The translations under genes and the position numbers were made by a program. Of a stretch of DNA of 64,000 nt, positions 1-64,000 are shown piece after piece. Source of the stretch: Gemmatimonadota bacterium (GTDB lineage: Bacteria; Gemmatimonadota; Gemmatimonadetes; Gemmatimonadales; Gemmatimonadaceae); NCBI GenBank assembly GCA_014192065.1, contig BJHH01000001.1, positions 186,001 through 250,000 of the forward strand. Reading direction: 5' to 3'. The notes under the pieces were generated by a model. It was not told the DNA's origin. It was given only the letters and a program-made list of their open reading frames with translations, and made no database searches. Position 1 is the first letter of the stretch; every line of letters starts with the position of its first letter.

Positions 1-1
1 G

Positions 2-2692
2 TACAAGACCACCGATGGTGGAAAAACTTGGGCACATATCGGCTTGCGGGCGACGCAGTCGATTTCGCGCGTCCTGATTGACCCGCGGAACCCCGAAGTC
101 GTGTACGTGGCGGCCGCCGGCCACCTCTTTGGCCCCAACGCGGAACGTGGCGTCTACAAGACCACGGACGGCGGGAAGAACTGGAACCTGGTGAAGTTCA
201 TCGACGAGAACACGGGCTTCACCGATCTCGCGATGGACGCGTCGAACTCGAACATCCTCTACGCAGCGGCCTATCAGCGGCAACGGTCGAGCTGCTGCTT
301 CAACGGCGGCGGTCCCGGCAGCGGCCTCTGGAAGACGACGGACGGCGGCAAGACCTGGGCCAAGGTGACGGCCCCCGGGTTGGCACCGGGAACGTACGGC
401 CGCATCGCGGTTGCCACGTCGGCGTCGAGCCCGGGCGTGGTGTACGTGCAGATCGAGGCTGGCCCGGTCGGACAGGTCGGCGTGACCACGGCACCGGCCG
501 CGCCGGCAGCCGGCGATGTCGCGGGCGGCGGCGGACGCGGCGGTTACGACTGGTGCAACAATGGCGGTCCGGGCGGCGGGTTCCCGGCAGGTGGCGGCGG
601 TGGACGCGCTGGCGCCGATGTGCCGGCCACACCGAAGCCGGCGCTTGATCCGAGTCAGGGCGGCGTCTTCCGGACGGCCGACAATGGCCGGACCTGGACC
701 ATGACCAGCAACTGCAATGCGCGGCCGATGTACTTCAGCCAGCTCCGCGTCGATCCGACCAACCCGAACACGGTGTACGCATCAGGTCTCCCGTGGACTA
801 AGTCGGTCGACGGCGGCAAGACGTTTGCCACGCTCGACGACGCCGGCGGCAACAATAATGCCGGGCACGTCGACAATCATGCGATGTGGATCGACCCGAA
901 GAACCCGCGGCATCTGCTCATCGGCAACGACGGCGGATTCAACGTCTCGTGGGATCAGGGTAAAACGTGGGACTATGTGAACACGATGGCGACCGGCCTC
1001 TCGTATTGGGTGGCCGCCGACATGCGCCGGCCGTACCATGTGTTCACTGGTCTCCAGGACAACGGATCGTGGGGCGGGCCGAGCTCGGTGCGCGGGCAGG
1101 ATGGCATCCTCAACTCGCACTGGTATGGCGTTGGTGGCGGTGACGGCTTCCAGACTGCTTCTGATCCCACGGCGCACAACATCATCTTTACGGAATCCCA
1201 GAACGGCAACACGAGCCGGTATGATCTGTTCACGGGTGCCACGCAGAGCGTGCGCCCGACTCCGCCGTCGGGAGGCGGTGGCGCCAGCGCACCGGTGGCC
1301 TGTTCGGATGGTCGTGTGAACACCGGCACCGGTGGTCGCGGCGGCGGCGGTGGTGGTGGCGGTCGTGGCGGTGGCAGCCGCGGCAATATCCTCAACGCCC
1401 AAGCCGGCGACGAAGCGCGCTTCAACTGGAACACCCCGTTCCAGCTCTCGCCGCACAATCCGAAGGTGATGTGGCTGGGCGGCGCGCGGTTGTACCGCTC
1501 GGACAACCAGGGCGATACCTGGGTACAGAGCGCCGACATTACCAAGAAGATCGATCGGTGCAACATCGCGTTGATGGGTGCGCCGGGCACGACCACGCAG
1601 CTCTCGAAGAACGACGGCCTGACGCAGTACTCCACGATCATCGCAGTTTCGGAGTCGCCGGTGTTGGCCGGAGTCGTATGGGCCGGCACAGATGACGGGC
1701 TCCTGCAGGTGAGCCGCGACAACGGCGTGACATTTACCGAAGTCGGCAAAAACCTTCCGGGCCTTCCGGCGAATCATGCGCACTGGGTCGCGCGCATTGA
1801 CGCGTCGCATTTCGACGCGGGGACGGCATATGTCGCGGTCGACGGACATCGCAGCGATGACCTCAAGCCGTATGCGTTCGTCACGACCGACTACGGCCGC
1901 ACCTTCCGCAGTATTTCTTCGAACCTTCCGGGTTACGGGAACCTGCAGGTGATCCGTGAAGATCCGAAGAATCCCGACCTGCTCTACGTCGGCACGGAGT
2001 TCGGCCTGTACATCTCGCTGAACCGCGGCCAGAGCTGGGAAAAGTTCATGAACAACTATCCCACGGTCCGGACGGATGACATCCTCGTCCACCCGCGTGA
2101 TGGTGACCTGATCGTCGGGTCGCATGGGCGCGCGGTCTACATCGCGGACGACATCACACCGCTCCAGCAGTTGACGGCCGCGGTGCGCGACGCCGATGCG
2201 CACCTCTTCGACGTGCGACCGGCCGTGGCGTATCTCACGGACCGGCAGGACAACCAGCAGGTGGCCGGCCAGAAGGTGTGGCGCGGTGAGAATGCGCCGC
2301 GCGGCGCGGCGATCAGCTATTACCTGAAGAGCCCGGCGGCCGGCGTCGTGACGCTGGCGATCACCGATCTTCAGGGTCGCACGCTCTGCACCGGCTCGGT
2401 GCCGAACACTGCGGGTATCAACCGCGTGCAGTGGGGTCTGACCTCGCCATCCCTCGCGGGCGGCGGTGGTGGTCGCGGCGGTGCAGGCGGCGGCGGTGGT
2501 CGCGGTGGTGCAGGCGCGCCAAACACCAGCTGCACCGGCGGTGGAGATGGTGGTGGTAGAGGCGGTGGCGGCGGCGGTGGTGGCGGTGGTGGCGTCGAAT
2601 CAGGCGCCTACATCGCGACGCTCACCGTTGGTGGCCGCTCAATGAGCAAGTCGGTGACGGTGCTCGTCGATACCTGGATGCCGAAGCGATAG
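2..2692 (+). CDS. BNR/Asp-box repeat (sortilin/VPS10-like) beta-propeller protein, 5' partial
   Basis: The reading frame is open at the left edge, so the true start lies outside the window; 896 residues are visible. At least ten Asp-box-type motifs recur through the protein (for example YKTTDGGKTW at the very start, YKTTDGGKNW, WKTTDGGKTW, FRTADNGRTW, VSWDQGKTW, FVTTDYGRTF and YISLNRGQSW). This is the signature of BNR/sialidase-type or VPS10 beta-propellers, usually annotated as 'glycosyl hydrolase' without a proven reaction. Three Gly/Arg-rich low-complexity runs interrupt it, near codons 175-205, 420-460 and 820-865; the last lies inside the C-terminal beta-sandwich region. The protein is probably secreted or periplasmic, but its signal peptide is not in view. 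No catalytic residues are recognisable, so ligand binding is as likely as hydrolysis. A strong terminator follows the stop. Confidence 0.85.
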   Translation, partial: YKTTDGGKTWAHIGLRATQSISRVLIDPRNPEVVYVAAAGHLFGPNAERGVYKTTDGGKNWNLVKFIDENTGFTDLAMDASNSNILYAAAYQRQRSSCCFNGGGPGSGLWKTTDGGKTWAKVTAPGLAPGTYGRIAVATSASSPGVVYVQIEAGPVGQVGVTTAPAAPAAGDVAGGGGRGGYDWCNNGGPGGGFPAGGGGGRAGADVPATPKPALDPSQGGVFRTADNGRTWTMTSNCNARPMYFSQLRVDPTNPNTVYASGLPWTKSVDGGKTFATLDDAGGNNNAGHVDNHAMWIDPKNPRHLLIGNDGGFNVSWDQGKTWDYVNTMATGLSYWVAADMRRPYHVFTGLQDNGSWGGPSSVRGQDGILNSHWYGVGGGDGFQTASDPTAHNIIFTESQNGNTSRYDLFTGATQSVRPTPPSGGGGASAPVACSDGRVNTGTGGRGGGGGGGGRGGGSRGNILNAQAGDEARFNWNTPFQLSPHNPKVMWLGGARLYRSDNQGDTWVQSADITKKIDRCNIALMGAPGTTTQLSKNDGLTQYSTIIAVSESPVLAGVVWAGTDDGLLQVSRDNGVTFTEVGKNLPGLPANHAHWVARIDASHFDAGTAYVAVDGHRSDDLKPYAFVTTDYGRTFRSISSNLPGYGNLQVIREDPKNPDLLYVGTEFGLYISLNRGQSWEKFMNNYPTVRTDDILVHPRDGDLIVGSHGRAVYIADDITPLQQLTAAVRDADAHLFDVRPAVAYLTDRQDNQQVAGQKVWRGENAPRGAAISYYLKSPAAGVVTLAITDLQGRTLCTGSVPNTAGINRVQWGLTSPSLAGGGGGRGGAGGGGGRGGAGAPNTSCTGGGDGGGRGGGGGGGGGGGVESGAYIATLTVGGRSMSKSVTVLVDTWMPKR

Positions 2693-2707
2693 TATCGGCC
2701 TGACAAC

Positions 2708-2755
2708 AGCAGACGGGCGCCCCGGGAAGCACATCTTCCGGGGCGCCCGTCTGCT
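2708..2755 (+). terminator. Rho-independent terminator after the BNR-repeat gene
   Basis: A near-perfect inverted repeat of about 21 bp (arms 2708-2729 and 2735-2755, one bulged G, five-base loop) is followed by TTTCCCCC. It begins 16 bp after the stop codon. Confidence 0.8.
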
Positions 2756-2912
2756 TTCCCCCTCTCCGCTGTCACGCTCGCTGTCACGCTCGCTGGGCAA
2801 CGGCAGTCCGCGCGGCCGAACGCAGATCTGGCGCGTCTAGCAGTCGGCCCCCGCGGCGCGTATTCTCGGGGACTGGGCCAACCGGCCGTCACAGACCCTT
2901 TCGAGGCATCGA

Positions 2913-5741
2913 ATGCTCCGCACGAACGCCCGTTCGATCATGCACCGCGCCGCGCTCGCCCTCTCGTTCCTCACCCTCTCGGCTGTCGCGTTTGCCCAGT
3001 CGGCCACCCCGACGAAAAAGGTGCTCAACGTCGGCGACTACGGCCGCTGGAATCGCATCACCTCTACCGCCATTTCGAACGACGGCAAATGGATGAGCTA
3101 CGCGTACGCGCCCAACGAGGGCGATGTGACGCTCCATGTGAAGCAACTCGACGGCGACAAGGTGCACACGCTCTCCGTGGGTGGGCCTGGCGCCGGTGGC
3201 GGTCGCGGTGGTGGTGGCGGCGGAGCGCCGACCTTTTCCGACGACTCGCACTGGATCGCCTACTATGTGAACCCGAGCGAAGCTGCCGGTCGCGGTGGGC
3301 GGGCGGGTCGCGGTGCGGCACCAGCCTCCACGCAGCGTCGGCTCGAGCTCCTCCAAGTCGAAACCGGTGTGAAGACCATTTTCCCGAACCCCGCGTCGTT
3401 CAGCTTCAGTAAGGGTTCGAAGTTTCTTGCCGTGAAGAGCAATCGCCCGGCCGGCGCCGACACGTCGTACAAGGGCGGCGACCTGTTGTTGCGTGACCTC
3501 ACCAACAGCAATACGCGCAATATCGGCAATGTGAACGAGTACGAGTTCGACGACGCGGGCAAGCAGCTCGCCTACACTGTCGACGCCGCCGAAAAACTCG
3601 GCAACGGCGTCTACCTGATGGAGGTCGCCAGCGGCGACACGCGCGCGCTCTCGACCGCGCAGGCCGAGTACGATCAACTCACCTGGAGCGACGAGGGTAC
3701 CAATCTGGCCGTGCTGCGCGGCACGAAACGGCGCGAGATGAAGCAACGCGACAATGCGCTCCTCACCTGGCGCTTCAACGGCAGCAACGTCGAGGTGCTT
3801 GTCCGCAATCCAACCGACGCGCTGAAGGGCTACGTGATCAGCGAATTCACCGCGCCGCGGTGGAGCAAAGATGGTTCGAAGCTGTTTATCGGCCTCAAGG
3901 AGCAGGGACCGGAGCTCGCTCCCGCCGACTCAACCAAAGCGAACGTGGACGTCTGGCACTACAAGGACACTGAGGCGCAGTCGGTGCAGATCGTGCGCCT
4001 GCAGCAGGAGCGTCGGGCCACCTATCTGGCCGCCTACCACCTCGGCTCACGCGAGATCGTGATTCTGGCCGACACCGCCATGCGCGCGGTGACCACCACC
4101 GCCAACGGCAAGTGGGGAGTGGGCCGCAACGACGTCGCCTACCGCGGCTCGGTCGAATGGGGCGCGGCAAAGGCCGATCTCTATCGCATCAACGTCGAGA
4201 CCGGTGAGCGCACGCGCATCGCCAACACACTGTCGCGCACCTACGGCACCTCGCCCGACAGTAAGTGGTTCCTCTATCTCAAGGACAAGCGCGTCCACGC
4301 CTTCAATCTCGAGACGGGCAGGGATGGCATGATCGACGCGGGCGTTCCGAAAGGGTTCGTGAACAACGAAGACGATCACGACTACGAAAAGCCGATCTAC
4401 GGCGTGGCTGGGTGGAGCAAGGACGGCAAGTCGGTGCTGCTCAATCAGCGCTTCGACCTCTGGCAGTTGCCGCTTGAAGCCGGCACGCCGGTGAACCTCA
4501 CCAAGGGCGTCGGCGACAAGGAACAGATCCGTTTCCGCATCGTCCGCCCTGGCCAGGGTGGCGGCCGTGGCGGCGCCGCCGCAGGCGACGACGAAGGTGT
4601 CGATCTCTCGCAGCCGCTCACGCTTTCGGCGTATGGCGAGTGGACCAAGAAGAGCGGCTATTACACGCTCCCACCGAACGGAGCGCCCGCGGCGCTCCGG
4701 TATCTCGACAAGGAGGTCGGCGCCGTCACCAAGGCGAAAGACGCCGACCGCGTCATCTACACTGAGCAGACCTTCCAGGAGTTCCCTGACTACTGGATGA
4801 ACGACTCGAAGTTCAGCTCGCCGAAAAGCGTCACCGCCGCGAATCCGTTCATCTCAGAATATGCATGGGGCGGCAAGGTCCTCATCGACTTCAAGAACTC
4901 CAAGGGCCAGCGCCTGCAGGGCACACTGACGCTCCCGGCAGGGTACCAGCCCGGCAAGAAGTATCCGATGCTCGTCTACTTCTACGAGATCACGTCCAAC
5001 ACGCATCACAGTTTCTCGATGCCCTCGTTCGACGACCGGCCGCAGATGAGTACCTATGCGAGCAATGGCTACCTGATGTTCCAGCCCGATATCGTCTACG
5101 AAATCGGCAAGCCGGGATCGAGCGCGCTGGATTGTGTCACGAGCGGCGTGAAGGAAGTCGTCAGACTTGGCTACGCCGACCCCAAGCACATCGGCATGCA
5201 GGGCCACAGCTGGGGCGGCTACCAGTCGAGCTACATCATTACGCAGACCGACATGTTCGCCGCGACGGTCACTGGGGCGCCGCCGACCAATCTCGTCAGT
5301 TTCTACAACGAGCTCTACAAGCAGTCCGGCACCGTGCAGCAAGGCATCATGGAAGTCGGGCAGGTGCGCATGGGCGACAACGTGACGCCGTGGAATTCGC
5401 ACGAGCTCTACGAGAGCCAGTCGCCGCTCCACCACGTCACCAAAATCAAGACGCCGTTCATGATCTTGCACGGCACGGCCGACGGAGCCGTGGACTGGAT
5501 CGAGGGTCTCCAGTACTTCAATGCCGCTCGGCGGAATGGCAAACAGGTGATCCTGCTGTCGTATCCCAATGAGCCGCATCACCTGGCGAACAAAGAAAAT
5601 CAAAAAGATTTCCAAGTGCGCATGAAGCAGTACTTCGACCATTACCTCACCGGCGCGCCAATGCCCAGCTGGATGGCTGAGGGACTGCCACAGGTGCGGA
5701 AGGGTGAGGCCATCAAACCCGTGGTGACGCCAAGGCCGTAG
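2913..5741 (+). CDS. Secreted S9 family peptidase (prolyl oligopeptidase / DPP-IV-like)
   Basis: 942 aa. The N-terminus is a signal peptide (hydrophobic stretch ending AFAQS near residue 29). An N-terminal beta-propeller region carries two Gly/Arg-rich runs, near residues 90-105 and 545-560. The C-terminal alpha/beta hydrolase domain has the nucleophile elbow GHSWGGYQ (Ser766), Asp857 in HGTADGAVDW and His889 in NEPHHL, a complete Ser-Asp-His triad. S9 enzymes cleave oligopeptides, often after proline, and the signal peptide places this one in the periplasm or outside. It stands alone on the plus strand and is paralogous to the S9 peptidase at 21627-24761, with the same GHSWGGYQS elbow. A second in-frame ATG (residue 10, MHRAAL) would give a more compact signal peptide. 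The exact substrate cannot be read from the sequence. Confidence 0.93.
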   Translation: MLRTNARSIMHRAALALSFLTLSAVAFAQSATPTKKVLNVGDYGRWNRITSTAISNDGKWMSYAYAPNEGDVTLHVKQLDGDKVHTLSVGGPGAGGGRGGGGGGAPTFSDDSHWIAYYVNPSEAAGRGGRAGRGAAPASTQRRLELLQVETGVKTIFPNPASFSFSKGSKFLAVKSNRPAGADTSYKGGDLLLRDLTNSNTRNIGNVNEYEFDDAGKQLAYTVDAAEKLGNGVYLMEVASGDTRALSTAQAEYDQLTWSDEGTNLAVLRGTKRREMKQRDNALLTWRFNGSNVEVLVRNPTDALKGYVISEFTAPRWSKDGSKLFIGLKEQGPELAPADSTKANVDVWHYKDTEAQSVQIVRLQQERRATYLAAYHLGSREIVILADTAMRAVTTTANGKWGVGRNDVAYRGSVEWGAAKADLYRINVETGERTRIANTLSRTYGTSPDSKWFLYLKDKRVHAFNLETGRDGMIDAGVPKGFVNNEDDHDYEKPIYGVAGWSKDGKSVLLNQRFDLWQLPLEAGTPVNLTKGVGDKEQIRFRIVRPGQGGGRGGAAAGDDEGVDLSQPLTLSAYGEWTKKSGYYTLPPNGAPAALRYLDKEVGAVTKAKDADRVIYTEQTFQEFPDYWMNDSKFSSPKSVTAANPFISEYAWGGKVLIDFKNSKGQRLQGTLTLPAGYQPGKKYPMLVYFYEITSNTHHSFSMPSFDDRPQMSTYASNGYLMFQPDIVYEIGKPGSSALDCVTSGVKEVVRLGYADPKHIGMQGHSWGGYQSSYIITQTDMFAATVTGAPPTNLVSFYNELYKQSGTVQQGIMEVGQVRMGDNVTPWNSHELYESQSPLHHVTKIKTPFMILHGTADGAVDWIEGLQYFNAARRNGKQVILLSYPNEPHHLANKENQKDFQVRMKQYFDHYLTGAPMPSWMAEGLPQVRKGEAIKPVVTPRP

Positions 5742-5750
5742 CGGGTTGCG

Positions 5751-5915
5751 ATATCCCGCGCTTTCGTCAAAGAAGACTCCGGCGCGGGAGAGGAGGCCAC
5801 CGGGTATTATTGGGGCGAGCCTCGGCTCCATCCGCAGGTGCGCCTGATCCTCGCACAGGCGCGCGCGCAGCGGGACGACCGGCTCGAACAATTCGCGGAG
5901 CGGTTCCTCAGGTAG
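5751..5915 (+). pseudogene. Possible remnant small ORF (SRAFVKED... reading frame), no normal start codon
   Basis: After the S9 peptidase stop, the same frame reads on for 54 codons with protein-like composition: it opens ISRAFVKEDS, passes ATGYYWGEPRLHP and ends LEQFAERFLR before TAG. No ATG, GTG or TTG lies upstream in frame; the residue expected to be the initiator is encoded by ATA at 5751. From memory, the opening resembles the N-terminus of GreA/GreB-type proteins that begin MSRAFVKE, but the rest does not look like Gre. It could be a decayed or internally deleted gene, an ATA-initiated small protein, or chance. No Shine-Dalgarno is evident. Confidence 0.4.
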
Positions 5916-6009
5916 CCGTCCCGGGATTCCGTATGTTCACGTCGATGTGAAAATCCCAGCCGTGCCTGTCATACGGCGATCGACACTCTACCCCGCTTCC
6001 ACGCATCCC

Positions 6010-8499
6010 ATGTCGACCAACACCACCGCTGCCGTTCCATCCGCTCGCTTTCTCCCGCTGATGCTCGCCCTCTTCGTCGGCTCGGGCTGCGCGGCGCTCA
6101 TCTACGAGATCGTCTGGTTCCAGGTGCTCCAGCTGGTGATCGGGTCGTCGGCGATCTCGCTCGCCGTGCTGCTCGGCACCTTCATGGGCGGCATGTGTAT
6201 CGGGTCGCTGATGCTCGCGAAGTACGTTTCGCGCGCCGAGCACCCGCTGGTGGTGTACGCCAAGCTCGAAGCGTTCATCGGTATTGTCGGCGCGTTGCTG
6301 ATCGTGTTAATGCCGCTCGTGGGCCGGCTCTACACGGCAGTCGATGGCGGCGGCCCGATGAGCATCGCCTTGCGCGCACTGGTGAGCATCCTGCTCCTGC
6401 TGCCGCCCACGATCCTCATGGGCGCGACGCTCCCTGCGATTGCGCGCTTCGTCGAGGCCACGCCGAGCGGCACGGCCTGGCTCGGATTCTTCTACGGCGG
6501 CAACATCGTCGGTGCGGTCGTAGGCTGCCTCACGGCCGGATTCTACCTGCTCAGGAAGTTTGACCTCACCACGGCAGCACTCGTCGCCGTGGCGCTCAAC
6601 GCACTCGTCGCTGGCGCGGCGATGCTGCTTGCCAAACGGGCCACGTACGTTGCACCAAAGGAACCGGTGGTCGGCTCAGAGGCGGCGGCCGCGGCGGCCG
6701 CGGCGACCGCGCCCGGCCTGGCCAGTTGGCAGCCTCGCGGCGTCTACATCGCGATCGCCCTCTCGGGCCTCACCGCGCTCGGCGCCGAAGTGGTCTGGAC
6801 GCGCCTGTTGTCACTGATGTTCGGTGCGACGACGTACGCCTTCTCGGTGATTCTCGCGGTCTTCCTGATGGGACTCGGGATCGGTAGCGTGTCCGGCTCC
6901 GCCATCGCCAAGAACACGACGAATCCGCGCGCCGCGCTTGGTTGGGTGCAGCTGCTGCTCGCGTTCACCACCGCGTGGGGCGCGTGGGTCGTTGCACACG
7001 GACTCCCGCACTGGCCCATCAACGCCGTCCTCGCGCCAAGCGCCTGGTCCAACTTTCAGCTCGACATGGCGCGGGCGATGTTCATGCTCCTCCCAGGCGC
7101 CGTGCTCTGGGGTGCGAGTTTCCCACTCGCCCTGTCCGCTGCGACCACGCGTGAGAGCGATCCGGGCCGTACCGTCGGCCGCGTCTACGCCGCGAACACG
7201 CTTGGCGCGATCGTCGGCTCGGTGGTTACCGGCACGCTGCTCGTACCGTGGATCGGAACCAAGGGTGCGCAGCAGGCACTGATCGTGCTCTCCGTCGTCT
7301 CTGGACTGGCGGCGCTGCTGCCCCTGTTCCGCAGCCGCAACGCCGTCGAAGCCAGGACAGCACTCGGACCCGCGAGCACCTTCGGTGTCGGTCTGCTTGC
7401 CGTGGCCGCGCTCTACTTCGCTGCGCAGGTCTCGATGGTACCCGCCGGCCTCATCGCCTGGGGTCGGTCGCTCCCGTGGCAGGGTGAACCGAACGCGTTG
7501 TACGTCGGCGAGGGAATCAATTCGTCCATCGCCGTCACCGAAGAACCCAACGGCTACCGCAACTTCCATGTAAGCGGCAAGGTCGAGGCCTCCACCGAAC
7601 CGCAGGACATGCGGCTCCAACGGCTCCTTGGTCACCTCTCCGTGCTCATGCACGACGACCCGAAGAGCGTACTCGTCGTTGGGTTTGGCGCGGGAGTGAC
7701 CGCTGGCGCGATCAGCATCCATCCGTCGCTGCAGCGCATGGTCATCTGCGAGATGGAGCCGCTCATCCCAAGGATCGTTTCGACCTACTTTGCCGACGCG
7801 AACCACCGCGTGAAGGACAACAAGCGAGTCGAAATCACCTACGATGATGCGCGGCACTATGTGCTCACGACGCGCGAAAAGTTCGACGTCATTACCTCCG
7901 ACCCGATTCACCCCTGGGTGAAGGGCGCGGCGACGCTGTACACGAAGGAATACTTCGAGCACGTGAAGGCGCATCTCAATCCGGGCGGCGTCGTCACGCA
8001 GTGGGTCCCGCTCTATGAAAGCACCGAGGAAGTGGTCAAGAGCGAAGTCGCCACCTTCCTCGAGGTCTTTCCGAACGGCACGGTCTGGCGCAACGACTAT
8101 CAGGACGGCACCGGATACGACGTGGTGCTCGTTGGCCGGCTCGACGAGAAGCCGATCGACGTCGACGCTTGGCAAGCCAAACTTGAAAAGCCGGAGTATG
8201 CGGCGGTCCGGGCCTCGCTCGTCGAGGTCGGCTACCTCAGCGCATTTGACCTGCTCAAGACCTACACCGGCCGCGGAGCGGATCTCAAGCCGTGGACGGC
8301 CAACGGTGAGATCAACCGCGACAGCAACCTGCGCCTCCAGTACCTCGCCGGGTTCGGGTTCAACATCTACCGTGGCACCGAAATCCGTGACGCGATGCTG
8401 CGGTTCCGCAGCTTCCCGACCGACCTGTTCATCGGTTCGCCCGCCAGCGTGGAGCAGCTGCGTGGAATGACGATGGGCGGCTTCGGCGCGCCAGAGTGA
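6010..8499 (+). CDS. Fused membrane (MFS-like) / spermidine synthase-like protein
   Basis: 829 aa from the ATG at 6010. An in-frame GTG at 5947 would add 21 residues that look unlike a membrane N-terminus. The N-terminal ~480 residues are very hydrophobic, with about 12-14 probable membrane segments in two halves. These are separated by an alanine-rich linker (Ala runs around residues 222-236) that marks a repeat boundary. The C-terminal ~300 residues form a Rossmann methyltransferase-like domain with VVGFGAGVTAG (SAM/dcSAM loop), CEMEP and SDPIHPW, characteristic of the spermidine-synthase superfamily. Fused proteins of this type are common, but polyamine synthesis has not been shown for them in general. 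No polyamine gene is adjacent. The start of the next gene follows within 32 bp, so the two may be cotranscribed. Confidence 0.88.
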   Translation: MSTNTTAAVPSARFLPLMLALFVGSGCAALIYEIVWFQVLQLVIGSSAISLAVLLGTFMGGMCIGSLMLAKYVSRAEHPLVVYAKLEAFIGIVGALLIVLMPLVGRLYTAVDGGGPMSIALRALVSILLLLPPTILMGATLPAIARFVEATPSGTAWLGFFYGGNIVGAVVGCLTAGFYLLRKFDLTTAALVAVALNALVAGAAMLLAKRATYVAPKEPVVGSEAAAAAAAATAPGLASWQPRGVYIAIALSGLTALGAEVVWTRLLSLMFGATTYAFSVILAVFLMGLGIGSVSGSAIAKNTTNPRAALGWVQLLLAFTTAWGAWVVAHGLPHWPINAVLAPSAWSNFQLDMARAMFMLLPGAVLWGASFPLALSAATTRESDPGRTVGRVYAANTLGAIVGSVVTGTLLVPWIGTKGAQQALIVLSVVSGLAALLPLFRSRNAVEARTALGPASTFGVGLLAVAALYFAAQVSMVPAGLIAWGRSLPWQGEPNALYVGEGINSSIAVTEEPNGYRNFHVSGKVEASTEPQDMRLQRLLGHLSVLMHDDPKSVLVVGFGAGVTAGAISIHPSLQRMVICEMEPLIPRIVSTYFADANHRVKDNKRVEITYDDARHYVLTTREKFDVITSDPIHPWVKGAATLYTKEYFEHVKAHLNPGGVVTQWVPLYESTEEVVKSEVATFLEVFPNGTVWRNDYQDGTGYDVVLVGRLDEKPIDVDAWQAKLEKPEYAAVRASLVEVGYLSAFDLLKTYTGRGADLKPWTANGEINRDSNLRLQYLAGFGFNIYRGTEIRDAMLRFRSFPTDLFIGSPASVEQLRGMTMGGFGAPE

Positions 8500-8530
8500 C
8501 AATGCGGGCCTGTACCGAAGGAGCTGCGGC

Positions 8531-9382
8531 GTGAGTCTGACCGAGGGCCCCAGCACCGGCGTCGCTGCTGGAATCCCGCCGATCCGGCGCGTGGCCATCA
8601 CGCAGGTCCCGCCCGCTTCGCTCGAGCAGGGCGAACGTTCGTACGTCGGGCGCGACCCCATCGACATGGCCAATGCGCGGGCGCAACACGCGGCCTACTC
8701 CGACCTGTTGCATCAACTCGGCTGCGATCTGGTCGTCCTCAACGCCAATCAGGGTTGCCCCGATGGCGTATTCGTCGAGGACATGGCGATTGTCTTCGAT
8801 GAAATCGCTGTGATGGCGATGCCGGGCGCGCCGTCGCGCCGCGCAGAAATTGCCGGCGTCGAGCAGGAGCTCGTGAACCATCGCAGGCTCGCGCACATCG
8901 CACTGCCCGCGACCCTCGACGGCGGGGACGTCACCGTCGTCGGTCGCGTGGTGCTGGTCGGAAAGTCCGCGCGCACGAACGCGGAGGGCGCCGCGGCGCT
9001 GGCCGAGATTCTGAAACCGTACGGCTATGTCGTGCGGCGCGTGGGAATGCGCAACTGCCTCCACCTCAAGAGCGCCTGTACCGCGCTGCCAGGCGGTCGC
9101 CTGCTCGTGAACCCGGCCTGGCTCGAACTCCAGGACCTTGCCGGTTTCGACATCGTTGAGGTCCCGCGCGACGAGCCCTTTGCCGCCGACATTCTCACCA
9201 TCGGTCGGTCGGTCGTGAGCGCCGAAGAACACCCCAAGACGGCTGCGCTCATTGCCTCGATGGGGTTTGACTCGCGCACCACCCCCCTCTCCGAGTTTGC
9301 AAAGGCGGAGGGTGGCGTGACCTGCATGAGTCTGGTGTTCGAGACCAGACCCCAGCCGGACCTGCCCCAACCGGCGGCGTAG
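8531..9382 (+). CDS. Dimethylarginine dimethylaminohydrolase / arginine deiminase-family hydrolase
   Basis: 283 aa, GTG start preceded by AAGGAG at a good distance. The pentein-fold signature is complete: FVEDMAIV (substrate-binding Glu/Asp), TLDGGDV, the catalytic His in CLHLKS and the C-terminal nucleophile Cys in GGVTCMS. The order and length match DDAH rather than the larger (about 400 aa) arginine deiminases. DDAH enzymes hydrolyse N-omega-methylated arginine to citrulline plus methylamine, although bacterial relatives may act on other guanidines. It lies 31 bp downstream of the membrane/spermidine-synthase-like gene, and a link through arginine/polyamine metabolism is possible but inferred. 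No signal peptide is present, so it is cytosolic. Confidence 0.88.
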   Translation: MSLTEGPSTGVAAGIPPIRRVAITQVPPASLEQGERSYVGRDPIDMANARAQHAAYSDLLHQLGCDLVVLNANQGCPDGVFVEDMAIVFDEIAVMAMPGAPSRRAEIAGVEQELVNHRRLAHIALPATLDGGDVTVVGRVVLVGKSARTNAEGAAALAEILKPYGYVVRRVGMRNCLHLKSACTALPGGRLLVNPAWLELQDLAGFDIVEVPRDEPFAADILTIGRSVVSAEEHPKTAALIASMGFDSRTTPLSEFAKAEGGVTCMSLVFETRPQPDLPQPAA

Positions 9383-9513
9383 ACCCTCGCCGCCAGCTCG
9401 CCAGCGCGACAAGTTCTTATAGATGCGATTTTCCGGTTCGCACCCAGCAGACGGGGGCATCCCGGCGTAGTTACCTAGTTCCCCTATCGTCCCAGAAATC
9501 AGGAGCTCCACGC

Positions 9514-10905
9514 ATGGCCCGCAGACTCCTCTTTGCAGTTCCCCTGGCGTTGCCGGTCGCGTTCGCGACGGCGTTCGCTCAAACCGCAGATCCCGGCAAG
9601 GCCGTGACCGCGGTGCGCGCCGATTATGCGCTCACCAACGTCCGGATCGTCACCGCGCCCGGCAAGGTGATCGAGCGCGGCACTGTTCTGACGCGTGATG
9701 GTCGGATCGCCGCGGTCGGTGCCACCGTACAAATCCCCGCTGGTGTCACGCAGATGGATCTGAGCGGGCACACAGTGTACGCCGGCCTTATTGACGCCGC
9801 GACAAGTATCGGTCTCCCCAGTCCGAGCCGTCCGCTTCCGGCGATGACTGCGGCTGGCGCCGCACCCGCGGCTGGACGTGGTGGTGGCGGTGGTGGCGGT
9901 CGTGGCGTTCCATTGGGTCGCGGATCGGCTCCGCCCCCGCCGGTCGTGCTGCCTGAAGTCGAGGCCGACGCCGAGGCCGCGGACATGTTCGCCCCAACCG
10001 ACGACCAGCTCAAAGCATTCCGAGCCGGTGGTGTGACGACCGTCGGATTGGTCTTCGACGGTGGTCTCTTCCCGGGCCGCGTCGGCTCCGCGCTCACCGG
10101 CACGCGCGGCGGGTCGCCGCTGGCGCTCCGGGCCGCGTCGGGCCAAGTCGTGGCGTTCGGCACAAAGCGTGGCGGTGCCTATCCCGGCACCGGGATTGGC
10201 GCGGTGGCGTTCATCCGCCAGGCATTCCTCGACGCACAGTACGAAGCACGGCTCGACAAGGCATTCAAAGCCGGCACACCCGGCGCCCGCCCGTCGAACG
10301 ATCCGTTCAGCCGCGCGCTCGTCCCAGCCGCGACGAGCGAGATGAGTTCGTGGTTCGTGGCCTCGACGGAGCGGCAGATTGTGCGTGTCGCCGAGATCGC
10401 GAAGGAACTGGGTCTCAAGACACCGGTGGTCGTCGGCTCGCAGGAAGGCTGGCGGGTCATCGCCAACCTCAAGTCGACCGGTGCAACTGCCGTCGTCAGC
10501 CTGCAGTGGCCGTCGCCTGATTCAATCACCGGTCGGGCCTTCCTGGCCGTTGGTTCTGGTAAGAGCGGCACGGCGCCGGCTACGACCGCAGCCGACACCG
10601 CCGAAGTCCGTGCCAACGCCGCGGCCCTCACCAAGGCGGGCGTTCCCGTGGCGTTCGCCTCCTACGGTGGCGAAAGCGGCAACACCTTCCGCGACCGCAT
10701 TCGCCTGACCATCGCGGCGGGCATGAGTCCTGACGATGCGCTCCGCGCCGCCACGGTCACTCCGGCCGCTGTACTCGGCATCAGCGCCGCCGTCGGCACC
10801 ATCGAAGTCGGCAAGCTCGCCAACTTCGTCATCGTGACCGGTAACGACCTCTTCGCCGCTACGAACCCGATCAAGCACGTTTTCATCGAAGGCCGGATCT
10901 ACTAA
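9514..10905 (+). CDS. Amidohydrolase-like secreted protein lacking the metal-binding HxH (putative pseudoenzyme)
   Basis: 463 aa with a signal peptide ending AFAQT near residue 24 and AGGAGC upstream of the ATG. The amidohydrolase frame is clear: the N-terminal strand DYALTNVRIVTAPG, the GTVLTRDGRIAAVGA pattern, and a C-terminal GTIEVGKLANFVIVTG. However, the site that should read GLIDAHxH reads GLIDAATSIG, so both His ligands (positions 96 and 98) are replaced by Ala and Ser. The late catalytic Asp region reads FASYGGES with no Asp. A Gly/Arg run sits near residues 118-135. It is the first gene of a tight operon (2 bp to the next gene). It could be an inactive partner of the intact paralogue downstream, or have a metal-independent role. 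Confidence 0.87.
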   Translation: MARRLLFAVPLALPVAFATAFAQTADPGKAVTAVRADYALTNVRIVTAPGKVIERGTVLTRDGRIAAVGATVQIPAGVTQMDLSGHTVYAGLIDAATSIGLPSPSRPLPAMTAAGAAPAAGRGGGGGGGRGVPLGRGSAPPPPVVLPEVEADAEAADMFAPTDDQLKAFRAGGVTTVGLVFDGGLFPGRVGSALTGTRGGSPLALRAASGQVVAFGTKRGGAYPGTGIGAVAFIRQAFLDAQYEARLDKAFKAGTPGARPSNDPFSRALVPAATSEMSSWFVASTERQIVRVAEIAKELGLKTPVVVGSQEGWRVIANLKSTGATAVVSLQWPSPDSITGRAFLAVGSGKSGTAPATTAADTAEVRANAAALTKAGVPVAFASYGGESGNTFRDRIRLTIAAGMSPDDALRAATVTPAAVLGISAAVGTIEVGKLANFVIVTGNDLFAATNPIKHVFIEGRIY

Positions 10906-10907
10906 CC

Positions 10908-12230
10908 ATGGACTCTCATATGCGCATCCTCAACGTCGGAATGCTCGGCCGTGCGGCGCGTGCCTGCGTCGTCGTCGCGGCGATTTCCACTCCCGCCGTG
11001 CTCGTGGCCCAGGACCTCGCCATCAGGAACGCGACGCTGATCACGATTACCGGCGGCGACATCCAGAACGGGACCATTCTCGTGCGCAACGGCAAGATCA
11101 CCGCCGTCGGCGCCAACGTGAATATCCCGGCTGGCGTTCGCACGATCGACGGCACGGGCAAATTCGTGATGCCCGGCATCATCGACGCCCACTCGCACGC
11201 CGCCCTTGAAGGCGGCATCAACGAGGGCGCCGAGTCGGTCACGCCAGAAGTGCAGGTTCAGCTCAAGGGTGACGATCCCGTCGTGTATCGCGCGCTCGCC
11301 GGCGGTGTGACGGCCGCGCTCCTGCTCCACGGTAGCGCGAACACGATTGGCGGCCAGTCACGCGTCATCAAGATGCGCTGGGGCCAGTCAGCCGATTCGA
11401 TGTACTTCAAAGGCGCGTTCCGGATTGTGAAGTTCGCGCTCGGTGAAAACGTCACCCGCGCCAACTCCACCGCGCCGGCCGACGAACGTCGCTTTCCCAT
11501 GACCCGCATGGGTGTGGAATTCACCGTCCGCTACTGGTTCCAGAAGGCGAAGGAGTACGACCAGGAATGGAAGGAGTATCGTGACGCGGTGAAGACCAAC
11601 CCGAACGCGATCATGCCGCGCCGGGACCTCCGCCTCGAAGCCCTGACCGATATTCTGCACGGCGACCTGAAGGTGCATTCGCACAGCTACCGCGGCGACG
11701 AGATCCTGATGCTCATCCGCGTCGCCGACGAGAACGGCTTCAAGGTCAACACCTTCCAGCACGTGCTCGAGGGCTACAAGGTGGCCGACGAAATCGCACG
11801 TCACGGGGCGATGGCCTCAACCTTCGCCGATATGTGGGGCTACAAGGTCGAAGCCTTCGACGCGATTCCGTACAACATGGCGCTCATGTCCCAGCGCGGT
11901 GTCGTGGTGTCGGTCAACTCTGACTCTGACGAACGGATCCGCAGGCTTTACCAGGAAGCGGGCATCGGCGTTCGGTACGGGAACATGAGCGTCAATGAAG
12001 CGCTCAAGATGGTGACGCTGAACCCCGCCAAACAGCTCGGCGTGGACAAGATGGTCGGCTCACTCGAAAACGGAAAAGACGGCGACATCGCGGTCTTCTC
12101 GGCGCATCCCTTCGCGCCCGACGCGATGGTCGAATACACCGTCGTCGACGGCAAAGTGCTGTTCGATCGTTCACAGGCGAACACGCTGCGCAAAGTGGCC
12201 GCCGAGAAGGGCCCCGGAGGCACGAAGTAA
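10908..12230 (+). CDS. Secreted metal-dependent amidohydrolase (imidazolonepropionase-like)
   Basis: 440 aa; the second ATG (residue 5) gives the more typical signal peptide, ending VLVAQ near residue 35. It retains the amidohydrolase metal centre: GIIDAHSH (His95, His97), later His residues in KVHSHSYRGD and FQHVLEG, and the Asp in SVNSDSDE (Asp339 or 341). The C-terminal GSLENGKDGDIAVFSAHPF motif closes the small beta-sandwich domain. Proteins of this COG1228-like type hydrolyse cyclic amides, imides or peptides; the substrate is unknown. It begins 2 bp after its HxH-less paralogue, and its TAA stop overlaps the ATG of another HxH-less paralogue by one base, so the three products are probably made in a fixed ratio. 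Confidence 0.92.
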   Translation: MDSHMRILNVGMLGRAARACVVVAAISTPAVLVAQDLAIRNATLITITGGDIQNGTILVRNGKITAVGANVNIPAGVRTIDGTGKFVMPGIIDAHSHAALEGGINEGAESVTPEVQVQLKGDDPVVYRALAGGVTAALLLHGSANTIGGQSRVIKMRWGQSADSMYFKGAFRIVKFALGENVTRANSTAPADERRFPMTRMGVEFTVRYWFQKAKEYDQEWKEYRDAVKTNPNAIMPRRDLRLEALTDILHGDLKVHSHSYRGDEILMLIRVADENGFKVNTFQHVLEGYKVADEIARHGAMASTFADMWGYKVEAFDAIPYNMALMSQRGVVVSVNSDSDERIRRLYQEAGIGVRYGNMSVNEALKMVTLNPAKQLGVDKMVGSLENGKDGDIAVFSAHPFAPDAMVEYTVVDGKVLFDRSQANTLRKVAAEKGPGGTK

Positions 12231-13537
12231 TGCGACCAATCCAGAAGCAGTTCGCGTCATTCTTTGCTGTTGGCGCGCTCGTCGCCACGGCCGCGACGAT
12301 GGCTACGGCACAGGCCGGCGCCGGTGATGAAGGCACCTTCTTCATCAAGGGCGGCACGATCGTGAACCCAGGTGGCCAGCGGCTGCCCAACACGAACATC
12401 CTCGTCCGGAATAACCGGATCGTCGAGATCGGTACGGCGGCCAGCCCCACGGACGCCAAGGTGATCGACGCCACGGGCAAGTTCATCTACCCGGGCATGA
12501 TCGACGCCAGCACGGGCATCGGCCTAACGGAAATCGGCAGTGTGCAGACGATGGGATTCCGTAGTGAGATGGGTGAATTCAACCCGCACATGCGCGCGCT
12601 GGTCGGACTCAACGTCGAAAGCGAAATCCTCGGCGTGACGCGCATGAATGGCGTCACCTCGGTGGTGACGTCGCCGACTGGCGGCGTCATCAGCGGGCAG
12701 GCGGCACTGATCAATACCGCCGGCTGGACCTGGGAAGACCTCGCCGTCTCGAAGTCCGTCGGCATGATGATCAGCCTGCCGGGCGGGAGTGGTGGTGGCG
12801 GTCGCGGCGGTGGTGGTGGCCGGGGTGGTCGTGGCGGCGCCGCGGGAAATCCGAATGCCGTGGCCGACTTCGAGCGGTTCATGACCGAATCGCGGGACTA
12901 CGACAAGAGTCGTGCCGCCGGCTCGGCCAAGCTCGACCTCATCTACGAGGCAATGCGTCCGGTCTTCAATAAGGAGATCCCGGCGATCATTCCGTGCGGC
13001 AACGAAGCGTCAATCCGCGCGGCCGTCGCGTTCGGTGAGAAGTGGGGCATTCGCGTGGTGCTTCAGGGCGCGTCTGATGCCTGGAAAGTCCGGAAGTTCC
13101 TCGCCGAGAAGAACATTGCGGTCATCCTCGGCGGCATTCAGTCGGCGCCTGGCGATGACGTGCCGTACGACGAGATCTATGCGGCGCCCGGCCTGCTGTA
13201 CGATGCTGGCGTGAAGTTTGCCTTCTCCACCGGTGGCGGCGCCAACGCCCGTCACGTGGCATTCCATGCCGCGCTGGCGATGGCCTACGGCCTGTCGGCC
13301 GACGGCGCACTGAAGGCGCTCACGATCTGGCCCGCCGAGATTCTTGGTGCGGACAAGGAGATCGGGTCGATCGCGAAGGGCAAACTCGCCAATCTGTTCA
13401 TTACGACCGGCGACCCGATGGACCTGCGCACGCAGGTGGTGGAAGTGTTTATCAAGGGCCGTATGTTGGCCGACGATGACCGCCACTCGCGGCTGTATGC
13501 GAAGTACAAGTCGCGGCCGCTGCCGATCAAGCCGTAA
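12230..13537 (+). CDS. Second HxH-less amidohydrolase-like secreted protein
   Basis: 435 aa; signal peptide ending ATAQA near residue 29. Its start codon overlaps the stop of the active paralogue (TAATG). The fold signature is kept (NTNILVRNNRIVEIG, GKFIYPGMIDA, and C-terminal GSIAKGKLANLFITTGD), but the metal site is not. MIDASTGIG stands where MIDAHxH is expected, so Ser94 and Gly96 replace the two His, and FAFSTGGGANAR replaces the segment carrying the catalytic Asp. A Gly/Arg-rich run lies near residues 183-207. Because the same positions are lost in both flanking paralogues while the remaining sequence is well kept, decay is less likely than a non-catalytic or altered function. A terminator follows. 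Confidence 0.87.
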   Translation: MRPIQKQFASFFAVGALVATAATMATAQAGAGDEGTFFIKGGTIVNPGGQRLPNTNILVRNNRIVEIGTAASPTDAKVIDATGKFIYPGMIDASTGIGLTEIGSVQTMGFRSEMGEFNPHMRALVGLNVESEILGVTRMNGVTSVVTSPTGGVISGQAALINTAGWTWEDLAVSKSVGMMISLPGGSGGGGRGGGGGRGGRGGAAGNPNAVADFERFMTESRDYDKSRAAGSAKLDLIYEAMRPVFNKEIPAIIPCGNEASIRAAVAFGEKWGIRVVLQGASDAWKVRKFLAEKNIAVILGGIQSAPGDDVPYDEIYAAPGLLYDAGVKFAFSTGGGANARHVAFHAALAMAYGLSADGALKALTIWPAEILGADKEIGSIAKGKLANLFITTGDPMDLRTQVVEVFIKGRMLADDDRHSRLYAKYKSRPLPIKP

Positions 13538-13557
13538 CTACTGGCGCTCTCTGAACG

Positions 13558-13597
13558 TGCCTTCGCGGCAGCCCGATTCTGGGCTGCCGCGAAGGCA
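13558..13597 (+). terminator. Rho-independent terminator of the amidohydrolase operon
   Basis: A perfect 17-bp inverted repeat (13558-13574 and 13581-13597) with a six-base loop lies 20 bp after the operon's last stop. Only a short TTA follows, so the U-tract is weak. Confidence 0.7.
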
Positions 13598-13672
13598 TTA
13601 ACGGCGTCGTTCACCGCTTGCCGGGCTCATGCCCCGGCGCGACGTTGTCATCACTACAACTGGAGTGACTTT

Positions 13673-14041
13673 GTGTCCAAGTCCGTGACGTACAGCCCGT
13701 GGAAGGACGTTGAACTCGAGACCGTCTCGCCGATGTTGGGCCGCAAGCTCCTCACCGGCCAGCGGATGATGCTCGCGCAGGTCTTCCTCAAGAAGGGCTG
13801 CATCGTGCCGCGCCACCAGCATGAGAACGAGCAGTTCACCTACATCATCGAAGGCGGCCTCCGTTTCTGGATCGGCGAGGACGAAAGCCAGGTGCAGGAT
13901 GTGATGGCCGGTGAGGTGCTCCACATTCCCTCGATGGTCTGGCATAAGGCCGAGGCGCTCGAGGATACGCTCGACGTCGACATTTTCGATCCGCCGCGCG
14001 CGGATTGGATCGCCAAAACCGATTCGTACCTGCGGAAGTAG
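13673..14041 (+). CDS. Small cupin-domain protein
   Basis: 122 aa, GTG start with TGGAG upstream. Cupin motif 1 is visible as RHQHENEQFTYIIEGG (His48, His50, Glu53) and motif 2 as AGEVLHIPSMVWH (His91), giving a plausible divalent-metal site in a single beta-barrel. It has no signal peptide and is cytosolic. Stand-alone cupins of this size may be isomerases, dioxygenases or ligand-binding proteins, and nothing here decides between them. The gene lies 16 bp upstream of the FKBP lipoprotein and may share its transcript. Confidence 0.85.
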   Translation: MSKSVTYSPWKDVELETVSPMLGRKLLTGQRMMLAQVFLKKGCIVPRHQHENEQFTYIIEGGLRFWIGEDESQVQDVMAGEVLHIPSMVWHKAEALEDTLDVDIFDPPRADWIAKTDSYLRK

Positions 14042-14057
14042 ACGCGGGAGCGTAGGC

Positions 14058-14576
<519 letters not shown>

Positions 14577-14655
14577 GAGCTGGAGCAGGCCCAGGCGCAG
14601 GCGCAGCCCTTTCGCCCGCTGGCGCCACGCCCGCGCCCCTGCCCAGATTGACCAG

Positions 14656-15765
14656 ATGAGCCGTCCGTCTGTCCTCGTCGAATGCGCGCGCATCGCCAGT
14701 GGGTTGAGCGCCGGCGCCGGTGCCGGTGCGCTCGCCTCTATTGCGCGCCGGCGTGGTTCGCTCCCCATGAGCGCCACCGCCAAGCTGCTCGTCACCGCGA
14801 GCGGCGCGCGTTTCGGCACGGTGGGCGGCGGCTGCCTCGAAGCCGAGGTGATTGAACGCGCGATGGATGTGCTCGAACGCCGCGTTCCCGCGATGTCGCA
14901 TCACTCATTGAACAACGAACTGGCCGGCGACTACGGGCTCACCTGCGGTGGCACCGCAGAGATCTTTATCGAGCCGGTGTACCCGGACGAGACGCTGGCG
15001 CGCGCCTACCACGAGGCCGTCGCGTTGATCGCCCGTGGCGAACGCGGGGTGATGGTCACGGCGCTCGACTGGAGTGACGGGCCACGCAAGATCGTGACCT
15101 CTGCATCGTTGGTGTCGGATGCGGACCTGCACGCCCGGGCCGCCTCACTCGATCCATTCGCCACGGAACCGCTCTTCAGCGAAGGCCACCTCGTGGAGCC
15201 GATCGTCGGGCGGCCGCAGCTCGTGGTCTTCGGCGCGGGTCATGTCGGCGCGCGCATCGCCGAGGTGGCCTCGATCGCCGGCTGGCATGTGACCGTCGTA
15301 GATGACCGCGCCGATTTTGCCGATCCCACGCGCATGCCATTCGCAGACCGCGTCGTCACCTGCGAATTCCACGACGTGATGGCCAGCGCGCGGTTCGACG
15401 CCGATACGTACGTCGTGATCGCCACACGCGGCCATCAACACGACGCCGTCATCGCCTCGCAGGTTGTCCCCAAGCCACTCCGTTACGTGGGGATGCTCGG
15501 CAGCCGTCGCAAAGCCGCCCTCACGGCAAAACAGCTTCGCGAGTGGCACCTGACCGAAGCATCTATCGCACAGATTCACGCCCCAGTCGGCGTCTCCATC
15601 GGTGCCGATACGCCGGAGGAGATCGCCGTGAGCGTGGTGGCCGAGATGATCGCCGTACGGCGGTCATCCTCGTCGCGTCGCGGCGGGCTGGACCCGGTCC
15701 TGGCCGCCAACGTCGCGGGCGCGAACGAAATGGCTGCCCCGGGCACGATCACGGAACGCCGATGA
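14656..15765 (+). CDS. xdhC: XdhC/CoxI family protein (molybdenum hydroxylase maturation)
   Basis: 369 aa from the ATG at 14656; the frame is open upstream but that part looks non-coding. The N-terminal XdhC_CoxI domain contains GSLPMSATAKLLV and GTVGGGCLEAEVIE. The C-terminal Rossmann domain contains VVFGAGHVGARIAEVA, VVDDRADFA, IATRGHQHD and GMLGSRRK. XdhC binds molybdenum cofactor, helps its sulfuration and delivers it to xanthine-dehydrogenase-type enzymes; none is encoded in this window, so the client lies elsewhere. The gene overlaps the pterin dehydratase gene by 4 bp (ATGA), a coupling that fits a shared role in pterin/molybdopterin metabolism. Confidence 0.9.
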   Translation: MSRPSVLVECARIASGLSAGAGAGALASIARRRGSLPMSATAKLLVTASGARFGTVGGGCLEAEVIERAMDVLERRVPAMSHHSLNNELAGDYGLTCGGTAEIFIEPVYPDETLARAYHEAVALIARGERGVMVTALDWSDGPRKIVTSASLVSDADLHARAASLDPFATEPLFSEGHLVEPIVGRPQLVVFGAGHVGARIAEVASIAGWHVTVVDDRADFADPTRMPFADRVVTCEFHDVMASARFDADTYVVIATRGHQHDAVIASQVVPKPLRYVGMLGSRRKAALTAKQLREWHLTEASIAQIHAPVGVSIGADTPEEIAVSVVAEMIAVRRSSSSRRGGLDPVLAANVAGANEMAAPGTITERR

Positions 15766-16046
15766 GACCCCACAAGCTGGACGAAGGCGAGATCGAGTAC
15801 GCACTGGCGCAGCTCAACGGCTGGACCCGCGTGTCAAACACGATCACGAAAACGTTCGCCTTTCCGAAATTCCTTGACGGGATCCGCTGGGTCGACCAAG
15901 CCGCCCTCGCCGCCGAGTCGCTCGATCACCACCCCGATCTCGATATCCGCTACACGAAGATCACTGCCACATTGAGCACCCACTCCGCCGGCGGTCTCAC
16001 AAAGCTCGACTTCGCACTCGCACGGGCGCTCGACGCGTTGACGTAG
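15762..16046 (+). CDS. Pterin-4a-carbinolamine dehydratase
   Basis: 94 aa, starting inside the xdhC stop (ATGA). The family core ESLDHHPDLDIRYTKITATL, THSAGG and LTKLDFALARALD is complete, including the paired His of the active site. These enzymes dehydrate 4a-hydroxytetrahydropterin. Many bacteria lacking phenylalanine hydroxylase carry the gene next to molybdenum-cofactor genes, and this is such a case by its overlap with xdhC. A bidirectional terminator follows. Confidence 0.92.
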   Translation: MRPHKLDEGEIEYALAQLNGWTRVSNTITKTFAFPKFLDGIRWVDQAALAAESLDHHPDLDIRYTKITATLSTHSAGGLTKLDFALARALDALT

Positions 16047-16069
16047 CAGGATTCGATCCGCATAAATAA

Positions 16070-16100
16070 ACGGGCCGCCCAAACCATCTGGGCGGCCCGT
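16070..16100. terminator. Bidirectional terminator between the pterin dehydratase and Bax-inhibitor genes
   Basis: A perfect 12-bp inverted repeat (16070-16081 and 16089-16100) with a seven-base loop. It is flanked by AATAAA on the left and ATTGTG on the right, and sits between convergent genes. Confidence 0.75.
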
Positions 16101-16145
16101 ATTGTGTCCCGACGTTTCCGGGCGTCAGAACACAATTCTATTGCA

Positions 16146-16838
16146 CTAGCTGCTCCGGCGGTTCCCGCCGAGCAGCGAGACGATCGCAAGGAACATGTTG
16201 AGTAGGTCGAGGTAGATCTGCACGGCCGCCACGATGTACTCCTCGGGGCCATACACATTCTTGAGCCGCCACGTGTCGAACACGAGCAGGCCGCTGAACA
16301 CGAGTACCGTGCCGCCCGCGATCCAGAGCTGCGCCGTCTGGTTCTGAAAGAAGAGGTTGAGCAGCGACGTGCCGATCAGCACCCAGACCCCCACCACGAA
16401 GAAGCTGCCCCACGCGCTGAAGTCGCGGCGGCTGAGCCAGGTGTACAGCGTCAGTACCGTGAAGGCGCTGCCCGTCAGCGCGCCGGCCTGCCAGAGGATC
16501 TGTGGTTGCGTGCGCCCGACGGCATAGATGAGGGGCGAGATGGCCACGCCCATCATCGCCGAGAAGAGGACCACCAGTGCGAGGCGCTGCGGCGCCGCGA
16601 GCGAACGCGCGCGCTGTGCCGCAAAGAGCGGCACGAAGGCCAGCAGCATGGTGATGATCGGGTGCTTCGCGGTCGCGATCATGATCGACTCGTTCTGCAG
16701 CCCGAACCAGGTGCCGCCCATCGTGACGAAGACGCAGGCGAGCACGAGCGAATAGGTGCGGCGGACGAGGAGGGCGCGGTCGGCGCCCGTTCGAACGAAG
16801 CCCGCAGGATTCAGCACTTCATACCGCGAAAAGCCCAT
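16146..16838 (-). CDS. Bax inhibitor-1 / YccA family membrane protein
   Basis: 230 aa from the ATG at 16838, which has TGGAG upstream; an in-frame ATG at 16886 would add 16 residues that look non-structural. There are seven probable membrane segments and the family features LRRTYSLVLACVFVTMGGTW-like first helix, LTGSAFTVLTLYTW, and the C-terminal AAVQIYLDLLNMFLAIVSLL. The conserved Asp of that last helix is the residue linked to pH-gated calcium leak in the bacterial homologue BsYetJ. It is a cytoplasmic-membrane protein, possibly a calcium/proton leak channel or a regulator of membrane proteolysis (as YccA is of FtsH). The role here is inferred. Confidence 0.9.
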   Translation of the reverse strand: MGFSRYEVLNPAGFVRTGADRALLVRRTYSLVLACVFVTMGGTWFGLQNESIMIATAKHPIITMLLAFVPLFAAQRARSLAAPQRLALVVLFSAMMGVAISPLIYAVGRTQPQILWQAGALTGSAFTVLTLYTWLSRRDFSAWGSFFVVGVWVLIGTSLLNLFFQNQTAQLWIAGGTVLVFSGLLVFDTWRLKNVYGPEEYIVAAVQIYLDLLNMFLAIVSLLGGNRRSS

Positions 16839-17068
16839 TTGGTGTTGCGCTCCAGGGGTGAAAAAGGTCGAACTCCAGCCGAACACCGACCCTTGAATAA
16901 TAGCGCCCCGCGAATCTGCAGGGCATGCGCGGTGGTTATGTGTGCTAAGTCATTGCAGTACAGTCGTTTACAGCGTTTTTTGTGTGATCGGACTTGGGCC
17001 GGAGCGCGGTCTCGGCCAGCTCCGCCGTGTCGGCACCGTAACCATGCCGACGACGTCGAACTATTGCA

Positions 17069-17746
17069 TCAACCGCTTGCCGCGAGGAGTCCGGGAAGTT
17101 CGTTCATCCGTTCGATCCAGTAGGTCGGCCCCGCCGGCTCGATTTCTTCTTTCGTGTACGCGCCCCATGGCACGGCCACCGTGCTGACGCCGGCGTCGCG
17201 GCCCGCCTCGATGTCGTGCGGCGAGTCGCCCACGAACCAAGCCTCGCGTGGGCTCACCTGGAGTTGCGTGAGCGCGTAGATCACGGGCTCGGGGTCGGGT
17301 TTGTGCCGTGCGGTATGATCGATCCCCACGATGGCATCGAATAACGGCGTGAGTTTGTAGAAGTCCATCGACCGCCGGATGCCCGCGTCGAGTTTGCTGC
17401 TCACGATCGCCAGCGGATGCCCGCGCTCGTGCAGCTCGCGCAGGGTCTCCTCCACGCCGGGGTAGAGCGTCACCAAGCGGTCATGATTGTCCATCTGAAA
17501 CTGCCGATAACGCGCTTTGAGGAAGCTCGCATCGTCCGCATTGGTCGCCCAATGGGCCAACATGGCGTCGAGTGGCGTGCCGATCAGCGCCTTCCACTCG
17601 GCGCGTGTGGGACGCGGCCCCTCGCGCCCGTCAAACGCATAGACCGCGCCCGCGATGATCAACTCGATGGAATCGAGCAGGGTGCCGTCCATGTCGAACA
17701 ACACGGCCGGGAGCCGTCGCAGGCGGTGGCGATCGCTCGTCGTCAC
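17069..17746 (-). CDS. HAD-superfamily phosphatase (phosphoglycolate phosphatase/PpaX-like)
   Basis: 225 aa from the GTG at 17746, whose GTGA overlaps the stop of the glycosyltransferase gene by 4 bp; a longer frame upstream lies inside that gene and is not chosen. All HAD motifs are present: FDMDGTLLD (Asp18, Asp20), VSSK, KPDP (Lys of motif III) and VGDSPHDIEAG. A helical cap lies between motifs I and II, as in class C1 enzymes. The substrate may be phosphoglycolate, pyrophosphate or another small phosphate ester. Translational coupling to a GT2 enzyme suggests a lipid- or sugar-phosphate, but that is inference. Confidence 0.88.
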   Translation of the reverse strand: MTTSDRHRLRRLPAVLFDMDGTLLDSIELIIAGAVYAFDGREGPRPTRAEWKALIGTPLDAMLAHWATNADDASFLKARYRQFQMDNHDRLVTLYPGVEETLRELHERGHPLAIVSSKLDAGIRRSMDFYKLTPLFDAIVGIDHTARHKPDPEPVIYALTQLQVSPREAWFVGDSPHDIEAGRDAGVSTVAVPWGAYTKEEIEPAGPTYWIERMNELPGLLAASG

Positions 17747-18927
17747 GGACTCACACTCCGGTATTCGCGTCCCTTCCATTCCACGCGGCTTCCGCGCCAC
17801 GCCGCCCGCGCGAACAACACCGCCAGCAATGCGCCCGCGAACGGGTGCAGTAGGCCGTACATCGGCGACACCCGCTGTACGGCATATATCACCGCCCAGA
17901 ACAACGTCGCGGCGGCATAGCAGGCCGCTGCCCACCACAACATGTCGGGCGGCAACAGGCCGGCCAACGCCACGAGTCCCAATACGAAGGGCAGGACGTT
18001 GCAGAGCGCCGGCACGGGGAATACCAGGCGCAGCACGGTCTGCCCCACGGCTCCCAGCGCCAGCGTGTCGCGCCCGCCGGCGTAGACGTTCTTGCCCCAG
18101 CCGCGCATCAGCTCGCCGAGCCCCTCGTACATCCGCGTGCTGAGGTACTCGAGTCCCTCCACAAACTGCACGCTCCCTCCCGCGCGACAGACCTCTTGCG
18201 CGATGCGCAGGTCCTCCGCCACGTGGCCGCGTACCGCCTCGTGACCGCCCATTGCCTCATATGAGGGGCGCCGAACTAGGAAGAACTGCCCGTTCGCGAT
18301 CTTGTCGAGCGGGCGGGTGGACCGACTCATTCGCTCGGTGTTGCCGTAGCGCGAGAGAATCAACACAAAGACCTGCGGCATCAGTAGCCGCTCCCAGAAC
18401 GTGCCCATCTCCTGTGTGCCCATCACGCTCAGCATATCGGCCCCGCGGGCGCGCAGCGCCGTCAGTGCGCGCGCCAATAACTCCGGAGTGTGCCGCGTGT
18501 CAGCGTCCGTGAAGAGCAGTAAGTCGCCCCGCGCCTGTTGCACGGCCGTGTGGCAGGCCCACTGCTTGCCGAACCAACCAGCGGGCAGCGGTGGCGCGTC
18601 GAGGACGGTCACGCGAGCGTCCTCGGCTGCGATCTGTCGCGCGATGGCACCCGTGCCGTCCGTCGAGTGGTCGTCCACGACGAGCACCTCGACGTTGGGC
18701 CAGGTGGTCGTGAGAATGGATCGCACGCAGCGCTCAATGTTGCGTGCTTCGTTCCGCGCCGGCACGACGATGCTCACCAAGGGAGCGCCCGCGTGGCGTT
18801 CCGCGCCTGCGGCACCGCTCGGTAGATCCGGAGCGTACTGCGCCAGCCGCGATGCGCCGCGCGATCGCCAGGCGAGCACGATCGGGACCACCACCCAGGG
18901 TAGCGTGTACCAGAGCCAGTTCGGCAT
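17743..18927 (-). CDS. Membrane-bound family 2 glycosyltransferase
   Basis: 394 aa. An N-terminal membrane anchor is followed by a GT-A domain: VSIVVPARNEARNIERC, VVDDHSTDGT, LFTDADT (DxD) and GHVAEDLRIAQ. Three or four C-terminal membrane helices follow residue 300. The PPLPAGWFGKQWACHTA segment is reminiscent of carotenoid and hopanoid-type glycosyltransferases (CrtQ/HpnI-like), so a lipid acceptor is plausible. The HAD phosphatase overlaps its 3' end. No carotenoid gene is adjacent, so the acceptor is unknown. Confidence 0.87.
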   Translation of the reverse strand: MPNWLWYTLPWVVVPIVLAWRSRGASRLAQYAPDLPSGAAGAERHAGAPLVSIVVPARNEARNIERCVRSILTTTWPNVEVLVVDDHSTDGTGAIARQIAAEDARVTVLDAPPLPAGWFGKQWACHTAVQQARGDLLLFTDADTRHTPELLARALTALRARGADMLSVMGTQEMGTFWERLLMPQVFVLILSRYGNTERMSRSTRPLDKIANGQFFLVRRPSYEAMGGHEAVRGHVAEDLRIAQEVCRAGGSVQFVEGLEYLSTRMYEGLGELMRGWGKNVYAGGRDTLALGAVGQTVLRLVFPVPALCNVLPFVLGLVALAGLLPPDMLWWAAACYAAATLFWAVIYAVQRVSPMYGLLHPFAGALLAVLFARAAWRGSRVEWKGREYRSVSP

Positions 18928-18976
18928 GAAGGCAAGCTAGCCGGCGGCCGTGTGCCTTCTGTAGTTTCTCACCAGA

Positions 18977-20230
18977 ATGTCACTCGCCTTGAAGGTCCTC
19001 ATCGCCCTTGTCCTGGGCCTCGCAGCCGGGCTCGGTGCCTCCGTCGCGGGTCCGTCGATTGCCGACCCGCTTGCGACACTGCTGCAGCCGGTCGGCACCA
19101 TCTGGGTGAGCGCCATCCGTATGGCCATCATTCCGCTGGTTGTCTCCTCGCTGCTCCTCGGCGTGGGCCGCGCACCCGACGCGCGCACGGTCGGCGTACT
19201 CGGCGCACGCGGCCTGCTGATGTTCCTCGCGATGCTGACGGCGGCCGGGCTCTTCTCGCTCGCCATCGCGCCTGTGGTCTTCTCACGGTTTCACGTCGAC
19301 GCCGCAGCGGCAGAGGCGCTCCGGGCCAGCGCGGTCGCCACGGGCCAGGCCGCGATCGAGGGAGCCAAGTCCATTCCCTCATTGGCGCAGTGGTTCATCG
19401 ATCTTGTCCCCGTCAATCCGGTCAAGGCTGCCGCTGACGGCGCGCTGCTTCCGCTCATCGTCTTTTCGATTGCGTTGGGTGCCGCGCTGACACGCATTGC
19501 CGCTGATCGGCGCGAGGCGCTGCTCCGTGTGATGGATGCGGTGCAGGAGGCCTGCCTGGCCGTCATGCGCGCCGTGCTCGTGGTGGCGCCGGTCGGCGTC
19601 TTTGCGCTGGCCTTCGTACTCGCTGCCAAGATCGGCTTCGCGGCTGCGGGCGCGCTGGCCACATATATCGTGCTCGTCTGCGCCGTCTGTATCGCGTTCT
19701 GGCTGGTGGTCCTCTACCCGGCGGCCGTGTTTGGCGGCGGCGTGAAGTTCATGGATTTCGCCCGCGCGATTCTTCCTGCGCAGGCCGTGGCATTCAGCTC
19801 GCGCAGTTCGCTGGCGGCCTTTCCGGCGATGCTCGCCGTCGCGCGCGAGAAACTGGGACTGAGCCAGCCGACGATCGGCTTTCTGCTACCGCTCATGGTT
19901 ACCATCTTCCGCGCCGGTGCGGTCATCGCGCAGGTCGTGGGCACGATCTTCATCGCCAAGCTCTACGGCATTCCGCTCAGCCCGGCGCAATACGCCACCA
20001 TGACCGTCACGTCGATCGCGGCCTCGTTCAGCGTGCCGGGAATTCCGGGCGGCGGAATCATCATGATGGTCCCGGTGCTGCTGTCGGTAGGCCTTCCGGC
20101 TGAGGGCGTGGGCATCCTGCTCGCGGTGGATACCATTCCCGACATGTTCCGCACCACGACGAATGTCACGGCCGACCTTGCAGCGGCGGTCATCCTCGAC
20201 CGGCGACGGGTGCAGAGTCCGGCGTCCTGA
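18977..20230 (+). CDS. Dicarboxylate/amino acid:cation symporter (DAACS family)
   Basis: 417 aa, with eight membrane segments plus two re-entrant hairpins as expected for the GltP/DctA fold. Hairpin 1 reads FSSRSSLAAFPAML where the family has a serine-rich loop. The transmembrane 7 region reads IFRAGAVIAQVVGTIFIAK, and hairpin 2 reads FSVPGIPGGGIIMM, matching the family's VPGGG tip. The next helix carries AVDTIPDMFRTTTNV, the Asp and Asn region that contacts substrate and sodium. It imports glutamate/aspartate or C4-dicarboxylates with sodium or protons; specificity is not decided here. Confidence 0.92.
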   Translation: MSLALKVLIALVLGLAAGLGASVAGPSIADPLATLLQPVGTIWVSAIRMAIIPLVVSSLLLGVGRAPDARTVGVLGARGLLMFLAMLTAAGLFSLAIAPVVFSRFHVDAAAAEALRASAVATGQAAIEGAKSIPSLAQWFIDLVPVNPVKAAADGALLPLIVFSIALGAALTRIAADRREALLRVMDAVQEACLAVMRAVLVVAPVGVFALAFVLAAKIGFAAAGALATYIVLVCAVCIAFWLVVLYPAAVFGGGVKFMDFARAILPAQAVAFSSRSSLAAFPAMLAVAREKLGLSQPTIGFLLPLMVTIFRAGAVIAQVVGTIFIAKLYGIPLSPAQYATMTVTSIAASFSVPGIPGGGIIMMVPVLLSVGLPAEGVGILLAVDTIPDMFRTTTNVTADLAAAVILDRRRVQSPAS

Positions 20231-20264
20231 GGCACGGTGACGCCGCGATCCAGCACTCCGGCCG

Positions 20265-20876
20265 ATGCGGGTGACGGCGCCGATGCCTGACCTCAGGAAT
20301 CTCGCCCGCATCACCGCGGCCGTTCGGGCGTATCCGCCTGTGCCCGCCGAGCGCGACGAACCGTTCTGGGAGGCGGCCGTGGCGCTGGTGCTGCGCGAGC
20401 GAGAGGCGCAGGGCGGCGTCGAATTGCTCTTCATTACACGAGCGATTCGCGAGGGCGATCCTTGGAGCGGGCAGGTGGCGCTCCCCGGTGGGCGCCGCGA
20501 CGAAGGCGACGTCGACCTCGCCGATACCGCCGTACGCGAGACGCGCGAGGAAACTGGGCTCGACATCCTTCTGCACGGCGAGCTGGTCGGTCCGCTCGAT
20601 GACCTCCGGCCGCGAACCCCCATGCTCCCACCCGTGATCGTGCGGCCCTACGTGGCAACGATCGTCGGTGCACCGCCGGTCGTGTTGTCCGACGAAGTGG
20701 CTGGCCACTTCTGGGTGCCGCTCGACGCACTGCTCGACCCGGCCAACAGGCGACGCACGCGGGTCCGCACCCGGGGTGCGTTCTGGATGTGGCGCGACGC
20801 GATTCATTATGATGGACAGGTGATCTGGGGGTTGACCGAGATCATCGTGCGCAATTTCCATGAGGTCGTGCGTTGA
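20265..20876 (+). CDS. Nudix hydrolase, probable CoA pyrophosphatase type
   Basis: 203 aa; an in-frame ATG at 20283 is an equally good start. The Nudix box spans roughly residues 70-95 (PGGRRDEGDVDLADTAVRET followed by REETGLDI), with the Asp-rich spacing typical of NudL-like coenzyme A pyrophosphatases and the upstream SGQVALPGG. Such enzymes cleave CoA and its derivatives to 4'-phosphopantetheine and 3',5'-ADP. Its TGA overlaps the TTG start of the PAP2 gene, so the two are coupled. Confidence 0.87.
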   Translation: MRVTAPMPDLRNLARITAAVRAYPPVPAERDEPFWEAAVALVLREREAQGGVELLFITRAIREGDPWSGQVALPGGRRDEGDVDLADTAVRETREETGLDILLHGELVGPLDDLRPRTPMLPPVIVRPYVATIVGAPPVVLSDEVAGHFWVPLDALLDPANRRRTRVRTRGAFWMWRDAIHYDGQVIWGLTEIIVRNFHEVVR

Positions 20877-21538
20877 GCAACGCGGAAATGGGGACGAAGG
20901 CTGCGCCGTCCTGGGCTGAGCGCAAGATCTGGCGCGCTGGGCTCCTCGCGCGCACTGTCTGGCTGCTGGCCTTCGTAGCCCTGTTCGCATTGGTGCCGAT
21001 GCTCGCCGACCGCTGGGCCTACGATCACGCGCACCTCGCCCGGATCTATGATCAAGACTGGGCGCGCCTGCTTCGCCAGATGGGCTGGTTCCCGACTTGG
21101 ATGCTCGCCTCGCTCACACTCTGGCTGACGCAACGCAAGCTCGATGCGGCGCTCGCGAAGACGCACGCGCAGCTGCTGTTCTTTGCCCCGGCGCTCGCCG
21201 GTATCGTCTGCGAGCTGCTCAAGCTCACGATCCGCCGCGAACGGCCGATGATCCACGACGGCGACTACGGCTTCCGCCCCTGGGAGGACCGCCCGTTCTC
21301 GACTGCCGGACTTGGCATGCCGAGCAGTCACACGATGGTGGCATTTGCTGCGGCTACGGTGCTCGCGCGGATCTTCCCAGGGGCACGGTGGGTCTGGTAC
21401 GCGCTCGCCGCTGGCTGCGCCGCCACGCGTGTTATCGACCGCGCGCATTTCGTCTCCGACGTCTCACTCGGCGCGCTGCTTGGCTGGAGTATCGGCTGGG
21501 GCGCCTGGATCGCGCTTCGTAAAAAGCCGACGTACTGA
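20873..21538 (+). CDS. PAP2-family membrane phosphatase
   Basis: 221 aa with a TTG start overlapping the preceding stop (TTGA) and GAGG upstream; the ATG at 20888 is an alternative. Five or six membrane helices carry the three acid-phosphatase motifs: KLTIRRERP, MPSSHTM and TRVIDRAHFVSD, with all catalytic Arg/His/Asp residues intact. It probably dephosphorylates a lipid phosphate such as undecaprenyl diphosphate or phosphatidate on the periplasmic side. Confidence 0.9.
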   Translation: MSNAEMGTKAAPSWAERKIWRAGLLARTVWLLAFVALFALVPMLADRWAYDHAHLARIYDQDWARLLRQMGWFPTWMLASLTLWLTQRKLDAALAKTHAQLLFFAPALAGIVCELLKLTIRRERPMIHDGDYGFRPWEDRPFSTAGLGMPSSHTMVAFAAATVLARIFPGARWVWYALAAGCAATRVIDRAHFVSDVSLGALLGWSIGWGAWIALRKKPTY

Positions 21539-21561
21539 TCACGGCTGTTAACCGTGCTGGT

Positions 21562-21612
21562 CCGCGGAGGTCGTAGCGGCGGTTTACGGAAACGCCGCTA
21601 CGGCCTCCGCGG
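21562..21612. terminator. Bidirectional terminator between PAP2 and S9 peptidase genes
   Basis: 20-bp arms (21562-21581 and 21593-21612) pair with a single G-T mismatch across an 11-base loop. TTTCTCC follows on the plus side; the hairpin serves both convergent genes. Confidence 0.75.
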
Positions 21613-21626
21613 TTTCTCCATCGAAC

Positions 21627-24600
21627 TTAGGGCGTGATACGTGGCGTCGGCACCGTTGCCTTCGGGTCCACCATCACACGCCGAGCCTTGAGATGTTCTT
21701 CCATCTTGAGTCGCGGAATGCCTTCCGTGAGCCACTCGGGAGCCGGCTGGTCGCGGAGGAAGGTGTCGAACCATTCCGTCATGCGCAGCGCGTAGTCCAT
21801 CTGGTTGGCCGGACGCGACAGGCCGTGATTTTCACCCACATACTCGAGCAGGATCACGTCCTTGTTCATCTGGCGCAGGTGGTTGTAGTAGGTGATGCCC
21901 TGATTGAAGTCCACGGCGCCGTCGCGGTCGTTGTGCAGAATCATGTATGGCATCGACAGATTCTGCGCATACGTTTGCGGCGAGTTGCGCGCGTACACCT
22001 CTGGGATGTCGTTCGGCCCGCCGGTGAACCGTCCCTGGCCCGAGATGAAGATCGAGGCGTCCGTGTTCCCCGAGTTCCAGTAGACCGAGCCGAACATCGA
22101 CGTCATATCGGTCAGCGGTGCGCCAGAGACGGCGGTCTTGAACATCTTCGTCTGCGTGGCGATGAACGCTGACTGGTAGCCGCCCCAGCTATGGCCCTGT
22201 AGGCCTACGCGGGCTTCGTCGATCATCCCCGTCGCGATCACGGCCTTCACGGCAGGTAGCACGCACCAGACCGCCGAACGGCCGGGATCGTTCACCTTGT
22301 AGGCGATGTCTGGCTGGAAGAACGCGTAGCCGCGCGAGGTGAACACGGCCGGGTTGGCGTAGCGCGTCGCGTTCGGCGCCGAATAGACGTGCGTCCCCTG
22401 CGACAGCTTTTCATAGATGTAGGTGAGCATCGGGTACTTCTTGCCCTTCTCGTATCCGGCCGGGAGAAAGAGCACCCCCTGACGCTTGCCGAGCCCATTG
22501 TCGCAGCTGTAGTCGATCAACCGTGCGCCCGGTGTCCAGGCGACGTCCTTCTGCTGCGGGTTCGCGTCGGTGAGACGGCGCTCGTTCTTGATGCCGTCGT
22601 CAGCCGCGTAGAAGTCGGGAAACTTCACGACGCTCTGCCGTTGGACGACCCAGGTGTCGCCGTCGCGTGCCTTGCGGTAGCTGACCTTTGCGTCTTCCCA
22701 GGTGATCTGCGTTGCTCCGCCCTTCATCGGGTCGACCTTCGAAAGGCCTTCCTTCTTGGTCCACTCGCCGTACGTCTGGAAATAGAGCGGCTTGGAGAGG
22801 TCAATGCCGCCGCGGTCACGCGGGTCGCTGAGCAGGCGAGCCTGGTACTTGATCTGGTCCTTCAGGCCGTTGCCGGTGATGTTGACCGCTCCGGTGCCAG
22901 ACACGGGAAGACGCCACACATCCCAGTTGTCGCGGATGATGACGTTGTTGCCGTCGTTCGTCCAGCCGATGAACGCCCCACCGATCGCCGGCTTTACCTG
23001 ATTATGGTCGTCTTCGGTATTCCAGAACTTTGCCGGCACGCCCGTCGTGATCGTCTTCGTGGCGCCTGCGTTGAAATTGTAGACCTTCCAGTCGCCAGAG
23101 TCGTAGTAGGCGTACTGGCCGTTGTCTGGCGAGAACGACGACGCGCCGAATCCACCGCGCCCGCCACCACCACCGCCACCGCCCGGCACCTTCTTCTGGA
23201 TGAGCTTCCGCTCGCCCGTACCGATGTTCACGGCGTAGATGTCGCGGAAGTCGAAGCCGCGGATGCCGGCCTCGCGCTCGTACTCGGTGCCGTCATTGCC
23301 GATGCCCCACGAATCCTTTGGGCCGACCGAGACGTCGCGCACCTTGTCGTCCGTGAGCTTGGTGACCTTCTGGGTCGAGAGCGTATAGACCGACAGGTAG
23401 TTGAATGCCTTGTCCGTCGCTTCCTGCACCTGTTGGGCTGCCTGCGGTCGCGCGTCCTTCCAGTGCCAGAGAATGAGCGACGGGACCTCGGCGCCAGTCT
23501 GAGGTGCCGCGGCGATCTGCCCGGTGCTGCCAGCGCCAGGAGCAGAACCGCCAGGGTTCGGCGCCGTGAAGGTTCCGGCGTTCGGATCGCGCGGCGGTTG
23601 CGGCTCGCGCAGGCCGAAGTAGAGGGTCTTCTGTCCGTCGCCCCATTGCAGCGCGCGGTCAGTGCTCACGACGAGCCCGCCAGCGACGCCAGTGCTCTTT
23701 GCGCTGATTTCGATTGCCGTAGCGTTTGGCGCGATGGCGTTGCTCCATGCCACGACCGTCGCCTGTTCGTCGCCACCGGCCGTGTCGTTCACCACGCGGA
23801 ACGCGGCGAGCGCGCTGCTGGAATCGCCCCAGATCAGCCGGCGATACGTTGCCTTCTGGAAATCGAGTGGGCGGTTTACGCCCGTGGATAGCTCACGCAG
23901 CTGAATGCTGTTGCCCACGAGGTCGGTGGCACTCACCGCGTACGCGATCCAGGTGCCAGCGTCGTTGAAGGCGAACTCCGAGACGTTGGCGATCGGGATC
24001 GGCGTGCCGCCCGTGAGGTCCACGAGCTCGAGCACGGATGCCGGACCGCCGCCGCCAGCCGGGGCGCCGCCACGTCCGCCTCCGGCAATAGCTGCCGCGG
24101 GAGCCGCGCCAGGCGTTGCATGCTGAATCGCGAGCCAGTTGGACTTGTCGCCAGCAAACCGAAACGCGCGCACGCTTTCGAATTCACGCCGCGTACCGTT
24201 CGTGAGGTCGATCACGGCGAGTTTGGGCGATGCATTGGCTGCAGCACCGCTCGCGGCGCCTGCGCCACCGGCACGACCGCCGCGCCCACCACGGCCACCG
24301 CCGGCCGCGGGAGTGGGAGCGTACACGTTGAAGGCGACCCAGCGATTGTTGCCGGAAATCTGCACGGCACCACCGCCCGCGCCGCCACGGCCACCTCCAC
24401 CACCGCCGGAGGCGTCACCAACGGGAAAGCGCAGTTCCGACGCGCCGGCCGCCGTGCCGCGGACGACGACTTCCGCATTGCCTTCGCTCGGCGCGATGAC
24501 GTAGGCAAACCATTTGCCGTCGTTGGATAGTTGCGCCGCACCGAGGTTCTTCCAGGTGAGCAGGTCGTTCAGCGTGAGCTGACGCCCTGCCGACGCCGGC

Positions 24601-24761
24601 GGTGTCCACTTCGAGACGGGCGCAGCGCTTGGCGCGCCGTAGGGCAGGTTGGTCTGCAGGTTGACCGCGGCGTTTTGGGCGGGCGGCGCGTTCTGCGCGG
24701 CGACGGCTGACGCGCAAACGGTGGCCGCGAAAACCGCGCGGGCGAGGCGATTGATTTGCAT
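21627..24761 (-). CDS. Secreted S9 family peptidase with Gly-rich insertions
   Basis: 1044 aa, larger than most S9 enzymes (about 650-950). Signal peptide ends SAVAAQN near residue 24. The beta-propeller half has at least four Gly/Ala/Arg-rich insertions (about residues 118-132, 150-180, 222-240 and 520-530). The C-terminal hydrolase domain carries GHSWGGYQS (Ser858), HNDRDGAVDF (Asp947) and VGENHGLSR (His979), a full catalytic triad. It is a paralogue of the peptidase at 2913-5741. Its start region is 139 bp from the divergently transcribed M14 carboxypeptidase, so endo/dipeptidyl cleavage and terminal trimming may be coordinated. Secreted or periplasmic; substrate inferred to be peptides. 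Confidence 0.93.
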   Translation of the reverse strand: MQINRLARAVFAATVCASAVAAQNAPPAQNAAVNLQTNLPYGAPSAAPVSKWTPPASAGRQLTLNDLLTWKNLGAAQLSNDGKWFAYVIAPSEGNAEVVVRGTAAGASELRFPVGDASGGGGGGRGGAGGGAVQISGNNRWVAFNVYAPTPAAGGGRGGRGGRAGGAGAASGAAANASPKLAVIDLTNGTRREFESVRAFRFAGDKSNWLAIQHATPGAAPAAAIAGGGRGGAPAGGGGPASVLELVDLTGGTPIPIANVSEFAFNDAGTWIAYAVSATDLVGNSIQLRELSTGVNRPLDFQKATYRRLIWGDSSSALAAFRVVNDTAGGDEQATVVAWSNAIAPNATAIEISAKSTGVAGGLVVSTDRALQWGDGQKTLYFGLREPQPPRDPNAGTFTAPNPGGSAPGAGSTGQIAAAPQTGAEVPSLILWHWKDARPQAAQQVQEATDKAFNYLSVYTLSTQKVTKLTDDKVRDVSVGPKDSWGIGNDGTEYEREAGIRGFDFRDIYAVNIGTGERKLIQKKVPGGGGGGGGRGGFGASSFSPDNGQYAYYDSGDWKVYNFNAGATKTITTGVPAKFWNTEDDHNQVKPAIGGAFIGWTNDGNNVIIRDNWDVWRLPVSGTGAVNITGNGLKDQIKYQARLLSDPRDRGGIDLSKPLYFQTYGEWTKKEGLSKVDPMKGGATQITWEDAKVSYRKARDGDTWVVQRQSVVKFPDFYAADDGIKNERRLTDANPQQKDVAWTPGARLIDYSCDNGLGKRQGVLFLPAGYEKGKKYPMLTYIYEKLSQGTHVYSAPNATRYANPAVFTSRGYAFFQPDIAYKVNDPGRSAVWCVLPAVKAVIATGMIDEARVGLQGHSWGGYQSAFIATQTKMFKTAVSGAPLTDMTSMFGSVYWNSGNTDASIFISGQGRFTGGPNDIPEVYARNSPQTYAQNLSMPYMILHNDRDGAVDFNQGITYYNHLRQMNKDVILLEYVGENHGLSRPANQMDYALRMTEWFDTFLRDQPAPEWLTEGIPRLKMEEHLKARRVMVDPKATVPTPRITP

Positions 24762-24900
24762 TTGTTATGGGGCTCGGGTTGAGGCTCTCAAAGAGAATAC
24801 CGCCTCGAGGCTTGCCCTGCCAGCCGCCCGGGCTTGCCCCTCGCAGTATGCTTGTCCCATTGTACGTACTTGGTCAATCGACCCATGTGCCGGAGCACGC

Positions 24901-26184
24901 GTGACCACTGCCTTTTTTGCGCGCCTGCGCGCGGGCGCGACACTGACTGTTCTGCTGGCGATGGGCGCAATACCGCGCGCTGTCGCCGCGCAAACTCCCT
25001 GGTCCGACCGTCTGGCCATCGCGGTGAAGCACAAGGTCGCGGCCCTCACGGAGCGCCGCTTCACGCACACACAGTTCTGGCGGGCGATCCCGACTGCGCT
25101 CAAGTCGCCACGGCTCACCGTGAAGGAAGTCGGCAAGTCAATGCAGGGCAGGGAACTCCGCACGGTGACCTTCGGCAAGGGGCCGGTGAAGGTGTTCATG
25201 TGGTCGCAGATGCACGGCAACGAAGCCACGGCAACAATGGCGCTCGCCGACATCTTCGCCTTCCTTGCCTCCAGTGAGCCGAGCACGCTGCGCGACCGTA
25301 TCGAGAAAGACTTGACGGTGACTTTCCTGCCGATGCTGAACCCCGACGGCGCCGAGATCTTCCAGCGCGAGAACGCCGCGGGGATCGACATCAATCGTGA
25401 TGTGCGGCGGCTGGCCACGCCCGAAGGGCGCACGTTGAAGGCCGTCCGCGATGCGATCGTTCCGGACTACGCGTTCAACCTGCACGACCAGAACGCGCGC
25501 ACCCGTGCGGGGAATGGCGAGGGAGCGGCCATCGCGCTGCTGCCACCCGCCGCCGACTCGGCCAAGTCGTACAACGCCGTGCGCACACGCGCTCGCCTCA
25601 TGGCGGCTTGGCTTGCGACCGACTTCAACCACGTGGTCAAGGGTCGTATCGCGAAGTACGACGACACCTTTAATGCGCGCGCCTTCGGCGACGCGATGCA
25701 GGCGTGGGGCGCGAGTACGGTGCTCATCGAGAGTGGCGCTCTGCCTGGCGACCCGCAGAAGATGAAGCTGCGTACCTACAATGCGGCGGCGATGCTTGGC
25801 ATCCTCGAGGCGATCGCCATGAAAACCTTCGAGCAAGCGGATCCGCGCGCGTATGAGTCGCTGCCGTTCAATCGCGGCGGCGCCTACGACCTGCTGATCA
25901 TTGGCGGAACGGTCGTGACGCCGGCTGGGGTGACCCGCGAGGATGTCGCGATCAACTTCGACGACTCCGTCGCGCGCACGAGCGGCCGGCTGGTGGAGAT
26001 GGGCGACCTCGAAGGCGTGATCGCACTCGACACGCTCGATCTCTCGGGAAAATTTCTGCACGTTGCGCCGCTGACCGGGCTCACACGCGCCGGAAAATAT
26101 TGGCTGCCCATTGGCACGCCCGCGCGGTTCACCGTGCGCGAGACCGAGAAGCCCACGTCGAAGCTGGTGCGGCGACTGCCGTAG
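24901..26184 (+). CDS. Secreted M14 zinc carboxypeptidase
   Basis: 427 aa from the GTG at 24901, with CGGAG upstream; the frame is open further upstream but overlaps the divergent gene. The signal peptide ends AVAAQT near residue 31. Zinc ligands are His105 and Glu108 in MHGNEATAT and His195 in NLHDQN. The substrate-carboxylate region shows NPDG and DINRD, and the general-base Glu is Glu277 in VLIESGA. After the ~330-residue catalytic domain a beta-rich C-terminal extension of about 100 residues follows. It should remove C-terminal residues from peptides outside the cytoplasm. It is divergent from the S9 peptidase. Confidence 0.9.
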   Translation: MTTAFFARLRAGATLTVLLAMGAIPRAVAAQTPWSDRLAIAVKHKVAALTERRFTHTQFWRAIPTALKSPRLTVKEVGKSMQGRELRTVTFGKGPVKVFMWSQMHGNEATATMALADIFAFLASSEPSTLRDRIEKDLTVTFLPMLNPDGAEIFQRENAAGIDINRDVRRLATPEGRTLKAVRDAIVPDYAFNLHDQNARTRAGNGEGAAIALLPPAADSAKSYNAVRTRARLMAAWLATDFNHVVKGRIAKYDDTFNARAFGDAMQAWGASTVLIESGALPGDPQKMKLRTYNAAAMLGILEAIAMKTFEQADPRAYESLPFNRGGAYDLLIIGGTVVTPAGVTREDVAINFDDSVARTSGRLVEMGDLEGVIALDTLDLSGKFLHVAPLTGLTRAGKYWLPIGTPARFTVRETEKPTSKLVRRLP

Positions 26185-26199
26185 TGCTGGGCAGGGCCG

Positions 26200-27030
26200 T
26201 TACTTCGCCGATTTGCGCGGGTGTTCGAGCGAGAGATAGAGCAGGATCTGGTTGTCGTCCTTGCTCGGCCCCACGCCGATCGGGAAGGCGATGCCAGGCA
26301 CCACCTGCAGCCCCGACGCGAAGTCGTAGCCCCACCGAACGCCCGGGCTCAGGTAAAACGACGCGTTCCAGCTGTCGGTCGATCCCACCGTCCGCGACGT
26401 GCCCGCCCAGACAGCCTCCAGCATGAAGTTGGTCCGCGACCGCGCTTCCCAGATGAAACTCTGACCGAGTGAAAAGGTCGTCGCCGAACCGGACTTTCCA
26501 GTGGCATCCTTCGCGCTTGGCAACAGCATCACGCCGGCATTCGAGTGCGACACCAGGCTCGCCGCGACACGGTGCGAGACGGGCAACGCGCCCTGGATTC
26601 CCACGACGCCTGACCCGAAGCCCTTCGCGTGGTCACCGGTGGGCAGGACGAGCGAGACACGCGGCGAGATCCAAGTCGCGCTACCTTCGCTGCCCACGGC
26701 CTGGACCCGCCAGTTGAGCATCACATCGCCGAGACCGGCACTGCTGCCTGGGTTCGAAAATGGAATCGTGTAACTGAACTGGTTTCGCTGTCCGCGCACC
26801 GGCCACTCCTGGGTGAACGCGTAGAACCAGGCGTCGCCGTCGCGGGCCTTTTGAAAGAGGCTGATGTGCTGAATGACGCCCGCTTCCTGATTGTACGCCT
26901 CCTCCATCAGGAACGAGTTGTCCGCGATCGGCAGTTTGGCGGTCGCGGCTGGCTTGGCTGCCTGCGCCGAGGCCTCGGAAGCGATGACCACGACGGCGGC
27001 GGCGGCGATCCAGCGGTGCATTCGGGCCAT
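26200..27030 (-). CDS. Putative outer-membrane beta-barrel protein (MetA-pathway phenol-degradation/transporter type)
   Basis: 276 aa from the ATG at 27030, which has GAGG eight bases upstream; in-frame starts at 27036 and 27075 exist. The signal peptide ends EASAQA near residue 22. The rest alternates polar and hydrophobic residues with typical barrel strands (SATWISPRVSLVLPTGD, WNASFYLSPGVRWGY, ILLYLSLEHP) and the PTGD turn seen in 'transporter'/phenol_MetA_deg proteins. Substrate unknown. It is transcribed away from the manganese module, so its promoter shares the 228-bp intergenic region with mntH; metal control is possible but unproven. A run of nine C residues lies just upstream of the Shine-Dalgarno. 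Confidence 0.75.
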   Translation of the reverse strand: MARMHRWIAAAAVVVIASEASAQAAKPAATAKLPIADNSFLMEEAYNQEAGVIQHISLFQKARDGDAWFYAFTQEWPVRGQRNQFSYTIPFSNPGSSAGLGDVMLNWRVQAVGSEGSATWISPRVSLVLPTGDHAKGFGSGVVGIQGALPVSHRVAASLVSHSNAGVMLLPSAKDATGKSGSATTFSLGQSFIWEARSRTNFMLEAVWAGTSRTVGSTDSWNASFYLSPGVRWGYDFASGLQVVPGIAFPIGVGPSKDDNQILLYLSLEHPRKSAK

Positions 27031-27041
27031 GTCCATCCTCA

Positions 27042-27050
27042 GGGGGGGGG
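27042..27050 (-). repeat. Nine-base homopolymer (C9 on the coding strand) upstream of the outer-membrane protein start
   Basis: The tract ends one base before the TGAGG Shine-Dalgarno of the 26200-27030 gene. It also lies within an in-frame N-terminal extension that would start at the GTG at 27075, so slippage would switch that extension in or out of frame. Confidence 0.7.
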
Positions 27051-27230
27051 TAGAAACACCGTTGGGGAGCGTCACGGATCAAGCGTCACGGACCGGGAGA
27101 ACGCTTTTCCGTGCGCGCCGAACAGAATTGTAAAATTTGTTTCCCGCCTCTCCGAGCGCAACGGGGAGGGCGATCGCCCCGGCGAACAGCGGAGTCGGCG
27201 TGGTGGCGATGCCGATCGGAGTCTCCGGAC

Positions 27231-27258
27231 TTGCAAAAAAGTTAGTACGTACTAAAAT
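27231..27258 (+). promoter_or_regulatory. Candidate mntH promoter, probably giving a leaderless transcript
   Basis: TTGCAA (27231-27236) and TAAAAT (27253-27258) are separated by 16 bp. A start site about 7 bp after the -10 falls at the second in-frame ATG (27265), and no Shine-Dalgarno precedes either ATG. The sequence is AT-rich in an otherwise GC-rich region. Confidence 0.55.
27242..27255. promoter_or_regulatory. Perfect 14-bp palindrome, candidate MntR-type operator
   Basis: TTAGTACGTACTAA is its own reverse complement. It fills the promoter spacer and overlaps the -10 of mntH. A DtxR/MntR-family repressor is encoded as the third gene of the same operon and DtxR-family operators are palindromes opening TTAG, so autoregulated manganese repression is the simplest reading. 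Confidence 0.65.
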
Positions 27259-28650
27259 ATGAGTATGGCGCCTACGCAACCATCAGACACCGGCACCGAC
27301 ACCGGCACCGACACCGACACCGGCACCGACCCCGGCTGGCGGCGCGCGCGCAATGCGCCATCGCTCGCCGAAGCATACCGGACCGTCAACGTCTCGCACC
27401 GCACCTGGTGGCGGAAGATCCTCGCCTTCGCCGGCCCCGGGTACCTCGTCGCCGTCGGCTATATGGACCCGGGTAACTGGGCCACCGACCTCGCCGGCGG
27501 CGCGCAGTTCGGTTACGCCCTGCTCTCCGTCATCCTGATGTCGAACCTGATGGCGGTGCTCCTGCAGGGGCTCGCCTCAAAACTCGGCATCGTCACTGGA
27601 CGCGATCTCGCGCAGGCCTGCCGAGATCACTACTCACGGCCGGTCTCGTTCGCGCTCTGGGTGCTCTGCGAAATCGCCATCGCCGCCTGCGATCTCGCCG
27701 AAGTCATCGGCTCGGCGATCGCCCTGAACCTGCTCTTCGGGATTCCGCTCACCTGGGGCGTGATCATCACCGCCGCCGACGTGTTGATCGTGCTCATGCT
27801 CCAGAACCGCGGATTCCGCCTGCTCGAGGCGATCGTCATTGTCCTCGTCGCCACGGTCGGCGCCTGCTTCTTGTTCGAGATCATGATCGCGAAGCCGGAG
27901 TTCGCCGCCGTGATGGCCGGCTTCATTCCCTCGACCTCCATCATCAGCGACCCGGCCAAGCTCTACATCGCCATCGGCATCCTCGGCGCCACCGTCATGC
28001 CGCACAATCTCTACCTGCACTCGTCCATCGTGCAGACCCGCAAGTACGACGAAACGATCGCTGGGAAGCGTGAAGCGGTGAAGTACGCGTTCATCGATTC
28101 GACGATCGCCCTCTCGTTCGCGCTCTTTATTAACGCGGCCATCCTGATCGTGGCGGCGGCCACCTTCCATACCACCGGCAATACGGAAGTCGCCGAAATC
28201 GGACAGGCATACGAACTGCTCACTCCGCTCCTCGGCGTGACCGGCGCGAGTACCGTATTCGCCATCGCCTTGTTGGCAAGCGGACAGAACTCGACGCTCA
28301 CCGGTACGCTCGCCGGGCAGATCGTGATGGAAGGTTTCCTCGACATTCGCCTCCGGCCTTGGCTGCGACGGCTCATCACGCGCGCCATCGCCATCGTGCC
28401 GGCCGTCATCGTGTCGATCCTCTACGGTGAAGCCGGCACCATGAAACTGCTCATCCTCAGCCAGGTCATCCTGTCGCTGCAGCTCTCGTTCGCCGTCTTC
28501 CCGCTGGTACAATTCACGAGCGAACGTGCCAAAATGGGGGAGTTCACGAACCCCGCCTGGCTCAAGCGGCTCGCGTGGACCGTGGCGATCGTGATCGGCT
28601 CGCTCAATGCCTGGTTGCTCTTCCAAACATTTAGCGGATGGCTCTCCTGA
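27259..28650 (+). CDS. mntH: NRAMP-family manganese transporter MntH
   Basis: 463 aa; ATG at 27259 or 27265. About 11 membrane helices. The metal-binding DPGN of helix 1 (residues 70-73) and MPHNLYLHS of helix 6 (from residue 247) are intact, as expected for proton-coupled Mn(II) import. The cytosolic N-terminus contains a run of Thr-Gly-Thr-Asp repeats before WRRARN, unusual for the family. The stop overlaps the ATG of the universal stress gene (TGATG), and the DtxR-like regulator follows, making a three-gene manganese operon controlled by the upstream palindrome. Confidence 0.93.
27286..27327 (+). repeat. 12-bp tandem repeat in the 5' end of mntH
   Basis: The unit GACACCGGCACC occurs three times, with one half unit (GACACC) between the second and third copies. 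It encodes [14 protein letters not shown] in the cytosolic tail. Copy changes would keep the frame. Confidence 0.85.
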
Positions 28651-29084
28651 TGTACAAGCGCATCCTCGTCCCGCTGGAAAACTCGCCCGCCGACCGCGCG
28701 ATCCTCGAGCACGTCGTGATGCTGGCGCGCCACGACTCGGCGAGTCTCGTGCTCATTCACGTCGCCGACGGCTTCGCCGCACGCAATCTCAAGCAACTGT
28801 CGCTGCGCGAGTCGGAAGAGATGCGCAAGGACCGCGCTTATCTGGACGCGACCGTCGCGCGTCTCGCCGCTCTCGGCGTGCAGGTGGAGGCGGTGCTTGC
28901 CAGCGGCGACCCCACCACGGAGATCACGGCCGCCGCCGAGCGTGAGCAGTGCGATCTGATCGCGATGGCCACGCACGGCCACCGCTGGGTCAAGGACTTC
29001 CTGTTTGGAAGCGTCGCCGATGCGGTGCGCCACCGCACGCTCGTGCCGGTGCTGATGGTGCGTCAGCAGGCCGTGGGTGAATGA
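28650..29084 (+). CDS. Universal stress protein A family protein
   Basis: 144 aa from the ATG at 28650, overlapping the mntH stop by one base. The single Usp domain starts YKRILVPLENSPADRAILEH and ends with a nucleotide-binding-like loop THGHRWVKDFLFGSVADAV. In ATP-binding Usp proteins the loop is G-2x-G-9x-G-(S/T); here the second Gly is Trp, so ATP binding is doubtful. It is placed between a manganese importer and its probable regulator, with 4-bp overlaps on the downstream side, so its role may be tied to manganese or oxidative stress. Confidence 0.88.
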   Translation: MYKRILVPLENSPADRAILEHVVMLARHDSASLVLIHVADGFAARNLKQLSLRESEEMRKDRAYLDATVARLAALGVQVEAVLASGDPTTEITAAAEREQCDLIAMATHGHRWVKDFLFGSVADAVRHRTLVPVLMVRQQAVGE

Positions 29085-29803
29085 AAGCGCGGCCCGAACT
29101 GACCGTCGAGGCCGAGGACTATCTCAAGGCCATCTATGAATTGGAGCGCGCCGACGCAGCGGCCGGCACCAACGCCGTAGCCGAGCGGCTCGGAGTTGCC
29201 GCCGCGAGCGTGAGCGGAATGCTGCAGCGGCTCGGGCGCCTCGGTCTCGTGAAGACCGAGCGATATCGCGGCACGCGACTCACCGAGCCGGGACGAACGG
29301 TCGCGCTCCAACTGATTCGTCGGCATCGAATCATCGAGAGTTACCTCGTCGCCCGGCTGGGTTTTGCGTGGGACGACGTGCACGACGAGGCCGAGCGGCT
29401 CGAGCACGCCGCGAGTCCCGAACTCATCGAACGCATGGCTGAGGTGCTCGGCAATCCCACCGCCGACCCGCACGGTGCTCCCATTCCGACGGCAGAGGGC
29501 ATGGTGGACGAGCGGCGCCTAGCGAGCATCGCGGCGCTCGAGCCGGGCGCCGGCGCGAAGGTGCTCCGTATGAGCGACCGCGATCCGAAATTGCTTCGCT
29601 ATCTGGCAGGGCGGGGCATCCGCCCTGGCGCGCGCATCCGCGTCGAGGCCAAGGAGCCGTTCGACGGCCCCATAATCCTGACCGTGGGCCGCAAGCGGCA
29701 TACCATAGCGCCGGGTGCGGCAGGCAATGTCTGGGTGGAGCCGGACACCGCCGTTCGGCGACCGCCGAAACCGAAGACTGCTAGATCACGCCCCAGCGCT
29801 TGA
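29081..29803 (+). CDS. DtxR/MntR-family metal-dependent repressor
   Basis: 240 aa, ATG overlapping the usp stop (ATGA). An N-terminal winged helix (residues 8-70), the dimerisation/metal domain (to about 145) and a C-terminal FeoA/SH3-like domain (about 155-230) follow the DtxR plan. By alignment with DtxR the primary metal site has Asp13 in place of Met10, and Glu105 in place of Cys102, with Glu108 and His109 conserved. This carboxylate-rich pattern is that of manganese-sensing MntR. The ancillary site (His82, Glu86, His101) is also kept. It probably represses its own operon through the 14-bp palindrome upstream of mntH when manganese is plentiful. Confidence 0.9.
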   Translation: MKARPELTVEAEDYLKAIYELERADAAAGTNAVAERLGVAAASVSGMLQRLGRLGLVKTERYRGTRLTEPGRTVALQLIRRHRIIESYLVARLGFAWDDVHDEAERLEHAASPELIERMAEVLGNPTADPHGAPIPTAEGMVDERRLASIAALEPGAGAKVLRMSDRDPKLLRYLAGRGIRPGARIRVEAKEPFDGPIILTVGRKRHTIAPGAAGNVWVEPDTAVRRPPKPKTARSRPSA

Positions 29804-29879
29804 CCCGCGCGCAGTACGCGGCAACGCGACTGCGCTGGGCCTCACGGTACTGCCCGCGAATCCCTAGCTTCTGCCGCAG

Positions 29880-30944
29880 GTGACCAAATCAGGCAAGAAG
29901 ACCCCGCCGAGCGCGCTCGCTGCGCCGTTGCGCGCGCCACTGTCGGCGCCGTCGCTGTCGGACATGCACGCCGCCGCGAAACGTCTGCACGGAGTGGCGG
30001 TACGCACGGCGCTCACCCGGTTTGATCCCGGAACCGCGACGATTCCCGGTGCCGGTGGCCGCGCCGCGCCGGAGATCTACCTCAAGCTCGAACACACACA
30101 ACCGATCGGGTCGTTCAAGATTCGCGGCGCGGCCAATGCGCTCGCGCTCGCGACCGCAACAGAAATTGCCGATGGCATCTGGACCGCGAGCGCGGGCAAC
30201 ATGGCGCAGGGGGTGGCTTGGGTCGCGCGTGCACGCGGCGTGCGATGCGTGGCGGTCGTTCCCGATCACGCCCCGCGCGCCAAGACCGATGCCATCAAAC
30301 GACTCGGCGCCGAAGTCATCGTCGTGCCATTCGAAGCGTGGTGGGACGCGCTGCTGACGCATTCGCACCCTGGGATGACGGGACTCATGGTGCACCCGTT
30401 CGCTGACAATGCCGTCATGGCCGGCAATGCGACGATCGGTCTCGAGATAGCCGAAGACCAGCCGGATCTCGATGCGGTCCTCGTGCCGTGGGGCGGGGGA
30501 GGGCTCGCGCTCGGCATTGCCGCAGCGCTGCGTGAGGTAAGCCCCAACACCAAAGTCTACGCGGTCGAGGTGGAGACTGCCGCACCGCTCACGGCATCGA
30601 TCTCGGCGGGCGAGCCAGTGATCGTGCGTCGCACGAAGACCTTCATTGATGGGATGGGTAGCGATCGTGTCTCGCACGAAACCTGGCCGCTCGTGAAGGG
30701 GCTCATCGCAGGAACGGTCGTCGTCACGGTGCAGCAGGTGGCCGCCGCGCTCAAGCTCTTGATCGAACGGGCCGGCGTGACCGCAGAAGGTGCGGGAGCG
30801 GCGACGGTCGCGGCCGCGATGGCCGGTGCCATGCGCGGGCGCAGTGCAATCGCGCTGCCGGCAAAGCGAGTCGCCTGTGTGATCAGCGGCGGGAACATTG
30901 ATGCCGACGTCGTGGCCGCCATTATGAGAGGCGCCGTGCCGTGA
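29880..30944 (+). CDS. Threonine/serine dehydratase-like PLP enzyme (fold type II)
   Basis: 354 aa, GTG start. PLP-binding Lys80 sits in IGSFKIRGA. The substrate loop reads TASAGNMAQGVAW, with Met where most threonine dehydratases have His (SAGNHAQG). The phosphate-binding glycine loop is PWGGGGLALGIA and the C-terminus has SGGNID. There is no ACT regulatory domain, so it resembles catabolic or biosynthetic-like short threonine/serine ammonia-lyases or racemases. It makes 2-oxobutyrate or pyruvate if a dehydratase. It is not obviously in an operon with mntR (76-bp gap). Confidence 0.85.
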   Translation: MTKSGKKTPPSALAAPLRAPLSAPSLSDMHAAAKRLHGVAVRTALTRFDPGTATIPGAGGRAAPEIYLKLEHTQPIGSFKIRGAANALALATATEIADGIWTASAGNMAQGVAWVARARGVRCVAVVPDHAPRAKTDAIKRLGAEVIVVPFEAWWDALLTHSHPGMTGLMVHPFADNAVMAGNATIGLEIAEDQPDLDAVLVPWGGGGLALGIAAALREVSPNTKVYAVEVETAAPLTASISAGEPVIVRRTKTFIDGMGSDRVSHETWPLVKGLIAGTVVVTVQQVAAALKLLIERAGVTAEGAGAATVAAAMAGAMRGRSAIALPAKRVACVISGGNIDADVVAAIMRGAVP

Positions 30945-30985
30945 TGGATGGGACCAGGCCCCGTCTGCCAAGAGCCACAGACTGA

Positions 30986-32347
30986 TTAGGGCAGCTCGCT
31001 GACCGACCCCTGCGCGCGTCCAAGCGCCACGCGCGCGAACAGCAGGCCAGCGCGTGCCTCGATCGCCTGCGTGCGCGCTGAATTGAGTGCGAGCGAGGCG
31101 GTGATCACTTCCGCGTTGCCGGCCACGCCGGCCCGCAACCGTTCGCGGGCCTGGTCCAACTCCTGTTCCGCCAGCGAAAGCCGCTCATCCGCCGCTTCGA
31201 GTAATTCGCGGGCGGCACCGAGGTCGAGCAATGCCACGCGGATGTCGGCGGTCACCTGCCGCTCGATCTCGCGGCGGCGAACGTCCAGCTCACGGCTCGC
31301 AGCGCGTTGCTCGTCGAGCCGCCCTTCGCGGCGAAATCCGTCGAACACCGGCACCGAAAGCTGGATGCCCCAGCTGTACGTGTTCAGCAGCCGGTCCGTC
31401 GCCTTGCCATTGCTGCCCTGATCGGCGAAGAGCGAAAGCGACGGCAGTCGTTCGGCGCGGATCGCCGCGACTAACCGTTCGGCCGCTGCCGACTGTTCAA
31501 TCGCCGCACGTATGTCGCCGCGTGCGCGCAGGGCCCGGGCGACGGCGTCGGTCGCTGAGGCCGGTCCCGACGCAGCGCCAATCGACGGCAGTGAATCAAC
31601 GAGTGTCACGGGCGTGCCGTCGGCCAATCCGAGTGTGCGGACGAGATCAATTCGCGCGCGCTCGCGTTCCGACCGCGCGGCGATCAGCTGGCTGCGAATG
31701 AGCGAGAGCTGCGCCCGCGCCCGGGTGACATCGAGGGCAATGCCGATTCCCGCGTTTAGCTGGTCGCGCGCCATTCCCACGAGTTCGGCCGCGAGCACCG
31801 AGTCGGTCTGGCGCGCTCCGAGGTAGGCGTCCGCACGCATCGCGCGCACATAGGCGGTGGCGGCGGCGGCGGCGGCCTGCTGCGACGCGCCAGTCGCGTC
31901 CTCTGCTCCTGCCAGCGCTGCTGAACGCGCAGCGCGCAGCCTCGCCAACGCGGCGCCGTCGAACAGATTTTGCCGCACACTACCGCGGAGGTCCCAACTG
32001 CGCACGGGGCCCAGCCGCTGCCCGTTGGGGTCGAGCAGGCCGCGTCCGGTGGCGGGATCGGCGAAGGCAATGCCCAGTCCGGCGCTGTTGAACGTGCGCT
32101 CGCCGTCGAAGGCAGACGCGGTGATGCTCGGCAACAGTTCGGCACGCCGCTGTCGCACCCGCGCGTCGGCCTGCAGCGCACGAAGTCGCGCCGTCTCGGG
32201 GCCTGCGCCCCGGTCGGCGGCCAATCGAGCAGCGCCGCCCAGTGTGAGCGAGATGGCTTGTTGCACCGCTGGTTGTGCGGCCAGCGGGCGAACTCCCGGG
32301 CTGGCCAATACCAGTGCAACCAGCAGCGTTGTTCGAAGTCGGTGCAT
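30986..32347 (-). CDS. TolC-family outer-membrane efflux protein
   Basis: 453 aa from the ATG at 32347; the open frame continues upstream but without a signal peptide at its start. The signal peptide ends PLAAQP. Two repeats of the OEP domain are seen, rich in long Ala/Arg/Leu/Glu helices (for example SLIRSQLIAARSERERARID and ELLEAADERLSLAEQELDQA), with the barrel strands SWGIQLSVPVFDGF and SWDLRGSVRQNLFDG. It should form a trimeric channel-tunnel for an efflux or type I system. No inner-membrane or adaptor partner is adjacent, so it is an orphan here. Confidence 0.9.
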   Translation of the reverse strand: MHRLRTTLLVALVLASPGVRPLAAQPAVQQAISLTLGGAARLAADRGAGPETARLRALQADARVRQRRAELLPSITASAFDGERTFNSAGLGIAFADPATGRGLLDPNGQRLGPVRSWDLRGSVRQNLFDGAALARLRAARSAALAGAEDATGASQQAAAAAATAYVRAMRADAYLGARQTDSVLAAELVGMARDQLNAGIGIALDVTRARAQLSLIRSQLIAARSERERARIDLVRTLGLADGTPVTLVDSLPSIGAASGPASATDAVARALRARGDIRAAIEQSAAAERLVAAIRAERLPSLSLFADQGSNGKATDRLLNTYSWGIQLSVPVFDGFRREGRLDEQRAASRELDVRRREIERQVTADIRVALLDLGAARELLEAADERLSLAEQELDQARERLRAGVAGNAEVITASLALNSARTQAIEARAGLLFARVALGRAQGSVSELP

Positions 32348-32493
32348 CGGGATGCTCGCGTGGCGTGACGGCGTGGCGACGATGCGGATGCCTCGCCGCG
32401 GGGCACTGGATAATCGCACCGCGCGACCGGCGGCGCACGGGATCGGAGCACGGCAAAGGCGACTCCTGAACGAAGTCGCCTTTGGTGTGATAG

Positions 32494-32567
32494 TCGGGGC
32501 GACAGGATTTGAACCTGCGACCTCCTGCTCCCGAAGCAGGCGCTCTACCGGGCTAAGCTACGCCCCG
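32494..32567 (-). tRNA. tRNA-Pro (anticodon CGG)
   Basis: 74-nt cloverleaf: acceptor CGGGGCG/CGCCCCG with discriminator A, anticodon loop TTCGGGA between CCTGC and GCAGG, and T-loop GGTTCAAAT. CCA is not encoded. Confidence 0.95.
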
Positions 32568-32606
32568 AATTCGGTACAGACTCAGTCATCGCCACTGCGT
32601 CCCACA

Positions 32607-32680
32607 TGCGCCCGGAGGGACTCGAACCCCCAACCTTCTGATCCGTAGTCAGATGCTCTATCCAATTGAGCTACGAGCGC
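32607..32680 (-). tRNA. tRNA-Arg (anticodon ACG)
   Basis: 74-nt cloverleaf: acceptor GCGCTCG/CGGGCGC (one G-T pair), anticodon loop CTACGGA between TCTGA and TCAGA, T-loop GGTTCGAGT. Anticodon A34 would be edited to inosine by TadA. CCA is not encoded. Confidence 0.95.
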
Positions 32681-32723
32681 AAACGTGATTCCATACAACG
32701 ACTTGCCGAGCCTCTAAAAATAG

Positions 32724-32782
32724 ACCCGCCCGAGGTGCGGGTCAACGCCAACGGCGCGTCAACTGCGCTTCCTCGGGCGGGT
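32724..32782 (-). terminator. Probable terminator of the TPR-like gene
   Basis: Inverted arms 32724-32735 and 32771-32782 (ACCCGCCCGAGG / CCTCGGGCGGGT) enclose a 35-base loop that itself can refold. On the minus strand the hairpin is followed by TATTTTTA. Confidence 0.55.
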
Positions 32783-32867
32783 TCTTTTCTCTTTCGCACT
32801 GCCGTGCTGCCGATACTGTCGAGCGGTGTACCGTCTGCTCTATTTGCAGGAGACGCCTCGCGCTCCG

Positions 32868-34388
32868 TTACGGGATTGGCGCGTAGCGAACGCCTGCCGC
32901 GCCGCCCTTTGCAATCTCAACGTTGAACGTCCCTTCGCCGGCCGGCGCGACCGGACCGACGGTGACCGATTTCTTCTCGATCACGGCGCCGGTCTTGTCT
33001 AGGAACTCAAACTCGAGTGTGAACGTCTTCGCGGCCTTGGTGCGGTTTTCGACGCGGCCCGAGAGAATGGTGCTGGTGGTGCCGCGCTCAAAGCTCTCGT
33101 ACGACACCTTGTGCAACATGGCGTCCGACTTGGCCATGTAGACCACGGCCGAATCAGTGTACGCCTTCTTCATCGCCGCGTCTTTGGTGCTGTCAGCCAG
33201 CCCGCGATACGCGTAGGCGTAGAGGAGAATGTTTTCGGGATTTGACGGGTCGAGCGAGAGGAGTCGTCCGACGACGGGGAGCATCTCCTGCGCCCGCTTG
33301 AGGTCGAACAGCGTTGCGGCGTAGTTGTAGAGGTAGTCGCGCGAGTACGGGTTCGCCGTGCTGGCGGTCTTGAACAGCTCTGCCGCATCGGCGCCCTTGT
33401 TCATGCGCGTGGCGATCACGCCGCACTGCGCGGCCGAGATGTCACCCAACTGCGCGGTGGCAGCCTTGCACTCGCCCAGCGCGGCTAGCGCGGCCGTGCT
33501 GTCCTTCGTGAGCGCCCACGCCACGGAGATCCCGTTGATCGCGAACGGCGTTTCGTCTGCCCCGGGATACTCTTTGATCACACGCAGGTACACATCCGCG
33601 GCGCCCTTGTACATCTGCGCCTTGCGCGGTTCAGTCGCTTTCTCGGCGAAGTTCTGTTGGATGCGGCCGAGGTTGAACAGCAGGTTCGCGCGAACCTTTG
33701 CGTTCGCCGTGTCGCTCGCGAGTTTTTCGAGAGCGATATTCAGGTACTTGATCTGGCCGTCTTCGTCGTTCTTGGCCTGCATCACGCGCCAGAGCACGTC
33801 GTAGGGCTGCGGTGCGTCCTTCGAGAGAATGATCGCGCGGGTGGCCGACTTCTCTGCCGAGTCGAGGAGGTTGGACTGGAGCGCCTTGTAGGCGGCCCCG
33901 ATACGGCCGGCGAACGGCTTGTACTCGCGCCACTGACCCGTCTCTTCCTTGCACATCGGCTTCGCCGTCTCGACAATCGTGAGCAGCGAGTCCGTGACCA
34001 CCAGAAGATCCAGCGATGCCGCCTTGTCGCCTGGCATGTTCACGTTGCCGCGGGTCTGTACTTCGCCGCCAAACTCGACGGCCAGCATCAGGTACTGCGC
34101 GGCGAGGTAGTCACGGCCCAAGGTGTTCTGGCTGCTGGCCTTGTCGAACACGTTCTTGAGCCCATCCCGTACGGCCTTCATCCCCTCTTCGGGCGTCTTC
34201 GCGCCGACGGCCTTTGAACGGCCGATGGAGGCAAGGGCGAGGGGCTGCGGCTGCATCTGCTCGATGTCGCAGGCAGGTGCGGCGGTGGCGGCAGGTGCGG
34301 CGGCGGCACCACCCTGTGCGCCGGCGACGACTGGCACGGCGATGAGGAGAGCGGCCGAGAACTTGGTAAACCGAGTGAAGTCGAACAT
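32868..34388 (-). CDS. Secreted tetratricopeptide-like repeat protein
   Basis: 506 aa from the ATG at 34388; the longer open frame would overlap tRNA-Val and is rejected. The signal peptide ends VVAGAQ near residue 26, followed by an Ala-rich linker. Residues about 60-410 are helical with TPR-like pairs (for example ANLLFNLGRIQQNFAEKA, YLYNYAATLFDLKRAQEMLP and NILLYAYAYRGLAD). The last ~95 residues form a beta-sandwich-like domain with KTFTLEFEFLDKTGAVIEKK and VAPAGEGTFNVEI. It is probably a periplasmic scaffold, function unknown. It is flanked by tRNA genes on the same strand on both sides. Confidence 0.85.
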   Translation of the reverse strand: MFDFTRFTKFSAALLIAVPVVAGAQGGAAAAPAATAAPACDIEQMQPQPLALASIGRSKAVGAKTPEEGMKAVRDGLKNVFDKASSQNTLGRDYLAAQYLMLAVEFGGEVQTRGNVNMPGDKAASLDLLVVTDSLLTIVETAKPMCKEETGQWREYKPFAGRIGAAYKALQSNLLDSAEKSATRAIILSKDAPQPYDVLWRVMQAKNDEDGQIKYLNIALEKLASDTANAKVRANLLFNLGRIQQNFAEKATEPRKAQMYKGAADVYLRVIKEYPGADETPFAINGISVAWALTKDSTAALAALGECKAATAQLGDISAAQCGVIATRMNKGADAAELFKTASTANPYSRDYLYNYAATLFDLKRAQEMLPVVGRLLSLDPSNPENILLYAYAYRGLADSTKDAAMKKAYTDSAVVYMAKSDAMLHKVSYESFERGTTSTILSGRVENRTKAAKTFTLEFEFLDKTGAVIEKKSVTVGPVAPAGEGTFNVEIAKGGAAGVRYAPIP

Positions 34389-34525
34389 GGGAGCTCGCAA
34401 ATTGAGGGGGGTACTGAGACGACTTGCGACAATCGGCGAAATCCGCCGCGAACTAACCAGATGTACGAATGGGAGGCCTCCGGGGTTGGAGCTCCAGCGG
34501 TACAATCCCCGAAAAACGGCTCCTA

Positions 34526-34599
34526 TGGGCGGTACAAGACTCGAACTTGTGACCTCCACGATGTCAACGTGGCGCTCTAACCAACTGAGCTAACCGCCC
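34526..34599 (-). tRNA. tRNA-Val (anticodon GAC)
   Basis: 74-nt cloverleaf: acceptor GGGCGGT/ACCGCCC with discriminator A, anticodon loop TTGACAT between CCACG and CGTGG. CCA is not encoded. Confidence 0.95.
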
Positions 34600-34653
34600 T
34601 GCAAATTGAATCTTACGGCAACTGATGAGCAACCGCTGGACAGGTGAATACAG

Positions 34654-34726
34654 AGCGGGAAACGGGACTCGAACCCGCGACCCCAACCTTGGCAAGGTTG
34701 TGCTCTACCAACTGAGCTATTCCCGC
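34654..34726 (-). tRNA. tRNA-Gly (anticodon GCC)
   Basis: 73-nt cloverleaf: acceptor GCGGGAA/TTCCCGC with the discriminator U usual for bacterial tRNA-Gly, anticodon loop TTGCCAA between CAACC and GGTTG. CCA is not encoded. Confidence 0.95.
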
Positions 34727-34757
34727 GATCTCACTGTCAAAACCAACCGACCGGCGG

Positions 34758-34830
<73 letters not shown>

Positions 34831-34931
34831 CGCCGGCATTCGGATTTCCCCAGTCTGCCAACCGAACAAAGGACAGTACACAGGAACCAAAAAAGCTATC
34901 CACGGGTCTTAAGAGGGTCAAGCGTAACTGC

Positions 34932-34991
34932 TGGCAAATTTCGAGTAAATGCACTATTTTTTGATTCCTTCTGTTTCACCGCGTTGGTGAA
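34932..34991 (+). promoter_or_regulatory. Candidate promoter and small hairpin in the leader of the sigma-factor gene
   Basis: TGGCAA (34932-34937) and TATTTT (34955-34960) are 17 bp apart in an AT-rich patch. A small hairpin (TTCACC 34975-34980, GGTGAA 34986-34991) lies in the predicted ~110-nt leader. Weak match; listed because this 248-bp gap holds no gene. Confidence 0.3.
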
Positions 34992-35078
34992 GCAAAATCT
35001 TGGCGCAGAGCCGGTTCGCGGTGTCCGACCGCGCAGGCAGCGTCTCAACAGAAGGCACCCTAAGGAGCGGCAGCGCCG

Positions 35079-36254
35079 ATGAAGTCAGTACCGAAGCGTC
35101 GGACGCCGGCGCCAACAAGGGCCTCCAAGAATTCTGCCAAGGCCAGTATCAAGATCAAGACCGCGATCAAGAACACCACCAAGCAGAAGGCGGCCCCTCA
35201 GCCGAAGTCTTCGGCTGGAAAGAAGTCGGCCCCTGCGACAGTGAAGACCAAGACGACGGTTACCGTGAAGTCGGCGACCGCGCTGCCAACCAAGACCGCC
35301 CTCACCGTGCAGGCCGCTGCTTCAGCGGCTGCGCCAAGGAATAGCCCAGTTTCCGTGTCCGTTGCATCCGAACCCAAGGCCCGCCGCCGCCGTCGTACGG
35401 CCCCGGCAGGCATCGCGCCCAGCGAGCCTGAGCGCGACATCCTCGACCAGTACCTCTACGAAGTCTCCACGTACCCGCTGCTCAAGGGGCACGAGGAAAT
35501 CGACATCGCCCGCAAGATTCGCGCGGGTGATGCGGACGCGCTCCAGGAACTCGTCAAGCGCAATCTGCGATTCGTCATCTCGGTCGCCAAGAAGTACCAG
35601 AATCGCGGCCTGCCCCTCATTGACCTGATCGGCGAAGGCAATGTTGGCCTGCTCACCGCCGCGCGGAAGTTCGATCCCGATCAGGGCGTCAAGTTCATCT
35701 CGTACGCGGTCTGGTGGATCCGCCAGGCCATCCTGTCGTCGCTGGCCCGCCAAGGCCGCACCGTGCGCGTGCCGCTCAATCGGACGGCCGATCTCTCGCG
35801 CATCATCAAGGCCTCAGAGATTCTCCGGCAAAAGCTGCGTCGCGAGCCAACGCCTGAAGAGCTCGCTCAGCTCACCGGGCTCTCCGTGGACGTCGTGCAG
35901 TCGCTCGCCGCGCTCAACACCGGCGACGTGCGACTCGACGCGCCAATGGATCCGGATGGCGACCGTTCGCTGATCGAACGCTTCGTGGCCGACGAAATGC
36001 CGGATACCGAAGAAGAGGCAATGAACCGCTTCCTCAACGATGAAATCGAGTCGTCGCTCAATACGCTGCCGTCACGCGACGCCAAGGTGCTCCGGCTCTA
36101 CTTCGGTCTCGAAGCGGGCAGGGAACACACGCTTGAAGAAATCGGTTCGATGCTGGGCGTGACTCGCGAGCGCGTGCGACAGCTGCGCGACCGAGCGCTC
36201 AAGCGGCTCCGTGAAGGTGAAGTGGGGCGCGCGCTCGGTTCGTTCGCGGCGTAG
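35079..36254 (+). CDS. Sigma-70 family RNA polymerase sigma factor with a basic histone-like N-terminal tail
   Basis: 391 aa; ATG with AAGGAG about 11 bases upstream. Region 1.2 begins at DILDQYLYEVSTYPLL (residue 120). Region 2 contains NLRFVISVAKKYQNRG, DLIGEGNVGLL and FISYAVWWIRQAI. Region 3 contains VRVPLNRTADLSRIIKASEI. The region 4 helix-turn-helix reads TLEEIGSMLGVTRERVRQLR. This is a group 1/2 (RpoD-like) factor for -35/-10 promoters. Residues 1-114 are extraordinary: 26 Lys/Arg in the first 106 residues, many Ala, Thr and Pro, and a single acidic residue (Glu98), ending in five consecutive Arg. This resembles the tail of histone H1-like proteins and replaces the acidic region 1.1 of housekeeping sigma factors. 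A terminator follows. Confidence 0.93.
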   Translation: MKSVPKRRTPAPTRASKNSAKASIKIKTAIKNTTKQKAAPQPKSSAGKKSAPATVKTKTTVTVKSATALPTKTALTVQAAASAAAPRNSPVSVSVASEPKARRRRRTAPAGIAPSEPERDILDQYLYEVSTYPLLKGHEEIDIARKIRAGDADALQELVKRNLRFVISVAKKYQNRGLPLIDLIGEGNVGLLTAARKFDPDQGVKFISYAVWWIRQAILSSLARQGRTVRVPLNRTADLSRIIKASEILRQKLRREPTPEELAQLTGLSVDVVQSLAALNTGDVRLDAPMDPDGDRSLIERFVADEMPDTEEEAMNRFLNDEIESSLNTLPSRDAKVLRLYFGLEAGREHTLEEIGSMLGVTRERVRQLRDRALKRLREGEVGRALGSFAA

Positions 36255-36277
36255 GCCCTAGCCGGGTTGCGGTAACG

Positions 36278-36315
36278 ACAGCGGGGGCCGGCTTCGCAAT
36301 CCGAAGCCGGCCCCG
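36278..36315 (+). terminator. Terminator of the sigma-factor gene
   Basis: A 16-bp GC-rich stem (36278-36294 with one bulged G, 36300-36315), a five-base loop, then CGTTT. It begins 24 bp after the stop. Confidence 0.75.
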
Positions 36316-36341
36316 CTCGTTTGTCTGTCGCGCTGCCTACC

Positions 36342-37196
36342 TCAGTATCCGTCTTTCGTCCACACGAGAATGATGCCACAGCCGCTGTCGAATCCCGCCC
36401 AGCGCGGTGGCATGGTCGCCGCACCGTTGTACACCTCGATACCGGCAATCACCTTCGGCGACGGCAGCATGTCCAAGTTGAACGGCGTGGGCATCTTGAC
36501 GTCGTCCACGAGCACGATCATCGGACAGTAGCCACCGCCACCGCTGTTGCCGCCCGTTAGCGATCCGGTCTCGCGACGGCTCAGGGCATACTGCTCCGGC
36601 ATCCCGCCGTTGGACTTGCTCGTGGTGGGGCTGACGTTGACCGTCATAAACCGACGCATCAACTCCGTGGAGTACACGGCGTTCCGTTTGCGGATCTCTG
36701 CTTCATCCATGAACTCACCGCGTCCCAGCCGCCGCCGCGATTCAAACTCCGTGAGCCGAAGCGAGAGCGAGGGCGTGCTCACCACCGCTGCCGCGAGTGT
36801 CGTGACACCCCGCTCCAACGAGTAGGAAAGCCGCACGGTGTCGGCGGCAGTCAGCTCGATCATCACCGACGCTGGACGGTAGCCGCCCCGGCGCAGAACG
36901 AGCACGTGCTGGCCGGCCGGCACGGCAGTCATCCGAAAGCGTCCGTTGGGTCCGGTGTTCACCTTCACGCTGGTGGCAAGAATTTTGACTTCGGCACCGA
37001 AGATCGGATTCAGCGCGCTGTCACCGATGAATCCGTCGATCGTGCCCGTCCTCACAACCGTGCGGGCCGGCGCGGTGTCGCGCGGCAGGCCCTTGCGCGC
37101 GATCTGGGAGGCAGCCGTGGCAGGCAGAAGCGCCGCGGCGCACGCTACCACCGCGAGGATGGCTGCGCGGCGATGAAGTTCGGAGAGTCTGGTCAC
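36342..37196 (-). CDS. Plug-only protein: CarboxypepD_reg-like plus TonB-receptor plug-like domain, no barrel
   Basis: 284 aa from the GTG at 37196; the ATG at 37232 lies inside the upstream gene's terminator and is rejected. The signal peptide ends TAASQI. Residues about 60-140 form a carboxypeptidase-regulatory-like beta-sandwich (GTIDGFIGDSALNPIFGAEV, NTGPNGRFRMTAVPAGQH). Residues about 175-284 resemble a TonB-receptor plug (YCPMIVLVDDVKMPTPFNLD, VIAGIEVYNGAATMPPRWAG, CGIILVWTK). The protein ends there: no beta-barrel follows. It lies directly downstream of a SusC/SusD pair on the same strand, but beyond that pair's terminator. A similar protein is at 57371-58129. Function unknown. Confidence 0.8.
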   Translation of the reverse strand: MTRLSELHRRAAILAVVACAAALLPATAASQIARKGLPRDTAPARTVVRTGTIDGFIGDSALNPIFGAEVKILATSVKVNTGPNGRFRMTAVPAGQHVLVLRRGGYRPASVMIELTAADTVRLSYSLERGVTTLAAAVVSTPSLSLRLTEFESRRRLGRGEFMDEAEIRKRNAVYSTELMRRFMTVNVSPTTSKSNGGMPEQYALSRRETGSLTGGNSGGGGYCPMIVLVDDVKMPTPFNLDMLPSPKVIAGIEVYNGAATMPPRWAGFDSGCGIILVWTKDGY

Positions 37197-37209
37197 ACCT
37201 GTAATAAAG

Positions 37210-37250
37210 CGAAAGGGCGGGCGCCGTTCCATCCGGCGCCCGCCCTTTCG
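37210..37250 (-). terminator. Terminator of the first SusC/SusD operon
   Basis: Perfect 17-bp arms (37210-37226 and 37234-37250) with a seven-base loop. On the minus strand the hairpin is followed by CTTTATTAC. Confidence 0.8.
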
Positions 37251-37273
37251 TGCTGATGACTGCCTGCGGCTGC

Positions 37274-38734
37274 TTACGGCGCGCAGTTATTCTGGCCGTT
37301 CGGTCCGAGCAGTGCGCCCGTGGCCTTCGCACGGACTAGGCACTCGCCCTGCGGCACCGGAACCACCTTGGCCACGAAGTTCTTGTTCGGGCCGCTGGCA
37401 ACATCGAGCGGGAGGCTGCTGAGCCGGTTGTAGCGGCGCGCATCCACCCAGCGGTGTCCCTCGAGATACAGCGAATAGCGCTTCTCGTAGAGGATGCCCG
37501 TGACGATGTCGGCGTCCGCCGAAGCGGCCGTCAACGTCGAAGCTGGCAGTCCGCCGGAGTTCACACGCACCGTGTTCAGGTCGGCAATCGCACCGGCCTT
37601 GTCACCCGTGGCGAGGCGCGCCTCGGCGCGGAGCAGGATCAGCTCCTCGTTTCGGATCACGCCCTGCGACGATGTGCTGGTCAGATACAGATTCGGACCA
37701 AGGGTCGACGTGCCGCTCGTCGGGCCGTCGGCTGTCAGCGGTCCAGTGCGCGACGGAAGCCCTTCCTTCAACTTCAGCACATAGCGGGCGTCCTTCGTTC
37801 CGTCGGCCTTGAGTTGGGCATCGGCCTGGAACGACTGGTGCGCGTACAGCGTGGTGCTCGTGGCGAGCGTCAGCCCGTTCGTGGCATCGCCGGACGATGT
37901 CGAGAAAATCTGATAGACACCGGCGTCGAGCGCGGCGCGCGTGGTGGCGCCCGCGTTCAAGAACGAGCTGCCGAGCGCGGCCAACGTGCCCGCCCAGGCC
38001 GTTGCCCCACCACCCGACGTGGCGTAGTAGGCACCGGCACGGGCCCGGAGCGCCCGGTTGTACTGGGCAAACGTCGCCGGCGAACTGAAGCCGGTGAACC
38101 CTGCGTGCAGCGTGAACGGGAACGCCGCGCCGCCTGCCTGCAGGTTCACATATCCGGCGTCGAGCGTTGCCAGAATGAACTTGTACGCCGAGTCGCGGTT
38201 CACGAATGGCGCCAGTTCCGTTGCGGCTTCCTTGATCTCCGTGATCATGCCGACGGTGTCACGCGTGGCGATGACCTGCAGGGCGGCGTAGCCCTGGATC
38301 GTCTGCGCGAAACCCGTCGCCGCCGCCTTCTGTGCGGCGGTCAGCGTCTTGTTGCCCGCCACGGTATTCTTGAAGTTGAACACATCGCGCATCGTGTTGT
38401 ACTGGCCGCTCCACTGGCCCGTCACGAATCCCGACGGATCCAGCTTCTGCTGGCCAGCGACGCTGATCCCCATGAGGTAGTGCGTCGTGTTGCGGCCTTC
38501 GGTCGGCGTGAAGGTATACGATTCACGCCCCAGGATCCCCACCATCTGTGGGAACCCGGTTGTGTTGCTCCGATGGTCGGACAGCAGGCCGGTCGCCAGC
38601 AGCTGCACCGCGGCCGGATCGCCTGCGGCACCTTCCACCGTCACGGCGTTCGGGTTGGTGATGTTGAGGTCGCTCGTCTTGCATGCCGCCAATGCGGTCA
38701 GCGCAAGCACGGCGCCCACTGTGCGAATACCCAT
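37274..38734 (-). CDS. SusD/RagB-family outer-membrane lipoprotein
   Basis: 486 aa from the ATG at 38734 (CGGAG upstream); an in-frame ATG at 38797 is possible. Lipobox LTALAAC places it on the outer membrane. The N-terminus reads SDLNITNPNAVTVEGAAGDP, the family's usual start, and the C-terminal half contains EELILLRAEARLATGDKAGA, DLNTVRVNSGGLP and ILYEKRYSLYLEGHRWVDAR, the TPR-like helices and closing motif of SusD proteins. SusD forms the lid over the SusC transporter and captures the ligand. It follows its SusC gene by 66 bp and ends before a strong terminator. Ligand unknown; no glycan-degrading enzyme is adjacent. Confidence 0.92.
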   Translation of the reverse strand: MGIRTVGAVLALTALAACKTSDLNITNPNAVTVEGAAGDPAAVQLLATGLLSDHRSNTTGFPQMVGILGRESYTFTPTEGRNTTHYLMGISVAGQQKLDPSGFVTGQWSGQYNTMRDVFNFKNTVAGNKTLTAAQKAAATGFAQTIQGYAALQVIATRDTVGMITEIKEAATELAPFVNRDSAYKFILATLDAGYVNLQAGGAAFPFTLHAGFTGFSSPATFAQYNRALRARAGAYYATSGGGATAWAGTLAALGSSFLNAGATTRAALDAGVYQIFSTSSGDATNGLTLATSTTLYAHQSFQADAQLKADGTKDARYVLKLKEGLPSRTGPLTADGPTSGTSTLGPNLYLTSTSSQGVIRNEELILLRAEARLATGDKAGAIADLNTVRVNSGGLPASTLTAASADADIVTGILYEKRYSLYLEGHRWVDARRYNRLSSLPLDVASGPNKNFVAKVVPVPQGECLVRAKATGALLGPNGQNNCAP

Positions 38735-38800
38735 GGAATGCATTCTCCGGGTGTTTCCGTTTGCGCCTTGGCGCATCGAGTTCTGGTTGTTCGTCATGGC

Positions 38801-41800
38801 CTAGTACCCAAGGTCGATGCTGAGGAAGAACTGCTTGCTCGGCGGGTATGGTCCAAGGTCGATAAAGCGGCTGAAGTTCGAGTTGCCGAAGTTGTTGAAC
38901 TCCGGATCCGAGCCCCAGTACTTCGACCACATGGCGAGGTTACGGCCCTGGAAGCTGATCCGCATTTCGCGGGCACGGGCCAGGGTGGCCCAGCTCTTCG
39001 GCGCGTCGTACGTCACGCTGATTTCGCGCAGCTTCACGTAGCTGCCGTCATCGATGTACTCCGAGATGTCACCCTTGTTGAAGGTGCCGTAGCGGAACTG
39101 GCCAAGCGACTGCTTCGGGTCTGGCGACTTGTCGTCGAAGTCGCGCGAGTTGCCGCCTTCGTCGAACAGGTTCTTCGTCATCGTCGACGTGTGACCGCCG
39201 TTTCTCCAATCAAGGAGCGCGGTCAGGTTGAACCGCTTCCAGGTGACCGTGTTCAGGAACTGGGTCGTGTGACGCGGCGCCGCGTCAGAAATGATCGAGT
39301 CGCGCACGACGCTGCCGGCAACCGTTTCCATGGCGCCGAGTTTGTGGCAGGGCTTGCCGTCTGCGCCCGTGCCCATCGTGAGCACGCCGGCTACCGTCGT
39401 GTTCAGGCAGCTGTAGCGCTGATTGCCCCAGATGAGCGAGGAGACCACGCCTTCGATGCCGCGGTTGCGGCCGTACCCGCTGCCGAAGCCGCCGATGTTG
39501 AAGGCCGGTACGCCAAGCTTGTCCATCGTCTGCTGGGCCGTCTGGTACGTCGTCTTGAACGTCCACTCGAGGTCGCGGCGGCTAATCGGAACGATCGTGA
39601 CGCCGAGCTCAAAACCCTTCGTGGACATCTGTCCGGCGTTGACCTGCTGGGACGACAGTCCCGAGCTTGCTGGCAGTGGGAAGTTGACCAGGAGGTCCTT
39701 GATCTGGCGCTGGTACTTCGTGATTTCGAAGCCGATGCGCTGGTTCCACGCCGAGCCGTCAATGCCGTACTCGGTCTCGTTCATGACTTCCGGTTTCACG
39801 GCCGGGTTGCCAAGGCCGGTGGCAGCCACGAGCGAACTCGCGCCGCCGATGATGCCGCCCGATGCGACCGTGATGTCGCGGCCGCCGAAGTTCGGACGGT
39901 TGCCCGACTGGCCCCACGCGGCGCGGACCTTGACTTCGTCAAGCAAGTTCGTGAACTGCCGGAGGGGATTCACCAACCGGTAGCTCGCCGACGCCTTGGG
40001 GTAGGTGTAGAACTGCTCGCGGTTGCCGTTCGCCGTACCGCGATCGTTCCGGAAGCCGGCCGTGACAGCGAGCTTTTCGTCCAAGAACAGCATCTGCTCG
40101 TTCACGTAGTACGACTGGTCGCGGAACTCGGTGATACCGTTGCCGAATACGTTGTCGACGCCGGCCACCGCGACGCGGCGCGACGGCAGCAAGCCGCGAA
40201 CGCGGATGTTGTAGTTCTGGATGTACTGTGTTTCGTACGTGCCACCGACCGCTGTCTGGGCCGAGTTCCAGAACTTCCAGCTCGGCGTGTACGTCCACAC
40301 CGCGTTGACGCTCTGGTTGATGAAGCGGCTGGTGGTCGTCAGAATCTGCGACGTGCCGAGGAAGCCGTCGGCTGGCTCGAACTGCAGGAAGCCCGGCGTG
40401 TACTGGTTGCCCTCAAACTGGAAGCGGTCAACGCCGCCAATGTACGAGAGCTGCACGGTGTTCTTCGGGCTCGCGAGCAGCGAGTAGCCGACGCGCACGT
40501 TGCCCGTCTGGCGCCAGGTGTCCTCGTTGTTCGTCATGTTCTCGAGCAGGTCGAACGGGTTCGATGCCGCCGTCCCGCCGCCGTTCATGAACATCTTGAT
40601 GTAGCGGCCCGGGCCGGTGCGCTCCGTGATGTCGTAGATCGCCGGGGCGTAGCCAAACGCGTACACCGGGCTGGTGCCGGAGTTGTCATTGCCGCCAATA
40701 CCGTTCTGCGCGAAGCTGTGCGTGATGTCCACGCCGCCCGACACCGTCAGCTTTTCGCCGACCGTCTGGTCGAGGTTGATACGGCCCGAGGTGCGGCGCG
40801 CGCCGGTGTTGTACAGCGTGCCCTTCGTCTGCCGGTCGTTGAGGCCGGAATAGAAGCGGGTGCTGCCAGAACCGCCGGACGCTGACATGACGGTCTCGTA
40901 CGACGGGTCCTGCGTGCCATACAGCTGCTGCTGCCAGTCGTACCAGTCGCAGACTGGCGTGCAGTTGGCTTTGGCCACGGAGTCGGCCTGCGCGCTGCCA
41001 CCCAGCCATTCCGCGACGCTGGCGTAGCTGTTGAACTTGCGCGAACCCACGAGACGCGAGGCACGCGCCGTACCCATGCGCTGCGTGACGTTGTAGCGCG
41101 TCTGGCCCACCTTGCCCTTCTTCGTCGTGATCACGACGACACCGTTCGTGGCGCGCGAGCCGTAGATGGCTGTCGCGGCCGCCGACTTGAGCACTTCGAT
41201 GCTCTCGACGTCGTTCGGGTTCAGGTCGGCAAGGCGGTTCGTGGTCTGGTCCTGCGTCGACGCCGTAGAGCCCGACGACCGCGAAATCGCGGCGAGGCCG
41301 CCGGAGATCGACTGGTTCGAGACCATGACGCCGTCAATGACATAAAGCGGATCACCCTGTCCAAGGATGGATGTGGCGCCGCGGATCTGGATCTGCATAC
41401 CGCCGCCGGGGGTGCCCGAGTTTTCGAAGATCTGGGCTCCAGCGACCTTGCCGGCGAGGTTGCCCTCGATCGACTTGGCGGGGGCCTTCATCAGTTCCTC
41501 GGCAGAGACGGACGCGATCGCCGTGGCCGAGTTGCGTCTGTCGATGGTGGTCGCCTGACCAGTCACCGTCACGCCTTCGAGCTGGAGGACGTCCTTTTCG
41601 AGGACGAAATCCTGCGTCGCGCCGGCGACCTTCACCGACTGCCGCTTGTACCCGATGGCGCGAATGAGAACGGTTGCTTCGCCGGCCAGCACGCGCAGGC
41701 GGTACTCACCGGCCGCATTCGTGCGCACGCCGAGTGGCTGTCCGACAAGGCTGACCGTCGCCTCGTTGACCGGAGCTCCGGTCTCTTTCTGAGTGACTTT

Positions 41801-41887
41801 GCCTGTGATTTCACGCCCTTGGGCGCTCGACACTGACGGGATGGCCGCAACAAGAAGCGCGGCGGCAAAAAGAAAAATCCTGCGCAC
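38801..41887 (-). CDS. SusC/RagA-family TonB-dependent outer-membrane receptor
   Basis: 1028 aa from the GTG at 41887, chosen because GGAGG lies nine bases upstream; the open frame continues upstream. The signal peptide ends SVSSAQG. A CarboxypepD_reg-like domain (GKVTQKETGAPVNEATVSLV) precedes the plug (PAKSIEGNLAGKVAGAQIFE, DPLYVIDGVMVSNQ, NDVESIEVLKSAAATAIYGS) and a 22-stranded barrel ending in the aromatic LGY needed for barrel insertion. It imports an oligomeric ligand using TonB energy, working with the downstream SusD. TonB/ExbB/ExbD are not encoded in this window. An isolated TTGACA on the minus strand (42011-42006) lies 120 bp upstream but lacks a convincing -10. Confidence 0.94.
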   Translation of the reverse strand: MRRIFLFAAALLVAAIPSVSSAQGREITGKVTQKETGAPVNEATVSLVGQPLGVRTNAAGEYRLRVLAGEATVLIRAIGYKRQSVKVAGATQDFVLEKDVLQLEGVTVTGQATTIDRRNSATAIASVSAEELMKAPAKSIEGNLAGKVAGAQIFENSGTPGGGMQIQIRGATSILGQGDPLYVIDGVMVSNQSISGGLAAISRSSGSTASTQDQTTNRLADLNPNDVESIEVLKSAAATAIYGSRATNGVVVITTKKGKVGQTRYNVTQRMGTARASRLVGSRKFNSYASVAEWLGGSAQADSVAKANCTPVCDWYDWQQQLYGTQDPSYETVMSASGGSGSTRFYSGLNDRQTKGTLYNTGARRTSGRINLDQTVGEKLTVSGGVDITHSFAQNGIGGNDNSGTSPVYAFGYAPAIYDITERTGPGRYIKMFMNGGGTAASNPFDLLENMTNNEDTWRQTGNVRVGYSLLASPKNTVQLSYIGGVDRFQFEGNQYTPGFLQFEPADGFLGTSQILTTTSRFINQSVNAVWTYTPSWKFWNSAQTAVGGTYETQYIQNYNIRVRGLLPSRRVAVAGVDNVFGNGITEFRDQSYYVNEQMLFLDEKLAVTAGFRNDRGTANGNREQFYTYPKASASYRLVNPLRQFTNLLDEVKVRAAWGQSGNRPNFGGRDITVASGGIIGGASSLVAATGLGNPAVKPEVMNETEYGIDGSAWNQRIGFEITKYQRQIKDLLVNFPLPASSGLSSQQVNAGQMSTKGFELGVTIVPISRRDLEWTFKTTYQTAQQTMDKLGVPAFNIGGFGSGYGRNRGIEGVVSSLIWGNQRYSCLNTTVAGVLTMGTGADGKPCHKLGAMETVAGSVVRDSIISDAAPRHTTQFLNTVTWKRFNLTALLDWRNGGHTSTMTKNLFDEGGNSRDFDDKSPDPKQSLGQFRYGTFNKGDISEYIDDGSYVKLREISVTYDAPKSWATLARAREMRISFQGRNLAMWSKYWGSDPEFNNFGNSNFSRFIDLGPYPPSKQFFLSIDLGY

Positions 41888-42137
41888 GGAGAAACCTCCC
41901 CCAAAAATATGGTAGGGCTCTGCAGTGCCGCCGGTTGTTTCTCCGGCCGTCACGACGAAGCCATTAGCTGCTCTTCCACAAAAAAGTCTGTCGAAGTACC
42001 GACTATGTCAAGACGGTTTCACGAGTTCGCCCCTCACGACCCGGGCCTGGTTTGGGGGAGTTTGTGACGGCGCGTGGTGTCTGAGGGCAACCCGCGCCAG
42101 CCGGCAAGGCATCCTATATTGAGCGTCCGGCCTCGCC

Positions 42138-42926
42138 ATGATCATCCTCGACAACGTGTACAAGGCCTTCGGGCCGAAGCAGGTCCTCAGCGGACTCTCC
42201 CTCGAGGTATGCGAGGGCGACATCGCCGTGTTGCTCGGCTATTCCGGCACAGGCAAGAGCGTCGCCATCAAGCACATCGTCGGTCTGCTCGAACCGGACC
42301 AGGGCGACGTCAGGGTCGATGGGCAGTCGGTGCCGGCACTCTCGCGCCGCGAGCTCTGCGAGTTGCGGACGCACATCGGGTACGTGTTTCAGTTCGCCGC
42401 GCTATTCGACTCCATGACGGTGGGCGAAAATGTCGCGATGGGCCTGCGCAACCAAGCGGCGATGACCGAGTCCATCATCCAGGCCCGCGTGCACGAGGCG
42501 CTCGATCTCGTCGACCTGCCGGACGCCGCCGACCTGATGCCCAGCGACCTCTCGGGCGGCATGCGCAAGCGGGTCGGGATCGCCAGGGCGATCGCCCTCA
42601 AGCCGAAGTACCTGCTGTACGACGAGCCGACGACCGGACTCGACCCGGTGACCGCTGCCGTCATCGACGAGCTCATGTTGCGCATGCAGCAGACGCTGGG
42701 GGTGACCAGCCTGGTCATCACGCACGACCTTCGCACCGCCTGGACCATCGGTACGAGAATCGCGATGCTCTATGAGGGGCAGATCCGGCAGTGCGGCACT
42801 CCCGATGAGATCCGCAATACGACGGACCCCGTGGTGCGACAGTTCATTGAGGGACGGGCCACGCCGGTCACGATCGGCGCGGCCAGTGCGGCCAGTGCGG
42901 CGGGTGCGGCTGGTGCAGGCACGTGA
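42138..42926 (+). CDS. MlaF/Mkl-type ABC transporter ATP-binding protein
   Basis: 262 aa. Walker A is GYSGTGKS, the signature [14 protein letters not shown], Walker [14 protein letters not shown] and the H-loop VITHDL. The GMRKR signature is that of the MlaF (phospholipid) subfamily, which drives lipid transport between membranes. The C-terminus is an Ala/Gly/Ser tail of about 15 residues. No MlaE permease or MlaD MCE protein is adjacent; instead a Nudix and an AraC-like gene follow with 4-bp overlaps, so this ATPase is an orphan whose partners lie elsewhere. Confidence 0.9.
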
Positions 42927-43447
42927 CGGGCCGCACCGGTGCGCCACCTCCCGCGGCTGCACCGACACGGGTCAGGCGGGAGACTTCCGCAGGTGGCATC
43001 GTGTTTCGGCGCGCGGGCGCGCAGACGCTGGTGCTCCTGATCCGCGACGCGCACAGCAATTGGGGCTTTCCGAAAGGTCACGTCGAACGGGGTGAAGCGG
43101 TTGCCGACGCTGCCGTGCGCGAGGTGCGCGAGGAGACTGGGCTGGAGCGGCTCGACATCGTGTCGGCCGTACAGACCATCGCCTGGCGGTTCCGGTTCCG
43201 AGGCTGCGTGATTCACAAGACCTGCCACTTCTTCGCCATCGCGACGCGCGACGTGCGCACCAAGCCGCAACGTCGCGAGGGGATCACCGCCTGCCGCTGG
43301 GTGACGTTTGACCAGGGCACGAAACTGCTCACCCATGACAATGCGCGGGGGGTGCTCGCCGCCGCGCGCGGCACGATTGAAGGACACCTGTCGGCACTGA
43401 CAGCCGCGACCGCTGGTCCGGTGGCTGGTGAGGAAGCCCGCGGGTGA
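42923..43447 (+). CDS. Nudix hydrolase
   Basis: 174 aa, GTG start overlapping the ATPase stop (GTGA). A perfect Nudix box [22 protein letters not shown] follows WGFPK at about residues 52-76, preceded by SAGGIVFRR. The short N-terminal tail is Pro/Ala-rich. This layout (GGIVFR... WGFPKGHVE) is that of small diadenosine-polyphosphate or nucleotide hydrolases, but the substrate is not certain. It is translationally coupled to its neighbours on both sides. Confidence 0.88.
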
Positions 43448-44268
43448 CCGTCACGCCTCGTGCGCCGGCGCCGCTCGCGGCCGGCGAGGGTGGTCCCACC
43501 GTGGCGGCTTACGCGATTCGCGAGCGCCCGCGCGATGTCGCCAAGCACGCATTTCCCAGGCGGCGCGGCCGGATCATCCTCTGTCGGACCGCTGCGGAAC
43601 TGTCGTCGACCTTCGCGCGCACCCTCGTGGACGCCGTCGTCGTGGATGTCACTGCTGCGACCGACGACACCTGGAAGGCCGCGACGCTCGCGTCGGACTT
43701 TCCCTGCACCCCGTTCTTTGCCTGGTCGCATCTGCGTGCTGCCGATGCCCCGGCGCTGGCGCGCTGCGCCGCGCTCGACTTCGCCGACGTCGTGGGCGAA
43801 ACCATTGACGATGGGGTGCTCCGCGAGCTCATTGCGCCGCTGGCGTTCACGGCCCGGTTCGCCGCGGCCCTCGAGCCGGCGCACGCCGAACTTGGCCTGG
43901 AATCGCCGGTGCAGCGCCGCGCGTGGCGCTGGATCGTGGGGCGGGGTGGACGCCCGGTCCGCACCGACCTGCTGGCGCGCGCGCTCGGGATCACGCGGGA
44001 ACATCTCTCCCGCAGCTTCGCGACCGCCGGCGCCCCGAACCTCAAACGGATCATCGACCTCGTCCGTGTGATCGCGGCCGCCGAACTTTCGAAGAGCCCC
44101 GGCTACGATGCCGCCGACGTTGCGCGCGTGCTCGAGTACGCCTCGCCGTCCCACCTCACGAGCACTGCGCAGCGCGTCTGTGGTACCCGCTCGGCCTCAC
44201 TCGCGCGGCTCCGGACCGGCGACATCATCGAGCGATTTCGACAAGGGCGCGCCCGAAGCCGGGGCTGA
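43444..44268 (+). CDS. AraC-like transcriptional regulator with an unrecognised N-terminal domain
   Basis: 274 aa, GTG start overlapping the Nudix stop. Residues about 160-265 form a two-part helix-turn-helix region: [20 protein letters not shown] (first HTH), then [20 protein letters not shown] and [20 protein letters not shown] (second HTH), as in AraC/XylS proteins. The N-terminal ~150 residues ([32 protein letters not shown]) have the strand-helix rhythm of a receiver-like domain but without a clear phosphorylation triad. It is the last gene of the MlaF-Nudix operon and lies 146 bp upstream of atpA. Targets unknown. Confidence 0.78.
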
Positions 44269-44333
44269 ACTCGCCAGTCCTGTCTAGCGGTGGCCGCCCA
44301 AGCACGCTCTCTTATTCATATGCGATTCGTCGC

Positions 44334-44369
44334 TTGCGCACGAATGAGCTTGTGATATTTTTCACAAGC
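44334..44369 (+). promoter_or_regulatory. Candidate atpA promoter overlapped by a CRP/FNR-type site
   Basis: TGTGA-TATTTT-TCACA (44351-44366) matches the CRP half-site pattern TGTGA-N6-TCACA exactly, extended to an eight-base arm palindrome (44348-44355 and 44362-44369). TTGCGC (44334-44339) and TATTTT (44356-44361) at 16-bp spacing could be the promoter, so a bound protein would cover the -10. It lies 48 bp before the atpA ATG. Confidence 0.55.
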
Positions 44370-44414
44370 GCCAACTGACCGCCCGAAGACCCCACTCAGC
44401 TTTCTGACTATTCC

Positions 44415-45983
44415 ATGGCTACGCAGACGTCGCTCCGCCCCGGTGAAATCAAGGACATCCTCCTTCGCGAAATCGAAGCGGCCAACCTGAACTCTCTCGA
44501 TGTCGAAGAGGTCGGTACGGTGCTCGAGGTGAAGGACGGAATCTGCCGCATCTACGGCCTCCAGAAAGCCATGGCTGGCGAGATGCTCGAGGTCACCAGC
44601 TCCGAGACCGGCGCGAAGATCACCGCCCTCGCGCTGAACCTCGAAGAAGACAACATCGGCGCCGTCGTTCTTGGCGACTACCTGCAGCTGAAGGAAGGCG
44701 ACGAAGTCCGCCGTACGGCACGCGTGCTCGAAGTACCGGTCGGTCCGGAACTCGTCGGCCGTGTTGTCGATCCGCTTGGCCGTCCGATCGACGGACTGGG
44801 CCCCATCAACGCGAAGCACACCCGCAAAGTGGAGAGCGAGGCGCCCGGCATCATCGTGCGCTCGCCTGTGAAGGAGCCGCTGCAGACGGGCATCAAAGCG
44901 ATCGACTCGATGATTCCCATTGGTCGCGGGCAGCGCGAGCTGATCATCGGCGACCGCGGCACGGGTAAGACCGCGATCGCCGTGGACACCATCATCAATC
45001 AGAAGGGCCAGGGCGTCATCTGCGTCTATGTCGCCATCGGCCAGAAGGCCTCGACCGTGGCGAGCGTTGTCGAGCGGCTCAAGGCAACCGGCGCGATGGA
45101 GTACACGATCGTCGTTGCCGCGACGGCTTCCGACCCGGCGCCGATGCAGTACATCGCGCCCTACTCGGGCGCCGCGATGGCCGAGTACTTCATGTACAAC
45201 GAAGGCCAGGCAACGCTCGCGGTGTACGATGATCTCTCCAAGCAGGCCGCGGCGTACCGCCAGCTCTCGTTGGTGCTGCGCCGCCCGCCGGGCCGCGAGG
45301 CGTTCCCTGGCGATGTGTTCTATCTCCACTCACGTCTCCTCGAGCGCGCCGCGAAGCTCAGCAACGATCCCTCGGTCGTGGATGGCAAGACGATTCTCAA
45401 GCCGGGTGGCTCGCTCACCGCGCTCCCAATCATCGAGACGCAGGCCGGCGACGTGTCGGCCTACATCCCGACGAACGTGATCTCGATTACCGACGGCCAG
45501 ATCTTCCTCGAGGGCGATCTGTTCTACTCCGGCGTGCGTCCGGCCGTGAACGTCGGTATTTCCGTGAGCCGCGTCGGTGGCGCCGCGCAAACCAAGGCCA
45601 TGAAGGGTGTGGCCGGCCGTCTCCGCCTCGACCTCGCGCAGTACCGCGAACTCGAAGCATTCTCGGCGTTCGCCAGCGATCTCGATGCCGCCACCAAGAA
45701 GCAGCTCGAGCGTGGCGCGCGCACGGTAGAGATCCTCAAGCAGGGCCAGTACCAGCCGATGGCATTCGAGTCGCAGGCGATGATCATTTTCGCCACGATT
45801 CACGGTTACATCGACGATGTCGACACCGCCAAGGTTCGGGAGTGGGAGTCGGGCTTCCACGCCTTCATGAAGGCGCAGTTCCCGCAGGTCGGTGATACGA
45901 TCCGCGCTGAAAAGGCGATTTCGAAGGACACCGAGGCCGATCTCCGCCGCGGCATTGACGAATACAAAAAGTTGGCCAAGTAG
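44415..45983 (+). CDS. atpA: F1 ATP synthase subunit alpha
   Basis: 522 aa. The non-catalytic nucleotide site has Walker [14 protein letters not shown], and [32 protein letters not shown] and the arginine-finger region [15 protein letters not shown] are all present. It assembles with three beta subunits on gamma to make ATP on the cytoplasmic face. First gene of an atpAGDC cluster; atpH and the F0 genes atpBEF are not next to it. An AraC-like gene lies upstream. Confidence 0.98.
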
Positions 45984-46050
45984 TTGCGGTTCAACGGCTT
46001 CCGCCTACGGGCTCCAGTGCACGCTCTTTTCGACGTGGTCGTGGTGGTTC

Positions 46051-48380
<2,330 letters not shown>

Positions 48381-48383
48381 CGT

Positions 48384-48626
48384 ATGCTCAAGGTCAGCAT
48401 CATTTCGCCGGAAGCGACGCTCTTCGAGGGCGACGCATCATCTGTCATCGCCCCGGCGTTCGACGGTGAGGTGGGAATCCTCACGGGACATGCGCCGATG
48501 GTGACGGTGCTTGGCACGGGGATCCTGCGGCTCGGCGACGGTCAGTCGTTCAAGGTCGAGGGCGGGTTCGTGCAGGTCGCCGACGACCAGGTGCGCGTTG
48601 TTACCGAGAAAGCCGTAAGGGCTTGA
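48384..48626 (+). CDS. atpC: F1 ATP synthase subunit epsilon, short form without C-terminal helices
   Basis: 80 aa, against roughly 130-140 in most bacteria. Only the N-terminal beta-sandwich is present: LKVSIISPEATLFEGDASSV, FDGEVGILTGHAPMVTVL, and GFVQVADDQVRVV. The C-terminal two-helix domain that can inhibit ATP hydrolysis is absent, and no helix-coding sequence follows in any frame, so this is a true short form. The start is three bases after the atpD stop. Its last 26 bases overlap the 3' end of the opposing waaA gene. Confidence 0.93.
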   Translation: MLKVSIISPEATLFEGDASSVIAPAFDGEVGILTGHAPMVTVLGTGILRLGDGQSFKVEGGFVQVADDQVRVVTEKAVRA

Positions 48627-49920
48627 GCAGCGGCAGGATCAGCGCCGCGGATTTCACCGCGGCACCGAGGCCAGCAGTCACCACGTCACGCGCGCGCTTC
48701 CCGGCGCGCGTTCGCGTTTCCGGGTCCGTCAGCAGCGGGATCGCCTGCGCCGAGAGTTCGGCGCCCGACGTGACGGCGAACCCACCGTCCACCTGCAGCA
48801 GTGTCATCGCATCACGGCTCGCGGTGTGACGCGGCCCCACGAAGACGGGTGCACCAAATGCGGCGGGCTCGACCACTGAATGCAGGCCGGCGGAGTGAAA
48901 GCCGCCGCCGACGAAGGCAATGGTTGCCAGCGCATACAGGTCGGCGAGCACGCCGACCGTGTCCACGATGATGACGTCGGTTTCGGACGTCGCCCGGTCG
49001 AGCACGGCGGCAGTGAGCCCCATCTGTGCCGTGCGTAACTGGAACGACTGCGTCGTGGCGGCCGTGGGTTCGTGCGCTGCGATGATCAGTCGAGCACGCG
49101 GCACGGCCGTGCGAATCGCCGGCCACGCGTCGAACAGGCAGGCCGCATCGCCGGGCCAAGTGCTGCCGGCGGTGATCGTCGGTCGATCGGACTGCAGTCG
49201 CGCGAGGAGTTCGCGGTTGGCGCGGCGCGCGGACGCACGCTCCCACGCCTGGTCGTACCGCACATCGCCGGTAACGGTGATGCGATCGGCGCGAACGCCG
49301 AGCGCGACGAGCCGGGCCGCGTCGTCGGCATGCACGGCGCCGACGGCGTCGAGCGCTCTGTAGGCGTCGCGCAGCAGGAGCTGCGCCAGCGCGGATCGGC
49401 GGCCCGACGATTCGCTCAGGGCTGCGGAGGTGAGCACCAGTCGTACCTGATCGCTGGTCGCTGCTTCAACGAGCACCGGCCAGACGTCGAGTTTGCTGAA
49501 CAGAATGACGGATGGCGTGAGCGCGTGCAGCATCGCCTGCGCCGCCGCTCCGGTATCGAACGGGAGGTAGTCGGTGATGTCGGCACCAACCGACTGCGCG
49601 AACGTTTCGGCACTGGGTGAAAAGAAGGTGTAGGCGAGCTGGACGTCTGGCCGCTCGGCGCGGATGCGGTCGATGACGGGCCGGGCCATCAGGCCTTCGC
49701 CGACCGAGGCCGCGTGGATCCAGACGAGCGGAGCGCACGGGCTCCGGTGTTTGCGCGACCAACTCGTGACGCGATCGAGTACGCCCGCGCGGGCGGCGAG
49801 CGAGCGCTGCAGCTTACCGGCGCTGCTTGGGACGACCCGCGTCGCGCGGCCGGCGAGCGCCGACACGGCGTCTGCGATGGCGGCGGCGGCGGCGTAGGGG
49901 CCGCGCACGAATGGGTTCAC
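48601..49920 (-). CDS. waaA: 3-deoxy-D-manno-octulosonic acid (Kdo) transferase
   Basis: 439 aa, GTG start at 49920. The N-terminal domain contains WIHAASVGEGLMARPVIDRI (catalytic Glu in the ASVGE motif), AYTFFSPSAETFA and LPFDTGAA. The C-terminal GT-B domain contains GSTWPGD, IIAAHEPTA, VDTVGVLADLYALATIAFVG and GGGFHSAGLHSVVEPAAFG. It adds Kdo to lipid A precursor at the inner membrane, which shows that the organism makes LPS-type outer membranes. It lies 41 bp downstream of the DsbA-like gene on the same strand, probably one operon. Confidence 0.93.
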   Translation of the reverse strand: MNPFVRGPYAAAAAIADAVSALAGRATRVVPSSAGKLQRSLAARAGVLDRVTSWSRKHRSPCAPLVWIHAASVGEGLMARPVIDRIRAERPDVQLAYTFFSPSAETFAQSVGADITDYLPFDTGAAAQAMLHALTPSVILFSKLDVWPVLVEAATSDQVRLVLTSAALSESSGRRSALAQLLLRDAYRALDAVGAVHADDAARLVALGVRADRITVTGDVRYDQAWERASARRANRELLARLQSDRPTITAGSTWPGDAACLFDAWPAIRTAVPRARLIIAAHEPTAATTQSFQLRTAQMGLTAAVLDRATSETDVIIVDTVGVLADLYALATIAFVGGGFHSAGLHSVVEPAAFGAPVFVGPRHTASRDAMTLLQVDGGFAVTSGAELSAQAIPLLTDPETRTRAGKRARDVVTAGLGAAVKSAALILPLLKPLRLSR

Positions 49921-49961
49921 CGGTCTGTCATGGCGTACGGGGACAACGAGTCAGGCGAAGT

Positions 49962-50648
49962 TCAGCGTGGCTTCGCCGCGGCGAGTTCTGCGTCGATCGC
50001 CTTGCGAAACTCCACAATCGTTTGCGCGCCGGCCAGTTTCCTGGAGCCGATAAAGAAGGTCGGGGTTGATTCCGCTCCCGCACGGGCCATTCGCACGCGG
50101 TCCGCCTCGACCAGCTTCGCGACGGACGGGGCATCCATGCACGCCTTCAGTTTCGTCGCGTCGAGGGAGAGGGTCTTCCCGACCGAGTCCGTGAATGGGC
50201 GCGAATCCTTGAGGTCCTTCCATCGGTCCTGCGCCTTGAAGAGGCTCTCGGTCATCGGCCAGAACTTTCCCTGGGCCGACGCGCACATCGCGGCAATCGC
50301 CATCGGCCGCGCGTTCGGGTGCTGTCCCAGCGGGAAGTGCATGAAGGCGACGCGGATCTTTCCTGTGGTCACGTATTCGTTCCGGATTGCCGCCCAGGTC
50401 TGATCGTGCCACACCTTGCAGTACGGACACTGGAAGTCGCTGACGACCAGCATCCAGACCGTGGCCTTTTCCGAGCCAAGAATCCGTCCCTTGTCGGCGG
50501 CAGCGGAGAGGGCGTCCGATGCGCTCTGGGCTGGCGCAGTTCCGCCAATCAGGCCGGCGGCGACCAGCAGGGCCGCGCGGGTGAGGATCCGTCGCGCGGT
50601 CGAGCGGTCAGGCCACCGATGCGGTTGGTTCAGAAGTTGGTAAGTCAT
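49962..50648 (-). CDS. DsbA-family thiol-disulfide oxidoreductase
   Basis: 228 aa. The N-terminus is a signal-type segment (RRILTRAALLVAAGLIGGTA). The thioredoxin-fold active site is DFQCPYCKVWH (Cys74, Cys77), the inserted helical domain follows, and the cis-proline loop is STPTFFIGSRKL. It probably oxidises or transfers disulfides on exported proteins. The CPYC dipeptide is of the DsbA/Thioredoxin_4 type. It sits upstream of waaA on the same strand. Confidence 0.9.
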   Translation of the reverse strand: MTYQLLNQPHRWPDRSTARRILTRAALLVAAGLIGGTAPAQSASDALSAAADKGRILGSEKATVWMLVVSDFQCPYCKVWHDQTWAAIRNEYVTTGKIRVAFMHFPLGQHPNARPMAIAAMCASAQGKFWPMTESLFKAQDRWKDLKDSRPFTDSVGKTLSLDATKLKACMDAPSVAKLVEADRVRMARAGAESTPTFFIGSRKLAGAQTIVEFRKAIDAELAAAKPR

Positions 50649-50870
50649 GGTCCGTAATATGAAGCGGTGGTTGGTGTTGTGATGCGGTCTGTCTTTTTGT
50701 TAGGCTTGCGCGCGGACGCTCCCTCCAGCAAAATGGATGAGACATTTGTGGCGCGATTGTGACACCGTGCGTCCTGCCATTGGTAGTTCGGGGCACGGAC
50801 GGTACGGCGTTTACGGACACGTTGACCAATGTTTTTGTACCCCCACCCCTACATCTGTCGAGGGAAGACG

Positions 50871-53800
50871 ATGTCGATTCGGACTCGGTTGCGGTATCTG
50901 GCGGCGGCGTTGCTGCTCGTTGTCGGCGTACCCGCGGTTGCACTGGCCCAGGCTGCGACATTAACCGGCAAGGTCACGGCTGAGAATGGCACGCCACTGT
51001 ACGGCGCCTCGGTGACGCTTGAAGGGATGAACACTCAGGTCGGCACGACGCAGGCCGGCATCTACACCATCACCGTGCCGGCCGCACGCGTGAACGGGCA
51101 GACGGTGACGCTTCGCGTCCGCGCGATCGGCTACACGCCGCAGACGAAGTCGGTCACACTGCGCGCTGGCTCGCAGACCGCCGACTTCGCCCTCAAGGAA
51201 GATATCAACCGCCTGAACCAGGTCGTCGTCACGGGCGTGTCGGCAGGAACGGAGCAGAGAAAGCTCCCGTTCACCGTTGCTCAGGTGTCCGAGGCCGACA
51301 TGCCGGTTCCCGGCGCCAATGTGCTCAATAGCCTCCAGGGCAAGATCCCCGGCGCCACAATCATGACCGCCAGCGGCCGCCCCGGTGCATCCCCGGCCAT
51401 CATGCTGCGCGCGCCACAGTCGCTCAACGCGTCGGCGGGTGGCCGAAGCCAGGAGCCACTGCTGATCGTTGATGGCGTGATTCAGCAGGGCAGCATGCGC
51501 GACATCGACCCGACCGACATCGAAAATGTGGAAATCGTGAAGGGTGCTGCCGCATCCACGCTCTACGGATCGCGCGCGGCGCAGGGGGTCATCCAGATCA
51601 CGACCAAGAGCGGCAAGAACCAGGGTGAAGGCATCCGGTTTTCGAGCCGCGTCGAGTCGGGAGCGAGCGATATCGAAGGCGAGTATCGTTTCGCCAAATC
51701 GAACTTCCTCATCATGAGTCCGCAGCGCGATCGCTACTGTGTCGCGCGCACGTCGCCGTATGTCGCGACTCGCGAGAACCAAGACTGTCTCCAGACGATG
51801 GACATTTACACGGAAGCGCTGCGCGCCAACGAGACTTCGGGAGAAGTCATCGTCACACCGCAGAACTTCTTGGGCGACGGCGGCATCGTCACCGCCCCCC
51901 CGGCTCTCAACCTCCGTGGGTTCTTCCAGACCAACCTCTGGCCGACCGAGTTCAACCCGGTCAACCAGGTCATCACGAACGGCCCGTGGACCAAGGCGTC
52001 GGTCGACATGACGGGCAAGTTCGGTCGCTCAAACTTCTTCAGTTCGATCGGTGATGAGCGGCAGCGCGGCGCGGTGATCCACCTCGACGGCATGCACCGC
52101 AACAACGTCCGCCTCAACGTCGACCAGACGATGGGTGGCAACTGGACGGCCGCTGTCCGCACGTACTACGCGCGCACCAGCCGCGCGACGGGCGGCCAGG
52201 ACTTCTTCGGCATTACGCGGCAGCCAGCCTTCGTCGACCTCCTCCGCCGCGACAAGTACGGCCGCCTCTTCGTGCGTTCGGTCATCACCAACCAGGGCGG
52301 CCAGAACACCAACCCGGTGTACAGCTACGAGCAGGCCAACGATATCGCCGAGACGGACCGGTTCCTCGGATCGGCGCAGATTCGGTGGCAGCCGATGAGC
52401 TGGCTCGATGGCTCGTTCGACTTCGGTTACGACCGCAGTAACAATCAGAGTCGCGGGATGACCGCGCGGGGTTATCGCATTACGTCGACGCAGACCTCGA
52501 CCATTCCGCTCGGCAGCATCAGTCGCGGCGACAGCTATGGCCAGTCGTACAACGTGTCGCTCAATTGGACGGCGCGCCGCGACCTGCTCGCGGATCTTGC
52601 TGCCCGCTTCTCGGCGCGTATGACGTACGAACAGCAGGACGGTCAGAGCGACAGTCAGTCGGGCTCGAACCTCGCGGTGCCGGGCGTGACGAACACGTCG
52701 GCCGCGATCCAGAATCAATCGATCGGCTCCAGTGAATCGTCGCAGCGCGCCTACGGTTTCACCGGCAGTTTCAACCTCGACTTCCGCGACCGGTACATCG
52801 CCGAGATCAGCGCCCGTCGCGACGGCCTTTCAGTGTTCGGCGCCGCCAACCGGTGGCAGACCTACGGCCGTGGCTCATTTGCCTGGCGTGTTTCCGAAGA
52901 GCCGTACTATCCGAAGTTCCTGAAGCCGATCAACGAGTTCAAAGCCCGCTTCGCGGTTGGCCAGGCCGGCAACCGTCCCGGCAACACCACGCAGTACGAG
53001 ACGTTCAGCATCGGCGCGGGTGGCGTGCTCACGCCGTCGACGCTTGGCAACAAGAATCTCCGCCCGGAAGTGGCCACAGAGACGGAAGCCGGTATCGACC
53101 TCGAAATCCTGAACCGCTACGGTGTGACGCTCACCTACGCGCGGTCCGTCACGAAGGATCAGGTGCTCCTTGTGGCTCCGCCGGCGGCCTCGGGCTTCAA
53201 CAATCAGTGGCGCAACGCGGGGACGCTCGAAGGCACGACGTGGGAGACGAGCATCAACATTCCGATCATGGAGCGTCGTGACTTCACCTGGTCGGCGCGC
53301 GTCAACGGCGACCGCATCCGCACCAAGATTTCCGCGCTCGACATCCCGCCGACCTTCTATGCCTGCGGCGGCGCGACCTGCAAGTACGAGGTGGGCATCC
53401 CGTTCCCGACGATGTACGGCCGTCGGATGGTGCAGACCTGCAATCAGTTGCCAGCGGCCTTCGTCGCGCGTTGCGGCGATGGCAAGGAATGGCAGCGTAA
53501 CGACGATGGGCTCATCGTCTGGGTTGGCGCGGGCAATACCACCAAGGAAGGCATCACCAAGAACCTCTGGCAGGCCGTGCTGCCCGCGGCGCAGGCCCCG
53601 TGGGGCATGGCGAACAGCTGGGGCATGCCGCTCGCGGTGCGCGATGACTCAGTCGCCGGCACGCCAAAGCCCGTCAAAAGCCTCCCGCTCGGACATGCAC
53701 TGCCCGACCTTCGCTGGTCGGTTGGCAACAACATCACTTGGCGGAAATTCTCAGGCTATGTCCTGATGGATGCCGTGAAGGGCAAGGACGTCTATAACGA

Positions 53801-54215
53801 AGAGCGGCACTGGTCGTTCGGTGACTTCGCGTCGCGCGACAATGACCAGACGGGCAAGACGGTTGAAGCGGCCAAGCCGCTCGGGTACTACTGGCGCGTG
53901 GGCGCGCCAGACGCGTCGGGGATCGGCGGCTGGTATGACGTGAAGTCGTCCGCGATGATTCCGCTCGAGGATGCCTCGTTCCTCAAGGTTCGCGAGGTCA
54001 GCATCGGCTACAAGATTGGCAAGATCGCTGGCGTGGGTGACTGGACGGTCTCGCTCATCGGCCGGAACCTGAAGACCTGGTCGAGCTACCACGGCTTCGA
54101 TCCCGAAGTCGGCGCCGGCGGTGGCAACAACGACTCGGCGATCCTCAACGGTTCCGACTCGTTCGCGTTCCCGAATCTCCGGACCTTCTCGTTTACGCTC
54201 ACCACCGCCTTCTAG
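50871..54215 (+). CDS. SusC/RagA-family TonB-dependent receptor (tandem cassette 1)
   Basis: 1114 aa from the ATG at 50871 (MSIRTRL); the in-frame ATG at 50829 would add 14 residues without a signal. The signal peptide ends AVALAQA. The CarboxypepD_reg-like domain (ATLTGKVTAENGTPLYGASV) is followed by the plug (PLLIVDGVIQQGSMRDIDPT, DIENVEIVKGAAASTLYGSR) and barrel ending TTAF. It resembles the third SusC (58262-61585) along its length, for example LPAAQAPW against LPAAQSPW and PLGYYWRVGAP against PLGYTWRVGPP, so the two arose by duplication. It works with the SusD 72 bp downstream. Ligand unknown. Confidence 0.94.
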   Translation: MSIRTRLRYLAAALLLVVGVPAVALAQAATLTGKVTAENGTPLYGASVTLEGMNTQVGTTQAGIYTITVPAARVNGQTVTLRVRAIGYTPQTKSVTLRAGSQTADFALKEDINRLNQVVVTGVSAGTEQRKLPFTVAQVSEADMPVPGANVLNSLQGKIPGATIMTASGRPGASPAIMLRAPQSLNASAGGRSQEPLLIVDGVIQQGSMRDIDPTDIENVEIVKGAAASTLYGSRAAQGVIQITTKSGKNQGEGIRFSSRVESGASDIEGEYRFAKSNFLIMSPQRDRYCVARTSPYVATRENQDCLQTMDIYTEALRANETSGEVIVTPQNFLGDGGIVTAPPALNLRGFFQTNLWPTEFNPVNQVITNGPWTKASVDMTGKFGRSNFFSSIGDERQRGAVIHLDGMHRNNVRLNVDQTMGGNWTAAVRTYYARTSRATGGQDFFGITRQPAFVDLLRRDKYGRLFVRSVITNQGGQNTNPVYSYEQANDIAETDRFLGSAQIRWQPMSWLDGSFDFGYDRSNNQSRGMTARGYRITSTQTSTIPLGSISRGDSYGQSYNVSLNWTARRDLLADLAARFSARMTYEQQDGQSDSQSGSNLAVPGVTNTSAAIQNQSIGSSESSQRAYGFTGSFNLDFRDRYIAEISARRDGLSVFGAANRWQTYGRGSFAWRVSEEPYYPKFLKPINEFKARFAVGQAGNRPGNTTQYETFSIGAGGVLTPSTLGNKNLRPEVATETEAGIDLEILNRYGVTLTYARSVTKDQVLLVAPPAASGFNNQWRNAGTLEGTTWETSINIPIMERRDFTWSARVNGDRIRTKISALDIPPTFYACGGATCKYEVGIPFPTMYGRRMVQTCNQLPAAFVARCGDGKEWQRNDDGLIVWVGAGNTTKEGITKNLWQAVLPAAQAPWGMANSWGMPLAVRDDSVAGTPKPVKSLPLGHALPDLRWSVGNNITWRKFSGYVLMDAVKGKDVYNEERHWSFGDFASRDNDQTGKTVEAAKPLGYYWRVGAPDASGIGGWYDVKSSAMIPLEDASFLKVREVSIGYKIGKIAGVGDWTVSLIGRNLKTWSSYHGFDPEVGAGGGNNDSAILNGSDSFAFPNLRTFSFTLTTAF

Positions 54216-54233
54216 CATCGCGCACTCCTGGGT

Positions 54234-54253
54234 CGCCGGGTGGTTCACCGGCG
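54234..54253 (+). promoter_or_regulatory. Tight hairpin between SusC and SusD genes
   Basis: CGCCGGGTG / CACCGGCG arms with a three-base loop lie 18 bp after the SusC stop and 34 bp before the SusD start. There is no U-tract, so it is more likely an mRNA stability or expression-ratio element than a terminator. Confidence 0.4.
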
Positions 54254-54287
54254 CCACAGGGGCGCAACCCCCACAAGGAAAACGCAG

Positions 54288-55949
54288 ATGCGAACTCTCT
54301 TTCGTCGCGTGGCACTGGTCGCCAGCTTGGTTGTCTTGGCCGCCTGTGCCAACAAGGAAATCCTCACCGTCCCGAACCTCAATAGCCCCGACGTGGCGCG
54401 TACGTACGCCACGCCAGCGGGCGTCGAGAGCGTCATTTCGTCGACGTTCCGACAGGTCTGGGGCGCCATGGTGTCGTGCACAGGCTGCATCAACACCCAA
54501 GCGCACAACTTCTCGCTCGAGAACTACTCCGAGCTGAACAACTTTTCGATGAACATCCGTTCGATCATTCCGCGCGGACCGATCGGCAACGAACGCAACG
54601 GCGCCGCGACAGGCGACAACTACGTGGCGTTCCGTGACCTGTCCAAGGCCACGCGCAGTGCAGCGAATGGTATCCAGGCGCTGGAGCGCTTGGTGCTTGA
54701 GAGCGCCGCCCTGCCAAAGAATGCACTTGGTTCGAAGGCGCAGGACGCGCGCGCCCGTGCGTTCGGGTACTTCGCAGCGGGCTGGGCCCTCGGCGGACTC
54801 GCGCTCGGATACGACTCTGCCGCCATCGTGACGCCGGCAACGCTTCCAGATGATGTCCCTGGGTTGTCAGGCTACAAGGCCGTGGGCGTGGCCGCGTTCG
54901 CCATGCTCGACTCATCCATCAAGTGGGCCACGAGCGCCGATGCCACGAATGGAACGAACGGGTTCCCGTTGCCCAGTACCTGGATCAACGGCGTCGCGCT
55001 GACGCAGGCCCAATTCGTCGCGCTCGCCAGAACTCAGAAGGCCCGTCTTCGTGCGGCAGTTGCCCGCACGCCGGCCGATCGCGCCGCCGTGGATTGGACT
55101 GCCGTCATCGCCGACGCACAGGCCGGAATCACCGCCGACTTCCAGATCACGCTCAATGTGAGCGCGGGGTGGTCGGGTGCTGGACCATACGACACTGGCC
55201 AGATGTACAATCAGGGATGGCACGGCCTGAGCAACCTCATTATGGGAATGGCCGACACGTCGGGTGCCTACGCCACGTTCATCGCCACCCCGATGGGCTC
55301 ACGGGACGGCAACTTTCTCGTCCGCACACCAGATCTTCGGTTCCCGCAGGGCGCCACGCGGGCTGCGCAGCAGGCCGACACGCCGCTTCCGCTCCCGGGC
55401 CTCCGGTACATTCAGAATCGCCCCACGGGTGACGACGTCCCTCAGGCTGGGTACGGGAGTTCCAACTACGACTATCGCCGCTGGAAGCCGATCAACTCTG
55501 CCTCCGGGAACGGCGTCTGGACGAATATCGCAAAGATCGAGATCGATATGCTGATCGCCGAAGGGCAGATCCGCGCCGGCAACTTTGCGTCCGCGTCGAA
55601 GCTGATTGACGCGGCGCGCGCGCAGCATGGGCTGCCTTCCATCGGCACCATTGCCAGTGCGACGCAACCGATCGCCGGCGGAAACGGCTGCGTGCCGAGA
55701 GTACCACAGGCGCCGAGTTTTGCGACGGTCGGTTGCGGTACGATCATGGAAGCGATGAAGTGGGAAAAGCGGCTCGAGACGATGTTCTCCTGTGCCTTCA
55801 TGTGCTGGTTCACCGACAGCCGCGGCTGGGGCGACCTACCTGAAGGGACGGCGAACCAATGGCCGGTGCCGTACCAGGAGATGGATGCCCGCATTCAGCC
55901 GTATTACGGCATGGCAGGGGCAGCTGCGAAGGGCACGTACGGCTGGTAG
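54288..55949 (+). CDS. SusD-like outer-membrane lipoprotein (tandem cassette 1)
   Basis: 553 aa from the ATG at 54288 with AAGGAA upstream. Lipobox VLAAC. The N-terminus NKEILTVPNLNSPDVARTYA and the C-terminal EKRLETMFSCAFMCWFTDSR-GWGDLPEGT are SusD/RagB-like but divergent; the same EKR-ET...DSRGWGDLP block recurs in the SusD at 61597-63294, marking a subfamily distinct from the SusD at 37274. It should be the ligand-binding lid of the upstream SusC. Confidence 0.88.
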   Translation: MRTLFRRVALVASLVVLAACANKEILTVPNLNSPDVARTYATPAGVESVISSTFRQVWGAMVSCTGCINTQAHNFSLENYSELNNFSMNIRSIIPRGPIGNERNGAATGDNYVAFRDLSKATRSAANGIQALERLVLESAALPKNALGSKAQDARARAFGYFAAGWALGGLALGYDSAAIVTPATLPDDVPGLSGYKAVGVAAFAMLDSSIKWATSADATNGTNGFPLPSTWINGVALTQAQFVALARTQKARLRAAVARTPADRAAVDWTAVIADAQAGITADFQITLNVSAGWSGAGPYDTGQMYNQGWHGLSNLIMGMADTSGAYATFIATPMGSRDGNFLVRTPDLRFPQGATRAAQQADTPLPLPGLRYIQNRPTGDDVPQAGYGSSNYDYRRWKPINSASGNGVWTNIAKIEIDMLIAEGQIRAGNFASASKLIDAARAQHGLPSIGTIASATQPIAGGNGCVPRVPQAPSFATVGCGTIMEAMKWEKRLETMFSCAFMCWFTDSRGWGDLPEGTANQWPVPYQEMDARIQPYYGMAGAAAKGTYGW

Positions 55950-55971
55950 GCGCCATCGCGCAACAGCCACT

Positions 55972-56427
55972 TTGGTGGCCGCGGCGTGGACGGTGCTGCT
56001 TCAGGGGTGCTACGAGTCGCTGCCGATGCAGCAGGGCGTTGCACCCGAAACCGGACGGGTGGAGTTGGTCCTAAACGACCAGGGGCGCGCGGCGCACTCT
56101 GAGCGGCTGGGGCCGATGATGGAGAAGGTCGAAGGGCAGTTGGTCTCTCAGCAGGCGGATTCGTACACGCTGTCCATTGTCCGCGTGACACAGCTCAACG
56201 GCACCTCGGCCATCTGGAACGGAGAACAGGTCACGTTGTTGAAGGTGCACACCGTTGGGTATCAGGTTCGGCGGTTGAACGTGGCTCGAACGGTCAGCTT
56301 GACCCTTGTCGTGGCTGCCGTCACCGTGTTCGGGTTGTTTGGTAAAGCGCTGGCTGGTGGTGGCACGGATGACAAGGAGCAGCCAGCCAACGGCGGACAG
56401 CCGGTGCTTCAAAGGCGAGTACCGTAG
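55972..56427 (+). CDS. Small lipoprotein of unknown function with a C-terminal membrane helix
   Basis: 151 aa from the TTG at 55972 (GTG at 55975 is as likely). It begins 22 bp after the SusD stop, without an ATG. The N-terminus LVAAAWTVLLQGCYESLPMQ has a hydrophobic core and a Cys in a lipobox-like context. The middle is beta-rich (GRVELVLNDQGRAAH, TYLSI-type strands, VTLLKVHTVGYQVRRL). Residues about 110-130 (TVSLTLVVAAVTVFGLFGKA) form a membrane helix before a polar tail. Family not recognised. It sits inside the SusC/SusD/DUF4397 cassette but is absent from the second cassette as far as that one is visible. Confidence 0.7.
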   Translation: MVAAAWTVLLQGCYESLPMQQGVAPETGRVELVLNDQGRAAHSERLGPMMEKVEGQLVSQQADSYTLSIVRVTQLNGTSAIWNGEQVTLLKVHTVGYQVRRLNVARTVSLTLVVAAVTVFGLFGKALAGGGTDDKEQPANGGQPVLQRRVP

Positions 56428-56480
56428 GAGCAGGTTGCACGAAGTTCCCTCACCTCTTTTTAGGGTCTGGAGTCAGCCAG

Positions 56481-57332
56481 ATGCGAATTCAAAGGCTCGC
56501 GGTCGCCACGCTCGCGCTCATCGGTGTTGCGGCTTGCTCGAAGGACAAGGGCGGTCACTCGACCGGCGCCATCACGCCCCCCTTGGCCTATATCCGCTAC
56601 TTCAACGCGGTCGGTGACACGTTGTCACTCGACTTCCATGCGATCGACCAGATCGAGTTCTCGCAGCCCTTCCTTGCGGTCCCGTTCCGCGGGATTGGTC
56701 TCGGGAGCTACCAGGGCTACCAGGCCGGTAGCCGCAAAATCCGCGTCTTCCCGAACTCGACCGACATTGCCACGACGTCGAAGTTCCTCGTGGACACGAC
56801 GCTTACGCTGAGCGCCGGCACGTACTACACGATCATCCACACCGGCTTCGCCCGCTCAGGCCAAGCGCCCAAGCAGGGCCTGCGCGTGATCGAAGATGCA
56901 CACCCGACGCCTGGCGCCACGATCGCGCTCCGCGTGATTCACGCGGGTCCCGCGGCCGGCAACGTGGACCTCTACATCACGAGCACCGCGGCTGATCCGC
57001 TCCCAGCAATACCGACCTTCGCCAACGTCTCGTACGGCACGGTGCAAACGTATTCGACCCGTGCGGCGGGTGCATTCGTCATCCGCGGCTACGCCGCTGG
57101 CACCACGACGACGGCGCTGTTCACGAATACGGCTCCGCTCGCTCCGGCGACCACGATCTCCGGCAACACCTATGTTGGCGGAGCTGATGCCGCCGGTACG
57201 GTATTCACCGTCATGGTGTATGGCGCAGCCACGGTCGGCAGCACGGCCGCTGTGACCGCTGGCGCCGGCATCAACACCACGCCCAAGGTCGTGTACTGGA
57301 TCGACAAGGGCCCGCCGGGAATCGCGCCCTAA
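56481..57332 (+). CDS. DUF4397-domain lipoprotein (tandem cassette 1)
   Basis: 283 aa, ATG with TGGAG upstream. Lipobox LIGVAAC. Two DUF4397-type beta-sandwich repeats start with YIRYFNAVGDTLSLDF and LRVIHAGPAAGNVDLYITS, each followed by a SYG/TYSTRA-like strand; the end WIDKGPPGIAP is Pro-rich. DUF4397 proteins are surface or periplasmic beta-domain proteins without a known activity. It follows the SusC-SusD pair as its paralogue does at 63432, so a ligand-binding surface partner of the pair (SusE/F-like role) is a reasonable guess. Confidence 0.87.
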   Translation: MRIQRLAVATLALIGVAACSKDKGGHSTGAITPPLAYIRYFNAVGDTLSLDFHAIDQIEFSQPFLAVPFRGIGLGSYQGYQAGSRKIRVFPNSTDIATTSKFLVDTTLTLSAGTYYTIIHTGFARSGQAPKQGLRVIEDAHPTPGATIALRVIHAGPAAGNVDLYITSTAADPLPAIPTFANVSYGTVQTYSTRAAGAFVIRGYAAGTTTTALFTNTAPLAPATTISGNTYVGGADAAGTVFTVMVYGAATVGSTAAVTAGAGINTTPKVVYWIDKGPPGIAP

Positions 57333-57370
57333 CCCGGCGCACGGCAGGCATTACGCTGGCTACACGACGC

Positions 57371-58129
57371 ATGCAGGCGAGGCCGCTCGGGCAGTACATG
57401 CCCGGCGGCCTCGTCGGTTTTCTGGCTCTGCTGGCGACCGTCGGCTCATTCGCTTCGGCCGATGCTCAGGTCATCCGCGGCACCATCCGGGCGCAGGAAG
57501 GGCAGGTCCCGGTGCCGGGCGCTAGGGTGACGGTCACCGACAGCGTGAACACCGTACTCGCCGAGGCGGTGAGCGGGCCGGACGGCAAGTTCATCGTTGC
57601 ATTCAGCGCCAACCGGCGCTTCGTGGTTGGCGTGCGCAAGATTGGCTGGCAGCCATCGTTCAGCGACCTCATCACCGCCGCGGCGACCGACACGATGCTC
57701 GTAGATTTTCTGGTGCCAGCGGAGCCGACGGAACTAGCGGCAGCAGAAATCAATGCGAACGCGGCGACGACGCCTAACAGTCGTGCGCTTGCCGAGGCGA
57801 AGCGAAAGGGCTGGAAGGTCTATTCGCCCGAGGTCGTCAACCGGTTCCGCGACGTCGCCGGCAGCTTCACCGACCTGATGCGTGAGGCCGGTACGTCCGG
57901 CATCGTAATCGGGAAGGGCGATTGCGTACGGTCGGTGCGGTCGAACCGTTGCCTCACCTTTGTCGTGGACGGCCAGCCGGCTGGAACGAACGTCTTCATC
58001 CATCCGCGGGACATCGATTTTTTTGCGGTGCTCTCGGCATCAGAGTCGGCGGTGATCTGGGGCGACCGGGCTCCGTGGGGAGCGATCGTCGTCTACACCA
58101 GGATGTACACCGAGAAGCCAAAGCCATAG
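57371..58129 (+). CDS. Plug-only protein: CarboxypepD_reg-like plus plug-like domain, no barrel
   Basis: 252 aa. The signal peptide ends SADAQV. Residues about 35-115 are a carboxypeptidase-regulatory-like domain (IRGTIRAQEGQVPVPGARVT, SGPDGKFIVAFSANRRFVVG). Residues about 150-252 resemble a TonB-receptor plug: DVAGSFTDLMREAGTSGIVI, CLTFVVDGQPAGTNVFIHPR, SAVIWGDRAPWGAIVVYT. It then stops; no barrel follows. It is built like the protein at 36342-37196, and both lie beside SusC/SusD genes. It is between the two tandem cassettes. Confidence 0.8.
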   Translation: MQARPLGQYMPGGLVGFLALLATVGSFASADAQVIRGTIRAQEGQVPVPGARVTVTDSVNTVLAEAVSGPDGKFIVAFSANRRFVVGVRKIGWQPSFSDLITAAATDTMLVDFLVPAEPTELAAAEINANAATTPNSRALAEAKRKGWKVYSPEVVNRFRDVAGSFTDLMREAGTSGIVIGKGDCVRSVRSNRCLTFVVDGQPAGTNVFIHPRDIDFFAVLSASESAVIWGDRAPWGAIVVYTRMYTEKPKP

Positions 58130-58261
58130 ACCTCGGCTCTGTGTGGACCCGGGGGGGATGCGGGATTGACCGGCCGGAGCCATATTCGACAGCGTTCAGG
58201 TGCCCGCTGTGACTTTGTGCAGTGTTTGAAGTTCCCCCACTTCTTCACGAGAGAGTTCGCG

Positions 58262-61200
58262 ATGAATCGACCGTCCCGTTGGATCGCCGTTGCGGTTGGC
58301 GTTCTGGTGGCCCTTCCGACGCTTGTGCTCGCTCAGGGCGTGGTGATCACTGGAAAGGTCACGAGCGAGGTTGGTCAGCCGCTCGAAGGATCCACGATCT
58401 TCATCACGGAGATGTCGCTCGGCGTGCAGGCGAATGCGCAGGGCGTGTACACCCTGACGATTCCGGCGGCGCGCGTGACCGGCGCCAACGCAAACGTTCG
58501 CGTGCGCGCGATCGGCTACCGCCCCGAACTGTTCAACGTGCGCATCGCCGCTGGGCGGATCGAGCACAACTTCGTGATGAAGATCGACGTCAACCGGCTG
58601 TCGGAAGTGGTGGTGACCGGTTCGATTGAAGGGACTGAGCGCGCGAAGGTCCCGTTCGCGATCGGACGCTTGACGACTGAGGATGTCCCGGTACCGTCGC
58701 CGAACCCCATCTCGGCGCTTCAGGGCAAGGTGCCGGGCATGCGGATCGCGTCAACCGGTGGCCAGCCGGGCAGCACTCCGGAAATCATGATGCGCGGTCC
58801 AACGTCGATCAACGCGACGGGTCGCAGTCAGAGCCCGATGATCATCGTGGACGGCGTCATCATGCGCGTCGGCAGTCTCACGGAGATTGGTGGTCTGGAC
58901 ATAGAATCTGTTGAAGTCGTGAAGGGTGCCGCCGGCGCATCGCTCTACGGTGCGTCGGCCGCAAACGGCGTCATGATCATCAAGACGAAGCGAGGCGGAA
59001 CGCAGGACGGCGTCCGATTCAACGTTCGGAGCGAGTATGGCTTCAGCGACTTGAATAGTCTCGATTACGGCCAGCCCGTCAACCACCATCTCCAACTCGA
59101 CGAAACGGGCAAACGGTTTTGTGTGCAGGGCGGTGGAAATCTCGCGGGCTGCTCGCGGACGATGGATTTCATGTCGGAAATCATGCGCATCAACAACGTG
59201 AACGCAGACACCTCCCGTACGCCGCAGCTGTTCCAGTGGAATGCTCCGTCGGCCGCCGAACTGGTCAATTTGTATCAGGCGCAGATCTGGCCGAATCAGT
59301 ACTATGTGCCGTTCGCCCAGATTTCGACGCGCAATGCGCAGAAGGTGGTGTCAGTCGACGCCACGGGGCGGATGGGAAGCACACGCTTCTTCGTCAGTGG
59401 CGGATATACCGACGAATCGGGCGCGGTCAAGCAACTCACCGGCCAGCAGCAGGTGCGCGGCCGCATCAACCTCGACTATGAGGCCCGGCGGGATCTCCTC
59501 GTCTCGGTGAGCACGCTCATCGACGAGGGCACGACGGACAACCACAGCGTTAATTTCGGCGGCCTGCTCCGTGGCGCTCCGGCCGGGGTGGATTATCTCG
59601 TCCGTGATACCTTGGGTCGTCGGCTCCTCCGCGGCGGTGGGCCCGGCATCCGTGGCTCCGGCAACGGCTCTGGCTCGCCCCTCTACGACTCCGAGAACTC
59701 GCTGGAGCCGTCCTGGTCACGGCGCGTGCTGGCGAGTCTGACGACCAGTTATTTCCCGGCGGACTGGGTGACGTTCGAAGCCAATCTGGGGTACGACACG
59801 CGAACCCGGTCAAGCGAATCGATCACCTTCAAGGGCTACCGCACACAGACGGCCTCGAACGCCACGAACTTCGGCAATCAGTCGATCGGCGACAGCTATC
59901 AGGCCTCCATCAACGCGAGCGCGTCGGTCACGCTTCGCAAACAGTTCAACGCCGATCTCAGCACCAAGTTCAACCTGAAGACGCTGTTCGACGAGAACGA
60001 GTCGCGCTCGAACTCGAGTTCTGGTGAGCGATACGTCGTGAAGGACGTGTTCACGCTGAGCAATACGAGCACGAACTTCTCCACGGGGTCGAGCAGCTCA
60101 ACGGTCAGGAATATGGCGGTCGTGGCGGGCGCCAACGCCGACTACAAAGGCCGCTACATCTTGGACGGTACGTTCCGGTATGACGGTAGTTCGCTGTTTG
60201 GCCCTGGCAACCGGTGGGCGCCGTTCGGCCGTATCTCGGGTGTCTGGCGCATGTCGGAAGAGAGCTTCTGGAAGGTTCCGAAGGTGACCGATGCACGGTT
60301 CCGCGTTTCGCGCGGCACGGCAGGCAACACGCCGAGTTTCTCGGCGCAGTACGAGACCTATTCGTGCAGCGCCTCAGGCTGCTCGCTCGGGCAGGCCGGC
60401 AACTCGCAGCTGAAGCCGGAGACAACGACCGAATTCGAGGCAGGCGTAGACTTTACGCTCTGGGATCGCATTGGTGTGGAAATCACCAATGCCCGATCGG
60501 TCACGCGGGACCAGATCCTGAACGCGCCGACGGCCTCGGCGCTCGGCTTCACCAGCCGGTGGCAGAATGCTGGCACCCTCGAGAACAAGACGTGGGAAGT
60601 GAGTGCGAGCATGCCGGTCATGACGAAGCGCGATTTTCAGTGGAACATGCGGGCATCGTTCGACCGGACAACCACCTACATCACCGAACTTTCCATCCCC
60701 GAGTACCAGACTGGGCTGTTCGTCATGACGGCCTCACGTGACAAAGTGGACGGCGTCCCGCGGAATCGGTACAGCAACCTCTGGGGCCGAAAGTTTTACA
60801 AGAACTGCGGCGACCTTGCGCCGGCCGTTCAGCCGCTGTGCGGCCCCGGGAAGGACTTCCAGGTCAATGATGGGGGCTGGCTCGTCTGGGTTGGCGCAGG
60901 CAACTCGACGAGCGATGGCATTATGAAAAACCTCTGGGCGACGAAGCTGCCGGCGGCGCAGTCGCCATGGAATTACGCGCTGCACTGGGGGCACCCGATC
61001 ATTGACCGGCCGCTCCGTGGCGAGAAGGGCGAAGGGATCGGCAACCAGCACATTCTCGGAAAGACGCTGCCGGACTTCCGGCTGAGCTACAGCACGACGC
61101 TGACATTCCATCGGTTGACGTTCTACGGGCTGCTCGACGGCACGTTTGGGCACCAGATCTACAATCAGCCAGAAGGGCATGGCCTCTTTGACTTCAACTC

Positions 61201-61585
61201 GGCGACGTTCGACCAGGCAAACAACACGATCGCGAACGCCAAGCCCTTGGGCTACACCTGGCGGGTCGGTCCCCCAGAAGGTGTAGGCACTGGCGGATTC
61301 TACGATTACATCAACACGCAGAACTCGTTCAACGTCGAGAACGGGTCGTACGCCAAGCTCCGTGAGCTCAGCCTGTCGTACCGGATGGGACCGATCGGCG
61401 GCGTTGGAGACTGGACTTTTGGCCTAGTGGGCCGAAATGTCCTGTCGTTCACGAAGTACTCCGGCTACGATGTCGAAATCGGCGCTGGCGGCGGGCAGAC
61501 CGGGTCTGGGCTCATTAATCAGGTCGACCAGTCGGGCTACCCAACACTGCGCACGTTCACGCTGTCGTTCACCACGCGGTTCTAG
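58262..61585 (+). CDS. SusC/RagA-family TonB-dependent receptor (tandem cassette 2)
   Basis: 1107 aa from the ATG at 58262; the longer upstream frame has no signal peptide. The signal peptide ends TLVLAQG. The CarboxypepD_reg-like domain (VVITGKVTSEVGQPLEGSTI), plug (MIIVDGVIMRVGSLTEIGGL, DIESVEVVKGAAGASLYGAS) and barrel end in FTTRF. Paralogue of the receptor at 50871-54215. It has several Cys pairs in extracellular loops (for example CSASGC near residue 702 and CGDLAPAVQPLC), which are not common in classical SusC proteins. The SusD gene follows 11 bp downstream. Confidence 0.94.
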   Translation: MNRPSRWIAVAVGVLVALPTLVLAQGVVITGKVTSEVGQPLEGSTIFITEMSLGVQANAQGVYTLTIPAARVTGANANVRVRAIGYRPELFNVRIAAGRIEHNFVMKIDVNRLSEVVVTGSIEGTERAKVPFAIGRLTTEDVPVPSPNPISALQGKVPGMRIASTGGQPGSTPEIMMRGPTSINATGRSQSPMIIVDGVIMRVGSLTEIGGLDIESVEVVKGAAGASLYGASAANGVMIIKTKRGGTQDGVRFNVRSEYGFSDLNSLDYGQPVNHHLQLDETGKRFCVQGGGNLAGCSRTMDFMSEIMRINNVNADTSRTPQLFQWNAPSAAELVNLYQAQIWPNQYYVPFAQISTRNAQKVVSVDATGRMGSTRFFVSGGYTDESGAVKQLTGQQQVRGRINLDYEARRDLLVSVSTLIDEGTTDNHSVNFGGLLRGAPAGVDYLVRDTLGRRLLRGGGPGIRGSGNGSGSPLYDSENSLEPSWSRRVLASLTTSYFPADWVTFEANLGYDTRTRSSESITFKGYRTQTASNATNFGNQSIGDSYQASINASASVTLRKQFNADLSTKFNLKTLFDENESRSNSSSGERYVVKDVFTLSNTSTNFSTGSSSSTVRNMAVVAGANADYKGRYILDGTFRYDGSSLFGPGNRWAPFGRISGVWRMSEESFWKVPKVTDARFRVSRGTAGNTPSFSAQYETYSCSASGCSLGQAGNSQLKPETTTEFEAGVDFTLWDRIGVEITNARSVTRDQILNAPTASALGFTSRWQNAGTLENKTWEVSASMPVMTKRDFQWNMRASFDRTTTYITELSIPEYQTGLFVMTASRDKVDGVPRNRYSNLWGRKFYKNCGDLAPAVQPLCGPGKDFQVNDGGWLVWVGAGNSTSDGIMKNLWATKLPAAQSPWNYALHWGHPIIDRPLRGEKGEGIGNQHILGKTLPDFRLSYSTTLTFHRLTFYGLLDGTFGHQIYNQPEGHGLFDFNSATFDQANNTIANAKPLGYTWRVGPPEGVGTGGFYDYINTQNSFNVENGSYAKLRELSLSYRMGPIGGVGDWTFGLVGRNVLSFTKYSGYDVEIGAGGGQTGSGLINQVDQSGYPTLRTFTLSFTTRF

Positions 61586-61596
61586 GAGCCCCCGCC

Positions 61597-63294
61597 ATGA
61601 GCCGCAAAATTATTGCTGGAGCCGTTCTCGCCGCCGTCATCGGTCTGGCCGCGTGCGAGAAGCAGTTGACGGTACAAAATCCGAATTCTGGCGAAACAGC
61701 GCGCGTGCTCGGCACGCCCGCCGACGCCGAGGCGCTGATCTCGACCTATTACAAGCGGTGGTCGAGCGGTGTGTATGGATCGATCGGATCGATTGAGGGC
61801 ATGTCGAACATCTTTTCCCTCATGAACTACTCCAGCCTAGCAAATAATTGCCAAAATGTACATGCGCCATTCACCGGTGCGACCAACTTCAACCAGCCCG
61901 GAAACTCCTGCGCGGGTGAGCAGTCTCGCCTCTTCTCCATCATGGGTGAGGTGAATCGGGTCGCGTCGAGTTTCTTGGGGAAGATGAAGGCAGGACTCTC
62001 GCTGGGAACGCCGGCGAGGGATGCGCGGGCACGGTCTTGGGCAGAGTTCCTGAACGGAATATCGCTGGGCTACGTGGCCATGATGCACGATTCCGGTGCC
62101 GTGGTGACCGCGGCGACGGGTCCAGAAGAAACTCCACCGCTGGTGAGTTACAAGGTGGTGGCCGACTCGGCGATGGCGGCCTTTGGGCGGGCGATTGCCG
62201 AAGCAAGCAAGCCTGGCGTGACGGCGGCCGACGGATTCCCAATTCCCAACACCTGGCTTCCCTCGCCGACCAACTGGACGGTGCCGAACTATCTCGCGCT
62301 GATTCGCAGCTATCGGGCACGGATTCTGGCGAACGTTGCGCGGACGCCAGCCGAACGAGCTGCCGTGAACTGGGCTGCGGTTATTGCGGATGCCCAGAAC
62401 GGCATCGCGGCCGATCATCTGGTCACGACGAGCACGACCGTTGGGCCAAGCAACGGGTGGCGCGCACAGTACGACACCTATGGTCTCTGGCACCAGATGC
62501 CGCCGTTCATCATCGGAATGGCCGACGTCTCGGGCAGCTATGCGGCGTGGATCGGTACGCCGCTTGGCGATCGCGGCGCCGGCAACAACGGCTTCACCAT
62601 GGTCACGCCTGATCTGCGCTTTCCTCAGGGCGCAAGCCGCGCGGAGCAGCAGGCCGAGTTCAACATCGCGCAGTGTCAGGCGGCCGCGACGCCGTGTAAA
62701 CGGTATTTCGTGAACCGCGTCGCCGGCGGTGACCAGTTTGCCGGCTTTTCGTGGGCGTCCAGCAACTACGATTTCGTCCGATTTCACTCGTGGCGAGTGG
62801 CGGGTGACGGCGGATCGGGTCAGAACGGGAACACGCCATTCATGGTGAAGGCCGAGATCGATATGCTGCAGGCAGAAGGGCTGTATCGCACGGGCAACTA
62901 CGCGGCGGCCGCAGCGCTGGTCAATCTGACGCGCGTGAAGAATGGCCTGCCCGCGATTACGGACTTCAACGCCACCTCGCCGGTTCCCGGTGGTACGGTG
63001 AACTGCGTGCCCAAGATTCCGGTGGCGCCGTATACGGTGGTCGGGTGCGGCAATCTTTGGGAAGCACTCAAGTACGAGAAGCGGATCGAGACGGCGTACA
63101 CCCACTACAGCGCCTGGTATCTGGATAGCCGCGGCTGGGGTGACCTGCCGTTCGAGACGCCACTGTTCTGGGCGGTCCCGTTCAGCGAGTTGCAGGCCAG
63201 GGGTGTCTCGATCACTGCTATCTACGGGGCGGGAACTGGCACCGGGAATGCGCCCAACTCCTTTGCGAACGTCAAGAGCACTTATGGGTGGTAG
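61597..63294 (+). CDS. SusD-like outer-membrane lipoprotein (tandem cassette 2)
   Basis: 565 aa; ATG with TAGGAG upstream, only 11 bp after the SusC stop. Lipobox VIGLAAC. The N-terminus EKQLTVQNPNSGETARVLGT is typical of SusD. The middle contains FMVKAEIDMLQAEGLYRTGN, matching KIEIDMLIAEGQIRAGN in the first cassette's SusD, and the C-terminus has YEKRIETAYTHYSAWYLDSR-GWGDLPF. The two SusD proteins form a pair of paralogues. It probably recruits the same class of ligand as its twin. Confidence 0.9.
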   Translation: MSRKIIAGAVLAAVIGLAACEKQLTVQNPNSGETARVLGTPADAEALISTYYKRWSSGVYGSIGSIEGMSNIFSLMNYSSLANNCQNVHAPFTGATNFNQPGNSCAGEQSRLFSIMGEVNRVASSFLGKMKAGLSLGTPARDARARSWAEFLNGISLGYVAMMHDSGAVVTAATGPEETPPLVSYKVVADSAMAAFGRAIAEASKPGVTAADGFPIPNTWLPSPTNWTVPNYLALIRSYRARILANVARTPAERAAVNWAAVIADAQNGIAADHLVTTSTTVGPSNGWRAQYDTYGLWHQMPPFIIGMADVSGSYAAWIGTPLGDRGAGNNGFTMVTPDLRFPQGASRAEQQAEFNIAQCQAAATPCKRYFVNRVAGGDQFAGFSWASSNYDFVRFHSWRVAGDGGSGQNGNTPFMVKAEIDMLQAEGLYRTGNYAAAAALVNLTRVKNGLPAITDFNATSPVPGGTVNCVPKIPVAPYTVVGCGNLWEALKYEKRIETAYTHYSAWYLDSRGWGDLPFETPLFWAVPFSELQARGVSITAIYGAGTGTGNAPNSFANVKSTYGW

Positions 63295-63431
63295 TCGCGT
63301 CGCGCCGATTTTGTATTTTAGTTCAAGAGTTGGAGACGAACGAAAGCTTTCTGCTGATTCGATGCAAACGCAGCGCTGTCCCGCGCGGCCGTAGATCTGT
63401 CCAACTGAAGTAACCCCCCACGGAGTATTCG

Positions 63432-64000
63432 ATGCCACGCTTTGCCAGACTTCAGATCCTCATGCTCGCCGGTGTGGTGGTCGGCGCCTGCAAGCCCGAA
63501 GAGGTGGTCAAGACTGAGAACATTCCCACCGCCGGGGTACGGTTTATCAACGCGGTGCCTGATAGTGCTGGAGCCTTCGGGTTCGACATGCGGTTCCTTG
63601 ACCTCGTCGAGAACAACGCGCAGTTCCGGATTACGTTTCGGAACGGTCCCGCGACGGTGAGTGGCGTCACGGCTTCGGCGCAGACGCAGTTCAAGAATGC
63701 ACGTGCTGGGTCGCGGCGCTTCGCGATTTTCCTCGACGATACGCTGCAGAGCATCGCGCAGGTGAAGCTCAAGGACACGACCGTGACGATTGAGGCGGGG
63801 AAAAACTACACCGCCATTTTGTGGGGCGCGGCCCGTATGGGCGCGATGAAGTTGACCTTCTTTGAGGACGCTCCGGCCGACCCCGGCGCGAATGTGGCGT
63901 TGCGTGTGATCAACGCATCGTCGGCCGCGATTGACGTGAGTCAGTACCCGCAGGGAGGCGCGGTGCCTACCACGGCCACTTGGGCGAGCGTTGCTCCGCT
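63432..64000 (+). CDS. DUF4397-domain lipoprotein, 3' partial (tandem cassette 2)
   Basis: 189 codons visible, running off the right edge. ATG with GGAG upstream. Lipobox VVVGAC. The first beta-sandwich unit reads GVRFINAVPDSAGAFGFDMR and a second begins VALRVINASSAAIDVSQYPQ, the same two-unit plan as the protein at 56481-57332 (LRVIHAGPAAGNVDLY). It begins 137 bp after the SusD stop. Same interpretation as its paralogue. Confidence 0.85.
   Translation, partial: MPRFARLQILMLAGVVVGACKPEEVVKTENIPTAGVRFINAVPDSAGAFGFDMRFLDLVENNAQFRITFRNGPATVSGVTASAQTQFKNARAGSRRFAIFLDDTLQSIAQVKLKDTTVTIEAGKNYTAILWGAARMGAMKLTFFEDAPADPGANVALRVINASSAAIDVSQYPQGGAVPTTATWASVAP

Follow-up and report, generated by a model that had tools for sequence, protein, structure and literature searches.

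A conserved bacterial triad of amidohydrolase paralogues with a complete predicted metal site in the middle protein only

The window analysed here, a stretch of 64,000 nucleotides from a Gemmatimonadota bacterium, contains at 9514-13537 an operon of three coupled amidohydrolase paralogues, hereafter A, B and C. Genes A and B are separated by 2 bp, and the stop codon of B shares 1 bp with the start codon of C (TAATG); a three-paralogue operon with this spacing had been proposed in a preliminary description of the same DNA, and the open reading frames agree with it to the base. All three products score above the Pfam cut-offs for both Amidohydro_1 (PF01979) and Amidohydro_3 (PF07969), and each begins with a hydrophobic, signal-peptide-like N-terminus. 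A mis-called reading frame as the source of the pattern described below was considered and rejected. The features of the operon are as follows:

9501-9505, + strand: Shine-Dalgarno-like AGGAG, 8 bases 5′ of the gene A start (read from the sequence)
9514-10905, + strand: gene A, 463 aa, predicted secreted amidohydrolase-fold pseudoenzyme (ORF list, Pfam, alignment)
10908-12230, + strand: gene B, 440 aa, predicted secreted amidohydrolase with a complete metal site (ORF list, Pfam, alignment)
12230-13537, + strand: gene C, 435 aa, predicted secreted amidohydrolase-fold pseudoenzyme (ORF list, Pfam, alignment)
13557-13598, + strand: perfect 19-bp hairpin, 20 bases 3′ of gene C (RNA fold -42.3 kcal/mol, z -8.65)

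The hairpin has no T-run and is absent from the consensus terminator scan; its position after gene C suggests that the transcription unit probably ends there. Neither a sigma-70 promoter nor a T-run terminator was prominent in the scan around the operon. Immediately upstream lies a gene for an arginine-deiminase/DDAH-type protein (8531-9382), which is not kept beside other triads, and 5947-8499 codes for a protein of 850 aa that combines a membrane part with a spermidine-synthase domain. Downstream of C are a cupin gene (13673-14041) and, after it, an open reading frame (13911-14576) whose C-terminal part resembles FKBP-type isomerases. The source genome, a 2.45-Mb assembly, gives 27 matches to the Amidohydro_1 model, some of which are pieces of one gene; several open frames of more than 1000 aa are among them.

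Homologues were collected in a set of 138 loci, 58 from Gemmatimonadota and 80 from a scan of named genomes, which provided 138 B, 116 A and 131 C domains for comparison; some loci represent the same genome twice (e.g., L093 and L148), so that the locus counts are slightly inflated. The positions of the metal site, as placed in the window by alignment to B, are:

9799-9807, + strand: A residues 96-98 (ATS), position of the lost HxH
10663-10665, + strand: A Tyr384, position of the lost catalytic Asp
11190-11198, + strand: B His95-Ser96-His97 (HxH), His at both positions in 138/138 B
11682-11684, + strand: B His259, strand 5 ligand, 138/138 B
11760-11762, + strand: B His285, strand 6 ligand, 138/138 B; Gly in 103/116 A and 119/131 C
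11922-11924, + strand: B Asp339, strand 8 catalytic Asp, 138/138 B
12509-12517, + strand: C residues 94-96 (STG), position of the lost HxH
13232-13234, + strand: C Gly335, position of the lost catalytic Asp

Around the HxH the motifs read IDAATSIGL in A, IDAHSHAAL in B and IDASTGIGL in C. At the positions of the B ligands H95, H97, H259, H285 and D339, window A carries A, S, V, G and Y and window C carries S, G, P, G and G, so that both retain none of the five. The absence of the HxH and of the late Asp from A (AATS) and C (STG), and the retention of HSH, the later His residues and the Asp in B, had both been read from the letters in the preliminary description, and the alignment confirms them. 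Window A lacks Cys altogether and has just two His, at 86 and 455, among its 463 residues, and thus the usual metal site cannot be built elsewhere in this protein; window C has four His in the whole protein. The families behave in the same way: the H-H-H-H-D set is found in 138/138 B, 0/116 A and 0/131 C domains, and not one of the five residues is kept in 89 of the 116 A and 99 of the 131 C. Metal ligands elsewhere in the barrel of A or C, which had been named beforehand as evidence against inactive partners, were looked for in the family alignments, and no His or Cys was conserved in at least 85% of either family; what is conserved is chiefly Gly, Pro and Ala, plus a few charged residues, and the substituted ligand positions vary freely. 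This pattern of loss is consistent with A and C having lost catalysis and retained the fold, and with B being a metal-dependent amidohydrolase with a complete predicted metal site. Lys175, invariant in B and missing from A and C, is a candidate for a carboxylated lysine like those seen elsewhere in the family. A subclade of A from Gemmatimonadota (12 sequences) keeps H95, D97, E/Q259 and D339, with Gly at 285; the A domains of L113-L120, L123, L126 and L127 carry the motif DAHADLG and this H-D-E/Q-G-D set, which might form a modified site that still binds a metal instead of a dead one.

A search of 150 Gemmatimonadota genomes found A in 36 (E 1e-30), B in 127 (E 1e-30) and C in 127 (E 1e-20), and the listed genomes without B are those without C; since the B and C queries cross-match weakly, the equal 127/150 is a strong hint, not a proof, of perfect co-occurrence. 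The firmer evidence is the assignment of domains locus by locus, in which C accompanies B in 138/138 cases: in 135 it adjoins B or is fused to it, in two it is encoded at another site in the genome and in one it lies on a separate contig. The two are Armatimonadota loci that seemed to lack C, and both genomes have a C gene elsewhere; the apparent gaps in other loci were traced to contig ends, split model matches and mislabelled domains. Of the 58 Gemmatimonadota loci, 40 have A, B and C in order on one strand, and the 18 picked from weaker C matches comprise 16 B-C dyads with no A nearby and two loci in which A adjoins a B-C fusion; the dyads indicate that A is dispensable in some lineages. 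Together with Gemmatimonadota, the further 80 loci cover Acidobacteriota, Planctomycetota, Bacteroidota (B in 54/99 genomes), Balneolota, Ignavibacteriota, Fidelibacterota, Krumholzibacteriota, Zixibacteria, Armatimonadota, Verrucomicrobiota (Opitutae) and, within Pseudomonadota, Idiomarina, Pseudidiomarina and Undibacterium. The triplet, whose conservation the preliminary description had proposed to check, is thus kept with the same gene order and pattern in more than 100 loci and at least 12 bacterial phyla; chance clustering was rejected on this ground, and the three-part set is, as judged from its distribution, ancient. No other neighbouring gene, and no transporter, was conserved beside the triads in the neighbourhood comparison.

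A few loci depart from the common layout. In a planctomycete (L242, G153:C6:74500-90000) about seven amidohydrolase paralogues lie in a row, most of them devoid of the HxH and with at least one fusion, and the cluster gives the impression of a similar but larger assembly. In a member of the Bacteroidota (L229:6977-14548, genome G162) an open frame of 2523 aa consists of A, half of B and about 1600 residues with no Pfam match, and no proper C was found in this genome. On a plasmid of Hymenobacter volaticus (L250, NZ_CP095062.1) the A-B part is annotated as four separate ORFs with C beside them; this is a decaying plasmid copy.

Among the complete loci, all of which have the three parts on one strand, the architecture is A-B|C in 57, A|B|C in 38, A-B-C in five, A|B-C in five and B-C|A in two (a hyphen marks a fusion and a bar separate genes); the large negative gene spacings in this set reflect ORFs taken from the first possible start and are not real overlaps. 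Only short linkers join the fused domains, across the combinations. A hydrophobic N-terminus is found on 97% of A, 79% of B and 96% of C when they are separate genes, and on 1% of B and 0% of C when they are internal fused domains. The existence of A-B, B-C and A-B-C fusions, that is of fusions in every combination, provides Rosetta-stone evidence that B very probably associates physically with A and C. The shared architectures, the lack of any other conserved neighbour and the loss of the leader from the internal domains indicate, in turn, that the three parts very probably form one exported unit.

All three genes appear to be under strong purifying selection. Against the nearest relative of the window operon (L088), dN/dS is 0.094 for A, 0.067 for B and 0.056 for C, figures that are rough because the synonymous distances are near or above 1; the relaxed selection on the outer genes that would have spoken against functional partners was looked for, and the values of A and C are those of sequences under purifying selection. 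Pairwise tree distances over 108 triads correlate at 0.79 for A-B, 0.84 for B-C and 0.89 for A-C, which in part reflects shared species history, and the best of 200 permutations of the labels gave a correlation below 0.07. The mean tree distance is 2.65 for A, 2.46 for C and 1.64 for B, so that A and C evolve faster than B.

In a quick tree built without outgroups, A forms one group (support 100) and B another (support 89), and all C but two dyad partners, L137 and L143, form a third. These two C genes, which represent one dyad class, group beside B and the amidohydrolase of PDB entry 3ooq, away from the other C, and suggest a second origin of C, in which a C-like partner lost its metal site independently. 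Of the solved structures, 3ooq lies closest to both B and C, which it matches over the full length with E 6e-55 and E 1e-37, respectively; it is placed beside B in the tree, together with a Clostridial homologue (L252, Acetoanaerobium noterae, 3998-5155), a stand-alone protein of 385 aa with no partner. Both score highly with all three family models (A, B and C: 218, 338 and 295 bits for 3ooq; 241, 346 and 310 bits for L252), and other amidohydrolases of the source genome reach at most 92 bits. The Pfam matches, the similarity of C to 3ooq and the score of 3ooq with the A model argue that A and C share descent and fold with the amidohydrolases; L252 may resemble the ancestor of the three parts, all of which probably arose from a single 3ooq-like enzyme. 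The data suggest that one enzyme was triplicated and exported, and that two metal sites were then lost.

Structure prediction was applied to natural fusions. The AlphaFold2 model of the A-B fusion L093 (910 aa, 48 alignment rows) has a mean pLDDT of 81.9 and a pTM of 0.84, and consists of two similar barrels joined by a disordered linker of 50 residues; as the pTM would be low if the domains were freely placed, the relative placement of A and B is probably defined, as judged from this value rather than from PAE. The B half superposes on 3ooq with Z 44 and 2.0 Å over 369 residues. Strands and helices follow one another in the A half as they do in the B half; the fold search with this model listed the B half only, so that the fold of A rests on its sequence and on the secondary structure of the model. 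For the B-C fusion the model was of low quality (pTM 0.46, 8-row alignment) and gives no structural support for a B-C interface.

Our preferred reading, which we regard as likely, is that the products of the operon assemble obligatorily, and in fixed proportion, into a periplasmic hetero-oligomer in which one subunit is catalytic and the other two are pseudoenzymes. Only B would bind the catalytic metal or metals and act as the hydrolase; A and C, which go back to the same ancestor, would fill the places held by identical subunits in a homo-oligomer, and would probably close off, shape or stabilise the mouth of the B active site, completing or guarding it. What we infer here is that the subunits physically assemble 1:1:1, that A and C act as described and that the substrate is peptide-like or an amide. 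The preliminary description had also proposed non-catalytic partners in a periplasmic hetero-oligomer, an idea that conservation, fusions and selection strongly favour, the complex itself being deduced from them. Against it stand the B-C dyads that do without A, the partnerless Clostridial relative and the poor B-C model. As a low-confidence guess, the substrates could be peptides or amino-acid amides, as suggested by the fold relatives (dipeptidases and a Lys/Arg carboxypeptidase) and by a B-C dyad on a plasmid of the alphaproteobacterium Qipengyuania citrea (L251, NZ_CP098495.1, 2123-7123), whose neighbours on either side, a POT-family peptide transporter and an FKBP-type peptidyl-prolyl isomerase, hint at peptides. 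More speculatively, and in our opinion rather doubtfully, the triads might be a widespread and so far overlooked class of periplasmic enzyme, the three paralogous barrels acting as one body in which the central barrel cuts and the two dead ones bind a polymeric or peptide substrate and thread it over the active site, a barrel-fold counterpart of the M16 clamshell derived from a triplicated homo-oligomeric ancestor.

Other explanations share part of this evidence. A and C might be enzymes whose chemistry differs, needing no metal or holding it with other ligands, and which work on the product or the precursor of B in the same pathway; their ancient conservation under purifying selection would fit, sequential enzymes also become fused, and the 12 Gemmatimonadota A sequences with H95, D97, E/Q259 and D339 point that way. 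However, the absence from A and C of any His or Cys conserved in at least 85% of the family, the prevalence of Gly, Pro and Ala among the conserved positions and the free variation of the former ligand positions make this reading rather unlikely; the different chemistry that the preliminary description had left as an option is plausible only for that one H-D-E/Q-G-D subclade of A. Soluble substrate- or peptide-binding proteins, feeding B or a transporter with no stable complex, would likewise be secreted and keep a barrel fold, and the alphaproteobacterial dyad stands behind a POT-family peptide transporter; the short-linker fusions in every combination, and the triads with no conserved transporter alongside, render this quite improbable. 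The faster evolution of A and C could finally be taken as a sign of decaying duplicates kept beside B by chance, but dN/dS values of 0.06-0.09, a spread over at least 12 phyla and the grouping of A and of B each in one clade refute it, and we give it practically no weight.

If the hetero-oligomer exists as proposed, proteins annotated as amidohydrolases in many phyla would be structural partners and not enzymes, and the metabolic annotations built on them would be wrong; B put through screens without its partners may lack activity or be misassigned. The stand-alone enzyme, the B-C dyad, the A-B-C triad and every fusion would then form a natural series along the route from a homo-oligomer to an obligate heteromer with dead subunits. 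The conserved pattern, as read from the genes, is firm, and the mechanism is offered as a proposal.

Among known systems, 3ooq, from Thermotoga maritima, is the nearest in structure to B, which it matches over the full length; unlike A and C, it has a complete metal site, and unlike the whole triad it has no signal peptide in the matched region and is taken here, from the structure alone, as a single protein. Literature searches found no paper on it. The Xaa-Pro dipeptidase and Lys/Arg carboxypeptidase enzymes of the Cc2672 type (3mtw, 3feq and 2qs8) belong to the same superfamily and fold, with Z of about 24-26 for the B domain; however, they match weakly in sequence and are stand-alone enzymes, and with the NCBIfam model for Xaa-Pro dipeptidase (NF051886) A, B and C score 63, 51 and 54 bits against a cut-off of 500. 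Literature searches covering openly available papers on tandem or inactive amidohydrolase domains and on amidohydrolase pseudoenzymes found no description of the triad. Precedents exist for dead amidohydrolase chains, the CRMP proteins among them, for enzymes that a dead paralogue activates, and for enzymes of two halves of which one is active. In Pseudomonas aeruginosa an inactive chain of the superfamily, a pseudo-dihydroorotase, is needed for the activity of aspartate transcarbamoylase (PMC7053772); there the active partner has a different fold and is cytoplasmic, whereas in the triad it is a paralogue of the inactive chains, and no pyrimidine gene was found among the ORFs read beside the operon, which does not place A and C with the pseudo-dihydroorotases. 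In the M16 peptidases, such as the mitochondrial processing peptidase and pitrilysin, the catalytic residues reside in one half, both halves are needed and the genes are fused or separate (PMC12731061); the fold is unrelated and there are two halves instead of three parts, so that the analogy is one of working and implies no relationship. In trypanosomes, the AdoMetDC/prozyme and DHS pairs each consist of an active enzyme and the dead paralogue that activates it (PMC5201418, PMC3663545); these are other enzymes, eukaryotic, paired and unfused. The triad might belong with the prozyme- and M16-type heteromers: its dead paralogues are conserved together with the active one, and fusions occur.
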